A DNA stretch of 54,893 nt from an uncultured Erysipelotrichaceae bacterium (GTDB taxonomy: Bacteria; Bacillota_I; Bacilli_A; RF39; UBA660), in NCBI GenBank assembly GCA_902767245.1, contig CACXGO010000017.1, positions 1 through 54,893 on the forward strand, in the 5' to 3' direction. Positions 1 through 54,893 of this stretch are shown in pieces. Both the position numbers and the translations under genes were made by a program. Below the pieces are notes generated by a model. That model had not been told where the DNA came from and made no database searches. It saw only the letters and a list, made by a program, of their open reading frames with translations. Position 1 is the first letter of the stretch. Every line of letters starts with the position of its first letter.

Positions 1-87
1 CCGAGTGGCGGAATAGGTAGACGCACAGGACTTAAAATCCTGCGAGATTCAAACCTCGTGCCGGTTCAAGTCCGGCCTCGGGCACCA
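1..87 (+). tRNA. tRNA-Leu(UAA), 5' end cut by window edge
   Basis: Class II tRNA with a long variable arm. The anticodon loop CTTAAAA gives anticodon TAA. The acceptor 3' strand CTCGGGC is followed by A and encoded CCA, and its partner begins CCGAG at base 1. Two 5' bases (expected GC) therefore lie outside the window. The T arm GCCGG-TTCAAGT-CCGGC pairs perfectly. Confidence 0.95.
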
Positions 88-99
88 ACTAGAAGATTG

Positions 100-122
100 C
101 AGTTCGAGAGAATTGTTTTTTT
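100..122 (+). terminator. Intrinsic terminator after tRNA-Leu
   Basis: Stem CAGTTC/GAATTG (one G-U pair), loop GAGA, then seven T. It separates the tRNA-Leu transcript from the promoter of the next tRNA operon. Confidence 0.7.
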
Positions 123-146
123 ATACAACATCAAAAATAAAAATTG

Positions 147-176
147 TTGACTTTTTATTATTTATTGTGTTAGAAT
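147..176 (+). promoter_or_regulatory. Promoter of the Ser-fMet-Asp-Phe-Arg-Pro tRNA operon
   Basis: Minus-35 TTGACT at 147-152 and minus-10 TAGAAT at 171-176, separated by 18 bases. Transcription should start near 183, just upstream of tRNA-Ser. Confidence 0.7.
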
Positions 177-195
177 ATACTTGCTATTTAAAAAC

Positions 196-286
196 GGAGA
201 AATACCCAAGTTCGGTTGAAGGGACCGGTCTTGAAAACCGGGAGGTCGGCGACGGCGCGGGGGTTCGAATCCCTCTTTCTCCGCCA
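196..286 (+). tRNA. tRNA-Ser(UGA)
   Basis: Acceptor GGAGAAA pairs with TTTCTCC. The anticodon stem CCGGT/ACCGG encloses loop CTTGAAA, giving anticodon TGA. It has the long variable arm of a class II tRNA, discriminator G and encoded CCA. It is the first gene of a six-tRNA operon. Confidence 0.96.
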
Positions 287-303
287 TTAGTTATATTTTT
301 TAT

Positions 304-380
<77 letters not shown>

Positions 381-382
381 AT

Positions 383-458
383 GGTTCCGTGGTGTAGTGG
401 TTATCACGTCTGCCTGTCACGCAGAAGATCGCCGGTCCGAATCCGGTCGGAACCGCCA
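383..458 (+). tRNA. tRNA-Asp(GUC)
   Basis: Acceptor GGTTCCG/CGGAACC, anticodon loop CTGTCAC (GTC), discriminator G and encoded CCA. The T loop reads TCCGAAT rather than the usual TTCGAAT, so the normally invariant T at position 55 is C. The rest of the fold is normal. Confidence 0.94.
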
Positions 459-465
459 TTTTTTT

Positions 466-541
<76 letters not shown>

Positions 542-548
542 TTAATTA

Positions 549-625
549 GCGCTCATAGCTCAATTGGATAGAGCATTTGACTACGGATCAAAAGGTTGCG
601 GGTTCAACTCCTACTGGGCGCGCCA
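549..625 (+). tRNA. tRNA-Arg(ACG)
   Basis: Acceptor GCGCTCA/TGGGCGC contains one T-G wobble. Loop CTACGGA gives anticodon ACG, which needs A34-to-inosine editing to read CGN codons. The T stem GCGGG/CCTAC has a C-A mismatch at 50:64 and a G-T wobble beside it. CCA is encoded. Confidence 0.94.
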
Positions 626-628
626 TCT

Positions 629-705
629 CGGGAAATAGTTCAATTTGGTAGAGCACCTGGTTTGGGACCAGGGGGTTGCAGGTTCAAATCCTGTTTTCCC
701 GACCA
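629..705 (+). tRNA. tRNA-Pro(UGG)
   Basis: Acceptor CGGGAAA/TTTCCCG, anticodon loop TTTGGGA (TGG), T stem GCAGG/CCTGT with one wobble, discriminator A, encoded CCA. It is the last gene of the tRNA operon. Confidence 0.95.
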
Positions 706-714
706 TTTGAAAAT

Positions 715-741
715 AAAGTCTTGAAATTCAAGACTTTTTTT
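715..741 (+). terminator. Intrinsic terminator of tRNA operon
   Basis: An 11-base inverted repeat (AAAGTCTTGAA with TTCAAGACTTT) is followed by T-rich sequence. Confidence 0.85.
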
Positions 742-778
742 GTACTAATATAGCTTTATTTTTACTATACTGTTGTGG

Positions 779-784
779 TATAAT
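779..784 (+). promoter_or_regulatory. Extended minus-10 promoter of ppa
   Basis: TGG directly precedes TATAAT, an extended minus-10 element. No convincing minus-35 is visible at the right distance. Confidence 0.5.
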
Positions 785-809
785 TATTTTAATTGAAGGA
801 TGTGAAATA

Positions 810-1298
810 GTGAATAATTTAGTTGATGCTATTATTGAAATTCCGTTAGGAAGTAAAAATAAATTTGAAATTGATGAAAAGACTCATCGTGTAAAACTTG
901 ATCGCGTATTATATAGTGCAATGAATTATCCTGCTGAGTACGGATACATTGAAAATACTTTGTCTGATGATGGAGATCCATTAGATATTCTAGTAATTTC
1001 TAATAGTCCTACCTTTCCGGGATGTGTTGTAAGAGCTAGAATTTTAGGTTATTTAAAAATGATAGATAATAATCAAGAAGATTATAAAATAATTTCTGTA
1101 GTTGATGTTGATCCAAGGTTTGATGAAATTAAAGATTTAAAAGATTTACCACAATTTAGATTAGATGAAATTAAAGATTTTTTTGCAAGCTATAAAAAAT
1201 TGCAAAATATAGATGTAAAAGTAGGTAATTATTATGGTAAATCAGAAGCTTTAAAAATATTAGAATATTGTCGAAATAAATATAAAGAAGAGGTATAA
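810..1298 (+). CDS. ppa: Inorganic pyrophosphatase (family I)
   Basis: Soluble family I pyrophosphatase, 162 residues, that splits cytoplasmic PPi to two phosphates and pulls biosynthetic reactions forward. The family signature DDGDPLDILV lies near residues 53-62, and its aspartates bind Mg2+. The upstream stretch NYPAEYGYIENTL is also typical, as is DVDPRF further on. Length is slightly below the usual 165-180. The start is a GTG at 810, nine bases after the ribosome site GAAGGA. It is the first gene after the tRNA operon, driven by its own extended minus-10 promoter, and its stop lies two bases before the next GTG start, so the two genes are probably co-transcribed. Confidence 0.95.
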   Translation: MNNLVDAIIEIPLGSKNKFEIDEKTHRVKLDRVLYSAMNYPAEYGYIENTLSDDGDPLDILVISNSPTFPGCVVRARILGYLKMIDNNQEDYKIISVVDVDPRFDEIKDLKDLPQFRLDEIKDFFASYKKLQNIDVKVGNYYGKSEALKILEYCRNKYKEEV

Positions 1299-1300
1299 AA

Positions 1301-2425
1301 GTGAAACCAATAAGAGTTGCTACTATTGGCAAAATAATATGGACATTTATAATAATAGTAATTATTTTAGTAGTTGTTGGAGTTATTTGTTCTTTAAAAA
1401 AGGATAATCCCAAAAAAACTCCTAATCCTATAACACCAAAATCAGAAAAGATTATTGATTACACAACTTCTAAAAATTATATATATAATTTTGAAGAAGA
1501 TAATATTAAAGCTACAGATAATGTAATTCATATTTCTGAAAGTGGTACTTACAAATTAATTGGAAATAATTCTAAGTATAAAATACTTATTGAAAGTCCA
1601 AGCAGTGTAGTAAAATTAGTTTTATCTTCTTTTACTACTAATATAATTGATAACTTAATTGAAGTAAAAAATGCCAATAAACTTATAATTGAACTTGAAG
1701 AATCTAGTGAAAACAATATTCTATATGAAACCGAGGAAGAATCAAATACTAATTCAATAATTATAGAATCAAATGCTGATATAGATTTTATTGGAACGGG
1801 GACATTAACTGTTGACTCAATAGGTACATTTATTCAAAACAAAGGAAATGTTGTTATAAAAGATGCAACAATTGAACTAAATAGCATTGATAATGGAATC
1901 AAAACTACTTGTAATTTTAATTTTGAAAGAGGAAATCTTTACATAAATTCAAAGAATCAAGCTATAATTTCTAATGAAAATGTTGAAATAAACGATGGCT
2001 TATTTGTTATAAATGCCCAAAATAAAGCAGTTAATAGCAAGGGTTTATTTATAATAAATAAAGGAAAAATTTTTATATCAAGTATGGAAGAAATTCAAAA
2101 ACCTAATGCTAATTCCATGCAAGAAGTTTTGATGCTAAGTTTTAAAGATATTCGAAATAAGATGTTAATTATTAATGATAATACAGCATCAATTCTGGCG
2201 TTTGCAGGGGGTAATAATTATCAACATGTTTTATATAGTGATGAGTTTAAAGTAAAGAACTATGTATTATATGATAATGCTAAAATAGCAGGTGAGAAAA
2301 AATATGGTCTTTACAAAATCGAAGAAATAGTCGAAGAAGGCCAATTAACATGCGAAAATTTAGAAAATGATGAATTTTTGATAAAAGAACTTGTGAATGT
2401 TTATAATGACATTGTAAAGAAATGA
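1301..2425 (+). CDS. Membrane-anchored carbohydrate-binding-type beta-helix protein
   Basis: A protein of 374 residues with one N-terminal membrane segment (about residues 12-32) followed by a long extracellular part. The outside region (about 60-330) is made of short beta repeats with phrases such as IESNADIDFIGTGTLTV. It resembles the Cthe_2159-type carbohydrate-binding family, in which parallel beta-helix proteins bind acidic polysaccharide; this assignment is by pattern only. A short non-repetitive tail ends the protein. The start GTG follows AGAAGAGGT. The gene sits directly behind ppa and ends inside a terminator hairpin. It probably binds or organises a surface glycan, but the ligand cannot be read from the sequence. 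Confidence 0.65.
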   Translation: MKPIRVATIGKIIWTFIIIVIILVVVGVICSLKKDNPKKTPNPITPKSEKIIDYTTSKNYIYNFEEDNIKATDNVIHISESGTYKLIGNNSKYKILIESPSSVVKLVLSSFTTNIIDNLIEVKNANKLIIELEESSENNILYETEEESNTNSIIIESNADIDFIGTGTLTVDSIGTFIQNKGNVVIKDATIELNSIDNGIKTTCNFNFERGNLYINSKNQAIISNENVEINDGLFVINAQNKAVNSKGLFIINKGKIFISSMEEIQKPNANSMQEVLMLSFKDIRNKMLIINDNTASILAFAGGNNYQHVLYSDEFKVKNYVLYDNAKIAGEKKYGLYKIEEIVEEGQLTCENLENDEFLIKELVNVYNDIVKK

Positions 2426-2449
2426 CAACCTTGGTTGTCTTTTCTTTTT
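2424..2449 (+). terminator. Intrinsic terminator overlapping the upstream stop codon
   Basis: GACAACC, loop TT, GGTTGTC, then a T-rich tract. The stop codon TGA (2423-2425) is part of the stem, and the likely minus-35 of rpiB (TTGGTT, 2431-2436) lies within the hairpin. Confidence 0.85.
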
Positions 2450-2486
2450 GGCTATAATATAATTAAATTAAAGTGGAGGATAAAAT

Positions 2487-2924
2487 ATGACAAAAATATG
2501 CATAGCTTCTGATCATCATGGTGTAAAAACTAAGGCTAAAATAGCAAAATATCTTACTAAAAAGGGATATTTAGTTGAAGATTTAGGAACAAACAGCGAT
2601 GAAATGGTAGATTATCCAATATATGCTAAAAAAGTTGGCAAGATGGTTGCTAATAAAGAAGCCGATTTTGGAATTTTGATATGCTATTCTGGAATAGGAA
2701 TGTCCATTGCTTGTAACAGAATAAAAGGTGTTAGATGTGCACTTTTAACAAATAAAATTGATGCAAAACATACAAGGCAAGATAACGATGCAAATGTTGT
2801 TGCTTTTAGTTCTGAGTTAAAACTGTATAAAATATATGATATTTTAGATGTCTTTTTGACAACTGATTTTTCAAAAGAGGAAAGACATATTAGAAGAATT
2901 GCTGAAATAGATGATGAATTATGA
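2487..2924 (+). CDS. rpiB: RpiB/LacAB-family sugar-phosphate isomerase, variant active site
   Basis: A 145-residue RpiB-fold enzyme. The family interconverts ribose 5-phosphate and ribulose 5-phosphate, and some members act on other sugar phosphates. Visible motifs are ASDHHG near residue 7, the loop CYSGIGMSIACNR around residues 66-78, RQDNDANVVAF near 99, and ERHIRRI near the C-terminus for phosphate binding. The catalytic Cys is kept. The usual CGTGIG loop is CYSGIG, and the His expected in RQHN (His99 in Escherichia coli RpiB) is Asp. Those changes leave the substrate uncertain, so rpiB is a family label. The start ATG follows GTGGAGG. The gene overlaps the next by four bases (ATGA). Confidence 0.85.
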   Translation: MTKICIASDHHGVKTKAKIAKYLTKKGYLVEDLGTNSDEMVDYPIYAKKVGKMVANKEADFGILICYSGIGMSIACNRIKGVRCALLTNKIDAKHTRQDNDANVVAFSSELKLYKIYDILDVFLTTDFSKEERHIRRIAEIDDEL

Positions 2925-3118
2925 TAAAAGTTTATTTATATGCTATAGCGTTATTCTTTTCAATATGGGTGTTAGACGCTGTAGATTTTAATCGAATATT
3001 AAAAAAGAATAAAAATATTCAAGCTCGCATACTATATTTATTGATAAGTATAATAATGGCTTACGTAATTGTAAATTTTATATGGGATTTTTATTCAATA
3101 TCTAAAATATGGAGGTAA
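2921..3118 (+). CDS. DUF1146 (YwzB-type) small membrane protein
   Basis: A 65-residue protein with two hydrophobic helices (about residues 4-18 and 38-58) around a basic loop. Motifs such as FFSIWVLDAVDF and a C-terminal NFIWDF match the DUF1146/YwzB family of Bacillota, whose function is unknown. It overlaps rpiB by four bases and lies one base before spoIID. In Bacillus the family also sits near spoIID, so gene order supports the call. Confidence 0.75.
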   Translation: MIKVYLYAIALFFSIWVLDAVDFNRILKKNKNIQARILYLLISIIMAYVIVNFIWDFYSISKIWR

Positions 3119-3119
3119 A

Positions 3120-4028
3120 ATGATAAAAAAAATATTAGCTTCAGCTTTAGCTGTGGTTTTAATTCCCTCGTTTATAAGCAATTTTTATTTGCAAAATATC
3201 CAAAATGAAGAAATTTATGATAATCATACTATTAAAGTAAAACAAGTATCAAAAAATGAAATTGTTGAACTTAATTTAGAAGATTATTTGATTGGAGTTT
3301 TAGCAGGTGAAATGCCAATAAATTTTGAAGAAGAAGCCTTAAAAGCTCAAGCAGTGGTGGCAAGAACATATGCCTTAAAAAGAGTTAAAGAAAGCAATCA
3401 ATATGATGTTGTTGATACTACTAAAAATCAGGTATATTTGGATAACGAGCGTTTATTAAAAGCTTGGGGTAATAATTATGATAAAAACATGCAAAAGATA
3501 AAAAAAGCAGTAGCCGATACAAGTCATGAATGCATTTTTTATAATAATAAATTAATAGATGCGCTCTTTTTTTCAACAAGTGTTGGTATGACGGAAAACA
3601 GTGAAGAAATATTTTCAAATAGTTTACCATATTTAAGAAGTGTTTCGTCGGTTTGGGATGAAACAGCATCTCCAGTGTATAAAGAAAAATATACTTTTAA
3701 ATTAGAGAAGTTTTATGAATTATTAAAGTTACCATATAATAAAAAATTAGAAATTGTTAAAACAAAGGTAACATCAACTGGTAGAATCAAGCAAATCAAA
3801 ATTAATGGGGTAGCATTTACTGGTCAAAAAGTTCAACAACTTCTCAAATTAAAATCAAATTATTTTAATATTTCTAAAGTTGGTAATACTATCGAAATTG
3901 AAACTAAAGGCTATGGTCATGGTGTGGGTATGAGTCAATATGGGGCTAATGGCATGGCCAAAGAAGGTTACAATTATAGAGAAATAATAGATCATTATTA
4001 TAAAGATGTTGAAGTAAAAAAAATATAG
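3120..4028 (+). CDS. spoIID: Stage II sporulation protein D (SpoIID), peptidoglycan lytic transglycosylase
   Basis: A 302-residue SpoIID. In spore formers it cuts glycan strands so the mother-cell membrane can move round the forespore during engulfment, working with SpoIIM and SpoIIP. It has an N-terminal signal anchor (about residues 5-25). The SpoIID core starts with LEDYLIGVLAGEMPINFEEE; the Glu in GEMP corresponds to the catalytic acid of the family. The segment ALKAQAVVARTYAL follows. The C-terminal hallmark GHGVGMSQYGANGMA sits near residues 265-280. ATG start with GGAGG just upstream. The next gene is SpoIIQ-like, the expected functional partner. Confidence 0.95.
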   Translation: MIKKILASALAVVLIPSFISNFYLQNIQNEEIYDNHTIKVKQVSKNEIVELNLEDYLIGVLAGEMPINFEEEALKAQAVVARTYALKRVKESNQYDVVDTTKNQVYLDNERLLKAWGNNYDKNMQKIKKAVADTSHECIFYNNKLIDALFFSTSVGMTENSEEIFSNSLPYLRSVSSVWDETASPVYKEKYTFKLEKFYELLKLPYNKKLEIVKTKVTSTGRIKQIKINGVAFTGQKVQQLLKLKSNYFNISKVGNTIEIETKGYGHGVGMSQYGANGMAKEGYNYREIIDHYYKDVEVKKI

Positions 4029-4074
4029 TATAAGATTTTTAATTCGGTTCATAATTAAAATGAGGCGAATGAAA

Positions 4075-4662
4075 ATGAAAAAAATGATTGCAATTAGTAT
4101 GATGTTAGTTATGTCAATAGTTGGGTTAGTTTTTGGATATAAAAGTTTAAAAATGGAAGATGTAATTGAGGACATAAAGTTAGAAGTGCCTTTTTTATCA
4201 GATGATCAACCAGTAACAGCAACAGTTAAAACAATAGCTAAACCTTTTAAAGATGAAAATGTAAAAACACTAGTGGATTTTTATGATTCAAGTAAAGATA
4301 ATCAAGAAAAATCAATTATTGTAATTGATAAAACATATATTCAAAACAAAGGAGTTTTGTATAAAAGTGATAAAACATTTGATGTTTTATCAATATATGA
4401 TGGAATTGTAATTGATGTAGGTAAAGACGATTTAACTGGGAATTATATTGTTATAAATCATGATAATGATTTAGTTGCAACATATAAAATATTAAATAGT
4501 GTTTCTCTAAAAAAGGGCGATCAAGTTAAAAAGAATGATAAATTAGGAACTGGTGGTAATAGTCAGATAGCACAAGGATATTTATTATTGCTAGAATTAA
4601 AAAACAAAAATATGTTTGTTAATCCAGAAAATTATTATAATAAATCAATTAAAGAAATCTAG
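4075..4662 (+). CDS. spoIIQ: SpoIIQ-like protein with degenerate LytM/M23 domain
   Basis: A 195-residue protein with one N-terminal membrane segment and a C-terminal LytM (M23 peptidase) fold, about residues 105-190. Active M23 enzymes need HxxxD and HxH zinc ligands. Here the loop equivalent to YAHL reads YKIL, and the HLHFE motif is LLLLE, so it should not bind zinc or cut peptidoglycan. This fits SpoIIQ, the forespore partner of SpoIIIAH in the engulfment channel, and the gene follows spoIID. Position and architecture carry the call more than sequence identity. In-frame ATGs exist at 4060, 4069 and 4075. 4075 is chosen because AGGCG (4063-4067) is then properly spaced. Confidence 0.7.
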   Translation: MKKMIAISMMLVMSIVGLVFGYKSLKMEDVIEDIKLEVPFLSDDQPVTATVKTIAKPFKDENVKTLVDFYDSSKDNQEKSIIVIDKTYIQNKGVLYKSDKTFDVLSIYDGIVIDVGKDDLTGNYIVINHDNDLVATYKILNSVSLKKGDQVKKNDKLGTGGNSQIAQGYLLLLELKNKNMFVNPENYYNKSIKEI

Positions 4663-4678
4663 AAGATTTCTTTTTTTA
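4651..4678 (+). terminator. Intrinsic terminator after spoIIQ-like gene
   Basis: AAAGAAATC, loop TAGAA (containing the stop TAG), GATTTCTTT, then T-run. Confidence 0.85.
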
Positions 4679-4683
4679 TAATA

Positions 4684-4713
4684 TTGATTAACCTAACTAA
4701 TAAATGCTATAAT
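4684..4713 (+). promoter_or_regulatory. Promoter of tagO-type gene
   Basis: TTGATT at 4684-4689 and TATAAT at 4708-4713, 18 bases apart. TGC directly before the minus-10 makes it an extended element. Confidence 0.65.
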
Positions 4714-4730
4714 TTATTTGGGTGATTTAA

Positions 4731-5771
4731 ATGCATCAAGATATATTACTTAAATCAATGCTGGTATTTGTTATCACATTTTTATTGGTAACATTTATTA
4801 TGCCGGTAGTAAAAAAAATAGCTAAACATGTTGGAGCTATGGATATTCCAAATTCAAGAAAAGTGCATAAAGTGCCAATTCCAAGATTTGGAGGGTTAGG
4901 AATTTATATTGGATTTATGATTGGATATTTGTTATTTTTTGAACCAGATAGTTTAATGAATAGCATTTTAATTGGTAGTTTTTTTGTTGTTTTAACAGGA
5001 ATTGCTGATGATATTAATCCTATTTCTCCTAAAATAAAACTTATTGGTCAATTCATTGCGGCGTTTATCGTTGTTGTTTTTGGTGGCGTCGTTTTAAGAG
5101 AAATAGATGCATTAGGATTATATTTAAATTTTGGAATCTTTTCTTATCCAATATCAATAATATTTATTATGGCATGTATGAATTGTGTTAATTTGATTGA
5201 TGGGTTAGATGGCCTTTCAGGTGGAATATGTGCAATATTTTATATGACTGTAATTGTAATCTTGTTTGCTCGTTCACAACTTGGATTAGAATTTTTACTT
5301 TCAATTATTATGCTTGCTTCTACAATGGGATTTTTAGTTCATAATTTTTATCCGGCTACTATTTTTTCTGGTGATAGTGGTTCAATGTTTCAAGGTTACA
5401 TTATTTCTGTAATCGCTATATTGGGTTTCAAAAATGTTACAGTAACGTCATTTTTAATACCAGTTATATTGCTTGCAATTCCTTTTCTCGATGCATTCTT
5501 TGCAATAATTAGAAGAGCATTAAAAGGGGAAAAGATTACATGCCCAGATAAAATGCACATACATCATCAACTATTAAGCTATGGATTAAGTCAAAGAACA
5601 GTTGTCTTAATAATTTATGCCGTAGACTTATTATTTGCAATTGGATCAATTATGTATGTTTTGGTTAAAAGAGAAATTGGTTATGTTTTCTATTTAGTAG
5701 TATTTATTATAGTGATTATTTTTGTTTTAAAATCAAATGTTATATTTGAACACAAAAAGAATAAAAAATAA
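4731..5771 (+). CDS. tagO: Undecaprenyl-phosphate GlcNAc-1-phosphate transferase (TagO/WecA family)
   Basis: A polytopic enzyme of 346 residues that moves GlcNAc-1-P from UDP-GlcNAc to undecaprenyl phosphate, the first lipid-linked step of wall teichoic acid or a related surface glycan. The family signatures are clear: IPNSRKVHKVPIPRFGG near residue 37 (substrate loop), GIADDINPI near residue 88 (Mg2+ aspartates), NCVNLIDGLDGLSGG near 140, DSGSMFQG near 215, and HIHHQLL near 275, the His-rich loop typical of the WecA/TagO branch rather than MraY. About ten membrane helices are visible. ATG start with GGTGAT upstream; it has its own promoter. The acceptor glycan cannot be determined here. Confidence 0.92.
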   Translation: MHQDILLKSMLVFVITFLLVTFIMPVVKKIAKHVGAMDIPNSRKVHKVPIPRFGGLGIYIGFMIGYLLFFEPDSLMNSILIGSFFVVLTGIADDINPISPKIKLIGQFIAAFIVVVFGGVVLREIDALGLYLNFGIFSYPISIIFIMACMNCVNLIDGLDGLSGGICAIFYMTVIVILFARSQLGLEFLLSIIMLASTMGFLVHNFYPATIFSGDSGSMFQGYIISVIAILGFKNVTVTSFLIPVILLAIPFLDAFFAIIRRALKGEKITCPDKMHIHHQLLSYGLSQRTVVLIIYAVDLLFAIGSIMYVLVKREIGYVFYLVVFIIVIIFVLKSNVIFEHKKNKK

Positions 5772-5801
5772 AATATTACTAATAATAATATTGGTGATAT
5801 T

Positions 5802-6518
5802 ATGCAAAATATAAATTTTGAAGAGTTGTTAACAGTAACTTATAGGAGTTTGTTATCTTTATCAGCTCTTTTTTTAGTGACAAAGATGCTTGGTAAGAAG
5901 CAGGTATCTCAGCTTAGCTTATTTGATTATGTAATAGGAATATCTATAGGAAACTTTGCGGCCGAAATGACAATAAATTTAGAATCACAAACCGCAAATG
6001 GAATTCTTGCAGTCTTCATTTTTGGACTTGTTGCCTATTTAATTTCGATTCTAACTATGAAAAGTATTCATTTAAGGCGTTTTTTTATGTCTACACCTAC
6101 GATTCTAATTGATAAAGGTGAAATATTAATGGAAGGTCTTAAAAAAGTAAAATTTGATGTTAATGACCTTTTAGAAGTCTGTCGAATTAAAGGCTATTTT
6201 GATATAAATGAAATAGAATATGCTTTAATGGAAGCAAATGGCGAAGTTAGCTTTATTCCAAAAGAGAAAAATCGAACTGTTACATTAGATGATATGAAGA
6301 TAACTAAAAAGCAAAAAGGATTATATGCTAATATTGTTATTGATGGAAAAATAATGAAAAAAAATTTACAAAAAATAGGCAAAACTGAAGAATGGTTGCT
6401 TTCAAAAATAAAAAAAAGTGATTTGCCGAATATATTACTAGCTACCATGGATAATGAAGGAAATATTGAGCTGCATTATAACAATAAAGGAAGAAAAGGA
6501 AAAGAAATACTTGAATAA
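5802..6518 (+). CDS. DUF421 membrane protein (YetF/YdfS type)
   Basis: A 238-residue protein with three N-terminal membrane helices (about residues 12-85) and a cytoplasmic domain. The phrase GKKQVSQLSLFDYVIGISIGN near residues 31-50 is typical of the DUF421 family. The region RRFFMSTPTILIDKGEI begins the soluble half, followed by two related alpha/beta units. Members of this family occur in many spore formers; one, SpoVAEA/YetF-like, is spore-associated, but function is not known for most. It follows tagO by 30 bases and may be cotranscribed. Ribosome site GGTGAT. Confidence 0.85.
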   Translation: MQNINFEELLTVTYRSLLSLSALFLVTKMLGKKQVSQLSLFDYVIGISIGNFAAEMTINLESQTANGILAVFIFGLVAYLISILTMKSIHLRRFFMSTPTILIDKGEILMEGLKKVKFDVNDLLEVCRIKGYFDINEIEYALMEANGEVSFIPKEKNRTVTLDDMKITKKQKGLYANIVIDGKIMKKNLQKIGKTEEWLLSKIKKSDLPNILLATMDNEGNIELHYNNKGRKGKEILE

Positions 6519-6586
6519 TTTACATTTTTTTACAGCTATAAATATACTTTATAATATAAAAATAGTATAATAAAATTGGTGATAGT

Positions 6587-7015
6587 ATGAGACATTTTTG
6601 CGCTTCTGCTTTTGTTGTTGATCCATTAACAAAAAAGATTCTTTTAGTATATCATACGAAGTTTAAAAAATGGGTTCAACCAGGAGGTCATATTGAAAAT
6701 GATGAATTTCCTGAAGAAACAGTAAAGCGTGAAGTATATGAAGAAACGGGATATAAAATAGCTTTAATTGGCGATCACTTTCCTCGTGAAGATGATCTGG
6801 TCAGACCACTTGGAATTCAAAAGAATCGTGGAAGTAATGGGGATTATCATATTGATATTATTTATGCAGCCAAACCTTTGAGTCATACTAAAGTTAAAAT
6901 TGATGATGAAATATCTAATTATCGTTGGTTTACTCGAGATGAACTTGAAACACTAAATGTATTTCCAGATATAAAAATTACTTTTGATTATATTTTAAGG
7001 GAGATAATAAAGTGA
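6587..7015 (+). CDS. Nudix hydrolase
   Basis: A 142-residue Nudix protein. The Nudix box runs from GGHIENDE through REVYEETGY, about residues 33-55, and matches Gx5Ex7REUxEExGU with all metal-binding glutamates present. Nudix enzymes hydrolyse nucleoside diphosphates linked to another group; the substrate of this one cannot be predicted. The N-terminal phrase RHFCASAFVVD suggests the common NTP-pyrophosphohydrolase-like branch. ATG with GGTGAT upstream. The last codons overlap the next gene by four bases (GTGA), so translation is probably coupled. Confidence 0.9.
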   Translation: MRHFCASAFVVDPLTKKILLVYHTKFKKWVQPGGHIENDEFPEETVKREVYEETGYKIALIGDHFPREDDLVRPLGIQKNRGSNGDYHIDIIYAAKPLSHTKVKIDDEISNYRWFTRDELETLNVFPDIKITFDYILREIIK

Positions 7016-7635
7016 AATTTATTGATATTTGGAATGGTTATTTATATCCGCTTATCGCTATTATAATTCCTGTTTTTGCAACAATTCATACTTTGAATAT
7101 GCGTTTGAAAAATGAAAATCGTGAAAAACATCAACCATATTTAGTGCTTGAAAGTATTAATAATTTATTTCATCTAAATAAAAATAAATTTTATTTTACC
7201 TTAACAGACGAAGAAAATATAAGGAAATCTAATGAATTGAAATTAGAAATTCTTTTGAAAAATATTGGTTATGGGGTTGCTACAAATGTTAAATTCTATA
7301 GTTTGTCAGAAAATAATAAAATACTTGGATGCCAAGATTTAAATGATAATATTAATCAAAAATTATTTACAACATTTGATATCGCAAGTTCTGAAGATAA
7401 AAAAGTTCAATTTGTTATTCAGTATAACGCTTTAAAACCTAGTTCACATCAATTTATTTGCGTTTATCAAGATTTAAATCATAACATATATAATTTTGTT
7501 TTTTCAATCAATATAAAATCAAAAAATAGGTTTGATTATTTTTCATATCAGCCATCATCTTTAAGTTATCAACGATTCTTTAGGGAAAACAAAACGCAAA
7601 TATCACAGAAATTTAAAGAATATAAAAACTTGTAA
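7012..7635 (+). CDS. Hypothetical protein with one N-terminal membrane helix
   Basis: Not recognised. It has 207 residues with one membrane segment near the N-terminus (about residues 11-28), then a soluble part rich in Asn, Lys and Phe that looks like a beta-sandwich (for example LLKNIGYGVATNVKFYS near residue 80, a pattern seen in immunoglobulin-like folds). It starts at a GTG overlapping the Nudix stop, so both are likely made from one mRNA. It ends in a terminator hairpin. Function unknown. Confidence 0.7.
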   Translation: MKFIDIWNGYLYPLIAIIIPVFATIHTLNMRLKNENREKHQPYLVLESINNLFHLNKNKFYFTLTDEENIRKSNELKLEILLKNIGYGVATNVKFYSLSENNKILGCQDLNDNINQKLFTTFDIASSEDKKVQFVIQYNALKPSSHQFICVYQDLNHNIYNFVFSINIKSKNRFDYFSYQPSSLSYQRFFRENKTQISQKFKEYKNL

Positions 7636-7649
7636 TCAAGTTTTTTTTT
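7625..7649 (+). terminator. Intrinsic terminator, overlapping a promoter
   Basis: AAAACTTG, loop TAAT, CAAGTTTT, then a T-run. The sequence TTGTAA (7630-7635) inside the hairpin stands 17 bases before TATAAT (7653-7658), so the minus-35 of the next gene lies in the terminator. Confidence 0.85.
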
Positions 7650-7674
7650 CGGTATAATTATAATTGGTGATAAA

Positions 7675-8949
7675 ATGAAAAATAAGAAAATAATTATAAT
7701 AAGTTTATTTTTAGTTATAATGTTAGTTTTTGTGTTAATTCTAATGTGGCCGAAAGATTATTATAAAGCAATTGAAGATAAATTAGTTAAAAATGCTAAA
7801 AAATATTTTGAAAATAATAAGATTGAAGTTGAAAATCAAGAATATTTATTTGCAAGTGATTTAAATATTGAGAATGGACTTGAACTTTGTAGTAAAGCTA
7901 GTGGAGTAATGATTACTAATGTCAATGGAAGCATTAAATACTATCCATATTTGAGATGTATTGGTTATGAAAGTAAAATATATAATAATGATAACTCGTA
8001 CATTAAGCTAAAAGGTGAAGATGTGACTTTAGTTAATTATGGAACTTTATATTCTGATGCTGGATACGAAAAAATTGACGATGTAGATGTTGAAATCGTG
8101 GGAGAAATTCCTAACGAAGAAGGAGCTTACACAATTAATTATGTTGTTTCTAAAAATGAAAAGCAAAAGAAGATTATCAAGCGAGTTGTGATTATATCAA
8201 AAGTCGATCCAGAGCTTCCAAATATTAATTTAAAAGATGATGAACCTTTTATTATGTTGAAAGGTGAAAAAGAAGTATTAATTAAACTAAATCAAAAATA
8301 TGAGGAACCTGGGTATATAGCTTATGATAAGAAGGATGGAATTATAACTTCTAACGTGGTTGTTGAACCTAAAGAAATTAAAACTGATAAAGTTGGCACA
8401 CAAACAATCAAATATACAGTTACAAACAAAGCAAAAAAAAGTATTGTAACGACAAGGGTTTTAAAAGTAACAGATAAAATGTCTGATTTAAAAATAGACA
8501 TATCGACTTTAGAAAATGGAGCGGCTACTAATGAATCAACTATTCACTTGGTTGCTGCCGGGAATGATTTTAAAGAAGTTATTCTTCCAAACGGAGAAAC
8601 TATTGAAACAACTATTTTAGATTACAAAGTTAATGAAAATGGGACGTATACTTTTAAAGTTCTTGATAAATATGATAACGTCTTTACTAAGAGTATTATC
8701 ATTAATAATATTGATAAAACTGCTCCTAAAGGAACTTGTAGTGTTGAAAAGTCCAAGGATAAATATGTAATTAGGATTTTTGCAGAAGATGACCGAGGAA
8801 TAGCAAGTGTTAATTATTTGATTGATGGTAGAGAAACTGGTTTTTTTGCATCAACAGTGTACCGAACAAAAGAAGCTGTTGAAAATGCTTCTGCTATAAT
8901 TCAAGATATTTCTGGAAATAGAACAAAAGTTAGTTGTTCAAGTAAATAA
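7675..8949 (+). CDS. Anchored extracellular protein with DUF5011-type Ig-like domains
   Basis: A 424-residue protein with an N-terminal membrane anchor (about residues 6-24) followed by extracellular Ig-like units. Two units match the DUF5011 pattern: VNYGTLYSDAGYEKI with GAYTINYVVS, and QKYEEPGYIAYDKKDG with GTQTIKYTVT. The C-terminal unit begins NIDKTAPKGTCS and ends ISGNRTKVSCSSK, with a Cys at each end that could form a disulfide outside the cell. The same C-terminal unit occurs in the protein at 10922-12733, so the two are paralogues on either side of typA. The first part has a Cys pair as well (LELCSKASG and YLRCIGY). Role unknown; probably a surface structural or binding protein. Confidence 0.75.
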   Translation: MKNKKIIIISLFLVIMLVFVLILMWPKDYYKAIEDKLVKNAKKYFENNKIEVENQEYLFASDLNIENGLELCSKASGVMITNVNGSIKYYPYLRCIGYESKIYNNDNSYIKLKGEDVTLVNYGTLYSDAGYEKIDDVDVEIVGEIPNEEGAYTINYVVSKNEKQKKIIKRVVIISKVDPELPNINLKDDEPFIMLKGEKEVLIKLNQKYEEPGYIAYDKKDGIITSNVVVEPKEIKTDKVGTQTIKYTVTNKAKKSIVTTRVLKVTDKMSDLKIDISTLENGAATNESTIHLVAAGNDFKEVILPNGETIETTILDYKVNENGTYTFKVLDKYDNVFTKSIIINNIDKTAPKGTCSVEKSKDKYVIRIFAEDDRGIASVNYLIDGRETGFFASTVYRTKEAVENASAIIQDISGNRTKVSCSSK

Positions 8950-8950
8950 A

Positions 8951-8973
8951 AAAAGCAAAGATTGCTTTTTTTT
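8951..8973 (+). terminator. Intrinsic terminator
   Basis: AAAAGCAA, short loop AGA, TTGCTTTT and a T-run. Confidence 0.85.
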
Positions 8974-8982
8974 ATAAAAATA

Positions 8983-9011
8983 TTTACATAAAATAAACAT
9001 AGTGATATAAT
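8983..9011 (+). promoter_or_regulatory. Promoter of typA
   Basis: TTTACA at 8983-8988 and TATAAT at 9006-9011 with 17 bases between; TGA precedes the minus-10. Confidence 0.7.
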
Positions 9012-9037
9012 CTACAAGTCAGAAGAGGGGAATTATG

Positions 9038-10858
9038 ATGAAAAATATAAAAAATATTGCAATAATTGCTCATGTTGATCACGGAAAAACAACATTAGTT
9101 GATAAATTATTACAGGCTTCTGGAACTTTTAGAGAGAATGAAGAAGTTGTAGAGTGCGTAATGGATTCAAATGCTATTGAAAGAGAAAGAGGCATTACAA
9201 TTCTAGCAAAGACAACAGCAATCGATTATAAAGGATATCGCATTAATATTTTAGATACCCCTGGTCATGCAGATTTTGGTGGAGAAGTAGAACGTATTAT
9301 GAATATGGTTAATGGGGTGTTGTTAGTTGTTGATGCTTATGAGGGCCCTATGCCACAAACTAGATTTGTATTAAAAAAGGCTTTAGAAGCAGGAGTCACA
9401 CCTATATTAGTAGTTAATAAAATTGATAAACCAGCAGCTAGACCAAAAGAAGTTGTTGACGAAGTTATGGATTTATTTATAGAACTAGGTGCTTCAATAG
9501 AACAACTTGAATTTCCAATTATATACGCATCAGGAATAGCTGGGACATCAAGTTTAGATGATAACCCAGAAAGTCAAGAAAAAACAATGGAGCCCATTCT
9601 GGATGCTGTTTTGAAGTATATTCCATCGCCTAAAGCGGAAGAAGGATCATTACAATTTCAACCGGCTTTACTTGATTATAATGATTATGTTGGTCGTATT
9701 GGAATAGGTCTTATAAAACGAGGAAGCATTAAGGTAAATCAAATGGTTTCTTGTGTTAGATTAGATGGTTCGATAAAACAATTTCGTGTTCAAAAATTAT
9801 TTGGGTTTTTAGGCTTAAAAAGAATTGAAATTGAAAGTGCCGAAGCTGGGGATATCGTTGCTATTGCAGGATTACCAGATATAAGTGTTGGCGAGACTAT
9901 CTGTGAAATTGGTAAAGAAGAAGCATTACCAGTTTTACATATTGATGAACCAACAATGCAAATGACTTTTTCAGTTAATTCTAGTCCATTTGCTGGAAAA
10001 GAAGGTAAGTTTTTGACAGCGAGGAAAATCGCTGATCGCTTGTTTAAAGAAACTGAACGTGATGTTTCTTTAAAAGTTGTTGAGAATGATTCAGAATCTT
10101 GGATTGTATCTGGTCGAGGTGAACTTCACTTAAGTATTTTAATTGAAAATATGCGTCGCAAAGGATATGAATTACAAGTATCTAAACCAGTGGTAATTTT
10201 AAAAGATATTAATGGTGTTAAGTGTGAGCCATATGAAGAATTGCAAATAGAAGTTTTTGAAGATGCTGTTGGGACTATTATTGAAAATCTAGGTAATCGT
10301 GGAGCAATCCTAGAAAATATGACAAATGTCAATAATCAAGTTAGATTACTTTATACAATTCCATCGCGAGGACTTATTGGATTTGCTACTAATTTCATGA
10401 CATTGACTAAAGGTTATGGAATTATGAATCATACCTTTAAAGAGTATCGCCCATATGAAAATATCGAGATAGCTGAACGCAAGCAAGGAGTTTTAGTTTC
10501 AATGGAAAATGGCAAGGCGACAGCGTATGCACTTGGTCAGTTGGAAGATCGTGGAGTTATGTTTATTGAACCCGGGGTTGAAGTTTATAATGGGATGATT
10601 GTTGGTGAACATAACCATGAAGATGACATTACAGTCAATGTTGTAAAAGGTAAACAACTAACAAATACTCGTAGTTCAAGTAAAGATCACACCGTTGTTT
10701 TAAAAAGACCACGTCCAATTACTCTTGAATATGCGCTTGATTACATTGCTTTTGATGAATTGGTTGAAGTTACTCCACTATCGCTTAGAATGAGAAAACG
10801 TATTTTAGATGCAAACGAAAGAAAAAAAGCTGCATTAAAAAAAGGAATTCAAAATTAA
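9038..10858 (+). CDS. typA: Translational GTPase TypA/BipA
   Basis: A ribosome-associated GTPase of 606 residues, the usual size. BipA aids 50S assembly and stress adaptation, notably in the cold. G-domain motifs are complete: AHVDHGKTT (G1) near residue 13, RGITILAKTT (G2), DTPGHADFGGE (G3) near 74, and NKIDKPAARP (G4) near 128. Later come the EF-G-like domains and the BipA-specific C-terminal region, with GEHNHEDDITVNV and TNTRSSSKD near 535-550. Tandem ATGs lie at 9035 and 9038; the second is chosen because it is seven bases from GAGGGG. Monocistronic, with its own promoter and terminator. Confidence 0.96.
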   Translation: MKNIKNIAIIAHVDHGKTTLVDKLLQASGTFRENEEVVECVMDSNAIERERGITILAKTTAIDYKGYRINILDTPGHADFGGEVERIMNMVNGVLLVVDAYEGPMPQTRFVLKKALEAGVTPILVVNKIDKPAARPKEVVDEVMDLFIELGASIEQLEFPIIYASGIAGTSSLDDNPESQEKTMEPILDAVLKYIPSPKAEEGSLQFQPALLDYNDYVGRIGIGLIKRGSIKVNQMVSCVRLDGSIKQFRVQKLFGFLGLKRIEIESAEAGDIVAIAGLPDISVGETICEIGKEEALPVLHIDEPTMQMTFSVNSSPFAGKEGKFLTARKIADRLFKETERDVSLKVVENDSESWIVSGRGELHLSILIENMRRKGYELQVSKPVVILKDINGVKCEPYEELQIEVFEDAVGTIIENLGNRGAILENMTNVNNQVRLLYTIPSRGLIGFATNFMTLTKGYGIMNHTFKEYRPYENIEIAERKQGVLVSMENGKATAYALGQLEDRGVMFIEPGVEVYNGMIVGEHNHEDDITVNVVKGKQLTNTRSSSKDHTVVLKRPRPITLEYALDYIAFDELVEVTPLSLRMRKRILDANERKKAALKKGIQN

Positions 10859-10866
10859 CGAAAATG

Positions 10867-10888
10867 AAAAAGCTAGAAAGCTTTTTTA
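10867..10888 (+). terminator. Intrinsic terminator of typA
   Basis: AAAAAGCT, loop AGAA, AGCTTTTT plus T-run. Confidence 0.85.
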
Positions 10889-10921
10889 TTTTTGTGTTAT
10901 ACTAAATATAGGAGAATAAAA

Positions 10922-12733
10922 ATGGCAAAGAAGTATAAATTATATATGATAATAATAAGCATTTTAATTATATTAATTGCTATTATTATTACATCAATAC
11001 AAAAAATAACATATGAAATTGTTTTAAAAGGTGAAAATCCAACTTATATATACAAAGGTGAAGTATATGTAGAACCTGGATATTCTGCTTTTTCAAAGTA
11101 TAAAAAAGATGCAACAAAAGCAGTAAAAATTGAGAGTAATCTTAATAATAATGAGATTGGTACTTATCAAATAAAGTATAAAATTGATGAAAAAACTGAA
11201 GTTATAAGAGAAGTCATAGTTAAAGAATTAATTACGAGCAATATTGATATAGATTTTTCTTTAAAAGGAAATAAAATAATAGATATAAAAAAAGGCGAAA
11301 TCTATAAAGATCCAGGTTATTTGGCAATAAACGATGATAAAGATTATTCAAAATATGTAGAAATTAATGGAATTCCTGACACAAATAAGGTAGGGACATA
11401 TCAAATTGATTATAAACTTAATCTTGATAATAATAAAAAAACTTTAACTAGAATAGTCAATGTCATAGGCGAAAAATATACTATAAAAAGAAGCATAGAA
11501 ACCCCAACTAACAAGAATCTGGTTTTAACAATCGAAAATAATTACAAAGATTTTGCATATTTTATAGCTCCAAATAATGTAAAAATAGAAACAAATAATT
11601 TAGAATATTTGATTACAAATAATGGAATTTATAATTTTTATATGTATGATAACAAGAACAATAAAACAGAAATCAGTATTGAAATAAGTAATATTGATAA
11701 GAAACCTCCAACAGGCAGTTGTATTGCAAAAGTTGATAAAAATATTACTAAATATGAAATATCTGCAAATGATGAAAGCGGCATTTCTGAATATTCTCAT
11801 AATAATAAAGTATTTTTTGACTCATCATTTGAAAGTGAAAATAGTGAAAATGATGAAATCACCATTTATGATAAAGCTGGTAATTTCAAAACAGTTGTTT
11901 GTGAATATCCACCAATTACATCAAAAGTAAAAACAATCGTTAATTATAAAAGTTCAACTTTAAAGTATTGGATAGAAAAGCCAAATAAAAATGTAGCTGT
12001 TACACATATATGGCTCAAAGATTCATATAATCAACTAAAAACAGCGATAAATTCTAAAATTGGGGATTTAGAAACAGTTGATTCTATGCTAAATAGAACA
12101 TTAAAATCAAAAGGATATAATAATAAAGGATTGGTTGTTATTAATGCAAGTGGATTTACAAACAATATAAAAAATCTTTTAATTAACTATAGTAAAGAAT
12201 GGGCATATTCAAGTATGGCACCACTAATTATTTATGAAGGGAAAATCGTAAGGAATTTTGCTGACAAGGCACTTCAAAATTCTATGTATCCAATATATGG
12301 TTTAAAAAATAATGGCTATTTAGGGATATTTTATCTAAAAGGTGGAGTAGATTCAATTTTAGAAAATGAAAAAACTATCGAAAATATTATAAATCAAAAG
12401 GTTAACTATACATTTTCGTTTAATCCAGTACTTTTACAAAATAGTGAGGTTAAAACATCAAATACTGCTAAAAATATAAGACAAGGTTTATGCCAAATAG
12501 ATCGTAATAATTTTTTGATTATTACTAATCTAAATCCAACAACCAATAGAGCGGTTGGCTTTAGTTTAGAAGAAATGGCTGAATATATGAAAAGTTTAGA
12601 TTGTCAAACTGGGATTAATTTAGATGGTGGTGGCTCAGTGAGCTTGCTATATAAAACTAATTCTAGGAATATACGTGAGATTAAAAAAAGTGAACGCAAA
12701 ATTGCTGATATTTTGTATTTTGTTGAAAAATAA
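10922..12733 (+). CDS. Anchored Ig-like protein with phosphodiester glycosidase (NAGPA-like) domain
   Basis: A 603-residue protein. It has an N-terminal membrane anchor (about residues 6-28), two DUF5011-like units (YKGEVYVEPGYSAF and KKGEIYKDPGYLAI each start one), and a unit beginning NIDKKPPTGSC like the one in its paralogue at 7675. The C-terminal half (about 350-600) is a phosphodiester glycosidase domain related to the enzyme that removes GlcNAc from mannose 6-phosphate. It shows VVINASGF and the hallmark GINLDGGGSVSLLY near residue 570. Outside a cell it probably cleaves sugar phosphodiesters in exopolysaccharide or teichoic acid. ATG 10922 is preferred over the upstream TTG 10892 because GGAG is seven bases upstream. 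Confidence 0.82.
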   Translation: MAKKYKLYMIIISILIILIAIIITSIQKITYEIVLKGENPTYIYKGEVYVEPGYSAFSKYKKDATKAVKIESNLNNNEIGTYQIKYKIDEKTEVIREVIVKELITSNIDIDFSLKGNKIIDIKKGEIYKDPGYLAINDDKDYSKYVEINGIPDTNKVGTYQIDYKLNLDNNKKTLTRIVNVIGEKYTIKRSIETPTNKNLVLTIENNYKDFAYFIAPNNVKIETNNLEYLITNNGIYNFYMYDNKNNKTEISIEISNIDKKPPTGSCIAKVDKNITKYEISANDESGISEYSHNNKVFFDSSFESENSENDEITIYDKAGNFKTVVCEYPPITSKVKTIVNYKSSTLKYWIEKPNKNVAVTHIWLKDSYNQLKTAINSKIGDLETVDSMLNRTLKSKGYNNKGLVVINASGFTNNIKNLLINYSKEWAYSSMAPLIIYEGKIVRNFADKALQNSMYPIYGLKNNGYLGIFYLKGGVDSILENEKTIENIINQKVNYTFSFNPVLLQNSEVKTSNTAKNIRQGLCQIDRNNFLIITNLNPTTNRAVGFSLEEMAEYMKSLDCQTGINLDGGGSVSLLYKTNSRNIREIKKSERKIADILYFVEK

Positions 12734-12760
12734 AAAAAGTCTTTACGACTTTTTTATTTT
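12733..12760. terminator. Bidirectional terminator between convergent genes
   Basis: AAAAAAGTC, loop TTTAC, GACTTTTTT. A-run and T-run on opposite sides let it serve the glycosidase gene on one strand and ddl on the other. Confidence 0.85.
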
Positions 12761-13686
12761 TCAATAAGTTTTAGTACAACATCTGTATAGTCCATTTTTT
12801 TGCTTTTGAAAAGAAGAGGAAACATACTTATATTAGTAAAACCAGGAATGGTATTGACTTCATTAAAATAAAGAACATCATTTTTTTCATCATATAAAAA
12901 GTCAACTCTTGCAAAATCTTTTAAATTTAAAATTTGAAAGATCTTTTTCGCGGTTTGCTGAATTGTTTTTGTTAATTTCTTATTTATCTTAGCAGGAATA
13001 ATTGTTTCGGATTTATCATTATATTTAGCATCAAAATCATAGAATTTATGATTATGTTTTATTTCACCGACATCACCTACGATTATTTTTTTATCTTCTA
13101 AAATTCCGCATTCTAATTCACGGGCTTCAATAAATTTTTCTATTAAAACCTTATTATCATATAAAAATGCTTCTTTTACGGCTTTTTTTAAATCATTTAT
13201 GTTTGATGCGACACTAATTCCAATTGAAGAACCTCCATTAGCAGGCTTAACTATAACAGGATATTCAATACTTTTGGGAATTTTATCATCTTTCATCATA
13301 ATAAAATAAGGAACTTGCTTAATGTCTGTTTTTTCAATAATAAGTTTAGTAAAATACTTATCCATAGCAATCATACTTGAAAAACTATTTGAACCAATAT
13401 ATTTTATATTAAAAAGTTCCAAAAAGCTTTGAATTCTTCCATCTTCACCATAAGCACCATGCATAATTGGAAAAATAAAATCATATTTTTTTAAAAATTC
13501 GATTATATTAAATATTTCAACTTTATCTCCTTCTTTTATTAAAAACCATTCATTTTCTTTTGAAATATATATTTGATCAAAATTGTATTTTCCTTCTTTT
13601 AAAGCGTTAATAATATTTTTTGCACTTTCGCATGAAATATCATGCTCAAATGATTTTCCCCCATATAATAGTAAGAATTTTTTCAT
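12754..13686 (-). CDS. ddl: D-alanine--D-alanine ligase
   Basis: An ATP-grasp ligase of 310 residues, the usual size, that joins two D-Ala for the peptidoglycan stem peptide. Visible motifs: GGKSFEHDISCES at the N-terminus, HGAYGEDGRIQ near residue 76 (typically HGxxGEDG), VKPANGGSSIGIS near 147, and NEVNTIPGFT near 275 with metal ligands. The omega-loop reads YDFDAKY; its Lys and Tyr equal Lys215 and Tyr216 of Escherichia coli DdlB, which favour D-Ala over D-Lac. So normal, vancomycin-sensitive-type precursors are expected. Reverse strand; ATG with GGTGAT upstream. Single gene facing the glycosidase gene. Confidence 0.95.
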   Translation of the reverse strand: MKKFLLLYGGKSFEHDISCESAKNIINALKEGKYNFDQIYISKENEWFLIKEGDKVEIFNIIEFLKKYDFIFPIMHGAYGEDGRIQSFLELFNIKYIGSNSFSSMIAMDKYFTKLIIEKTDIKQVPYFIMMKDDKIPKSIEYPVIVKPANGGSSIGISVASNINDLKKAVKEAFLYDNKVLIEKFIEARELECGILEDKKIIVGDVGEIKHNHKFYDFDAKYNDKSETIIPAKINKKLTKTIQQTAKKIFQILNLKDFARVDFLYDEKNDVLYFNEVNTIPGFTNISMFPLLFKSKKMDYTDVVLKLIEK

Positions 13687-13779
13687 AATATCACCATAAA
13701 AGTATATGTTTTTAACTTTACTTTTATAAATAATTTAACCAAATTTTATTATTTACATAAATTATTAAGGGAGGTATTT

Positions 13780-14208
13780 ATGTATAACTATAGAAACGAT
13801 TACTATAATTATTTAAATAACAATTATAATGTTCCAAACTATAATCAACCAAAAATTAATAATATTTTTAATCCATATCAAGGTCTTATAAGGGGAAATA
13901 TGTTTCCGGATTTATACAACTACTATAAAGTGGATAAACCATATAATATAAATCCTGGTAATGAACAAGCCGAGATTTTGACCAATATTGATGCATATTC
14001 ATTCGCATTAAACGATTTAAAGCTTTATTTGGATGTTCACCCAGAAGATTCAAAATATATTAATTTATATAACGAGTATGTAAATGAGTATAAGAAAAAT
14101 GTTTTAGAATATCAAAGAAAATATGGAAGCTTAGAAGCTGATTCTATTAATGATGCAAATAAATGGAATTGGGTTTCTGAACCATGGCCATGGCAGGGAG
14201 GAAAGTAA
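13780..14208 (+). CDS. cotJB: Spore coat protein: CotJA-CotJB fusion
   Basis: A 142-residue protein that appears to join two coat proteins encoded separately in Bacillus. An Asn/Tyr-rich N-terminus is followed by a CotJA-like segment, GLIRGNMFPDLYNYYK near residues 35-50. From about residue 68 the CotJB pattern appears: NIDAYSFALNDLKLYLDVHP, then YNEYVNEYKK and the ending WVSEPWPWQGGK. CotJB and CotJC form an inner coat complex made in the mother cell. Strong ribosome site GGGAGG. The next gene is cotJC, starting two bases after this stop. No standard promoter seen, consistent with a sporulation sigma factor, which could not be identified. Confidence 0.8.
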   Translation: MYNYRNDYYNYLNNNYNVPNYNQPKINNIFNPYQGLIRGNMFPDLYNYYKVDKPYNINPGNEQAEILTNIDAYSFALNDLKLYLDVHPEDSKYINLYNEYVNEYKKNVLEYQRKYGSLEADSINDANKWNWVSEPWPWQGGK

Positions 14209-14209
14209 T

Positions 14210-14770
14210 ATGTGGGCATATGAAAAAAGACTTGAATATCCAGTTAATATAAAGAAAAAAGATTTAAAAATGGCTAAATATTTGATAGCACAATATGGTG
14301 GACCAGATGGTGAATTAAGTGCAGCATTACAATATTTGAATCAAAGATACACAATGCCAGATGAAAGAGGTAAAGCATTACTTACAGATATTGGCACTGA
14401 AGAACTTGCTCATATTGAAATGATAGCTGCAATGATTAGTCAGCTTACAAGTGGAGCATCAATTGAAGAATTAGAGAATATTAACATGGGAGCTCACTTT
14501 ACAATGCATGATCATGCCTTATTTCCAGCTGACCCAAACGGAGTTCCTTTTCAAGCTTCATATATATCAGCAACGGGAGATTATATTGCAGATTTAGAAT
14601 CAGATATGGCATCAGAGCAAAGAGCAAGAGCTACTTACGAGCATTTAATGGATTTAACGAGTGATCCTGATTTACTAGCACCACTTTCATTTTTGAGGCA
14701 AAGAGAAATTGTTCATTATCAAAGATTTAAAGAATTAAGAAATTATTATTTAGAAAATAAGGTAAAATAA
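14210..14770 (+). CDS. cotJC: Spore coat protein CotJC, manganese-catalase fold
   Basis: A 186-residue di-manganese catalase-like coat protein. It starts MWAYEKRLEYPV, the usual CotJC N-terminus. Metal-binding helices are visible at GPDGELSAALQYLNQRY, GTEELAHIEMIAAMI (the EExxH motif) near residue 60, and ASEQRARATYEHLM and LRQREIVHYQRF in the second half. The ligand residues are kept, so catalase or peroxide protection in the coat is plausible. The ATG at 14210 has GGGAGG seven bases upstream; a longer in-frame reading from 14150 overlaps CotJB and has no ribosome site. Shorter than free manganese catalases, which have a longer C-terminal part. Confidence 0.94.
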   Translation: MWAYEKRLEYPVNIKKKDLKMAKYLIAQYGGPDGELSAALQYLNQRYTMPDERGKALLTDIGTEELAHIEMIAAMISQLTSGASIEELENINMGAHFTMHDHALFPADPNGVPFQASYISATGDYIADLESDMASEQRARATYEHLMDLTSDPDLLAPLSFLRQREIVHYQRFKELRNYYLENKVK

Positions 14771-14771
14771 A

Positions 14772-14796
14772 AAAGCATAAATTCTATGCTTTCTTT
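14772..14796. terminator. Bidirectional terminator after cotJC
   Basis: AAAGCATA, loop AATTC, TATGCTTT. T-rich on the + side, and on the - strand the hairpin is followed by a seven-T run. It can end cotJC and also the reverse-strand 40-codon gene. Confidence 0.8.
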
Positions 14797-14918
14797 TAAT
14801 TTTTTTGAATACTTTCTTTTAAACAGATTATTTCAAATATTTTAATCAAGGCATCCTTATCCTTTGAAAAATCGGCGTTTAATAAATCTGCTAATTCTTT
14901 GTTTGTATATTTTTCGAT
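14796..14918 (-). CDS. Possible 40-residue protein with non-canonical ATC/ATT start
   Basis: An open frame on the reverse strand starting at ATC (14918), with ATT ATT directly upstream and an in-frame TGA just before the ribosome site. There is no ATG, GTG or TTG near the 5' end. AGGAGG (14926-14931) is seven bases from ATC and four from the second ATT. A good promoter lies upstream (TTAACA and TATAAT, 16-base spacing) and a terminator follows the stop. The product would read IEKYTNKELADLLNADFSKD and then an amphipathic Lys/Ile-rich tail. Codon use looks like other genes here. Known genes with ATT starts, such as infC, are poorly initiated and self-regulated. It could instead be a small RNA. 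Function unknown. Confidence 0.45.
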   Translation of the reverse strand: MEKYTNKELADLLNADFSKDKDALIKIFEIICLKESIQKN

Positions 14919-14944
14919 AATAATGCCTCCTCACTACTAATATT

Positions 14945-14972
14945 ATTATATTACAGATTTTTTAGATGTTAA
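14945..14972 (-). promoter_or_regulatory. Promoter of the 40-codon reverse-strand gene
   Basis: On the reverse strand TTAACA (14967-14972) and TATAAT (14945-14950) are 16 bases apart. The start point would be near 14938, leaving a leader of only a few bases before AGGAGG. Confidence 0.6.
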
Positions 14973-15041
14973 GAAATAATTTCTGATTAATAGTAAAAAA
15001 GTGTAAAATTTAAAAAATTTTTACTTATATCTAAAAAAGTA

Positions 15042-15070
15042 TTGAATTTGTTAATTAAAATTGTTAAAAT
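15042..15070 (+). promoter_or_regulatory. Promoter of tRNA-His
   Basis: TTGAAT at 15042-15047 and TAAAAT at 15065-15070, 17 bases apart, about 20 bases before the tRNA. Confidence 0.5.
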
Positions 15071-15090
15071 ATACCATGTAAATGTTTTAT

Positions 15091-15167
15091 GGCGTGGTTG
15101 GTGAAGTGGTTAACACGGTGGATTGTGGTTCCATTATGCGTGGGTTCGATTCCCACACCGCGCCCCA
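15091..15167 (+). tRNA. tRNA-His(GUG)
   Basis: The anticodon loop TTGTGGT gives GTG. The acceptor has the extra 5' G (G-1, base 15091) pairing with C73 (15164), the identity mark of tRNA-His. T arm GTGGG/CCCAC is perfect, and CCA is encoded. It stands alone with its own promoter and terminator. Confidence 0.95.
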
Positions 15168-15178
15168 CGAAGAAATAT

Positions 15179-15206
15179 AGTATATCAATTGATATACTTT
15201 TTATTT
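15179..15206 (+). terminator. Intrinsic terminator of tRNA-His
   Basis: AGTATATC, loop AATT, GATATACT and a T-rich tail. Confidence 0.75.
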
Positions 15207-15209
15207 AGC

Positions 15210-15242
15210 AAAAAGAACATATTAATGAATATGTTCTTTTTT
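15210..15242. terminator. Bidirectional-type terminator overlapping the 3' end of a reverse gene
   Basis: AAAAAGAACATATT, loop AATG, AATATGTTCTTTTTT. It covers the last codons of the reverse-strand surface-protein gene and would end it. Confidence 0.75.
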
Positions 15243-16424
15243 ATACTTTTTTAATACTATTATTGATATAAGCAAAAATGTTGCTAAAAATATAGCAAAA
15301 ATAATTTTAGTTTTAGTATTGTCATAATCTTTAACTTCAACTTTTTCAACTTCAGAAAAGATGTTTATTTTATAAGATAATTTTTCGGCTCTTGCATTAT
15401 ATATATTTATTAAAATTAGGTTGTCATTGTAGGTAATATCATAATCTTGAGTTGTTTCTAATGTTACAACTTGCATTTTATCATTAGTATAGTTATATTC
15501 ATAAACATCTTCTTTTAAATTTAAATAAGTATTACCTATTTTTAATGATTTCAAATTGAAATTAAGATTTACTTTTTCTTTTGATTTAAGACGATTTATA
15601 ACAAAATTATAAGTTATTCCGTCACTTATGATGTCGATTGTATTTTTGCCATTATTTAAATTATAAACGCCATCATTGATTGTTAATTTATCAATGTTAT
15701 TTTCAACTTCTAAATAATAATAAGTTTTACTAGCATTAAAATAAAATGGAATCTCTTTTATTTCAATATTTGATTTTACTTCTTTATTATTATAATTAAT
15801 TGTCAAATTATAAATTTCGGTATCGTTATCATTGCTTACTTCTAAAGATATGACTTTACCAGATATAAATTTGATTAATTGTATTTCATTTTTTGCTTTA
15901 TTTTTGCCGCTAGCTAATGCTTTAATTTCTAAATAATAAGGTCTATTATATAAATCTATTTCATAATCATAAATATCTCGCATCAAATTTATTGGTTGAT
16001 TATTAATATAAATAGCATCTAAATAAGCAGCATTATTGATTGCTAATTTTGTATATGTACTTGGAATAGTTAGTAAATCATTGTTTGTTTTGACTTCAAT
16101 ATTATTGATAGCTATTTCTTCATTATTTTTGCTCATGAAATAATTAAAATTAGCAATTATAATTTTTTCGCTATCAGAATTAGTATTTATAGAATAATAT
16201 TGATCAGTTGTTTCTATATTAAAATTCGATTTTATATCTAGTAAGTTACCATTATTTTCAAACGAGACATTTTTAATTTTAATTTTATCTGAATTTTTTA
16301 TTATAAAACTACAATTAATTTTATTATTTATTGATATATTATCTGTTTGACATTCAATATTAGCTTCTAAAGCTTTTATATTTGTTGCCGTAAGAGCTAA
16401 TAAAAGAAAGAAAAATTTTTTCAT
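15222..16424 (-). CDS. Secreted surface protein with C-terminal membrane anchor
   Basis: A 400-residue protein with a cleavable-looking signal peptide (MKKFFFLLLALTATNIKALE), a long Asn/Ile/Lys-rich extracellular part, and one C-terminal membrane helix (about residues 370-390) ending in a basic tail KKYKKEHIH. The outside part contains repeated units with YDYEIDLYNRPYYLEIKA and YEYNYTNDKMQVVTLE, a pattern like the cadherin-like beta-sandwich domains of Gram-positive surface proteins. No LPxTG sorting signal is present. ATG 16424 is chosen since GGTGAT lies six bases upstream; an upstream ATG at 16439 lacks one. Ligand unknown. Confidence 0.7.
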   Translation of the reverse strand: MKKFFFLLLALTATNIKALEANIECQTDNISINNKINCSFIIKNSDKIKIKNVSFENNGNLLDIKSNFNIETTDQYYSINTNSDSEKIIIANFNYFMSKNNEEIAINNIEVKTNNDLLTIPSTYTKLAINNAAYLDAIYINNQPINLMRDIYDYEIDLYNRPYYLEIKALASGKNKAKNEIQLIKFISGKVISLEVSNDNDTEIYNLTINYNNKEVKSNIEIKEIPFYFNASKTYYYLEVENNIDKLTINDGVYNLNNGKNTIDIISDGITYNFVINRLKSKEKVNLNFNLKSLKIGNTYLNLKEDVYEYNYTNDKMQVVTLETTQDYDITYNDNLILINIYNARAEKLSYKINIFSEVEKVEVKDYDNTKTKIIFAIFLATFLLISIIVLKKYKKEHIH

Positions 16425-16469
16425 AACATCACCATACATTATTTATTATAACATATAAATCTTAAAACA

Positions 16470-16501
16470 GATAAAATAAAAACTTCACAAATGTGAAGTT
16501 T
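16470..16501 (-). terminator. Terminator of the thioredoxin-like gene
   Basis: On the reverse strand, AAACTTCACA, loop TT, TGTGAAGTTT is followed by a T-rich tract. Confidence 0.75.
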
Positions 16502-17252
16502 ATTTTTTTGCTACCCCATTACGTTCTAAAAATGCATTATATGTTTCTTCGTCAGTATAGCCAGCTTGAACATCAACTACAGCTTTATTCTTAAAATAGT
16601 AAACATTTGGAGTAGAACCAAAATCAGAAAATTTTGCATCTAAAGCATTAACTTTGACATAATCATCATCTTCTACAGTAGTTGTATTTAGGTAATACAA
16701 AGTATAATTATGTGTTTTAACAGAGTTTGCAGCAATTGGTCTAAATTGTTGACAATATCCACAAGAACCTCTTGCTGTTAAAACAAAAGCAGATTCGCCA
16801 TTATTAAATTTCTCAATCATTTCAGCAACTGTTATAGATTTGAACATTGAAGTATCATAATCATCTGGAATATAATAGAAAGCATTATTTTTATCAGCTT
16901 CTTTCTTGCTATTATAATAAGAAGTTGAGTCAATTTCTAATACATTTTTATTAATATCATATATTAATTTTTGTGCTCCTGAATCTGTTGTTAATGTTAA
17001 CACATCAGAAGTTGTACTATATTTCCCTTTTGTTTTTTCTTCTCCTTCATAACCATATTCAAAAGTTTTATCTTTATTTAAAGTTAAAACAAAAGTTCTT
17101 TTAGCGTAACTATTATACCAACTTCCGCTAATATTTGTTGCAGAATCCTTTGAAACAGATTTTTTACTTATAGTCAATGTAATTAATGAACTTGCTGCAG
17201 CAACAATAATTGAAACAATAATAATTGTTAAAATGGAATATTTTTTCTCCAT
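16500..17252 (-). CDS. Membrane-anchored protein: lipocalin-like plus thioredoxin-like domain
   Basis: A 250-residue protein with an N-terminal membrane anchor (about residues 7-29). A small beta-barrel-like part comes next, with SGSWYNSYAKRTFVLTLN and GKYSTTSDVLTLTT, resembling lipocalin-like domains. After residue 145 a thioredoxin-like domain carries the redox motif CGYC (in ARGSCGYCQQFRPIA) and the cis-Pro region STPNVYYF. It probably works outside the membrane as a thiol oxidoreductase; direction (oxidising or reducing) cannot be inferred. Several proteins in the window carry extracellular Cys pairs that could be substrates. ATG with GAGGTGAAA upstream; reverse strand, single gene. Confidence 0.75.
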   Translation of the reverse strand: MEKKYSILTIIIVSIIVAAASSLITLTISKKSVSKDSATNISGSWYNSYAKRTFVLTLNKDKTFEYGYEGEEKTKGKYSTTSDVLTLTTDSGAQKLIYDINKNVLEIDSTSYYNSKKEADKNNAFYYIPDDYDTSMFKSITVAEMIEKFNNGESAFVLTARGSCGYCQQFRPIAANSVKTHNYTLYYLNTTTVEDDDYVKVNALDAKFSDFGSTPNVYYFKNKAVVDVQAGYTDEETYNAFLERNGVAKK

Positions 17253-17344
17253 AAATTTTTCACCTCAAGTTTAATTATAACATAAAAAGATATGACTAAC
17301 AACAAAAAAATAGTGTATAATATACTTGATTTGGAGGAATTATA

Positions 17345-18010
17345 ATGAAATTAGCAATTGTAACAGGAGCTAACAGTGAGATTGGAATTACAATCATTAA
17401 AAAGCTTTTGAGTCTTAATTATTTTGTTATTGGTTGTATTCATAAAAATAATGAAAGAATAAAAAAAATTGAAAATGCAAACTTAAAAATAAAAAAAATA
17501 GATTTAACTAATGAAGAAGAAATAATACAATTATTAGAAAATAAAAAAGTCGATGTTATTGTTAATGTTGCAGCTTATTATTATGATGACTATTATTATG
17601 AAGTAACAAAGGAAGATTTTATAAAAGCATTAGAAGTTAATGTAGTTGCTCCATTTTTGCTATTTAAATATGCAAACATGAACAATGGTAAGATTATTAA
17701 TATTTCTTCAACAGATGGTATTGATACTTATAACGAATTAAACATTCCATATTCTGCTTCAAAAGCGGCTTTAAACAATTTGACTCAAAGTCTTGCTTAT
17801 TTAAAAGAAAAAGCAGAGGTATATGCCATAGCTTTAGGTTGGGTTAATACTGAAATGATAAGAGCAATAAATCAAGATTACCTAAAAATTGAAATGGAAA
17901 GAGCAAACCAAAAAGATTTAATACCATTAGAAAAAGTTGCAGAAATAGTTGAAAATATATTAAATTCAAAATATGAAAACGGAAGCATTATAAGAATAGA
18001 TGGTGAGTAA
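17345..18010 (+). CDS. SDR-family NAD(P)-dependent oxidoreductase
   Basis: A 221-residue short-chain dehydrogenase/reductase. The Rossmann motif TGANSEIG is near residue 7, NVAAYY (equal to NNAG) near 78, the catalytic Ser in INISSTDG near 118, and the Tyr/Lys pair YSASK near 138. The family reduces ketones such as 3-oxoacyl-ACP; a role on the EF-P lysine modification (YmfI type) is possible but not shown. GGAGG upstream of ATG. The gene ends one base before the next start, forming an operon with the PLP enzyme and the pseudouridine synthase. Confidence 0.85.
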   Translation: MKLAIVTGANSEIGITIIKKLLSLNYFVIGCIHKNNERIKKIENANLKIKKIDLTNEEEIIQLLENKKVDVIVNVAAYYYDDYYYEVTKEDFIKALEVNVVAPFLLFKYANMNNGKIINISSTDGIDTYNELNIPYSASKAALNNLTQSLAYLKEKAEVYAIALGWVNTEMIRAINQDYLKIEMERANQKDLIPLEKVAEIVENILNSKYENGSIIRIDGE

Positions 18011-18011
18011 A

Positions 18012-19244
18012 ATGATTAAAGAAGAAATAAAAGAATTAATTGATAAATGCGAAAAAGAATTAGATTCTACATTTAAAAAGATAGATAGCATTTGTTATAA
18101 AAATAGCTTGAAAGTTTTAAATGCATTTCATGAAAACCAAATAAGCGAAAGTCATTTTAATTCAACAACTGGGTATGGCTATAATGATTATGGTAGAGAT
18201 GCTATTGAAAGTGTTTTTGCAAATATTTTTAAAGCTGAAGATGCTTTAGTGAGAAATCAATTTATTTCTGGGACACATGCTTTATCTACAACTTTGTTTG
18301 GCTTGTTAAGACCAAACGATATTTTCCTTAGTATTACAGGAAAACCTTATGATACTCTAGATGAAGTAATTGGAATAAAAGAAAATGCTAGTTCTTTAAT
18401 AAATATTGGTGTTAAATACGAGCAAATTGATTTATTGAATAATGAATTTGATTACGAAAAAATTGAGCAAGTTTTAAAAAATCAAAAAGTAAAATTGATT
18501 GAAATTCAAAGATCAAGAGGATATTCAACACGTGAGAGTATCAATATAGATAAGTTGGAAAAGATTATCAAATTTATTAAAAAAATTGATTCAAATGTTA
18601 TAATTATGATAGATAATTGCTATTGCGAATTTGTTCAAGATAAAGAACCAATTGAATTAGGTGCTGATATATGTGTTGGGTCACTTATTAAAAATCTTGG
18701 TGGAGGCATAGCTTCTAACGGAGCTTATGTTGTTGGTAAGAGAGAATTAGTTGGTCTAGTAGCTGAAAGATTAACAGCACCAGGACTAGGTAAAGAAGTA
18801 GGGCCATCGCAGGGTGCCAATAAAATGTTTTTAGAGGGAATTTATATGGCACCTTTAGCTGTCGCTAATAGTGTTAAAATTGCTTTTTTGACGAGTCTAG
18901 CAATGGAAAAATTGGGATTTTTAGTTGAACCTAAGTATACTGATGTTAGAGCTGACATTGTACAAACAATTATATTTAAAGATCGCGAAAAGATGATTAA
19001 ATATTGTCAAGGAATTCAAAAAGGATCTGCAATTGATGCCCATGCAATACCATACCCATCTTTAATGCCTGGTTATGATGATGAAGTTATAATGGCATCT
19101 GGAAGTTTTACACAAGGATCATCAATTGAAATTTCTTGTGATGGCCCATTAAGAGATCCATATATTGCTTATCAACAAGGATCTTTAACATATGAATATG
19201 GTAAAATTGCAATTTTAATTGCAATTTCAAATATGGTGAAATAG
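18012..19244 (+). CDS. YnbB-type PLP enzyme (methionine gamma-lyase/aluminium-resistance family)
   Basis: A 410-residue protein of the YnbB family (COG4100), large PLP enzymes related to Cys/Met metabolism lyases. The N-terminal region has GYGYNDYGRDAIESVFANI; the PLP-binding Lys is in SLIKNLGGG near residue 230; VRNQFISGTHALSTTLFG near residue 85 binds cofactor phosphate. The biological reaction of this family is not settled, and the aluminium-resistance name is historical. ATG 18012 follows GGTGAG; the upstream reading at 18000 has no ribosome site. Middle gene of a three-gene operon; a GTG of the next gene overlaps its stop by one base. Confidence 0.88.
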   Translation: MIKEEIKELIDKCEKELDSTFKKIDSICYKNSLKVLNAFHENQISESHFNSTTGYGYNDYGRDAIESVFANIFKAEDALVRNQFISGTHALSTTLFGLLRPNDIFLSITGKPYDTLDEVIGIKENASSLINIGVKYEQIDLLNNEFDYEKIEQVLKNQKVKLIEIQRSRGYSTRESINIDKLEKIIKFIKKIDSNVIIMIDNCYCEFVQDKEPIELGADICVGSLIKNLGGGIASNGAYVVGKRELVGLVAERLTAPGLGKEVGPSQGANKMFLEGIYMAPLAVANSVKIAFLTSLAMEKLGFLVEPKYTDVRADIVQTIIFKDREKMIKYCQGIQKGSAIDAHAIPYPSLMPGYDDEVIMASGSFTQGSSIEISCDGPLRDPYIAYQQGSLTYEYGKIAILIAISNMVK

Positions 19245-19870
19245 TGTTGGATATATTATATGAGGATAAGTATTTAATTGCTATAAATAAAAAAGCAAAT
19301 CAATTAACAATAGCACGAGATGATGAAAAAAGTAACAATTTGTATCATGAAGTAAGTGATTATTTAAAAAAGAAAAACAAAAAAAATAAAGTTTTTATTA
19401 TTCATCGCTTAGACTGTGATACTTCAGGAATTGTTTTATTTGCAAAAGATGAAAAAACAAAACAAAAAATGCAAAGCAATTGGAGCAATGTAATAAGAAA
19501 TTATGTTGCATTCGTAAGCGGGCCTGTTAAAAAAAATCATGATATTATAAAAACATATTTAAAAGAAACCAAAACTTTGTTTACTTATGTTTCAAAAAGT
19601 GGGAAATTAGCTTTAACAGAATATGAGGTTATAAAAAAAGATAATAATCATAGTGCTTTAAAAATTCATTTAATAACTGGACGCAAAAATCAAATAAGAG
19701 TTCATTTAAAACATATTGGAAATCCTATAGTAGGTGATAAAAAATATGGAACCGAAAAATACAAATATATGCTTTTGCATGCTAATCAAATAATATTCAA
19801 TCACCCATATAGTGCGGAAATAATAAAAATAGATTCAAAATTACCAAATTATTTTATAAGCATTGATTAA
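19244..19870 (+). CDS. RluA-family pseudouridine synthase
   Basis: A 208-residue pseudouridine synthase that isomerises uridine in rRNA or tRNA. The catalytic motif HRLDCDTSGIVLFAK sits near residues 52-66 with its active Asp. GRKNQIRVHLKHIGNPIVGD near 140 is the second family signature. It lacks an N-terminal S4 domain, as in short RluA/RluC paralogues. Target site unknown. The start is GTG 19244 overlapping the upstream TAG; TTG 19247 is an alternative. Last gene of the operon with the SDR and YnbB genes. Confidence 0.9.
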   Translation: MLDILYEDKYLIAINKKANQLTIARDDEKSNNLYHEVSDYLKKKNKKNKVFIIHRLDCDTSGIVLFAKDEKTKQKMQSNWSNVIRNYVAFVSGPVKKNHDIIKTYLKETKTLFTYVSKSGKLALTEYEVIKKDNNHSALKIHLITGRKNQIRVHLKHIGNPIVGDKKYGTEKYKYMLLHANQIIFNHPYSAEIIKIDSKLPNYFISID

Positions 19871-19919
19871 TATAAAATATATGATATAATCTTTAAAGAG
19901 AATAGAAAGCGAGGGCAAT

Positions 19920-20711
19920 ATGAATTGTAAAATATGTGGAGCTCCATTAGCTCCAGGTGAAGTGTTTTGTAAAAATTGTGGGGCATCTAATATTAGCGAT
20001 GATACTAATGCAACTATTCCTATAGTTGAAGCTGATGTTGACAGTAAGGAATCCTCAAAAGAAGCATTATCAAAGGCAAATAGTGAGCTCGCAGGTAATG
20101 GTAATTTTTTAGTTGTAATTGGAATAATTGTTGGATTACTTGCAACAGCTGTAGTTGGGTATTTGATTTATAGTTCATTACAAGAAAGTCGTAAGCAAAA
20201 CAATAATTCAAATGTAATCTTGGTTAATCAACAAAAATATACAGTTAGATATGGCGAACATAATTTTATGTTTGATTCAAATTCTACAATTTCAGTAGGA
20301 GAGTTTTTGGATATAAATTTAGTAGAAGGTAATGCTCATATTTATGTTGATTCAAATAATGAAATCTCAAACTATAATGTTGAAAATATTAAAAAAACAT
20401 TTGAAAATAGTACAGAATATAAAATTACAGATGTAACCGAAAAGAAATATAATGAAAAAGACTGCTTAGAAGCTAATGTTGATTATACTGATAGTAATAA
20501 ATCAAAATTATTAATGTGTAATATTGATGGTAAATATTGGGTTGCCGAAATTGGGGCGGTTGATAAATCAGCATATCCTTCAGATGATATTGTTTCTAAA
20601 TTCCTAAATATAATTTTTAGTGGAAAAAAAGTAGAAGAAGAGAAATCAGAATTAAAAGTTGGCAAATTTGAAATCGTACCAGTAGAAAGCAAAAATACAG
20701 AAAATGAATAA
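19920..20711 (+). CDS. Zinc-ribbon membrane protein, function unknown
   Basis: A 263-residue protein starting with a zinc ribbon, CKICGAPLAPGEVFCKNCG (two CxxC pairs, residues 3-21). A flexible acidic linker follows, one membrane helix lies at about residues 60-83, and the rest is an extracellular part rich in Asn and Lys, with IPS-like beta strands. Such zinc-ribbon plus single-helix proteins are common in low-GC Bacillota; their roles are mostly unknown. ATG with GAGGGC upstream. It ends at a terminator. Nothing in the neighbours defines its job. Confidence 0.75.
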   Translation: MNCKICGAPLAPGEVFCKNCGASNISDDTNATIPIVEADVDSKESSKEALSKANSELAGNGNFLVVIGIIVGLLATAVVGYLIYSSLQESRKQNNNSNVILVNQQKYTVRYGEHNFMFDSNSTISVGEFLDINLVEGNAHIYVDSNNEISNYNVENIKKTFENSTEYKITDVTEKKYNEKDCLEANVDYTDSNKSKLLMCNIDGKYWVAEIGAVDKSAYPSDDIVSKFLNIIFSGKKVEEEKSELKVGKFEIVPVESKNTENE

Positions 20712-20741
20712 AAAATCTATGAAAATCATAGATTTTTTTGT
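20712..20741 (+). terminator. Intrinsic terminator
   Basis: AAAAATCTATGA, loop AAA, TCATAGATTTTT and a T-run; followed directly by TGT-TATAAT (20743-20748), promoter of the next gene. Confidence 0.85.
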
Positions 20742-20768
20742 TATAATTAAAATGGTGATTAAAGTAGT

Positions 20769-22208
20769 ATGTATGATGTAATAATTATAGGGGCTGGCCC
20801 TGCCGGCATTTTTACGGCTTTAGAGTTAATAAAATTGAAAAGCTCGAAGAAGATTTTAATAATTGAACAAGGTAAAAAGATAGAGAACAGATCATGCCCA
20901 ATTGAAAAAACTGGTAAATGTTTGAAATGTAAGCCATGTTGTAATATAACTAGTGGTTTTAGTGGCGCTGGAGCATTTTCAGATGGGAAACTCCTTTCTT
21001 ATCACTTATCTTTATATAATGAAAATGAAAATAATTTCTATTTAGGTGGAAATGACGGGTCTTTTATAAAAAAGTATTTATCAACAGCAGAAATAAAAAG
21101 TTTGCTTAAATATACTGATGATATTTATTTAGAATTTGGAGCTGACAAACATTTGGAAGGTGTTGAAAGACGTGATGAAATACTTGAACTTCAAAGAAAA
21201 GCCAAAAAAGAAGATCTTAATTTAATAGATATTCCATTAAGACATTTAGGTACTGAAAAAGCTCACATACTTTACAAGAAAATAGAAGAATTTTTGAGCG
21301 ATAAAGTAGATATGTTGTTTAATACTTCAGTTAAAAACATAGGTGTTAAAAATGGTAAAATTAATAGTGTAATTGCAGAAGATCTAATTACTCATGAGGA
21401 GAAAGTTTTTTCTGCTAAGAAAGTAGTTATTGCTGTTGGCCGAAAAGGCGCTAGTTGGCTTGAAAAATTATGTAAAGAACACAACATAGAAACTAGAATT
21501 GGTTCAGTTGATATTGGGATTCGTTATGAACTTCCAAATAAAGTAATGCAGAAAATTAATGAGCTTTTATATGAAGGAAAAGTTATTGGATATCCAGAAC
21601 CATTTAAAGATAAAGTTAGAACTTTTTGTCAAAATCCTGGAGGATTTGTTACAACTGAAGTATATGATGATGGAATTACTTTAGTAAATGGCCATTCATA
21701 TAAAGACAAAAAAAGTGAAAACACAAATTTAGCAATCCTTGTTTCACATCATTTTAATTATCCTTTTGACAAGCCTATAGAATATGGCGAAAATATTGCT
21801 AAAAACACAAATTCAATTGCAATCGGGAATGTTATTGTTCAACGCTTGGGGGATATTAGAAGAGGAAAAAGAACATGGCAAGCAGAGCTTGAGAATAACT
21901 CGGTAAAACCAACACTAAAAACTGCTGTTGCTGGAGATATTACATTTGCACTTGGATACCGAACAATGACAGATATTTTAGAGTTTATAAGAAAAATGGA
22001 TATTGTTGCTCAAGGATTTGCCAATCCAGATAATTTGCTATATGCTCCAGAAATAAAGTTTTATAGTAATGAGCTAATTGTGAATAAAAATTTTGAAACT
22101 AATATTAAAGGCTTATATTCGATAGGGGATGGCGGAGGATTGACAACTGGGCTTATGATGGCTTCAGCATCTGGTGTTAAAATGGCAAGAATATTAGAAA
22201 AAAAATAA
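20769..22208 (+). CDS. FAD-dependent dehydrogenase (COG2509 type)
   Basis: A 479-residue flavoprotein. The dinucleotide-binding motif VIIIGAGPAGIFTALEL starts at residue 4. A Cys-rich stretch CPIEKTGKCLKCKPCC at about residues 43-58 is characteristic of the uncharacterised COG2509 dehydrogenases. Next comes SGFSGAGAFSDGKL; near the C-terminus GLYSIGDGGGLTTGLMMA is the second FAD motif. The reaction is unknown; the Cys cluster may be redox or metal related. ATG with GGTGAT about ten bases upstream. Monocistronic. Confidence 0.88.
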   Translation: MYDVIIIGAGPAGIFTALELIKLKSSKKILIIEQGKKIENRSCPIEKTGKCLKCKPCCNITSGFSGAGAFSDGKLLSYHLSLYNENENNFYLGGNDGSFIKKYLSTAEIKSLLKYTDDIYLEFGADKHLEGVERRDEILELQRKAKKEDLNLIDIPLRHLGTEKAHILYKKIEEFLSDKVDMLFNTSVKNIGVKNGKINSVIAEDLITHEEKVFSAKKVVIAVGRKGASWLEKLCKEHNIETRIGSVDIGIRYELPNKVMQKINELLYEGKVIGYPEPFKDKVRTFCQNPGGFVTTEVYDDGITLVNGHSYKDKKSENTNLAILVSHHFNYPFDKPIEYGENIAKNTNSIAIGNVIVQRLGDIRRGKRTWQAELENNSVKPTLKTAVAGDITFALGYRTMTDILEFIRKMDIVAQGFANPDNLLYAPEIKFYSNELIVNKNFETNIKGLYSIGDGGGLTTGLMMASASGVKMARILEKK

Positions 22209-22405
22209 AAAGTTTTTTGGGATATTATAAATTTTAACACATATGCAGATAATAAATAGTCTAGATAAAGTATATATCAAAGTAAAAATGATATTCTACT
22301 AGTAAACTCAAAGGCACAAACGTACATGTATACTCGAATAATAAAAAAAGTAGGTAGAATTGTTTAATTTTGCCTCTTTTTTGTTATAATTAGTATGGTG
22401 AAACT
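22209..22405 (+). other. 197-base gap: non-coding stretch plus imperfect terminator hairpin
   Basis: No plausible gene. An imperfect hairpin at 22344-22382 (AAAAAAG-T-AGGTAGAATT with AATTTTGCCTCTTTTTT, one bulge and two G-U pairs) ends in six T and probably closes the FAD gene transcript or a small RNA. TGT-TATAAT at 22382-22390 is the extended minus-10 of the next gene. The stretch 22217-22342 holds only a short near-palindrome, GTACATGTATAC. Confidence 0.4.
22344..22382 (+). terminator. Imperfect intrinsic terminator
   Basis: A 17-base-pair stem with one bulged T and two G-U pairs, loop GTTT, six T. It stands 136 bases after the FAD gene stop. Confidence 0.55.
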
Positions 22406-23104
22406 ATGATAAAAGTTGATAAATATGAGATTTCAAAAGAAATATTTGGTTTAATTTGTTTAATAGATAGTGAAAATGACATGTTAAAACAAATTGCAAG
22501 TAGTAATAAAATTGCAAATTATGTTGAGAATTTGCCAAAAATTAATTTTAAAGTGAAGACTTTATTAAGAAAAAACAGTAATCATAAATATGTTGATGAA
22601 TTAAATCTCAATATTAATAAGAGAATAAAGGAACTAAATATTATTGAAAAAAAGAAACTTCTTTTTTTGGTTTCAATTTTTACCCAGAAAGAAGTAATCA
22701 TATTAGATGAACCATTACTTTTATTAAATAAAAAAGATAAAAGTAATATGATAAATATTATTAGGAATTTAAATAAATGTGTAATTGTTAAACTAAATAA
22801 TATTAGAGATGCTAAATTGCTATGTGATAGAGCTGTACTAGTAAAAAATAATAAATATTTTGACTTTGATTTAAAGTCAAATTATAAATGGATTAAAATA
22901 AAAGCTGAAAATATTAATAAAGTTAAATTACCACTTAAAAACATGAAAATAGATAGTTTTGACCAAAATCAAGTAGAATTTATTTATAATGGAGAAATAA
23001 ATGAATTATTTAATAGTGTTAAAGATATAAAAATATTAGATATAGAGATAAGAGAATGTGAGTTAGAAGAAATTATTAAAATTTATCTAAAAAACATTTC
23101 ATAA
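22406..23104 (+). CDS. Degenerate ABC-transporter ATPase-like protein
   Basis: A 232-residue protein that looks like an ABC ATPase that has lost its active site. EVIILDEPLLLLNKKDK (about residues 94-110) is a good Walker B plus D-loop, and NLNKCVIVKLNNIRDAKLLCD resembles the switch (H-loop) region without its His. At the place of Walker A, where GPNGAGKST is expected, the chain reads GLICLIDSENDML, with no P-loop Lys or Ser. The signature LSGGQ is not seen either; ELNIIEKKKLLFLVSIF stands there. It may bind but not hydrolyse nucleotide. No permease gene is adjacent. ATG with GGTG upstream. It lies between the FAD gene and a coiled-coil protein. Confidence 0.7.
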   Translation: MIKVDKYEISKEIFGLICLIDSENDMLKQIASSNKIANYVENLPKINFKVKTLLRKNSNHKYVDELNLNINKRIKELNIIEKKKLLFLVSIFTQKEVIILDEPLLLLNKKDKSNMINIIRNLNKCVIVKLNNIRDAKLLCDRAVLVKNNKYFDFDLKSNYKWIKIKAENINKVKLPLKNMKIDSFDQNQVEFIYNGEINELFNSVKDIKILDIEIRECELEEIIKIYLKNIS

Positions 23105-23138
23105 ATTTGATATAATAATTAAGAAGAGAGTTTTATGT

Positions 23139-23981
23139 ATGAGTAAATTAATAACTAATATAAAAAAATTAGAAATAAATAAATTAATGGATTTTTTAAA
23201 TGAAAATCCATCTAAAAAGGAAATTTTAAAGAGTTTAAATGCAGAAAAGTTAAAAATAAATAAACAAGTATTAAAATTAAAAAAGCCTGAAAAAAAATAT
23301 AGTAATTTTGATCGTTTATTATCAACTCAAAAATACAAAGATTATCAAAAAGAAGTAAAAAATTATGATGATAAAAAGCGAGAGTTAAATACAATTGTAA
23401 TTGATTATGAAAATAAAATAAAAATAATTGAAACTGATCAAGAATATGATAATAATCGTGAAAAAGTAATTAAATTAATACCATTAATTGAAAATAGCAA
23501 AAGTATTGAAGAAATAGCATTATATACTTTTTATGAAACTTTGGATGTAAAATCAAGCTTAAAAAGTTTAATTGCAATTATTCTGTTATTGCAAAGTATT
23601 GAAATTATAAAAAAAGATAGTGATATTGAAAAAGTATATGATGGTTTAGATATTGAATTAATAAATAAAAAATTAGATGAAGTTAGTCTTGAATCTTTAA
23701 TTAAAACGCTTGGAAAGAATAAGATAGATATTGATGATGGCTTTTATCAGTTTATTATAATGATATTAAGCGATAATAGCTCTTGTAATCAAAAGAATTT
23801 AAATGCTTCTTTTCCAATTTTAAGGCAATTAAAAAAGGATAAAGAAGTACCTAAAAATATAAGAGTTGCAATTGATATTTTAGATGATGCAAAAAATGAA
23901 AATCGTACAATTCATGAAGTTGGATGTGAAATATTACTTAAAGAAATATTTTATAAAATAAAGGAGAATTCAAATGTTTAA
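23139..23981 (+). CDS. Hypothetical Lys/Glu-rich coiled-coil protein
   Basis: Not recognised. 280 residues, strongly charged. Two coiled-coil stretches (about residues 20-55 and 60-110) are followed by a helical region around AIILLLQSIEIIKKDSD near residue 143 that is hydrophobic but not clearly transmembrane. No signal peptide. It overlaps murD by eight bases, so the two are probably translated together. ATG at 23139 with AGAAGAGAG upstream. The neighbours (degenerate ABC ATPase and MurD) do not reveal its role. Confidence 0.65.
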   Translation: MSKLITNIKKLEINKLMDFLNENPSKKEILKSLNAEKLKINKQVLKLKKPEKKYSNFDRLLSTQKYKDYQKEVKNYDDKKRELNTIVIDYENKIKIIETDQEYDNNREKVIKLIPLIENSKSIEEIALYTFYETLDVKSSLKSLIAIILLLQSIEIIKKDSDIEKVYDGLDIELINKKLDEVSLESLIKTLGKNKIDIDDGFYQFIIMILSDNSSCNQKNLNASFPILRQLKKDKEVPKNIRVAIDILDDAKNENRTIHEVGCEILLKEIFYKIKENSNV

Positions 23982-25311
23982 AGATCAAAAAATATTTGTG
24001 CTTGGTTTTGCCAGAAGTGGATATGAAGTTGCTAAATTACTAATCAGTAGAAATAATGAAGTGTTGGTAACGGATTTAAAAAATGAAGATAAAGAAAAAG
24101 AAGAAGAATTAAAAAAATTAGGAGTTAAAGTTATTATAACAGACAAGCAAGCAGATTTGCTTGATAGTGACTATGATATTGTGGTTAAAAATCCAGGAAT
24201 TAGGTTTGATAATCCAGTAATCTTGAAAGCTGCTGAACTTAATATTCCAGTTATTAATGAACTTGAAGTTGCATATAATTTACTTCCAACAGATGTAAAA
24301 ATAATTGGAATAACTGGCTCTAATGGTAAAACGACAACAACAACTTTAATCTATGAAGTTTTGAAAGCTGCTGGGTTGCCAGTTCATTTAGGTGGTAATA
24401 TTGGATTTCCAATGTCTGGTCTTGTAAAAGATGTGAAAAAGGGAGATTATTTAGTTTTAGAAATATCAGGGCATCAATTGCATGATTTTGTTAATTTTAA
24501 AGTTGATATTGCAGTTATGACTAATTTAAGTCCGGTTCATTTGGATCATTTTGGAAGTTATGAAAATTATAAATATAATAAATGCTTAATTTTTAGACAT
24601 CAAACTGAAAATGATATTGCAATTTTAAATGCTGAAAATGAAGATGTTTTAGAAGGTAGTAAAAACATTTTAAGCAAAAAACTTTACTTTTCAAGTAAAA
24701 GAGAAAAAGATTGTTATTTAAAAGATGGCTTTATTTACTATAAAGATGAAAAAATTGTTGAAACCAATAAATGCATAATAAAGGGAAATCATAATTATGA
24801 AAATATGATGTGTGCAATTTTAGTTGCAAAAGAATTAGGAATAAAAACAGATATTATTAAAAAAACATTAGAGGAATTTAAAGGTGTCGAACATCGTATT
24901 GAATATGTTACAACTTTAAACGGGATTGAATTTTATAATGATTCAAAATCAACAAATGTTAAATCGACCCAAATAGCATTAAGTGCGTTTAATAAACCAA
25001 CTATTCTATTGCTTGGCGGATTAGATCGTAAACTTCCTTTTGATGATTTAAAGGACTATATGGCAAATGTCAAAGCTGTAGTTTGCTACGGAGAAACAAA
25101 ACATAAAATTAAAGAATTTGTTGATAGTTTAAATATAGATTGTTATGTTTTAGATAATTTAAGAGAATCAACCAAAAAGGCTTATGAATTATCAAAATCA
25201 GGAGATGTAATTTTGCTAAGTCCAGCCTGTGCTTCATGGGATCAGTATAAAGATTTTGAAGTTCGTGGACGTGAATTTAAAGATATTGTTTTAAATGAAT
25301 TAAATAGGTAG
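23974..25311 (+). CDS. murD: UDP-N-acetylmuramoyl-L-alanine--D-glutamate ligase
   Basis: A 445-residue Mur ligase that adds D-Glu to UDP-MurNAc-L-Ala in the cytoplasm. N-terminal Rossmann segment LGFARSGYEVAKLL; ATP loop GITGSNGKTTTTTL near residue 112; LEISGHQLHDF near 162; HLDHFGSYENY near 190; KGVEHRIEYV and FYNDSKSTN near 310-330; and LSPACASWDQYKDF near 418, characteristic of MurD. GGAGAA precedes the ATG. It shares eight bases with the preceding gene. murI, which supplies D-Glu, lies downstream behind serS. Followed by a terminator. Confidence 0.96.
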   Translation: MFKDQKIFVLGFARSGYEVAKLLISRNNEVLVTDLKNEDKEKEEELKKLGVKVIITDKQADLLDSDYDIVVKNPGIRFDNPVILKAAELNIPVINELEVAYNLLPTDVKIIGITGSNGKTTTTTLIYEVLKAAGLPVHLGGNIGFPMSGLVKDVKKGDYLVLEISGHQLHDFVNFKVDIAVMTNLSPVHLDHFGSYENYKYNKCLIFRHQTENDIAILNAENEDVLEGSKNILSKKLYFSSKREKDCYLKDGFIYYKDEKIVETNKCIIKGNHNYENMMCAILVAKELGIKTDIIKKTLEEFKGVEHRIEYVTTLNGIEFYNDSKSTNVKSTQIALSAFNKPTILLLGGLDRKLPFDDLKDYMANVKAVVCYGETKHKIKEFVDSLNIDCYVLDNLRESTKKAYELSKSGDVILLSPACASWDQYKDFEVRGREFKDIVLNELNR

Positions 25312-25322
25312 TAATAAAAAAG

Positions 25323-25348
25323 AAATCAAGAGAAATCTTGATTTTTTT
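25323..25348 (+). terminator. Intrinsic terminator of murD
   Basis: AAATCAAG, loop AGAAAT, CTTGATTT and T-run. Confidence 0.85.
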
Positions 25349-25404
25349 GTGAACAAAAAAGGAAAACAAAAAAATTATTGTATGTTAGTAATTAAGAAGC
25401 ATAA

Positions 25405-25416
25405 GTTGCCTTGATT
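25405..25416 (+). promoter_or_regulatory. 5' arm of a long-range RNA pairing in the small toxin-like mRNA
   Basis: GTTGCCTTGATT can pair along all 12 bases (one G-U pair) with AATCAAGGTAAC at 25568-25579 in the same transcript. The pair encloses the ribosome site and the 31-codon gene. Confidence 0.4.
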
Positions 25417-25447
25417 ATTTTTATTTCGAAGGATGGAGGTGGTAACC

Positions 25448-25543
25448 ATGAGTAAAAGATATTACACTTTAAGTATAATGATGCTTATTGTTCTAATACT
25501 TTTCCTTCTGCTATTGCTTATCATTGAAATAAAAAAATATTAG
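25448..25543 (+). CDS. 31-residue hydrophobic peptide, probable type I toxin
   Basis: The product starts MSKRYYTLSIMMLIV and contains a 17-residue all-hydrophobic helix, ending EIKKY. Small size, one membrane helix and charged ends resemble type I toxins of Gram-positive bacteria (TxpA, BsrG, Fst types), but I recognise no family member. A strong ribosome site GGAGGTGG is five bases upstream. A reverse-strand promoter and terminator define an antisense RNA over its 3' end, and a 12-base long-range pairing in the mRNA may hide the ribosome site. Lies between murD and the serS T-box. It could instead be an ordinary small membrane peptide. No strong promoter is seen upstream. Confidence 0.5.
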   Translation: MSKRYYTLSIMMLIVLILFLLLLLIIEIKKY

Positions 25544-25596
25544 GTTAAAATAACCTAATAAACAAACAATCAAGGTAACACAAATTGTGCTCCTCT
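25531..25596 (-). ncRNA. Putative antisense (antitoxin) RNA, about 66 nt
   Basis: A reverse-strand promoter TTGAAA (25627-25632) and TATAAT (25604-25609) with 17-base spacing predicts a start near 25596. The RNA would cover the last few codons and 3' region of the 31-codon gene, and end at the hairpin TATTAGGTTA-AAA-TAACCTAATA (25538-25560), which is followed on this strand by seven T. It also contains GTTACC, complementary to GGTAAC by the start codon of the peptide gene. Confidence 0.5.
25538..25560 (-). terminator. Terminator of the putative antisense RNA
   Basis: A perfect 10-base inverted repeat around AAA. The T-run exists only in the reverse direction, so it ends a reverse transcript; the TAG stop of the peptide gene lies in the stem. 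Confidence 0.65.
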
Positions 25597-25603
25597 ATAA
25601 ATA

Positions 25604-25632
25604 ATTATAGATTAAAATAAAAAATATTTCAA
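25604..25632 (-). promoter_or_regulatory. Promoter of the putative antisense RNA
   Basis: Reverse strand TTGAAA then 17 bases then TATAAT. Confidence 0.6.
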
Positions 25633-25661
25633 GAACTATTAAAAAAATTGATAACAATATG

Positions 25662-25690
25662 TTGACTATAAAATTTTAGAATTGTATAAT
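25662..25690 (+). promoter_or_regulatory. Promoter of the serS T-box transcript
   Basis: TTGACT at 25662-25667 and TATAAT at 25685-25690 with 17-base spacing, the best match to the housekeeping consensus in the window. Confidence 0.75.
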
Positions 25691-25696
25691 TGTTTT

Positions 25697-25889
25697 ATAA
25701 ATCGATGAAAGAGAATAGTAACTTGAACTATTATGTTTAGAAAGCTAGTGATTGATGAAAACTAGTCATAATGTTTTTGCGAATCTACTCTGGATGAGAG
25801 AAGCAAACTTCTCCGGGAGACCGTTATTAAAAATAAGGACTAAAGTAGGATGGTACCGCGCGTAAGCACTCCTATATTAGTCTTTTTTT
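25697..25889 (+). ncRNA. T-box riboswitch (serine) leader of serS
   Basis: The leader contains the conserved T-box AGGATGGTACCGCG (25849-25862). A terminator hairpin follows (GACTAA with TTAGTC, then seven T, about 25840-25888). The stem I region carries GAATCTACTC near 25780, which puts UCU, a Ser codon, at the specifier position. In known T-boxes, uncharged tRNA binds the specifier and the T-box, and the antiterminator forms so the synthetase gene is read. Serine starvation should therefore raise serS expression. Confidence 0.9.
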
Positions 25890-25908
25890 GTTAGAAAGGG
25901 AGATATAA

Positions 25909-27201
25909 ATGATTGATATTAAATTAATAAGAGAAAACCGCGATTTAGTAAAAGAAAATATTAAAAAGAAATTTCAAGATCAAAAGTTACCATTAGTTGA
26001 TGAAGTTTATGAGCTTGATTTAAAAACTCGTGAATTAAAACAAGAAGGAGATAAATTAAGAGCTGATAAGAACGCTAAAAGTGCTTCAATTGGTAATTTG
26101 ATGCGTGAAGGTAAAAAAGATGAGGCAGAGGCTATTAAAAGAGAAATAGCAGACTATGGTGAGCGCATTGCTAAATTAGAAGCAGAAGAAACTGATATTA
26201 ATGAAAAAATAAAAGAAAAGATGATGGTAATACCAAACATTATTGATGATAGTGTTCCTATTGGTAAAGATGATTCTGAAAATGTTGAAGTTGAACGTTT
26301 TGGAGATCCAATTGTACCTCAATATGAAATTCCATATCACGCAGACATTATAGAAGCTTTAGGTGGACTTGATAAAGATGCTGCCGGTAGAACCAGTGGT
26401 CAAGGATTTTATTATTTAATTGGAGATATTGCAAGACTTCATGAAGCAATGATTGCATATGCTCGTGATTTTATGATTGAAAAAGGATTTACTTATGCAA
26501 TACCACCTTTTATGATTCATGCAAATGTAGTTGAAGGAGTTATGTCTTTTCCTGAGATGGAAGCAATGATGTATAAAATTGAGGGCGAAGATTTATATTT
26601 AATTGGAACTTCTGAACATTCAATGATTGGTAAATTTAAAGATCAAATTGTTAAAGAAGAAGAATTGCCAATTAGGATGACGAGTTATTCACCATGTTTT
26701 AGAAAAGAAGGTGGAGCACATGGACTTGAAGAAAGAGGACTTTATCGTGTTCATCAATTTGAAAAGCAAGAAATGATTGTCATTTGTAAACCAGAGGAAT
26801 CAATGGATTGGTATAATAAAATGTGGAAATATACAGTTGAAGTGTTTAGAAATATGGATATTCCTGTAAGGCAACTTGAATGTTGCAGTGGCGATTTAGC
26901 AGATTTAAAAGTTAAATCATGTGATATTGAAGCTTGGAGTCCAAGACAACAAAAGTATTTTGAAGTTGGTTCTTGTTCAACATTAGGCGAAGCTCAAGCA
27001 AGAAGACTTGGAATTCGAACTAAAGGTGAAAAGGGAACATATTATGTTCATACTTTAAACAATACTGTGGTTGCATCACCAAGAGGTTTAATTGCACTAC
27101 TTGAAAATAATTATAATGAAGATGGTAGTATAAATATTCCAAAAGTACTTAGATTTTATATGGGCGGAAAGGAAAAGATTGAACCAATTAAAAAGGCTTA
27201 A
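25909..27201 (+). CDS. serS: Seryl-tRNA synthetase
   Basis: A class II synthetase of 430 residues, the usual size, charging tRNA-Ser. The N-terminal helical arm (about residues 30-100, long coiled coil) holds the tRNA variable arm. Motif 2 around SPCFRKEGGAHGLEERGLYRVHQFEK lies near residues 262-285, shown here only by its key parts CFRKEGG and RVHQFEK. Motif 3 is NTVVASPRGLIALLEN near 384. Zn-independent bacterial type. ATG follows AAAGGGAG. It is preceded by a serine T-box leader and is followed by a terminator. A tRNA-Ser gene lies at 196-286. Confidence 0.97.
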   Translation: MIDIKLIRENRDLVKENIKKKFQDQKLPLVDEVYELDLKTRELKQEGDKLRADKNAKSASIGNLMREGKKDEAEAIKREIADYGERIAKLEAEETDINEKIKEKMMVIPNIIDDSVPIGKDDSENVEVERFGDPIVPQYEIPYHADIIEALGGLDKDAAGRTSGQGFYYLIGDIARLHEAMIAYARDFMIEKGFTYAIPPFMIHANVVEGVMSFPEMEAMMYKIEGEDLYLIGTSEHSMIGKFKDQIVKEEELPIRMTSYSPCFRKEGGAHGLEERGLYRVHQFEKQEMIVICKPEESMDWYNKMWKYTVEVFRNMDIPVRQLECCSGDLADLKVKSCDIEAWSPRQQKYFEVGSCSTLGEAQARRLGIRTKGEKGTYYVHTLNNTVVASPRGLIALLENNYNEDGSINIPKVLRFYMGGKEKIEPIKKA

Positions 27202-27212
27202 AAGCCTTTTTT
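27191..27212 (+). terminator. Intrinsic terminator of serS
   Basis: AAAAGGCT, loop TAAA, AGCCTTTT and T-run. Confidence 0.8.
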
Positions 27213-27258
27213 CTTTAATAAAAAATAAAGTATGATATAATATTAAATAGGTGATTTT

Positions 27259-27969
27259 ATGCGTATAGGTGTATTTGACTCAGGAATGGGGGGACTTACA
27301 GTTTTAAAAAGTTTAATAGATAAATATCCCAATAATTATTATATTTATTTTGGAGATACTTTAAATATGCCATATGGGAATAAAAGTGTAAAAGAATTAG
27401 AGCAATTAAGCAGTAATATAATTGCATTTTTATTAAACAAAAAAGTTGATATTATTGTTATTGCATGTGGAACAATTAGTTCAAATTGTTTAGATTATTT
27501 AAAAAAGAAATTTGATATTCCAATTTATGATATATTAAGTCCAACTATTGAGTTTTTAAAAGAAGTTAAACTTGATAATACTGCTGTAATTGCAACAACA
27601 AATACAATTAAAAGTGGAATTTTTAATAACTTAACTGATTATCAAATAGAATGCCCTCTGTTCGTTCCATTAATTGAAGAAGGTAAGATTAACTCAATTG
27701 AGATGGAAAATGCCATAGAAGGGTATTTAAAGGGCAAAAAAATAGATAATTTAATCTTAGGTTGTACCCATTATCCACTTTTAGAAAAAAACTTGACTAA
27801 TTATCTTGGCAAAATTAATTATATTAACATGGGAAAAGTCCTTGCAAATAAAATAGTATTAGATGATGAATACTATTTTCTAGAATTAAATTTTAGCAAA
27901 ATAAATGCTAACATTTATAGATTATGTGCAAGACTATTTAATGATTATGAAATAAAGGAAGTGAAATAA
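27259..27969 (+). CDS. murI: Glutamate racemase
   Basis: A 236-residue enzyme making D-Glu for MurD. FDSGMGGLTVL at the N-terminus carries the catalytic acid; the first catalytic Cys is in IACGTISSN near residue 74 (the usual form is ACNT), and the second in LGCTHYPLL near residue 172. It is shorter than the typical 260 residues, mainly at the C-terminus. ATG with GGTGAT upstream and extended minus-10 TGA-TATAAT (27233-27241). It is followed immediately by mutM (start is one base after its stop), so the two form an operon. Confidence 0.92.
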   Translation: MRIGVFDSGMGGLTVLKSLIDKYPNNYYIYFGDTLNMPYGNKSVKELEQLSSNIIAFLLNKKVDIIVIACGTISSNCLDYLKKKFDIPIYDILSPTIEFLKEVKLDNTAVIATTNTIKSGIFNNLTDYQIECPLFVPLIEEGKINSIEMENAIEGYLKGKKIDNLILGCTHYPLLEKNLTNYLGKINYINMGKVLANKIVLDDEYYFLELNFSKINANIYRLCARLFNDYEIKEVK

Positions 27970-28794
27970 GTGCCAGAATTACCAGAAGTTGAGACAGTTA
28001 AAGAAGCATTAAAGCGTAAAGTTTTAAATAAGCAAATAAAAGATGTTAAAATTTATTATTCTAAAATAGTGGAATATCCAACTAAAGAAGAATTTATAAA
28101 AAAACTAATCGGTGAAACTATTGTTGATATTAAAAGACGTGGTAAATGGCTCATATTTGAATTAAATGATTATTATCTACTTAGCCATTTAAGAATGGAA
28201 GGGAAATATAATTATAAAAAAGCAGATGATGAACTTAATAAGCATGAACATATTGAATTTATATTTAATGACAATATGTCTTTAAGATATCAAGACACAC
28301 GTAAATTTGGTAGAATGTACTTATATAATAAAGAAGAAGCATTTAATAAAGCACCTTTAAATGAACTTGGATTAGAACCATGGGATAAAAAGTTAACTAC
28401 TAATTATTTAAAAGAAAAATATAAAACTAAGAAAAAAGAAATAAAATCAATTTTGCTTGATCAAAGCATTATCACTGGAATAGGTAATATATATGCTGAT
28501 GAAATACTGTTTTTATCTAAAATAAATCCATATAAAAAAGCATGTGACTTAAAAGAAAAGGAATTAAATAATATTATTGAAAACACCAAAAAAGTTTTAG
28601 AATCAGCAATTAAAGATGGTGGAACCACAATAAAATCATATACATCAGAAGAAGGTGTGCATGGTAGATTTCAACAAAAATTATTTGTTCATCAAAGAAA
28701 AGACGAAAAGTGTCATAAATGTAATTCAATTATTGAAAAAGTTGTTATTGGTGGAAGAGGGACTTATTTTTGCCCAAAATGTCAAAAAAAATGA
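27970..28794 (+). CDS. mutM: Formamidopyrimidine-DNA glycosylase (Fpg/MutM)
   Basis: A 274-residue DNA repair enzyme that removes 8-oxoguanine and cleaves the abasic site. The N-terminal catalytic PELPEVETV is present with the Pro and Glu needed. GIGNIYADEILFLSKINP near residue 165 is the H2TH region. The C-terminal zinc finger is CHKC at about 246 and CPKC at about 269. Starts at GTG 27970, directly after murI; no separate ribosome site other than GGAAGTGA. The stop is inside a hairpin shared with the convergent tmcAL gene. Confidence 0.95.
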   Translation: MPELPEVETVKEALKRKVLNKQIKDVKIYYSKIVEYPTKEEFIKKLIGETIVDIKRRGKWLIFELNDYYLLSHLRMEGKYNYKKADDELNKHEHIEFIFNDNMSLRYQDTRKFGRMYLYNKEEAFNKAPLNELGLEPWDKKLTTNYLKEKYKTKKKEIKSILLDQSIITGIGNIYADEILFLSKINPYKKACDLKEKELNNIIENTKKVLESAIKDGGTTIKSYTSEEGVHGRFQQKLFVHQRKDEKCHKCNSIIEKVVIGGRGTYFCPKCQKK

Positions 28795-28815
28795 TAAATT
28801 TTTATCATTTTTTTA
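28784..28815. terminator. Bidirectional terminator between mutM and tmcAL
   Basis: ATGATAAA, short loop, TTTATCAT flanked by A-run and T-run on opposite sides. It contains both stop codons. Confidence 0.8.
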
Positions 28816-29935
28816 TTGGAAAAGCTTTAAATTCATCTTCAATAATAGTTGGATCATTTACAATTTCGGCATAAATTGTTGCAACTTTAAAATCTAAATC
28901 TAAATATTTATCTAAATGCTCTTTATAATTAAAATATATAGGTATATCTAAGTCTTTTTTTACACTATTTAATACTTTCTGCCCTTTTTTATTAAACCCA
29001 AGGACTCTCAAATATTCAATTTCTAGATTTTTAGCATCATCTTTTTTAAATGAACAAAGGATATGAGTTAACATTCTCTTAATTTTATTATAAGTGTATC
29101 TTTTCGTTTTAATATTTAAGGTAAGTTCATCCAATGACTTCGATTTATAAATAAATTTTCTAATTCTATTTTCAATTCCTTCATCAACGGTTTGATATAT
29201 ATCTAAATCATCAATATCAGCAATGACTTTAAGTTTTAATAATTTAAAATATAATTCTTCATCAATAAATCTGACATATTTTTTGGTTATTTCAGGCACA
29301 GATTCAGAAATATCACTTTTACTACTTAATGCTTTTCTAATTGCAGTTGCACTTGATATATTTGAAAGTGTCAAATCATGATAATTGTTTGTTCTCTTTA
29401 TTGTTTCAGACTTAATTTTGGAATTTGTTACTATTAATGCTTTAATATAACTAATTCCGAGCAAATCATTTGGCCTTGTAATCTTATAACCAGTTATCAA
29501 ATTAAGGGCTTTAGAAAGCGCAGTTGGATAGTTTACACCATCATTTAAAAAATCTTTAACTATGTTATCATAATTTTTGTCTTCAAGTTCAGTTAAAGCT
29601 GTTTCTTTTAAAGCATCAATATTATCAGATTCACTTCCAAAAATAAGTAAATCAATATCAAGCTTATTTAAAATGGAGATAGCCCCATATGCAAAAATAT
29701 CAGCACTTTGAGTTGCAAAGCAAAAAGGGAGCTCTATTACAAGATCAATGTTGTTATTAAGAGCAATTTCGGTTTTGGCTTTTTTATCTAAAACACTTAT
29801 ATCACCGCGTTCTGTGAAAAATGAATCAACCACTAAAACGATAGTTGAATCTGGATATTTTTCTTTTATTTTTTCAATGTGATAAATATGTCCGTTATGA
29901 AATGGATTATATTCACATATGATACCTATTTTCAT
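28805..29935 (-). CDS. tmcAL: tRNA(Met) cytidine acetate ligase TmcAL (YlbM)
   Basis: A 376-residue nucleotidyltransferase-fold enzyme. Known members activate acetate with ATP and acetylate C34 of elongator tRNA-Met to make ac4C. The N-terminal motif CEYNPFHNGH (HxGH) is clear, and IVIELPFCFATQSADIFAYG-type text is represented by ELPFCFATQSADIFA near residue 84. ATG 29935 is chosen because AAGAGGTG is six bases upstream; GTG 29944 lies in the ribosome site. In Bacillus ylbM sits next to ylbN and rpmF, as here, though here it points the other way. No elongator tRNA-Met lies in the window. Confidence 0.93.
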   Translation of the reverse strand: MKIGIICEYNPFHNGHIYHIEKIKEKYPDSTIVLVVDSFFTERGDISVLDKKAKTEIALNNNIDLVIELPFCFATQSADIFAYGAISILNKLDIDLLIFGSESDNIDALKETALTELEDKNYDNIVKDFLNDGVNYPTALSKALNLITGYKITRPNDLLGISYIKALIVTNSKIKSETIKRTNNYHDLTLSNISSATAIRKALSSKSDISESVPEITKKYVRFIDEELYFKLLKLKVIADIDDLDIYQTVDEGIENRIRKFIYKSKSLDELTLNIKTKRYTYNKIKRMLTHILCSFKKDDAKNLEIEYLRVLGFNKKGQKVLNSVKKDLDIPIYFNYKEHLDKYLDLDFKVATIYAEIVNDPTIIEDEFKAFPIKK

Positions 29936-29990
29936 TTTGAACACCTCTTAAATATAATATCATTAAAATGTTAAAAAGAGCAAAAAAAAC

Positions 29991-30019
29991 TTGCAATTTC
30001 TTAAATATTTATGTATAAT
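29991..30019 (+). promoter_or_regulatory. Promoter of yceD-rpmF
   Basis: TTGCAA at 29991-29996 and TATAAT at 30014-30019 with 17-base spacing. It faces away from tmcAL. Confidence 0.7.
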
Positions 30020-30038
30020 CGTTTAGCAAGGAGATTTT

Positions 30039-30512
30039 ATGAACATAGATTTAACAAGATTGCGAAGCGGAATTGATAAATTTGTTTCAATTGATTTAAC
30101 TTATTCTTTTAAGGACGAATATTTAAATGATGAAATTAGAACTCTTGATGATGTTAAAATAACTGGGGAGATTACACGAGGTAATTTAGATGATTATATT
30201 TTAAATGTAAACATCAAAGGAACGGCAATTCTTATTTGTCCAGTAACTCTTAAAGATGTCCCTTATGATTTTGATATTAATCTCAATGATTCAATTGCAA
30301 ATCTATGTGATGAGATTGGAATTAACATTGAAAATATAACCAATACTATTGATATTTTACCAATTATATGGCAAAATATAATCATGGAAATCCCAACATA
30401 TGTTGTAAGTCCAGATGCATCTAAAACCGAACTAGAAGGTGATGGTTGGACTTTAAACAAGGTAAAACAAGAAGGAAATTCAGAATTAAGTAAATTGAAA
30501 GACTTATTTTAA
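30039..30512 (+). CDS. YceD/YlbN (DUF177) family protein
   Basis: A 157-residue protein of the DUF177/YceD family. In Escherichia coli YceD is required for proper 23S rRNA accumulation, and the gene is usually next to rpmF, as here. Visible motifs: GTAILICPVTLKDV near residue 67 and the C-terminal GDGWTLN (usually DPRW-like) near 138. GGAG is upstream of ATG. The following rpmF start is 20 bases downstream, forming the yceD-rpmF operon with one promoter. Confidence 0.85.
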   Translation: MNIDLTRLRSGIDKFVSIDLTYSFKDEYLNDEIRTLDDVKITGEITRGNLDDYILNVNIKGTAILICPVTLKDVPYDFDINLNDSIANLCDEIGINIENITNTIDILPIIWQNIIMEIPTYVVSPDASKTELEGDGWTLNKVKQEGNSELSKLKDLF

Positions 30513-30531
30513 AGAGAAAGAGGTGTTTGAA

Positions 30532-30717
30532 TTGGCAGTACCATTTAGAAAAGTTAGTAAGACTAGAGGTAGAATGCGTCGTACACATTATAAAATTGAT
30601 GCAAATACTACAACTACATGTCCAAAATGTGGTAGTGATGTAAAACCACATCGTGTTTGTAAGAATTGTGGAACTTACAAAGGAAAAGAAGTTATTAAAA
30701 AAGAAACAACTAAATAG
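30532..30717 (+). CDS. rpmF: 50S ribosomal protein L32
   Basis: A 61-residue L32 with the typical N-terminus MAVPFRKVSKTRGRMRRTHY. It has a zinc-binding CPKC and CKNC pair around residues 29-44, so this is the C+ (zinc) form. It starts at TTG 30532, with AGAGGTG six bases upstream; an in-frame GTG at 30523 overlaps the ribosome site and would add three residues. Ends in a terminator that includes its stop codon. Confidence 0.96.
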   Translation: MAVPFRKVSKTRGRMRRTHYKIDANTTTTCPKCGSDVKPHRVCKNCGTYKGKEVIKKETTK

Positions 30718-30732
30718 TTAGTTGTTTTTTTG
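30705..30732 (+). terminator. Intrinsic terminator of rpmF
   Basis: AACAACTAA, loop ATAG (stop codon), TTAGTTGTT and T-run. Confidence 0.85.
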
Positions 30733-30765
30733 CTATAAAAACTGTATAATTAAAGTGGTGATAAT

Positions 30766-31332
30766 ATGAGAAATAAAGGATTTACGCTTGTTGAATTATT
30801 AGGTGTAATTATTATTATAGCATTGCTTTCATTAGTAATATTTCCAAATATTATTAGTAGTTTTTTTGAAGCAAGTAATAAACTAGATGATTCAACAAAA
30901 ATCTTAGTGATAGAAGCAGCAAAAGATTATTATCATAATAACCGTGATAATATTAGCAAGCTCGATTATTGTGTTACAATCTCAGAACTTCAAAATGAGG
31001 GATTACTTTCTTATGACATCAAAGATAGCGAAGGCAAATTGTTGTTGTCCGATGCTTTAGTTAAAATATCAAAAAATGGCTCAAAATATGAATATGGAGT
31101 AAAGTGTGATATAAGTAATAATGATATTATTAATGCGGCAAAAGATTATTATAACGATAAAAATATAATTATTAATGATGGTGAAAGCAAATGTATTTCG
31201 ATTGCTACTTTGCAAAATGCCTATTATTTATCAAAAAACATATCAAATAATGGTGCACTATATGACTCTAATATAAATTTAAAATTAACTAATAATGGAG
31301 AATTGTTAGTTGAGTATAATGTATCTTGTTAG
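30766..31332 (+). CDS. Type IV pseudopilin-like protein
   Basis: A 188-residue prepilin. The N-terminus MRNKGFTLVELLGVIIII has the prepilin peptidase site G/FTLVE, with Glu at position 5 of the mature form, and the usual hydrophobic helix. The rest is Asn-, Ser- and Asp-rich with four Cys (YCVTI, VKCDI, SKCIS, VSC at the end) that can form disulfides. The mature protein repeats a unit: AAKDYYHNN and AAKDYYNDK, each followed by a Cys-containing strand. The second pilin starts eight bases after the stop. No pilus machinery in the window. Confidence 0.85.
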   Translation: MRNKGFTLVELLGVIIIIALLSLVIFPNIISSFFEASNKLDDSTKILVIEAAKDYYHNNRDNISKLDYCVTISELQNEGLLSYDIKDSEGKLLLSDALVKISKNGSKYEYGVKCDISNNDIINAAKDYYNDKNIIINDGESKCISIATLQNAYYLSKNISNNGALYDSNINLKLTNNGELLVEYNVSC

Positions 31333-31340
31333 GAGGTTTT

Positions 31341-32702
31341 ATGAATAAAAAGGGTTTTACATTAGTAGAATTATTAGCAGTAATTATTCTTTTATCATTA
31401 CTTGGAATTTTTACAGTATCTACGATTTTAGAAAAAACAAATGAAAATAAAGGTACAGTTGATAAAGTTACTGAAAAAATTATTAAAACTGCAGCTCAAG
31501 AATATGTTAATTTAAACAATGAAAAATTTGAACGCAAAAGTGGAAATGTATATTGTTTAGAAATATCAAAAATTCTTAGTGCATCTGATATTGATGATAT
31601 AAATGCAAATTCAAAGGAAAAAATAAGTTTAGATAATTTAAATATAAAAGTTACATTTTTGCAAGGAAATTATGATTTAGATGTAACATCAACATGTTAT
31701 TCGAATGCAAGTGCCGCTCCTAGTAAACCAAATTTGAAGTCTAATATGATTCCTATAAAATGGGATCATAATAACAATATAGTCAAAGCTGATATTTCAA
31801 AGTATGGGGATTGGTATGACTATACGGAAAAAAGATGGGCGAATGCAATTATTGTTACAAATGATTACTTAGCAGCTTTAAAAAACATAGAACCAGGAGA
31901 ATTAATTGTTCCTTTTAATGAAAGTATACAAGATTTAATATTTGTAACATGGATTCCAAGTTTTAAATATTCTCGAAATTCAAAAGATTATGTCGTAACA
32001 TTTACGGACTTAAGTTCAGAAAGTCACTCTGCTTTTAAAGATAATAGTGGGTTTTGGATATCAAAGTTTGAAATTACAAAAAATACCATTTTGGGAAGTA
32101 CATATGGATATAATGCATATATTAATAGTCAAAGTAATTTAAAGTCAGAGATTGCTAATATTAGTTCGAATTACAACTTTTTAACTAAAGAATCTTCAAT
32201 AAGCATGGTAAATAATTACGAATGGGTAGCAGCAGCAATCCTTGCTAATAGTCAATATGGAGTGGGTAGTGAAAAAATTTTAGTTGGCGATAGCAAAACA
32301 GGGCTATTAAAAAATGTTGATGTAGGTTATGCTGCTAATGAGCCTAAAATAATACCATTAACTACAAAATCATCTTTATCTACTAGTGATGCTTACTATT
32401 CAGCTAATTCTATTTTAACTAGTAGTACTAGAAATGTAACAGGTGTTTATGGGCTTGCAGGCGGGGCAGATGAATGGGTTAGCGATAGTGCAGAAACTCT
32501 AAAAAGTATTTATAATTTAGAACCTGCTGCACTAAGTTCAATTATCAGTCACTCAGATAGTTGTTCTAAATCTGATTATGATGTTAATAGTGATAACAAT
32601 TATTGCTTGGCTCGTGGTGGAAACACAAAAACAGGATGTTTATTTACGTTTGAGTTCTATTCATGCACAAGCAATTTATCAACTAGAATGGTTGTAAAAT
32701 AA
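31341..32702 (+). CDS. Large pseudopilin with FGE/C-type-lectin-like C-terminal domain
   Basis: A 453-residue prepilin. The N-terminus MNKKGFTLVELLAVIILL carries the prepilin peptidase motif. From about residue 145 a large domain resembles the formylglycine-generating enzyme fold, a C-type-lectin relative: SGFWISKFEITK near 240, NNYEWVAAAILANSQYGVG near 292, VYGLAGGADEWVSDS near 370 and the ending CLARGGN...STRMVV, parallel to RGGSW...FRVV of that family. Catalytic residues for real FGE were not identified, so binding is more likely than catalysis. Starts at ATG 31341 behind AGGAGG that overlaps the upstream stop. Probably an adhesive tip pilin; it is an operon with the first pilin. Confidence 0.8.
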   Translation: MNKKGFTLVELLAVIILLSLLGIFTVSTILEKTNENKGTVDKVTEKIIKTAAQEYVNLNNEKFERKSGNVYCLEISKILSASDIDDINANSKEKISLDNLNIKVTFLQGNYDLDVTSTCYSNASAAPSKPNLKSNMIPIKWDHNNNIVKADISKYGDWYDYTEKRWANAIIVTNDYLAALKNIEPGELIVPFNESIQDLIFVTWIPSFKYSRNSKDYVVTFTDLSSESHSAFKDNSGFWISKFEITKNTILGSTYGYNAYINSQSNLKSEIANISSNYNFLTKESSISMVNNYEWVAAAILANSQYGVGSEKILVGDSKTGLLKNVDVGYAANEPKIIPLTTKSSLSTSDAYYSANSILTSSTRNVTGVYGLAGGADEWVSDSAETLKSIYNLEPAALSSIISHSDSCSKSDYDVNSDNNYCLARGGNTKTGCLFTFEFYSCTSNLSTRMVVK

Positions 32703-32729
32703 AAATAGGAATTTACATTCCTATTTTTC
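32701..32729. terminator. Bidirectional terminator between pseudopilin and ferredoxin
   Basis: AAAAATAGGAAT, loop TTAC, ATTCCTATTTTT. Works for both convergent genes. Confidence 0.8.
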
Positions 32730-32921
32730 GTCTACAAATTTAATAGCTCCTGTAGGGCAACTATTAATTGCATCCTCAACGGCTTCTTTATTTTCATCAA
32801 TTTTGCTTTCATCTTTTACGCATGCAGTTCCCTCATCTGAAAATCCAAATACAGCTTCGCAAATAGCATTACAACTTCCACAGCAAACGCAAGCGTCTTC
32901 ATCTATAACTAATTTCTTCAT
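32721..32921 (-). CDS. Single-cluster [4Fe-4S] ferredoxin
   Basis: A 66-residue ferredoxin for electron transfer. The cluster ligands are CVCCGSCNAIC (residues 9-19) and a remote Cys in SCPTGAI near residue 56. It is of the bacterial monocluster type common in fermentative Bacillota. Two ATGs are possible; the one at 32921 is six bases from AGGAGG, the first (32927) touches the ribosome site. Reverse strand, alone, facing the pilin gene. Confidence 0.9.
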   Translation of the reverse strand: MKKLVIDEDACVCCGSCNAICEAVFGFSDEGTACVKDESKIDENKEAVEDAINSCPTGAIKFVDEK

Positions 32922-33031
32922 AATCATCCTCCTTTTAAATAAGTATACACAAAAAGTGTCTAGAGCGCAATAAAATATTTGTTTTTTTTTTGGTTTATGT
33001 TATCATATAATTGAGAGTAGAAGGTGACAAA

Positions 33032-33712
33032 GTGACTACAAGATCAGAAAAATATCGTTATGTTCAAGATGAAACAAATAGTAGAGTTATTCGAAATCAA
33101 GAACTTTATAATCAAATATATGCTGATGATTCTTATTTTCAAGATGAAAAACCTTCTTTAGAACAAACAAATGAAATTGATATTAATAAGGTTAAAGAAT
33201 TATTAAAGGGTCGTGAAATTTATCGCCGTGAGATGAAAATGCGCGAGCTTAATATGATTAAACCTGATGATATTGAAGAAAAAGTAGAATCAGAAGAGTA
33301 TGAAGAAAAAAACTATGATATAAATGCTTTTTTAAATAAAGCGTCTCAAGAAAGAGAAACAGAACCTTATCATAAAATAGATCCAGATATATTAAAGCAA
33401 AGTGTCGTTGAAGAAGATGAAGAAGACGATGAGCCAGATGAAAAAGACTTGAAAGATATGGGAACTACTGAACTAAGTTTAAACATGTATGGTGATCTAA
33501 GTGAAACTAGGGATTTGAGTGATACTGATGAAACTCAAGAACTTGTTGCAACAATAACTAAAACAGATACATTTTTCACGGATTCAGTTAAATTAGAAGT
33601 TACTGATGATGATGAAGATGGAGAAGAGAAGTCATCGGTATTAGTAAAAGTTATAATGGCTTTATTAATAGTAGTAATAATTGGTTTAGTTATATTTTTA
33701 ATATTAATGTGA
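33032..33712 (+). CDS. Acidic tail-anchored membrane protein, unknown
   Basis: Not recognised. It has 226 residues, is highly acidic and probably mostly disordered, with a single C-terminal membrane helix (VLVKVIMALLIVVIIGLVIF, near residues 203-222) and only a few residues outside. The body would be in the cytoplasm. It contains KGREIYRREMKMREL near residue 62 and Asp/Glu-rich stretches such as VVEEDEEDDEPDEKD near 130. Start is GTG 33032, with AAGGTG upstream. It ends against the gerAB gene (convergent). The architecture could suit a scaffold or a membrane-tethered regulator; there is no direct clue. Confidence 0.65.
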   Translation: MTTRSEKYRYVQDETNSRVIRNQELYNQIYADDSYFQDEKPSLEQTNEIDINKVKELLKGREIYRREMKMRELNMIKPDDIEEKVESEEYEEKNYDINAFLNKASQERETEPYHKIDPDILKQSVVEEDEEDDEPDEKDLKDMGTTELSLNMYGDLSETRDLSDTDETQELVATITKTDTFFTDSVKLEVTDDDEDGEEKSSVLVKVIMALLIVVIIGLVIFLILM

Positions 33713-34765
33713 AACTTTTTTAAGTTTCACTTTTAATATGGTATAAATTATAAGATTTAATAAAAATAATGTGAAGAATAAAAGATATGGGAGGTAATCA
33801 AGAATAAATGATTTACCAATACTAACATTTTTAAAAACATTAGTTGTTAAAAATGCAATTAGTAATATTAAAAAATAGCTAAAAATATTTTTGTAAGATT
33901 TAATTTCAACTTTTAAATAATTTCTTATATAAAGCAAAAAGGTTGCAGCTATTGCATAAATACTTAAAAGCCAACCAATTATGATTAAACTATCAATTCT
34001 TGTTCCATTAGCTAAAACACCAATTTTTCTTAAAACAAAAAATTCAGGAAAATCAACTATTTCAATTATAGAATTACCAAGAATCAGATAAGTTGATAAA
34101 ACTATACTTATAGAAAGCAAAAATGTCTTAACTGTGCATTTAAAAAAATTATTAAATTTTAAGTCATTTATACCTAAAATAGCATGCGTAGGTAGAAATG
34201 TAACAGCAGTATAAGCAAATAATGCATAAGACATATTATTGATTGATATTTCGCTAAATGGTTTTAAATTATTTAGTTCAATTTGAGGAAATAAGAAAAT
34301 AATAGCAGTAATTGTTAATATAAAAATAATATTGATAAATAAATTATTGGATTTAATCAAAACCAAGTTATTTTTATTTATTATATAAAAAAGCGGTAAT
34401 AATACAATTATTTTAAGAAATAAAACTGGAGTTTTTTCTAAAAAATTTGTTTTTAAAAAAATAATTAAATACCATAAAATAATTATTGTTAAGAAAGCAT
34501 AAATAATCATGAAAATTAGATTAATAAAAGTGCCTACAATATTTCCAAGAACGATTTTGTTGATTTCAAAAATGCTCTTATTTTTATAAGAATCTTTGAT
34601 TTTTAAACACATTTTAACATATAAGAAACCAATTATGTGACTAATAATAATTATTAACCAACTATTTTGCTTACTGAGCATTTTTAAATAATAAAAGCTT
34701 ATTCCATAAGTTAATGCAAAAATAATGATTTTATAGGTATCACCAATATTTACTTTTTTATTCAT
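33704..34765 (-). CDS. gerAB: Spore germinant receptor permease subunit (GerAB family)
   Basis: A 353-residue protein with about ten membrane helices. GerAB proteins are amino-acid-permease relatives that bind the germinant (for example L-alanine) in the inner membrane of the spore. The N-terminus reads NKKVNIGDTYKIIIFALTYG; YALFAYTAVTFLPTHAILG near residue 190 lies in the conserved core. It is the last of three reverse-strand genes and overlaps gerAC by eight bases. Weak ribosome site, so coupling is likely. Low similarity expected within the family; assignment rests on topology and operon. Confidence 0.88.
   Translation of the reverse strand: MNKKVNIGDTYKIIIFALTYGISFYYLKMLSKQNSWLIIIISHIIGFLYVKMCLKIKDSYKNKSIFEINKIVLGNIVGTFINLIFMIIYAFLTIIILWYLIIFLKTNFLEKTPVLFLKIIVLLPLFYIINKNNLVLIKSNNLFINIIFILTITAIIFLFPQIELNNLKPFSEISINNMSYALFAYTAVTFLPTHAILGINDLKFNNFFKCTVKTFLLSISIVLSTYLILGNSIIEIVDFPEFFVLRKIGVLANGTRIDSLIIIGWLLSIYAIAATFLLYIRNYLKVEIKSYKNIFSYFLILLIAFLTTNVFKNVSIGKSFILDYLPYLLFFTLFLLNLIIYTILKVKLKKVSH
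33709..33735. terminator. Bidirectional terminator between the acidic protein and gerAB
   Basis: GTGAAACTT, loop TTTT, AAGTTTCAC plus T-tract. It overlaps both stop codons. Confidence 0.8.
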
Positions 34766-35906
34766 TTATTTGTACAGTCCCTTCATTTGAGTTTTCAAGG
34801 CTAAGTAGTTTGGGGTCAATTTCAAATTCAACATCCAAATGATTTATATAATTATCTTTAATTCTTAAAAAATTTTGATAATCATTTTGATAAATATAAA
34901 AGCCAAGACCAATAGAATCTATTTTTGTTTCTTTTATTTCATTGATGGTTTTATTTAAAATGTTTTTAATTTTATTAACTAATATTTTTTCTATTTCTTT
35001 TAAATTATTTTGATTTTTTAAGTCATAATTGCAACTCATTTCTTCAATTTCAGTATTTGCTTTAATATTTATTTTAAAGTTAATTTTATTATCAATTTTA
35101 AAATTTTTATCAATTTTTAAACTATTTAATGAAAATACAATATTACCATTTGGACATTCGGAAGTTATTTTTATTGCTGCTGATTGGTTATATAAAATTG
35201 TTAAACCTTTACTAAAATCTTCATCTGCCCATTTGATGAAGATGTCATCTTTAAAAATTGCTAATGGTTCAATTTTTACATAATTATCAATACTGGTACT
35301 TGTTAAATTGTCTTCTTTTTCGCCACTTTTTTTATTCCCAACAATTGTAATAGATGGTGCTATAGGTTCAATTCCAGGATCTTTAATACTTTTAAGGAAA
35401 CTTAGAAGTGTTGTATTAACAACAAATGATGAGTTTTCACTTGTTATGTTTTTGGCAATATTTTCGGCTGGAAAAGTACTTAAAGGAGATAATATTTTTA
35501 ATGCATCTTTAGCTTCGCAATTTTTAGACACAATAATTTGAAATGTTTTTTTTGACATTGGATTTCTAAAAAAGAAATCAGCAACATTATTAATACCATT
35601 TTTAGCTACTTCTTCAGATACAATTAAAACAACCATATGACCAATATATAACTCTTTAGGACTACTTAAATTCATTTCAGCAATTGCATCACTAATTGTT
35701 ACGCCCTTTCCTTCTAAAAGTGCGGTTTTATTAGAGAATTCACCATTTTTATTTTGGTTTGCATTAGAAATGGCATAATTCACAATATAATTGTTATTTT
35801 GATAATCAATAGAAGCTCCTTTTACAATTGCAAGATTGTTTAATTCTTGGTAATTATAACAGCCTGTTAATAAAAAAATAGAGATTAAAATTAAAATTTT
35901 TTTCAT
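34758..35906 (-). CDS. gerAC: Spore germinant receptor lipoprotein (GerAC family)
   Basis: A 382-residue lipoprotein. The signal peptide ends in the lipobox LLTGCYN (Cys at residue 16). The typical N-terminal phrase YNYQELNNLAIVKGASIDY and NVADFFFRNPMSKKTFQIIVS around residue 105 match GerAC. The protein stands on the outside of the spore inner membrane and, with GerAA and GerAB, forms the receptor. Its start lies in a four-base overlap with gerAA, with GGTGA upstream. Middle gene of the operon. Confidence 0.93.
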   Translation of the reverse strand: MKKILILISIFLLTGCYNYQELNNLAIVKGASIDYQNNNYIVNYAISNANQNKNGEFSNKTALLEGKGVTISDAIAEMNLSSPKELYIGHMVVLIVSEEVAKNGINNVADFFFRNPMSKKTFQIIVSKNCEAKDALKILSPLSTFPAENIAKNITSENSSFVVNTTLLSFLKSIKDPGIEPIAPSITIVGNKKSGEKEDNLTSTSIDNYVKIEPLAIFKDDIFIKWADEDFSKGLTILYNQSAAIKITSECPNGNIVFSLNSLKIDKNFKIDNKINFKINIKANTEIEEMSCNYDLKNQNNLKEIEKILVNKIKNILNKTINEIKETKIDSIGLGFYIYQNDYQNFLRIKDNYINHLDVEFEIDPKLLSLENSNEGTVQINE

Positions 35907-37294
35907 TTTTCACCATCTTTTTCGCTTAAAAAAATAGATTTATTATTTCTTGGAACGATTTCATACATAAAAGGAATGTTTAAATCACTTGCATTTACTA
36001 AATGTGTAATGAAAATAATTAAAATACTAGTAATTCCAACAAGGCCCATTAATGATGCCCCAATTATAAAAAGAATGCGCCAAAAACGAGTGGCATTAAT
36101 AAAATCAATATCCGAAAAAATAAGATCACAAACAGATGTAATAGCAATAATAATGACAGCAAAAGATGAAACAATTCCGGCATTAACAGCAGCATCTCCT
36201 AAAACTAAAGCTCCAACAATACTTATTGATGTTCCCATTAAAGATGGCATTCTAATGTCACTTTCTCTTAAAATTTCAAATGTTAATGTTAAAATTATGA
36301 TTTCCAAACAAGTTGGAAAGGGAACACCTTCTCTTTGACTTGCTAGACTTATTAGTAACGAATCAGGAACGATTTCTTGATTAAATGTTGTCAAAGCTAT
36401 ATAAATTGCTGGAGTAAGTATAGTTAAAATAAAAGAAAAGATTCTAAGAAGTCTTGTAAAATTGGCATTAAATGGTTTTTGATAATAATCCTCGCTTGTT
36501 TTAAAGTAATCTAAAAAATAGGTTGGAAAAATCAAAACATATGGTGAGTTTTCAACAATTATACATATTTTTCCAAGTAATAATGCTTGACAAACAGTAT
36601 CTGGACGTTCGCTACTTTTTATTAAAGGATAGTTAGTTTTTGTTGATTCTCCAATTATTTTTTTCACATTTCCACTATCAATAATCGCTTCTACATTTGC
36701 TTTTTCTAATCTAATTTTTAACTTTTCAACAATACTTTTATCAGTTTTATCATTTAAATAACAAATTGTTGTTTTAGTTTTAGTTTTTTTTCCAATACTC
36801 ATTTCTTCCATTATTAAGTTTTCATCTTTAATTCTTTTTCTAATGAGTCCAATATTTACATTGTGGTTTTCATTAAATGAGTCTTTAGGACCTTTAAAAG
36901 TTACTTCAGTTGTAGGTTCACTTACACTTCTATCTAAACTGGCCCTAGTTTCAATTGCAATGCATTTGTTAATTTCATCAATAAAAATAAGAGTAAAACC
37001 ACTAGATAGATAGTAAAAAATATCATCAAAATTTTGAACAATTTTTAAATTGCTATTAGGAATTTGATTTTTTAATTCGTCAAATAAATTGTTTAAAAGA
37101 GTTGGCTTTCCAAAATTAATAATTAGATCAATATTTTTCATAAAATAAGCACTAATTTTGTCATCACTAACATTTCCTTCAAAAAACAAAAATGCCATTT
37201 TTTTATTTTTGACATTTAAATATCTGATTATTAAATCAGAACTAGGATTTATTTTTTTAATTTTATTCAAATTTTTTTCTAGACTTTTAAACAT
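35903..37294 (-). CDS. gerAA: Spore germinant receptor subunit GerAA family
   Basis: A 463-residue protein. A cytoplasmic N-terminal region (about 1-230) is followed by a membrane part with about five helices, including VPFPTCLEIIILTLTFEILR near 325, SLMGTSISIVGALVLGDAAV and ATRFWRILF, hallmarks of the GerA family. In characterised spores GerA A-subunits form the ion channel that opens when germinant binds. ATG 37294 is chosen as AGAAGTGAT precedes it; upstream ATG 37321 lacks a ribosome site. First gene of the gerAA-gerAC-gerAB operon on the reverse strand. Confidence 0.94.
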   Translation of the reverse strand: MFKSLEKNLNKIKKINPSSDLIIRYLNVKNKKMAFLFFEGNVSDDKISAYFMKNIDLIINFGKPTLLNNLFDELKNQIPNSNLKIVQNFDDIFYYLSSGFTLIFIDEINKCIAIETRASLDRSVSEPTTEVTFKGPKDSFNENHNVNIGLIRKRIKDENLIMEEMSIGKKTKTKTTICYLNDKTDKSIVEKLKIRLEKANVEAIIDSGNVKKIIGESTKTNYPLIKSSERPDTVCQALLLGKICIIVENSPYVLIFPTYFLDYFKTSEDYYQKPFNANFTRLLRIFSFILTILTPAIYIALTTFNQEIVPDSLLISLASQREGVPFPTCLEIIILTLTFEILRESDIRMPSLMGTSISIVGALVLGDAAVNAGIVSSFAVIIIAITSVCDLIFSDIDFINATRFWRILFIIGASLMGLVGITSILIIFITHLVNASDLNIPFMYEIVPRNNKSIFLSEKDGEK

Positions 37295-37399
37295 ATTTAT
37301 CACTTCTATTATTATTATCATTTTTATATTTAAATATTATAAATTATGTTGTATTTTAAAAATTAATCGTTTATAATAATTAACTACTAGGAGGTATTT

Positions 37400-38986
37400 A
37401 TGAAAAAGACAATTATTGAAGATAGTAATCCGCTTATGTTATTTGGAAAAGATAATATTGCAATTGCTATTGTTGATGGTACAAGAGAAGCAATATATGA
37501 CAAAAAAAGAGGTATATTTTTAAGCCCAGCATATTTCAATGCTCGCGCATTACAAGTAAGTGATAATTTGCTTTTAGTTGATCAAACAACTAATAGAGGA
37601 ACAATTGTAAAATTGAAATCTGGCGAAAGAATTGCTAACAATGTTTTATTTATAGATGTAAGTGAAAGACATAATGCTTTATACTATGATAGTGTTAGAG
37701 GATATTATTCAATTCTTTCATTAGAAACAGACCATAAAGTTGAATTTAATGATGTTGATTTAATAAATAAGGATTATGATTTATATCGTGTGCAAAATGT
37801 GGAAGGATATGGATTATATTGTGGAACTAAAGAAATTATTCCAGTAGATAGTGTTAAAGAAATTACGAATGATTTAATAGTTACTAATAAAAGTGGAACA
37901 AAGTATCGTTATATACCAAGTGATAACTTTAAAACAGAAGAGTTTGATGATATAAAAATTGATGGATCTTATGAATTTTACTCAAAAAATGGAATAATTC
38001 ATTGCTTTTCTAATGGTAAATTCAAATTTTGGCAGAAATGTGAAGATTTAGAACCAATAGGTAAAGATCAATATATTATCAAAGAAAATGGCAAAAAAAG
38101 TATTTTGAAACAAGGAGATGCACCCTTTGATTTGCATTATGTAGCGCCAGGATATTATGACGAAATAAAAAAAGCATCACACATAAATGGTGATTCAATA
38201 TGTTATTTATATAAAGATGGAAAAATGGGAATGTATTATGATGTTCCTGGAAACAAATTGCACTTGATTGATGCTGAATTTGATCAAATCAATCATTTAC
38301 AAGATAGATTATATTATTTTGTGAACACTGAGAAAAAAGAAAGCTTTATTTTAGATATTTCAAGGTTCGAAGTTATTGAAAAAAATATTGATAGTGTTAA
38401 AGTTGAACACGGACATATTATTGCTGAAAAGAATTCTAAAAAAGTTTTGATATGTGGAAATAGTAAATTTGATGGTTTAGATTCTGCAAAATTTTTATAT
38501 GAAAATCATGGACATAATTACTTTGAAGTTCAAGCGAATGAGTCAAAAATTTTATTAAGAGATGGGCAGATGTTATTTATAGCAAGTGCTAGTCAGAAAC
38601 TAACTAAAGATGCTGAATTTTTTGAAGGTTCACCAGTATTTGCTTATTATGATGACAAAGATTGTACGCACATTTATTCTTTGGAGTGTGGGGAACCATT
38701 TATGGAATTATTAACATTAACTCAAAAGTATCGTGTTTTCTATCTTGGAATAAATGAAGGTGGAAATCATATATTTGAAATTAATGGCGAAATTTTTGAA
38801 TATGTTAATCAATCTTTAAGAGAAGTTTCAAATTATTATGCTTTATATGAGTTTAAAAATGCTAGTGTATTTAGTGTTACCAATAATCGCGAAGTTCATA
38901 ATAGTTTCATTAAAGATATGGATTCAATTCCAGAAAATAGAGCAGAAAAAGTTTTAATTAAAATGAATAAAAACCTAAAAAAATAA
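37400..38986 (+). CDS. Large WG-repeat-like protein, unknown
   Basis: Not firmly recognised. 528 residues, no signal peptide or membrane helix, so cytoplasmic. Several units resemble degenerate WG-type beta repeats: EGYGLYCGTKEIIPVDSVKE, DGKMGMYYDVPGNKL followed by IDAEFDQINHL, and NGKKSILKQ followed by YYDEIKK. These would give a beta-propeller-like array of short four-strand blades. Strong ribosome site AGGAGG. Divergent from gerAA and monocistronic. The protein might bind others as a scaffold; no catalytic motif is visible. Alternative: a spore or envelope protein, suggested only by its neighbours. Confidence 0.65.
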   Translation: MKKTIIEDSNPLMLFGKDNIAIAIVDGTREAIYDKKRGIFLSPAYFNARALQVSDNLLLVDQTTNRGTIVKLKSGERIANNVLFIDVSERHNALYYDSVRGYYSILSLETDHKVEFNDVDLINKDYDLYRVQNVEGYGLYCGTKEIIPVDSVKEITNDLIVTNKSGTKYRYIPSDNFKTEEFDDIKIDGSYEFYSKNGIIHCFSNGKFKFWQKCEDLEPIGKDQYIIKENGKKSILKQGDAPFDLHYVAPGYYDEIKKASHINGDSICYLYKDGKMGMYYDVPGNKLHLIDAEFDQINHLQDRLYYFVNTEKKESFILDISRFEVIEKNIDSVKVEHGHIIAEKNSKKVLICGNSKFDGLDSAKFLYENHGHNYFEVQANESKILLRDGQMLFIASASQKLTKDAEFFEGSPVFAYYDDKDCTHIYSLECGEPFMELLTLTQKYRVFYLGINEGGNHIFEINGEIFEYVNQSLREVSNYYALYEFKNASVFSVTNNREVHNSFIKDMDSIPENRAEKVLIKMNKNLKK

Positions 38987-38988
38987 AT

Positions 38989-39030
38989 AAAAATGCACAA
39001 TATTTTTAAAATACTGTGCATTTTTTATTT
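38989..39030. terminator. Bidirectional terminator
   Basis: AAAATGCACA with TGTGCATTTT around an AT-rich inner loop, T-rich on both strands. It separates the repeat protein from the convergent phosphoesterase. Confidence 0.75.
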
Positions 39031-39867
39031 TTGGGTAATTCGATAGAAGTTAATTGATGGTTTATTAAAATATCTTAAATTAACTTTAGTTGTTCCTAAA
39101 CCCCCAGATATATAAAAGTCAGTTTTGTCTACTTTATAGTATTCATCATAATACTTTTTAGCTCCATCTCTTTTTATTATTCCTCCAATAAATGGTAGTT
39201 TTATTTGGCCATTTAAGGAGTGACCTGCCAAAACCAAATCAAAATCATGAATAGAGTCAATATTATCTGGTTCATGCATTAGAAGAATAGAATAAATATA
39301 ATCAGCTTTATCGCTTAATAAATATTTGTTGATATCTAACAATTTTTCATTTATGTTTTTAGTACCACTACTAATTCCAGCAATTAGAATTGGTTTGGAA
39401 TTTTTATTATAAATCAAGTCATAACTATTATTTAAATCATTAAAACCACTATTATTAATAATTTTTTTATAATTTTCTTCATTATCATGATCGCCCATTA
39501 CAGAATACTTTTTATATGAAGCTTTAATTTTAGAAAATAGGTTTGTTAAGTTTTTAATATCATTATCAGAATATTTTAGTTTTTTATCAAAAATATCACC
39601 AGTAAAAACAACTATATCGGGATTTATGTAATTAATTTTATCAACTATTTGTTCTAAATCTTTATAATCAATGGTACTTTTATAATGAATATCAGAGAAA
39701 TGAACAATTTTTAAACCGTTATAAGAATCAATCTTTGAATTTATAATATTATATTCTTTTACCACAAGCCCATTTGTTGATATAAATCTCAAATATAATA
39801 AGAATATTAAAATGATTAGTATTATAAAACCAATTATATAAATGAAACGAGGTAATTTAATATCCAT
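39025..39867 (-). CDS. Membrane-anchored metallophosphoesterase (YkuE type)
   Basis: A 280-residue phosphoesterase with one N-terminal membrane helix (about residues 8-26). Metal-binding motifs: VHFSDIHYKS near residue 55, VFTGDIFDKK near 86, VMGDHDNEE near 122 (usual form GNHD), LLMHEPDNID near 195, and LAGHSLNGQIKLP near 213. Order and spacing match the DxH-GDxxD-GNHD-GHxH family. The first Asn of GNHD is Asp here. Substrate unknown; relatives act on nucleotides, phospholipids or wall precursors at the membrane. ATG with GGTGAT upstream; reverse strand, single gene. Confidence 0.88.
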   Translation of the reverse strand: MDIKLPRFIYIIGFIILIILIFLLYLRFISTNGLVVKEYNIINSKIDSYNGLKIVHFSDIHYKSTIDYKDLEQIVDKINYINPDIVVFTGDIFDKKLKYSDNDIKNLTNLFSKIKASYKKYSVMGDHDNEENYKKIINNSGFNDLNNSYDLIYNKNSKPILIAGISSGTKNINEKLLDINKYLLSDKADYIYSILLMHEPDNIDSIHDFDLVLAGHSLNGQIKLPFIGGIIKRDGAKKYYDEYYKVDKTDFYISGGLGTTKVNLRYFNKPSINFYRITQK

Positions 39868-39942
39868 ATTATCACCAATATAATTTTATCATAGAATATT
39901 ATAAAATAAACATTAAAAGACTTAATTTGATAATAATTTTGC

Positions 39943-39971
39943 TTTACTATAAAAAATTAATATAGTATAAT
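39943..39971 (+). promoter_or_regulatory. Promoter of prfA-prmC
   Basis: TTTACT at 39943-39948 and TATAAT at 39966-39971, 17 bases apart. Confidence 0.6.
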
Positions 39972-39993
39972 CTTATCGAAAGAAGGGAATATC

Positions 39994-41049
39994 ATGTTAG
40001 AAAGATTAAAAAAAATTGAAGAAAAATATTTAGAATTGGAACATGAATTAGAACAACCTGAAACTATCTCAAATATTAAAAGAACTTTAGAAATAACTAA
40101 AGAGCAGGCTTCTTTAAGGGAAGCATATGAAGCTTATCAAACATATAAAAAGTTACTTTCAGACATAAATGATGCTAAAGAAATGGTTAAAGATCCAGAA
40201 TTAGCAGAAATGGCTCGTGAAGAACTAAATAATTTAGAAGAAAACAAAGTAAAACTTGAAAGCGAAATCGAAGTTATGTTACTACCTAAAGATCCTAACG
40301 ATGGCAAAAATGTAATTGTTGAAATTCGTGGTGCTGCTGGTGGGGATGAAGGCAATATATTTGCTGGTGATTTGTATCGTATGTATGTAAAATATGCCGA
40401 AAATGAAGGTTGGAAAGTTGAAGAACTTGAAAGCCAAGAAGGAGCAGCTGGTGGATATGCTTTAATTAGTTTTATGATTAAAGGTGAAAATGTATATAGT
40501 AAACTAAAATATGAAAGTGGAGCACATCGTGTGCAAAGGGTTCCTGAAACTGAAACTCAAGGTCGTGTTCATACATCAACAGCAACAGTTTTAGTAATGC
40601 CAGAAGCTGAAGAACTTGATTTTGAACTTGATATGAGCGAGGTAAGAGTAGACATTACTCGAAGTAGTGGTTGTGGAGGTCAAGGTGTTAATACAACAGA
40701 TTCAGCAGTAAGACTTACACATATTCCAACAGGAATAGTAGTTTATTCACAAACTGAAAGAAGTCAAATAAAAAATAAAGAAAAAGCAATTAAGATTTTA
40801 ACTACGAGACTTTATGATTTAAAAAATCAAGAACGCGAAAATGAACTTGGTGCTGAAAGAAGAAGCAAAATTGGTACTGGAGATCGTAGTGAAAAAATAA
40901 GAACATATAATTATCCTCAAAATCGTGTGACTGATCATCGTATTGGATTTACAATAAATGCTTTAGATCGCGTTATGGAAGGTGAATTAGATAAAATAAT
41001 CGAAGCCTTAATTGCCGAAGATCAAGCTCGTAAATTAAGAGGAGAATAA
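39994..41049 (+). CDS. prfA: Peptide chain release factor 1
   Basis: A 351-residue RF1 that ends translation at UAA and UAG. The catalytic GGQ is in RSSGCGGQGVNTTDSAVRLT near residue 230, and the codon-recognition tripeptide is PET in RVPETETQGR near residue 186, the RF1 form (PxT) rather than SPF of RF2. The N-terminal helical domain is complete. GAAGGGAA upstream of ATG. It shares one base of its stop with prmC (TAATG), the usual pairing, since PrmC methylates the GGQ Gln. Confidence 0.97.
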   Translation: MLERLKKIEEKYLELEHELEQPETISNIKRTLEITKEQASLREAYEAYQTYKKLLSDINDAKEMVKDPELAEMAREELNNLEENKVKLESEIEVMLLPKDPNDGKNVIVEIRGAAGGDEGNIFAGDLYRMYVKYAENEGWKVEELESQEGAAGGYALISFMIKGENVYSKLKYESGAHRVQRVPETETQGRVHTSTATVLVMPEAEELDFELDMSEVRVDITRSSGCGGQGVNTTDSAVRLTHIPTGIVVYSQTERSQIKNKEKAIKILTTRLYDLKNQERENELGAERRSKIGTGDRSEKIRTYNYPQNRVTDHRIGFTINALDRVMEGELDKIIEALIAEDQARKLRGE

Positions 41050-41744
41050 TGTCAGATATAGAGTACTTAAAAAAATATTATCGTGGGAATTTTGATGAAG
41101 CTTTAGAAAAACTAAAAAAAGGAATTCCTGTTCAATATATTGTTGGTGATGTTGATTTCTATGGCATTACTTTAAAAGTTAATAAAAATGTTTTAATACC
41201 TCGTTTTGAAACCGAAGAATTAGTTTCAAAAGTAATTGATTATGCAAAAGAATTTAATAATCCAAGAATAGTTGATATTGGAACAGGTTCAGGTGCAATT
41301 GCAATTACTTTAAAGAAAAAAATAAAGTGCAATGTTGTTGCCACTGATATTTCAAATGAAGCATTAGAAGTTGCAAAAGAAAATGCTTTAAGGAACAATG
41401 TAAATATAGATTTTAGACTGGGTAATTTACTTGAACCTTTAGATGGTGAATTTGACATTGTTGTTTCTAATCCACCTTATATCGCATATGAAGAAGATAT
41501 AATGGATATCGTCAAAAATAATGAACCCCATATAGCTTTATATGCAGATAATAATGGATTATATTATTATGAAGAAATATTAAAACATATAAAACCTTAT
41601 TTGAAAGAAAAATATTTAATTGCTTTTGAAATTGGTGAAAAGCAAGGAGAAGCTTTAAAAAGCCTAGCACTTAAGTATTTAAATAAAGAAGCAATTATTA
41701 AAAGAGATATGCAAGGAAGAAATAGATTTGTGCTTATAAAATAA
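41049..41744 (+). CDS. prmC: Release factor glutamine methyltransferase PrmC, short N-terminus
   Basis: A 231-residue SAM-dependent methyltransferase that modifies the Gln of the GGQ motif of RF1 and RF2. Family motifs: QYIVGDVDFYG near residue 28, NVLIPRFETEELV near residue 44, DIGTGSGAIAI near residue 71, and the catalytic NPPYIAYEED near 137. The usual N-terminal helical domain of about 70 residues is cut to about 25, making it one of the shorter PrmC proteins; there is no upstream in-frame start because prfA ends there. One-base overlap with prfA. Confidence 0.93.
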   Translation: MSDIEYLKKYYRGNFDEALEKLKKGIPVQYIVGDVDFYGITLKVNKNVLIPRFETEELVSKVIDYAKEFNNPRIVDIGTGSGAIAITLKKKIKCNVVATDISNEALEVAKENALRNNVNIDFRLGNLLEPLDGEFDIVVSNPPYIAYEEDIMDIVKNNEPHIALYADNNGLYYYEEILKHIKPYLKEKYLIAFEIGEKQGEALKSLALKYLNKEAIIKRDMQGRNRFVLIK

Positions 41745-41811
41745 GACAAATTATTTCTTTTTTTATTTAATAAAAAATAAATTATGTTATAATATCTTAT
41801 AGGTGAGAAGT

Positions 41812-44800
41812 ATGGAAGAGAAATTAAAAAAGCTTTTTGAAAAAATAAATCTTGACACCAAAACAAAAGAGTTATTTTTAAATGCTAGTCTTTTACATAT
41901 ATCTAAAAAAAGAGATAACAGCAAATGCTTGTTTGAAATAAAAATTGAAAAACCAATAAATTATGAGATTTATTTAAAAATAAAGGAATTACTTGCTAAG
42001 ACTTTTTTTGAAATAGATGAAGTTAATTTAAAATTTATTTTAGATTTTTATGATGATGATACTTTACTTCAATATGTAAAGTATTTAATTTCCTTTATTT
42101 CTAAAGAAAAGAGTGTTCTTAATAATTATTTAAGTAATCCTATAAAAGTTGAAAACTCTTTAATTTTAATGTCTGTTGGTAATATAGTCGAAAAAAAAGA
42201 ACTATCTTTACTTTTAAGTGAAGTTGTTACTATTTTACAAGATTTAGGTTTTGAATGTGATTACAAAATAAAGGTGGAAAGAAGTTTAAATGAAGAGATA
42301 AATGAGGAAATAAAAGCTGATTTAAATCGTAAAATTGAAATACCTGTTAAAGTAGACATACCCGTTGCTGAAGAACCCAAAAAAAGAAGTTTTAAAAGAA
42401 CTTTTCGTGTTGATGATGAACGTGTTATCCTAGGTAAATTAATTGAAAATACTGCAGTTACACCACTTAAAACGGTACCGGTAGATATTAATGAAATAAA
42501 TGCATTAGAAATTTTAAAAGGAATGGAAGATGCTATCGTTGAAGCACGCGTTTTTGGACTTGAAGTAATAGAGTCAAGAAAAAGACCAGGACTTCGCATT
42601 GTAACATTGAAAATCACGGATGAAACAGATAGTATTTATGCCAAGATGTTTATTGATGGCGATGAAAATTTTGAATATTTTTCTAAAAATGTTAAAGAAG
42701 GAAAATGGTATAAATTTAGGGGAGCCATTAAATATGATGAATATGCTAAAGAAATTACTTTTTCAGTAGTTGATATAAACACTTTTGAGAAAAAAGAAGA
42801 AAAAAGAAAAGATACAGCTTCTAAAAAACGTGTTGAGCTCCACGCTCATACGATGATGAGTCAAATGGATGGAGTATCTGATGAAGTTGCACTTGTAAAA
42901 ACGGCTATTGCTTTTGGACATCCTGGAATTGCTATAACTGATCATGATGGATGTCAATCTTTTCCTCATGTTTATGGCGAAATAGGGAAATACAATAAAG
43001 GTTTAAAAGCCCCTTATAAAGATATTATTAAAGAACTCGAAGAAAAATTAAAAACTGCAAGTGATAGTGAAAAAGAAGAATTAAATAACGAAATTGCCAA
43101 GAAAAAAGAAGAAATGAAAAATCTTCCATATTTTAAAGGAATGTATGGAGTTGAACTTGAACTTTCGTATGATTCTGCTGATATTGTTGTTAATCCAAAT
43201 GATGTTGATATAATGTCAGCAACTTATGTTGTATTTGATACTGAAACAACAGGCTTTAATCCTGGACTTAATGATTCAATGATTGAAATTGGTGCAGTTA
43301 AACTAAAAGATGGAAATGTTATTGAAAGATTTGATGAACTTATAAATCCAGGGCATTCTATTGATGAAAGTATTACAGCATTAACAGGAATTACTGATGA
43401 AATGGTTAAAGATGCTTTAACTGAGAAAGAAGCCACTATTAAATTTAAAGAATGGATAGGAGACTTACCACTAGTTGCACACAATGCAACATTTGACCGT
43501 AATATGCTTGAAATGGCTTATTATAAATATGATTTGGGCGAACTTAAAAACCCAGTTATAGATACATGGATGCTTTCTAAAACCATTAATAAAGACGCTA
43601 AAAAGCATGGACTTTCAGCTTTAGCTAAGTATTATAAAATAAAATTTGATGAAAATGTTAAAAGTGATGATGATGAAGAAGAAACTGAAGTAAATAATGC
43701 TCATCATCATCGTGCTGACTATGATGCCGAAGCAACAGGAAGTATTTTCTATAAAATGATGAAGCAATTAGAAAAAATTGAAAATGTTAAAACCTTAAAT
43801 GATTTAGCAAATATAGCTTCAGAAAGTGAAATAAATGAAATTGTTAAAGAGCATCATGTAAATATGATTGCAAAAACTAAAAAAGGTTTAAAAAATTTAT
43901 TTAAACTTATTAGTTATGCTAACACAACATATTTAGTAAAAAGCGCTAGAATACCCAAACATGTTATCAATGAACATCGTGAAGATTTGCTTATTGGTAG
44001 TGGATGCATGAATGGTGAGATTTTTGATGTTGCATTAACTAAAACAGAAGAAAAATTAAAAGAAGCGATGAGTTTTTATGATTATATTGAAATTCAACCA
44101 CCTTCAAATTATGAGCATTTAGTTTTCAGCCATGATATATCTAATTATGATGATTTGATTTTTGCTTTGAAAAAAATTGTGAAATGTGCTAGAGAAATTG
44201 GAAAAATTGTTGTTGCAACCAGCGATGCCCATACAATTTCTAAGGAAGATACAATTTATCGTGAATTCATTGTTAATCAAAATGTTCCTGGTAAGGGAAG
44301 ACATCCTTTAGCTCGTTATTTAAACAAGCCAGGTTATAATCGTATTCCACCACAATATTTTAGAACAACAGATGAGATGTTAGAAGAATTTAACTTTTTA
44401 GAATCTGATGTTCGTGAAGATGTTGTAATTAATAATACCTATAAAATACTTAATATGTGTGAAGACTATGAGGTTATTGAGTTTCCAGATAAACCATATT
44501 CTCCAGTTATTCCAAATAGTGAAAAAACTACAACTGATTTAGTTTATGAAAAAGCAAAATCTTGGTATGGTGATCCACTTCCACTTAATATTGAAGAACG
44601 CATTGCCAAAGAACTTTATGGGGATGCGGTATATCGTTCTTGTAAAGAAGTTGCTTCAAAAGAAACAAGTGAAAATGTTGAAGCTAAAACATTTGAAATG
44701 GTACATAATGTTATAAACGAAGGCTTTGATGCCGTCAAGAAGTTAATCGGTAATAATCTAAAAGAAAAGGATTCTTCTTTAGATGATAAAGCTTTAGAAA

Positions 44801-46608
44801 AAGCGATTCAAAAAGAACTAGGTGGTATTATTGGTGGAGGCTTTGATGTTATTTATTTAATTGCCCAAAAACTTGTAAAACATTCAAATGATGACGGCTA
44901 TTTAGTTGGATCCAGAGGTTCTGTTGGTTCGTCATTTGTTGCAACTATGATGGGTATTACTGAAGTAAATCCACTACCAGCTCATTATCGCTGTTTAAAT
45001 TGTAAGCATAGTATTTTTGAAGATGAAAACGGCAAATCTTTAGGAGCTACTTATTCGAGTGGATTTGATTTACCTGATAAAAAATGCCCTATTTGTGGGG
45101 AGAATATGTATAAAGATGGACAAGATATGCCATTTGCAACATTCCTTGGTTTTAATGCCGATAAAGTTCCAGATATTGACTTAAATTTTTCTGATTTAAA
45201 TCAAGCAGATGCTCATAATTATACAAAAGTGTTATTTGGTGAGGATAATGTATATCGTGCTGGAACGATTGGAACAGTGGCAGATAAAACAGCTTATGGG
45301 TATGTTAAAGGTTTTTATGAAGATAGGGGAATAAAAAAACGTTCGCCTGAAATTGAAAGATTAGCAGTTGGCTGTACGGGTGTTAAAAGAACTACCGGCC
45401 AACATCCTGGTGGAATTGTAGTAGTACCAGATTATCGTGATGTGTTTGATTTTACACCATTTCAATATCCAGCTGATGATAAAACTGCAGCTTGGAGAAC
45501 AACCCATTTTGATTATCATGCAATTGATCAAGATTTATTAAAACTTGATATTTTAGGCCACTCTGATCCAACTCAGCTTCGCTATTTGCAAGATTTAACT
45601 AAAATAACGATAACCGATGTTCCATTAGATGATAAAGAAACGATGGCAATATTTTTATCACCAAAGCCACTTGGAGTAACCGAGGAACAGATTATGTGTC
45701 CAACCGGAACTTTAGGAATTCCAGAATTTGGGACACAGTTTACTATTGGTATGCTTGTTGATACAAAACCAACAACATTTTCTGAACTTATTAAAATATC
45801 AGGCCTTTCACATGGTACAGATGTATGGCTTGGTAACGCCCAAGAATTAATTAGAAATAAAGTTGTTCCTTTTAAAGAAGTAATTGGCTGTCGTGATGAT
45901 ATTATGGTTTACTTAATGTATCACGGACTTGCACCAATTAAAGCATTTAAGATAATGGAATTTGTGCGTAAAGGTAAAGCAAGTAAAGAACCTGATGCTT
46001 GGATTGAACACAAAAAAACAATGAAAGATGCAGGGATTGAAGATTGGTTTATTGATTCATGCGGCAAAATAAAATATATGTTTCCTAAAGCTCATGCAGC
46101 TGCTTATGTTATTAGTGCATTTAGAATTGCATGGTTTAAAGTACATAAACCAGTTTATTATTATGCTACTTATTTTTCTTCGCGTATAACTGATTATGAT
46201 ATTGGAACTATGTGTAAAGGTTATGATGCAATTAAAAACAAAATGCAAGAAATTGCTGCTAAAGGAAAAGATGCAACGACCAAAGAACTATCTGTTTTAG
46301 AAACATTAAAAATAGCTTTAGAAGCTACTGCAAGAGGAATTAAATTTGCAACAATTGACATCAATAAAAGTGAGGCAAAGACATTTGCAGTTAAAGATGA
46401 TAAAACAATGTATCCATCATTTTCAACAATTGATGGACTAGGAGATACTGTAGCTGAAACAATTGTAGCTGAAAGAGAAATTCGCCCATTTTCTAGCGTT
46501 GAAGATTTACAAAAAAGAGGTAAAGTTTCTCAGACAATTATTGAAACAATGCGTTCTTTAGGAATACTTGATGGAATGGATGAATCAAATCAATTAAGTT
46601 TATTTTGA
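41812..46608 (+). CDS. polC: DNA polymerase III PolC-type, alpha subunit with proofreading domain
   Basis: A 1598-residue replicative polymerase of Gram-positive type. Order of parts: N-terminal region (1-220), OB fold (about 220-330, VEARVFGLEVIESRK), PHP part starting ELHAHTMMSQMDG near residue 340, inserted 3'-5' exonuclease VVFDTETTGFNPG near 472 with AHNATFDRNML, the rest of PHP (TSDAHT), then the palm GSRGSVGSSFVATMMG near 1032. A zinc site CLNC and CPIC lies near 1062-1090, followed by KVPDIDLNFS and the ending NQLSLF. It is over 100 residues longer than PolC of Bacillus subtilis, with Lys/Glu-rich inserts near 393-440 and 965-1005. ATG 41812 is preferred, five bases after AGGTGA. Confidence 0.97.
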   Translation: MEEKLKKLFEKINLDTKTKELFLNASLLHISKKRDNSKCLFEIKIEKPINYEIYLKIKELLAKTFFEIDEVNLKFILDFYDDDTLLQYVKYLISFISKEKSVLNNYLSNPIKVENSLILMSVGNIVEKKELSLLLSEVVTILQDLGFECDYKIKVERSLNEEINEEIKADLNRKIEIPVKVDIPVAEEPKKRSFKRTFRVDDERVILGKLIENTAVTPLKTVPVDINEINALEILKGMEDAIVEARVFGLEVIESRKRPGLRIVTLKITDETDSIYAKMFIDGDENFEYFSKNVKEGKWYKFRGAIKYDEYAKEITFSVVDINTFEKKEEKRKDTASKKRVELHAHTMMSQMDGVSDEVALVKTAIAFGHPGIAITDHDGCQSFPHVYGEIGKYNKGLKAPYKDIIKELEEKLKTASDSEKEELNNEIAKKKEEMKNLPYFKGMYGVELELSYDSADIVVNPNDVDIMSATYVVFDTETTGFNPGLNDSMIEIGAVKLKDGNVIERFDELINPGHSIDESITALTGITDEMVKDALTEKEATIKFKEWIGDLPLVAHNATFDRNMLEMAYYKYDLGELKNPVIDTWMLSKTINKDAKKHGLSALAKYYKIKFDENVKSDDDEEETEVNNAHHHRADYDAEATGSIFYKMMKQLEKIENVKTLNDLANIASESEINEIVKEHHVNMIAKTKKGLKNLFKLISYANTTYLVKSARIPKHVINEHREDLLIGSGCMNGEIFDVALTKTEEKLKEAMSFYDYIEIQPPSNYEHLVFSHDISNYDDLIFALKKIVKCAREIGKIVVATSDAHTISKEDTIYREFIVNQNVPGKGRHPLARYLNKPGYNRIPPQYFRTTDEMLEEFNFLESDVREDVVINNTYKILNMCEDYEVIEFPDKPYSPVIPNSEKTTTDLVYEKAKSWYGDPLPLNIEERIAKELYGDAVYRSCKEVASKETSENVEAKTFEMVHNVINEGFDAVKKLIGNNLKEKDSSLDDKALEKAIQKELGGIIGGGFDVIYLIAQKLVKHSNDDGYLVGSRGSVGSSFVATMMGITEVNPLPAHYRCLNCKHSIFEDENGKSLGATYSSGFDLPDKKCPICGENMYKDGQDMPFATFLGFNADKVPDIDLNFSDLNQADAHNYTKVLFGEDNVYRAGTIGTVADKTAYGYVKGFYEDRGIKKRSPEIERLAVGCTGVKRTTGQHPGGIVVVPDYRDVFDFTPFQYPADDKTAAWRTTHFDYHAIDQDLLKLDILGHSDPTQLRYLQDLTKITITDVPLDDKETMAIFLSPKPLGVTEEQIMCPTGTLGIPEFGTQFTIGMLVDTKPTTFSELIKISGLSHGTDVWLGNAQELIRNKVVPFKEVIGCRDDIMVYLMYHGLAPIKAFKIMEFVRKGKASKEPDAWIEHKKTMKDAGIEDWFIDSCGKIKYMFPKAHAAAYVISAFRIAWFKVHKPVYYYATYFSSRITDYDIGTMCKGYDAIKNKMQEIAAKGKDATTKELSVLETLKIALEATARGIKFATIDINKSEAKTFAVKDDKTMYPSFSTIDGLGDTVAETIVAEREIRPFSSVEDLQKRGKVSQTIIETMRSLGILDGMDESNQLSLF

Positions 46609-46614
46609 GAACAT

Positions 46615-46649
46615 AAAAAGCAATTTTGAATTTTAAAAATTGCTTTTTT
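46615..46649 (+). terminator. Intrinsic terminator of polC
   Basis: AAAAAGCAATTTT with AAAAATTGCTTTTT around GAATTTT, then T-run. A second hairpin, AGTTATTCT-AATTTA-AGAATAACT at 46712-46735 with T-rich tail, follows before polA. Confidence 0.8.
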
Positions 46650-46711
46650 ATTTATCAATAAATCAGTCAATTATTGGTTTTAAATATTTCAGAATTAAAA
46701 TAATAGTTTTT

Positions 46712-46743
46712 AGTTATTCTAATTTAAGAATAACTTTTTAATT
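46712..46743 (+). terminator. Second terminator-like hairpin before polA
   Basis: Nine-base stem, loop AATTTA, then TTTTAATTT. It could be a backup terminator for polC or part of an attenuator before polA. Confidence 0.45.
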
Positions 46744-46779
46744 TGGCTAAAAAATGTTATAATTTTATTGGGTGATATG

Positions 46780-49359
46780 ATGGAAAAAATAATTTTAGTT
46801 GATGGAAACAACCTTTTATTTAGAAGTTATTATGCAACAGCATACAATGGAAATTTTATGCATAATTCAAAAAATTTTCCAACTAATGCTTTATTTGGTT
46901 TTGCTAATATGATGAATAAGATAATTAATGAAGAAAAACCAACATATATTATGGTTGCATTTGATAAAGGTAAAACATTCCGTCACCTTAAATATGCTGA
47001 TTATAAAAGTGGGCGAATGGAAACACCAAGCGAACTAAAAATGCAAATTCCATACTCTAGAAGACTATTATCAGCTATGGGCATCAAATACTATGAAATT
47101 GATAACTATGAAGCTGATGATATAATTGGCACATTTGCTCGTTATTGTGACCTTGATAAAAATTTTGATGCAACAATAATTAGTAGTGATCATGATTTGT
47201 TACAATTAATTAGTGATGCAGTTGAAATGAAAATGTTAAAATCAAAAGATTATGTTAGATATAATAAAAAGACATTCTTTGAAGAATACGGAATTGAACC
47301 GGAAAGAGTAGTTGATTTAAAGGCATTAGAAGGTGATTCCTCAGATAATATTCCTGGTGTTAAAGGAATTGGGGAAAAAACGGCATTAAAGTTGCTTCAA
47401 GACTACAAAACTCTAGATGGTGTTTATGAAAATATTTCTGCACTAACACCAAAAATGCAAGAAAAACTATTATCAGATAAAGAAAATGCCTATATGAGTT
47501 ATGAACTTGCAACAATTTTTAAAGAAGTTCCTATACCATTTAATTTAGATGAAATTAGATATAATGGTCCAACTGAGGAATTAAATAACATTTATGAAGA
47601 CTTGGAGTTTTATTCTTTTATAAAAAAATCAACCAAAAAAGTTGTATTGAACTCAAATGTTAAAATAGTAGAAGACTTAAAAGATTTAAACATCTCTAAA
47701 GATAGTGCTGTTTATTTAGAATTACTAGGTGAAAATTATCATACCGCTAAGATACTTGGAATGGCCATCTATAATGACGAACAGAATTATTTTATTCCTG
47801 CTAACACATTAACAACTTTGTCATTTTTAGAAAAAGTTAATATATACACTTATGATTTAAAGAAAATGTATGTAGCATTGAAATGGCAGAATTTAGAAAT
47901 AAATAATATTGTATTTGATACGATGATAGCAGCCTATTTACTTGATTATAATTTGAAAGATGATATTGCTAATCTTGCAAACAGTATTGGATATGATATT
48001 CCGTTTTATGAGAACATTTATGGTAAAAATGGTAAATATAATGAGCCTACTATTAATGAAATTGCAAAAATAGCTTCTTTAAAAGCCCAATTCATTTTTG
48101 AAACATATTCAAAGTTTAATGAAGAATTAATAAAAGAAGAGATGAAATCGCTATATTATGATATGGAACATCCACTAGCATATGTTTTAGGTGATATGGA
48201 ATATAATGGAGTTCATGTGAATGAAAACACATTAAAAGAGATGGGCGAAGAATTAAAGATTAAAATAGAATTGATAAGTAGAGACATTTATAATCTAGCA
48301 GGATGTGAATTTAATATTTCATCTCCTAAACAACTTGGAGAAATTTTATTTGATAAGCTTAATTTACCTCATGGGAAAAAGAATAGTAATGGATATTCAA
48401 CCAGTGCTGATGTTTTGACAAAACTAAAAGGAAAGTATGCAATAGTTGATAAAATTTTAGAATATAGAGCAGTTACTAAATTATATACAACTTATATTGA
48501 AGGATTAATTGATTCAATAATGTCGGATGGCAAAATCCATACAATTTATACTCAAACATTGACAAGAACGGGGAGGTTGTCATCAATTGAGCCTAATTTA
48601 CAAAATATTCCAATTCGAAGTGAACTAGGGAAATTAATAAGAAAAGCTTTTGTTCCAAGTAAAGACTCCGTTATTTTAAGTGGTGATTACAGCCAAATTG
48701 AGTTGCGAGTTCTATCACATATGGCTAAAAACGAAGTATTAATTAATGCTTTCAAAGAAGGAAAAGATATTCATACTAAAACAGCAAGTGATGTTTTTAA
48801 AATCCCAGAAGAATTAGTTACTAAAGATATGCGTAGAATGGCAAAAGCAGTTAACTTTGGTATTGTTTATGGTATTAGCAGTTTTGGACTTGCTGAACAG
48901 TTAAATATTCCAGTTAAAGAAGCCAAGGAATTTATTGATGGCTATTTTGAGGCATATCCAGGTATTAAAATTTATATGGATGAAGTAATTAAACAAGCTC
49001 ATTTAGATGGTTTTGTTAAGACTTTATTTGGACGTAAACGCAATATTCCAGAATTAAGTAATAAAAACTATTTGATTAGAAGTAGTGGCGAAAGAATAGC
49101 GTTAAATACACCTATACAAGGAACAGCAGCAGATATTTTAAAAATGGCTATGGTTAAAATTGCTTTTGAAATCAAAAAAAGGAATTTAAAGTCAAAAATG
49201 ATTTTACAGGTTCATGATGAACTTGTGTTTGATGCATTGGATAATGAAAAAGAAGAAATAATGGAAATTATGAAAGAAATTATGGAACATAATTTTGAAC
49301 TTGATGTTCCACTAAGAGTTGATATTGAATACGGAAATAATTGGTATCAATTAAAATAA
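46780..49359 (+). CDS. polA: DNA polymerase I
   Basis: An 859-residue repair polymerase. The 5' nuclease domain (1-290) carries DGNNLLFRSYYA near residue 8, YEADDIIGTFARY and the ISSDHDLLQL motif. The middle 3'-5' exonuclease-like domain has lost its metal site: the expected FDxE is YLELLG near residue 318, so it should not proofread. The polymerase domain is complete: motif A DYSQIELRVLSHM near 646, motif B RRMAKAVNFGIVYG near 685, motif C QVHDELVF near 812. This inactive exonuclease is common in Bacillota PolA. Start ATG 46780 follows GGGTGAT; extended minus-10 TGT-TATAAT at 46755-46763. Confidence 0.96.
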   Translation: MEKIILVDGNNLLFRSYYATAYNGNFMHNSKNFPTNALFGFANMMNKIINEEKPTYIMVAFDKGKTFRHLKYADYKSGRMETPSELKMQIPYSRRLLSAMGIKYYEIDNYEADDIIGTFARYCDLDKNFDATIISSDHDLLQLISDAVEMKMLKSKDYVRYNKKTFFEEYGIEPERVVDLKALEGDSSDNIPGVKGIGEKTALKLLQDYKTLDGVYENISALTPKMQEKLLSDKENAYMSYELATIFKEVPIPFNLDEIRYNGPTEELNNIYEDLEFYSFIKKSTKKVVLNSNVKIVEDLKDLNISKDSAVYLELLGENYHTAKILGMAIYNDEQNYFIPANTLTTLSFLEKVNIYTYDLKKMYVALKWQNLEINNIVFDTMIAAYLLDYNLKDDIANLANSIGYDIPFYENIYGKNGKYNEPTINEIAKIASLKAQFIFETYSKFNEELIKEEMKSLYYDMEHPLAYVLGDMEYNGVHVNENTLKEMGEELKIKIELISRDIYNLAGCEFNISSPKQLGEILFDKLNLPHGKKNSNGYSTSADVLTKLKGKYAIVDKILEYRAVTKLYTTYIEGLIDSIMSDGKIHTIYTQTLTRTGRLSSIEPNLQNIPIRSELGKLIRKAFVPSKDSVILSGDYSQIELRVLSHMAKNEVLINAFKEGKDIHTKTASDVFKIPEELVTKDMRRMAKAVNFGIVYGISSFGLAEQLNIPVKEAKEFIDGYFEAYPGIKIYMDEVIKQAHLDGFVKTLFGRKRNIPELSNKNYLIRSSGERIALNTPIQGTAADILKMAMVKIAFEIKKRNLKSKMILQVHDELVFDALDNEKEEIMEIMKEIMEHNFELDVPLRVDIEYGNNWYQLK

Positions 49360-49363
49360 TTAG

Positions 49364-49390
49364 AGAATAGTAATTTTACTATTCTTTTTT
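49364..49390 (+). terminator. Intrinsic terminator of polA
   Basis: AGAATAGTAA, loop TT, TTACTATTCT and T-run. Confidence 0.8.
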
Positions 49391-49417
49391 CATATATTTA
49401 GTTGAGGTGAAATAATT

Positions 49418-50545
49418 TTGAAAAAAATTTTATTAATTTTAATGACATTTATATTAATACTACCAGTTAAGGCAGAAGAAAAACTTGCTATAAATGCAAA
49501 ATCAGCAATGCTTTTAGAAGCTAGTACTGGGGAAATTATTTTTTCTAAAAATGTAAATGAAAAATTAGAACCGGCATCTTTAACTAAAATGATGTCAATG
49601 TTAATTATTTTAGAATCAATTGATAGTGGAATTATTAAATGGGATGATATCGTAACAGTTAGTAAAAATGCTTCTAGTATGGGAGGAAGCCAAATATTAT
49701 TGGAAGAAAATGAAAAAATGAGCGTACGCGATTTATTTAAAGGTATCGCAGTTGCAAGCGGCAATGATGCCGTTGTTGCTTTAGCCGAACAAATTGCAGG
49801 AACAGAAGAAAATTTTGTTGCCTTAATGAATAAGAGAGCTAAAGAATTGGGTTTAAAAAACACTGTTTTCAAAAATCCGCATGGGTTAACAATTGAAGGA
49901 CATTATACTACAGCAAACGATCTTGCTATTATTGCATTAGAGATTGTTAAACATGAAGAAGTGTTTGAATACACATCTATTTATGAAGATTATTTAAGGG
50001 CTAATACCTCAAGGAAATTATGGTTAGTAAATACAAATAAATTGGTCCGTTTCTATGATGGCGTTGATGGTTTAAAGACAGGATATACAAATACAGCTGG
50101 ATATTGTTTAGTTGCAACGGCTAAAAAAAATAATATGCGTATAATTGCAATTGTATTGGATGAACCAACAAGTGAAATTCGCAATAAGGAAGTAACAGAA
50201 ATGCTTAATTATGCATTTTCACAGTATGAACTTGGAATTGCAATTGATGAAAATCAAGTATTGAAAAATGTTAAAGTTGAAAAGGGAATAATTGAAAGCA
50301 TTGATTTAATACCAATCAAAAAAGTAACATATTTGAAAAAAAAGTTGGATCAAAAACCTAATGTAAAATATAATGTTGCAATTGATAAGGTTGTTGCACC
50401 AATAAAAAAAGGAGATATTATTGGAAATGTTAAAGTTCAAATTAATAATGATTATGAAACTATCAATTTAACTGTCAAAGAAGATATTAAAAAGATAACA
50501 TTTTTAGAGCTACTGGGTAAGAAATTTAAGCTGTTATTGGGTTAA
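49418..50545 (+). CDS. dacF: D-alanyl-D-alanine carboxypeptidase (DacF/PBP5 type)
   Basis: A 375-residue low-molecular-weight penicillin-binding protein with signal peptide (about residues 1-19, ending PVKAEE). The three active-site motifs are SLTKMM near residue 52, ASGNDA near 112, and LKTGYTN near residue 218, in the right order. The C-terminal beta domain (about 260-350) is followed by a short amphipathic anchor. It removes the terminal D-Ala of the stem peptide in the wall; family members also act in spore cortex formation, so dacF is a tentative name. TTG start at 49418, seven bases behind GAGGTGA. Confidence 0.92.
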   Translation: MKKILLILMTFILILPVKAEEKLAINAKSAMLLEASTGEIIFSKNVNEKLEPASLTKMMSMLIILESIDSGIIKWDDIVTVSKNASSMGGSQILLEENEKMSVRDLFKGIAVASGNDAVVALAEQIAGTEENFVALMNKRAKELGLKNTVFKNPHGLTIEGHYTTANDLAIIALEIVKHEEVFEYTSIYEDYLRANTSRKLWLVNTNKLVRFYDGVDGLKTGYTNTAGYCLVATAKKNNMRIIAIVLDEPTSEIRNKEVTEMLNYAFSQYELGIAIDENQVLKNVKVEKGIIESIDLIPIKKVTYLKKKLDQKPNVKYNVAIDKVVAPIKKGDIIGNVKVQINNDYETINLTVKEDIKKITFLELLGKKFKLLLG

Positions 50546-50571
50546 AAAATTACATTTTTGTAATTTTTTTT
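50544..50571 (+). terminator. Intrinsic terminator of dacF
   Basis: AAAAATTACA, loop TTTT, TGTAATTTTT and T-run. Confidence 0.8.
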
Positions 50572-50589
50572 AAGAATTTTATTAAAAAT

Positions 50590-50619
50590 TTGCTATATAT
50601 TACTTACGTATGCTATAAT
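50590..50619 (+). promoter_or_regulatory. Promoter of the HU gene
   Basis: TTGCTA at 50590-50595 and TATAAT at 50614-50619 (18-base spacing), with TGC before the minus-10. Strong-looking promoter for an abundant protein. Confidence 0.65.
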
Positions 50620-50648
50620 TGTCTTGTAGAAATACGGAGGTGAATGGT

Positions 50649-50924
50649 ATGAAGAAGGCAGAAATGATTGCTGCATTAGCAAAAGAAACAAAATTAACAA
50701 AAGCTGATGTAGAAAGAGTTTTCAATGGAACATTTGATCTTTTTAAGAAAGAACTTAAAAAGGGAAATAATGTTGCAGTAGCTGGATTTGGAACTTTCAA
50801 AATATCTAAAAGAGCTGCTAGAACTGGTAGAAATCCACAAACTGGAGCAACTATCAAAATCAAAGCTTCAAAGAGTGTTGGATTTAAAGCTGGTAGCGCA
50901 TTAAAAGAAATCGTTAATAAGTAA
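50649..50924 (+). CDS. hup: HU family DNA-binding protein
   Basis: A 91-residue histone-like protein, the usual length, that bends and compacts DNA as a dimer. The N-terminus KKAEMIAALAKETKLTKAD, the beta-arm GFGTFKISKRAARTGRNPQT near residues 45-64 with the conserved Pro at the arm tip, and the end SALKEIVNK all match. ATG 50649 follows CGGAGGTGA. Upstream ATG 50644 opens only a two-codon frame (ATG GTA TGA). Confidence 0.97.
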   Translation: MKKAEMIAALAKETKLTKADVERVFNGTFDLFKKELKKGNNVAVAGFGTFKISKRAARTGRNPQTGATIKIKASKSVGFKAGSALKEIVNK

Positions 50925-50938
50925 TTTCTTTATTTCCA

Positions 50939-50968
50939 AAAACTAGTCAAAGATTGACTAGTTTTTAT
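50939..50968 (+). terminator. Intrinsic terminator of HU gene
   Basis: AAAACTAGTCAA, loop AGA, TTGACTAGTTTTT. Confidence 0.85.
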
Positions 50969-51083
50969 TTGGCTTAAATAAAATTTTACTATTTGTCTTC
51001 AATGTGCTATCATTATAGTAGATTTTATTATAAAGAATGATAAGGGCATGTTATATAAAACTTAAAATTAGGGGGAATTGCCA

Positions 51084-52808
51084 GTGAAAAAAATATTTAA
51101 AAGGAAATTACAAAATAGTAATGAAATATCACTAAATGCACCATGGACGAAATTTTATAATGATGTTCCCAAAAACATTAATTATTTTCAAGGAACAATT
51201 GCTGAAATGATAGAGTCATCAGCTAATAAATATGCAAGCTTGACGGCATATGAATACTATGGTATTACTTGCACATATAAAGAATTTTATAAAAAGATAG
51301 AAGAAGCTGCTAAAGCTTTAAAAGCTTGGGGTGTTCAAGAAAATGATCGTGTTACTATTTGTATGCCGAATACACCACAAGGGTTAATTATTTTTTACGC
51401 TGTTAATATGATTGGCGCAATAGCCAATATGATTCATCCTTTATCGGCAGAAAAGGAAATAGAGTTTTATTTAAATGTCTCAGACAGTAAATATTTAGTA
51501 ACAATAGATATTTCTTATTCGAAAATAATGACTGTTATTGATAATAGCAAAGTAGAAAAAATGGTTGTAGTGTCAGCAGCACAAGATTTTGGACACTCAA
51601 TGACATTTCTTTATTGGTTAACAAAAGGTCGAAAAATAAAGGTTAAAATAGATAGAGAGAATATAATAGGATGGAAGAAATTTATTGATTTAGGTAAAAA
51701 ATATACCGGAAATTATAAATGTCATAAATCTTCAGATAGTGTAGCAGTAATTCTTTATAGCGGAGGTACAACTGGAACACCTAAAGGAATTATGCTATCA
51801 AATAAAAACTTCAATGCAATGGCAGAGCAAGCTAGTGCAATGTGTCAAAGCCAAGCCGGAGAATCCGTATTGTCAATAATGCCTATTTTTCATGGCTTTG
51901 GTCTTACTGTTTGTATTCATACACCACTATTTTGTGGGATGAAATGTATTCTAATACCAGATTTTTCTTCAAAAAAATTTGTGGGATTAATAAGAAAATA
52001 TAAACCAAACTTTGTGGTTGGAGTACCAACATTGTTTGATAGTTTATCTAAATCTTTACTTGGTAAAAAGGAACTTTCGTGTATTACTCAATTAATTAGT
52101 GGTGGAGATTCTTTAAATCCTTCACTTAAAGCACGTGTTGATAAATTTTTACATGAGCATGGATGTCTTACAGAACTTCGAGAAGGCTATGGTTTGACAG
52201 AAAGTGCTGGAGCTACTTGTTTAACTCCAATAAATGCATATCGAAAAGGAAGTATTGGTATTCCTTTTCCGGATACATATTTTAAAATAGTTATTAATGG
52301 TACTCATGAAGAAGCACCAATTGGGACTGATGGTGAAATATGTATTTCTGGACCGACTGTTATGGTGGGATATTTAAACAATTTTGATGAAACTATGCAA
52401 ACACTTAGAACACATGATGATGGAAGAGTTTGGTTACATACAGGTGACATAGGAAGTATGGATGAAGATGGCTTTGTTTATTTTAAACAAAGACTTAAAA
52501 GAGTTATTATTTCGTCGGGGTATAATATATATCCATCCTATGTTGAAAGTATAATTAATGAACATCCGGCGGTTTTGACATCAACGGTTGTTGGTGTTAG
52601 TCATCCTCATAAGATGCAAGTTGCTAAAGCGTATGTGGTATTAAAAGAAGGATATGAACCAAGCGAAGCACTAAAACGTAATATTTTATTACATTGCAGC
52701 AAAAATCTTGCTAAATATACAATGCCTACATATCTGGAATTTAGAAAATCTTTACCAAGAACTTTAATTGGGAAGATTGCATATAAAGAGTTGGAAAAAG
52801 AAAATTAA
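51084..52808 (+). CDS. Acyl-CoA synthetase-like AMP-forming ligase
   Basis: A 574-residue adenylating enzyme of the ANL superfamily. The phosphate loop YSGGTTGTPKGIMLSNKNF lies near residues 228-246, GYGLTESAGA near residue 372, TGDIGSMDEDGF near 452, and the hinge region KRVIISSGYNIYPSYVES near 473. The last part has KIAYKEL with the catalytic Lys. It activates a carboxylic acid, probably a fatty acid, to acyl-AMP and then acyl-CoA or another thioester; the substrate cannot be read. GTG 51084 is chosen, about seven bases from AGGGGG. It ends in a terminator and stands alone; no CoA-pathway gene is near. Confidence 0.9.
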   Translation: MKKIFKRKLQNSNEISLNAPWTKFYNDVPKNINYFQGTIAEMIESSANKYASLTAYEYYGITCTYKEFYKKIEEAAKALKAWGVQENDRVTICMPNTPQGLIIFYAVNMIGAIANMIHPLSAEKEIEFYLNVSDSKYLVTIDISYSKIMTVIDNSKVEKMVVVSAAQDFGHSMTFLYWLTKGRKIKVKIDRENIIGWKKFIDLGKKYTGNYKCHKSSDSVAVILYSGGTTGTPKGIMLSNKNFNAMAEQASAMCQSQAGESVLSIMPIFHGFGLTVCIHTPLFCGMKCILIPDFSSKKFVGLIRKYKPNFVVGVPTLFDSLSKSLLGKKELSCITQLISGGDSLNPSLKARVDKFLHEHGCLTELREGYGLTESAGATCLTPINAYRKGSIGIPFPDTYFKIVINGTHEEAPIGTDGEICISGPTVMVGYLNNFDETMQTLRTHDDGRVWLHTGDIGSMDEDGFVYFKQRLKRVIISSGYNIYPSYVESIINEHPAVLTSTVVGVSHPHKMQVAKAYVVLKEGYEPSEALKRNILLHCSKNLAKYTMPTYLEFRKSLPRTLIGKIAYKELEKEN

Positions 52809-52824
52809 TGAAATTAAAAAAAGA

Positions 52825-52863
52825 AAAAATTCGTAGAATATAAAAGCTTCTACGAATTTTTAT
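52825..52863 (+). terminator. Intrinsic terminator of the acyl-CoA synthetase gene
   Basis: AAAAATTCGTAGAA with TTCTACGAATTTTT around TATAAAAGC; a 14-bp stem. Confidence 0.85.
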
Positions 52864-52939
52864 TAAAAAGAAGATAAAAAAAATATCAAAAAATTGCACT
52901 TTTTTTCGAATTTTGTCTATTAAAATACAAAAAATGTGT

Positions 52940-52945
52940 TATACT
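52940..52945 (+). promoter_or_regulatory. Extended minus-10 promoter of the surface-protein gene
   Basis: TGT directly followed by TATACT. No good minus-35 at standard distance. The predicted leader of about 70 bases holds the small hairpin GGAAG-TTTTTAT-CTTCC (52973-52989) before the ribosome site GGTGA. Confidence 0.5.
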
Positions 52946-53023
52946 ATTAATATAAAGGTAGAAAAGGTTCACGGAAGTTTTTATCTTCCACGAGCAAAAT
53001 ATGTCGAATTAATGGTGAGAAGT

Positions 53024-54893
53024 ATGAATTTTGACAAGCGAATTAATACGAAATTAAATATTTTCACAATTTTAATAGTGGTATTTGCCATTAGTTTTTT
53101 TGGTGCTTCAAAGGTATTTGCTTATTATTCAAAGTCAGTAAATACAAATGTTGGATTTACTACAAAATCATACACGAATATAACATATAGTTTAGATAAG
53201 AGTATATACCCAAGTGCAAATAATAGTTCATTAGTAAATTTAACGGTGACAAATCCAAATAATTATAATTTGACATATACATTAAGTTTTAGTAATAATA
53301 CGCCAACATATACTATTGATTCAGCAAGTCCAACAACATACACAGTAAATGCCTTATCAAGTAAGACAAATGCTATTGCAATAAGTGGACCAACAGGAAA
53401 TAGCATAACAGTAACAATAACAGTAACTGGACCATATTCAAAAACATATACACAAGTAATCAACTTTGATACAAGTGGTCCAAATGCAAGTATAAGTTCA
53501 ACAAATAATGTAGCGACATCACAAACATCAACATTTACATTATCAGATGATAATAATGTAAGTGCATATTATTTTGGAACGAATAGTAATCCAAGTGATA
53601 ATGATTACACAAGTATAACACCAGTAGCAAGTACAACAATAAATCAAACAGTAAATAATGAAGGGACATATTATTTAAAAGTAAAAGATGGATCTGGTAA
53701 TGTAACGACACAAACTATAGTATATAATCGTTTAACATTAAATATGACAAATGGAACAGTAAGTCCAGCATATGTAATAGTAAAAAATGGAAATAGTATA
53801 AATCTTCCAACACCAACAGCAAACAGTGGTTATTCTGTAGATGGAAGTTGGTATACAAACAGTGATTGTACTCAAAATGCAGTAGCATATGGAGCAAGTT
53901 ACACAGTAAGTTCAAATACAACATTATATTCAAAAGCAGTAGATGCAGTAGCACCAACGATAGTTTTAACACATACAGGAAGTGCAATAGGAGGAACAAT
54001 AACAGATGCAGGCTCAGGAGTAGTAGCATATGCAGTAACCACATCAAGTACAGCACCTGCAGATGATTCATCAGAATGGATAACAGTAACAAATACAAGT
54101 AGTTATAGTTTACCGAGTATTACACACACAAGTGGTGGTAAATATGTGCATGCAAAAGATGCTGCTGGTAATAAATCATCAAGATATACTTTAGTTACTT
54201 CAGATACATTTGGTCCGAGCGAAACAAAGACATACTCAATAACTACAAGCTATACAGGGCTTACATGTGAAACATCAAGTTCAACATTAGCAACATGTTC
54301 ATTAGCAACTGCAGCAAATGGATATACACTAACAGTAACAAGTAAAACAACAAGTGGCGATGTGAAGATAAAAGTTAAGTATTCAGACGGATCTGTAATG
54401 CAAACTTACAATATAGCGGTACATGCAACATATTTATTAAGCTTAGATGGAAATGGTGGAACAATTCCAACAACATCAGAATGGACAATAATTTCAAACG
54501 GTGATGGATATTCTAATGCAACAAAGAATGTAACATATAATTCAACATATGGAACATTACCAACACCAACAAGGACAGGATATGCATTTGATGGTTGGTA
54601 TTCAACGTTGGTATATGGAAATCTTGCCATTGCTGCATCAACAGCAAATTATAACAGTAGAGTTATAAAATATAATTTAGTACCAGGTGCAACATATGTA
54701 ATTACAATGGATAGTGCAACATTAACAAGTGGAAGTGCAACCAAATTTACTTCAATTGTATATGATCCTGATGCTTCAACCACGCTATTGGCACGACAGG
54801 ATATAGATTTTGGAAGTAACATAAGTTATACTCTTACTGTGCCAACAACAGCAAATATATCACACAGATTGCAAATATTGATATATGCTGGAC
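53024..54893 (+). CDS. Large Thr/Ser-rich surface protein with InlB-type repeats, 3' end outside window
   Basis: An open frame from ATG 53024 (GGTGA five bases upstream) to the last base, at least 623 residues with no stop, so the gene is partial. The N-terminal signal peptide is hydrophobic (TILIVVFAISFFGASKVFA, about residues 15-33). A Thr/Ser/Val-rich extracellular part follows with beta-sandwich segments (VDAVAPTIVLTHTGS, FTLSDDNNVSAYYF). Two units are like the Listeria-Bacteroides InlB B repeat: LNMTNGTVSPAYVIVKNGNS and LDGNGGTIPTTSEW, the latter ending GYAFDGWY. Probably an adhesin. Codon use is unusual: ACA, GTA, GCA, CCA and TCA dominate and Lys is scarce, unlike the Lys-rich genes around. 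The C-terminal anchor is not in the window. Confidence 0.85.
   Translation, partial: MNFDKRINTKLNIFTILIVVFAISFFGASKVFAYYSKSVNTNVGFTTKSYTNITYSLDKSIYPSANNSSLVNLTVTNPNNYNLTYTLSFSNNTPTYTIDSASPTTYTVNALSSKTNAIAISGPTGNSITVTITVTGPYSKTYTQVINFDTSGPNASISSTNNVATSQTSTFTLSDDNNVSAYYFGTNSNPSDNDYTSITPVASTTINQTVNNEGTYYLKVKDGSGNVTTQTIVYNRLTLNMTNGTVSPAYVIVKNGNSINLPTPTANSGYSVDGSWYTNSDCTQNAVAYGASYTVSSNTTLYSKAVDAVAPTIVLTHTGSAIGGTITDAGSGVVAYAVTTSSTAPADDSSEWITVTNTSSYSLPSITHTSGGKYVHAKDAAGNKSSRYTLVTSDTFGPSETKTYSITTSYTGLTCETSSSTLATCSLATAANGYTLTVTSKTTSGDVKIKVKYSDGSVMQTYNIAVHATYLLSLDGNGGTIPTTSEWTIISNGDGYSNATKNVTYNSTYGTLPTPTRTGYAFDGWYSTLVYGNLAIAASTANYNSRVIKYNLVPGATYVITMDSATLTSGSATKFTSIVYDPDASTTLLARQDIDFGSNISYTLTVPTTANISHRLQILIYAG

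Follow-up and report, generated by a model that had tools for sequence, protein, structure and literature searches.

On the minus strand of a small-genome Bacillota-like bacterium, between the spore coat gene cotJC and tRNA-His (positions 14772-14972 of the window, by which we mean the whole stretch of 54,893 nucleotides that was analysed), lies an orphan open reading frame (ORF) that is perhaps best read as a lineage-specific small protein gene with its own short mRNA, weakly translated from an ATC codon at 14918, a start of the kind that IF3 rejects. This is a reading that we find almost as easy to believe as to doubt. The ORF would be transcribed from its own promoter as a short mono-cistronic mRNA (~165 nt) that ends at a terminator common with cotJC; ribosomes would bind the AGGAGG and start inefficiently at the ATC (less probably at the ATT at 14921), and the product would be a 40-residue soluble helical-hairpin protein. 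Since ATC is an IF3-rejected start codon, expression is predicted to be low and to rise when IF3 is scarce, and control of the ORF by IF3 is plausible.

A small gene with an ATC or ATT start had been proposed in the initial annotation of this DNA, and it remains the best fit, supported by the codon score, by shuffled sequences, by a modal spacing between Shine-Dalgarno (SD) sequence and start, and by the organism's own infC, which starts at ATC. The ATC reading is weakened, however, by the lack of any homologue in the searches, by an SD that reads AGGAGGC without extension, by the draft state of the genome, and by the fact that a one-base change from ATG to ATC suffices, such that a gene with a lost ATG would look identical.

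Anatomy of the interval

The features of the locus are collected in Table 1. The promoter, the AGGAGG, the terminator and a frame devoid of canonical starts had all been described at the outset, and each was found again at its place; the same holds for an in-frame TGA at the ribosome site that leaves ATC and ATT as starts.

Table 1. Features of the interval between cotJC and tRNA-His and of its flanks, in window coordinates
Feature	Position	Strand	Remarks
-35-like hexamer TTAACA	14967..14972	-	11/12 match, counted jointly with -10
-10 hexamer TATAAT	14945..14950	-	16 nt past -35; 11/12 with -35
Predicted transcript start	~14938	-	predicted from the promoter
Shine-Dalgarno AGGAGG	14926..14931	-	in-frame TGA overlaps it
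ATT, alternative start codon	14919..14921	-	4 nt after AGGAGG
ATC, likeliest start codon	14916..14918	-	7 nt after AGGAGG
40-codon ORF plus stop	14796..14918	-	(I/M)EKYTNKELADLLNADFSKDKDALIKIFEIICLKESIQKN; predicted two-helix hairpin product
Predicted long-range RNA hairpin	14848..14929	-	SD/start region GAGGCAUU..UUAUCGAAAAAU pairs with AUUUUUC..GAUAA.GAUGCCUU; weakly supported
Terminator hairpin common to cotJC and ORF	14769..14795		U-rich tails on both strands; from sequence and fold
cotJC, Mn-catalase family spore coat gene	14210..14770	+	convergent to ORF
tRNA-His (GTG)	15092..15167	+	divergent to ORF

Beyond the TATAAT, the minus strand reads AATATTAGTAGTGAGGAGGCATTATTATCGAAAAATATACA..., up to the stop of the ORF, a TAA at 14798-14796. 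In-frame stops, including the TGA, lie immediately 5' of the coding part, and near its 5' end the frame holds no ATG, GTG or TTG. After the SD only ATT, ATT and ATC follow, the first of them (14924) standing just 1 nt past the SD as a third start candidate, and the sole canonical in-frame codon is a TTG 17 codons from the end. Counted from the ATC the ORF has 40 codons, 39 of them sense codons that follow the ATC; counted from the ATT it has 41. A start at the GTG at 14934, which would yield a 25-aa basic peptide, was rejected as being in the wrong frame. The terminator hairpin (14795-14769) contains just two G-C pairs and for that reason did not pass the filter of the terminator prediction.

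Elsewhere in the window, a single ORF at 13780-14208 carries both a CotJA-like domain (below cut-off) and a CotJB domain, and ORFs similar in length and arrangement stand before cotJC in the relatives that were read. About 600 bp before serS (25312-25908) are free of called genes and gave no Rfam match at the gathering score.

Coding signal, chance and relatives

The intergenic DNA of the locus is AT-rich. In 42% of 3000 dinucleotide shuffles of 14771-15091 an open run of 44 codons appeared by itself, so that the length of the ORF is by itself little evidence. The promoter taken alone is also weak evidence, because ten 11/12 promoter-like sites occur across the window; such a match arose in 3.9% of the shuffles. 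None of the 3000, however, gave an AGGAGG followed at 4-10 nt by 40 or more open codons.

The strongest evidence that the ORF is coding is its codon score. The ORF scores 11.1 bits, which bears out an earlier claim of gene-like codon composition: real genes of the window, taken in 42-codon pieces, score 11.8 on average (sd 7.4), as against -12.8 (sd 6.8) for random sense codons, and not one of 5000 random sense-codon strings scored as high as the ORF. The window contains 360 open stretches of 36-80 codons, of which just four score so high, and another of the four is evidently rpmF. We judge that a protein is encoded at this locus, or was until recently.

A search for the 40-residue product in related genomes, suggested in the initial annotation as a check, returned no homologue from 60 relatives, 386 genomes of the family and 395 of the class (overlapping sets). 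The best E-values per genome, 0.006-0.03 across hundreds of genomes, fell mostly within unrelated long frames, and they are at chance level, since values near 0.01 per genome are expected from hundreds of genomes. Searches with the peptide of phage and plasmid sequences (tblastn), Pfam, PHROGs, NCBIfam and the PDB gave either nothing or weak matches; a partial match to the Pyrin domain (PF02758; positions 37-73 of 76, 17.4 bits against a cut-off of 22.9) was taken as chance. The pattern ADFxKDKDA gave 32 matches in GTDB contigs, all of them unrelated, and none in IMG/VR.

Gene order accounts for some of this. The relatives carry tRNA-His upstream of a cotJB-cotJC pair and divergent from it, with other genes after cotJC; the interval between cotJC and tRNA-His is by this comparison a new junction in the host species, which would explain in part why homologues are missing. 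In the one further genome of the genus (G001) no match to cotJC was found; its contig starts within tRNA-His, so that this genome is silent on the locus. The source genome, a draft assembly of 46 contigs, is 76% complete.

These observations bear on the idea that the ORF is a chance open frame, or what is left of a longer gene that arrived with the rearrangement joining cotJC to tRNA-His. The novelty of the junction and the abundance of long open runs in AT-rich DNA would suit such an origin, but the AGGAGG at proper spacing from the frame, never seen in the shuffles, and the gene-like codon score would not, and no longer protein homologous to the frame was found in the searches run. We consider this origin very improbable.

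Two relatives (L042 and L043) have a small gene at the place of the orphan ORF, convergent to cotJC; it is Xre-type helix-turn-helix-like, and by eye its sequence is unrelated to that of the ORF. In several genomes of the family, cotJC itself is split in two by an element of 4-37 kb (L275 in G112; L276/L277 in G028; L278/L279 in G015; L280/L281 in G103). The split falls at about residue 32 or at residues 65-69, and beside the junction lies a large serine recombinase (482-527 aa). A literature search found no paper linking cotJC to an intervening element; these elements are skin-like, in that they interrupt a sporulation gene.

The start codon and its precedents

The ATC of the ORF sits at a modal distance from its SD. 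Among 50 ATG genes that follow AGGAGG in the same genome, 14 have a spacing of 6 nt, 13 one of 7 nt, and 9 the 4 nt of the ATT at 14921. On comparative evidence, the organism also appears to initiate at ATC elsewhere, as shown by its infC, which reads GGAGGTGTCATTTATCGCT / GGAGGTGTCATTTATCGCTAGCAAAGAA. In 19 of 19 family genomes examined (loci L122-L147), infC begins with ATC (11) or ATA (8), 7-9 nt after GGAGG, three ATT-ATC doublets being read as ATC by alignment; some of these genomes (L127, L146) have no canonical start near the SD.

A survey of the organism's own genome covered AGGAGG and GGAGGT sites with ATA, ATC or ATT at 4-9 nt, most of which proved to lie inside genes or to have a canonical start. 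Besides infC and the ORF, two SD-anchored non-canonical starts remain as convincing candidates. One is the ATA of a predicted secreted protein of 440 codons (L200 137-1456; G000:C29:50836-52155, minus strand, site C29:52153), with the start region AGGAGGTGATAAAAATA and the extended SD AGGAGGTGAT; the same-genus orthologue, 61% identical, has GTG exactly where the ATA sits. The other is an apparent SD-anchored ATT in a serine recombinase gene (L195; G000:C28, site C28:25709, minus strand; AGGAGGAAGAATATTATT), for which an in-frame ATG ~30 codons upstream is an alternative start. Given infC and these two candidates, the ORF does not stand alone in its genome.

Studies in other bacteria supply precedents. 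IF3 represses starts other than ATG, GTG and TTG, and infC starts with ATT in E. coli and with ATC in Streptomyces (PMC5472188). In S. aureus, non-canonical starts are used by infC (AUA), ccpN (AUA), citZ (AUA) and the 61-aa cvfC1 (AUU); these sites have extended SD pairing, and reporters for ccpN, citZ and cvfC1 gave roughly 10% of the AUG level in poor medium (PMC13009471). The best reading of the ORF is that it joins this already known kind, the non-AUG small genes such as cvfC1. As in infC, cvfC1 and ccpN, there is no canonical in-frame start suitably spaced from the SD, and the organism, judging from the sequence conservation of the infC ATC, initiates at the same codon elsewhere.

The likenesses have limits. 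The ORF shares with infC of its own genome a strong SD, an ATC at 7-9 nt and the absence of a canonical start, but the infC start is conserved and autoregulatory through IF3, whereas the ORF has neither homologues nor a known link to translation. The ORF resembles cvfC1 and ccpN, Bacillota genes of small size or regulatory function that pair a strong SD with a non-canonical start and initiate at a low level, and it is likewise predicted to initiate poorly; unlike those genes, which are conserved and have an extended SD and measured initiation (PMC13009471), it is an orphan whose SD reads AGGAGGC. Its SD is a perfect core followed by CAUU instead of UGAU, which, if the anti-SD of the genome is taken to be the standard one, falls short of the extended pairing described in S. 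aureus (PMC13009471), while infC and the 440-codon ATA gene of the same genome have the extended SD GGAGGUG(AU). Control by IF3 has been proposed outside infC for Streptomyces sigR, although that is a known regulatory gene with a GTC start, repressed by IF3 and experimentally tested (PMC5472188).

Perhaps, instead, the ORF was until very recently a normal small gene with an ATG start, which has become ATC either by natural mutation, leaving an incipient pseudogene that may still be weakly translated, or by assembly error. We take this possibility seriously, even though on balance we doubt it. Only one base separates ATC from ATG, the codon stands at one of the commonest SD-to-ATG spacings, the ORF is an orphan and its genome a draft, and for citZ of NCTC 8325-derived S. 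aureus strains an AUA start restricted to that lineage has been described (PMC13009471). However, the remaining frame, the promoter, the SD and the terminator are all intact, the called genes of the window look unbroken by eye, and the genome has further non-canonical starts, one of them conserved.

A bolder reading, which we think unlikely, makes the ORF one of a few genes of this lineage that respond to IF3 and are expressed jointly as its level drops; the members would be infC (ATC/ATA), the 440-residue predicted secreted protein (ATA), the serine recombinase (ATT) and the 40-residue protein (ATC). Because gene callers accept only ATG, GTG and TTG, they overlook or misannotate genes like the ORF, and likewise the real N-terminus of infC. 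Should ATC truly serve as a start outside infC, the SD-anchored ATC, ATA and ATT starts described here would constitute a short candidate list of IF3-controlled genes.

RNA structure and the predicted product

Could the locus specify a small regulatory RNA rather than a protein, a structured transcript of ~165 nt with the AGGAGG forming part of a stem? The SD/start region of the RNA can pair with codons ~20-27, and the predicted hairpin (-17.7 kcal/mol), which would sequester the AGGAGG and the start region, was equalled in stability by 13 of 1000 shuffles of 14838-14938 and by none of 1000 shuffles of 14838-14930; the fold of the whole transcript, terminator included, has a z of -2.64. On the other hand, 136 of 1000 synonymous resamplings of the frame folded equally well, and folds as stable occur in 11.6% of all 101-nt windows, so that the hairpin, unremarkable for the window, is given little weight. 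The gene-like codon composition argues against a regulatory RNA as well, and Rfam gave no match at the locus at the gathering score, the S4-Flavobacteria leader (E 0.28, below gathering) being rejected. A regulatory RNA in place of a protein gene seems to us improbable.

For the 40-residue protein of the favored reading, a Foldseek search with the single-sequence model found no PDB match. Folded alone by AlphaFold, the peptide forms two helices (8-15 and 23-41), with a mean pLDDT of 80.
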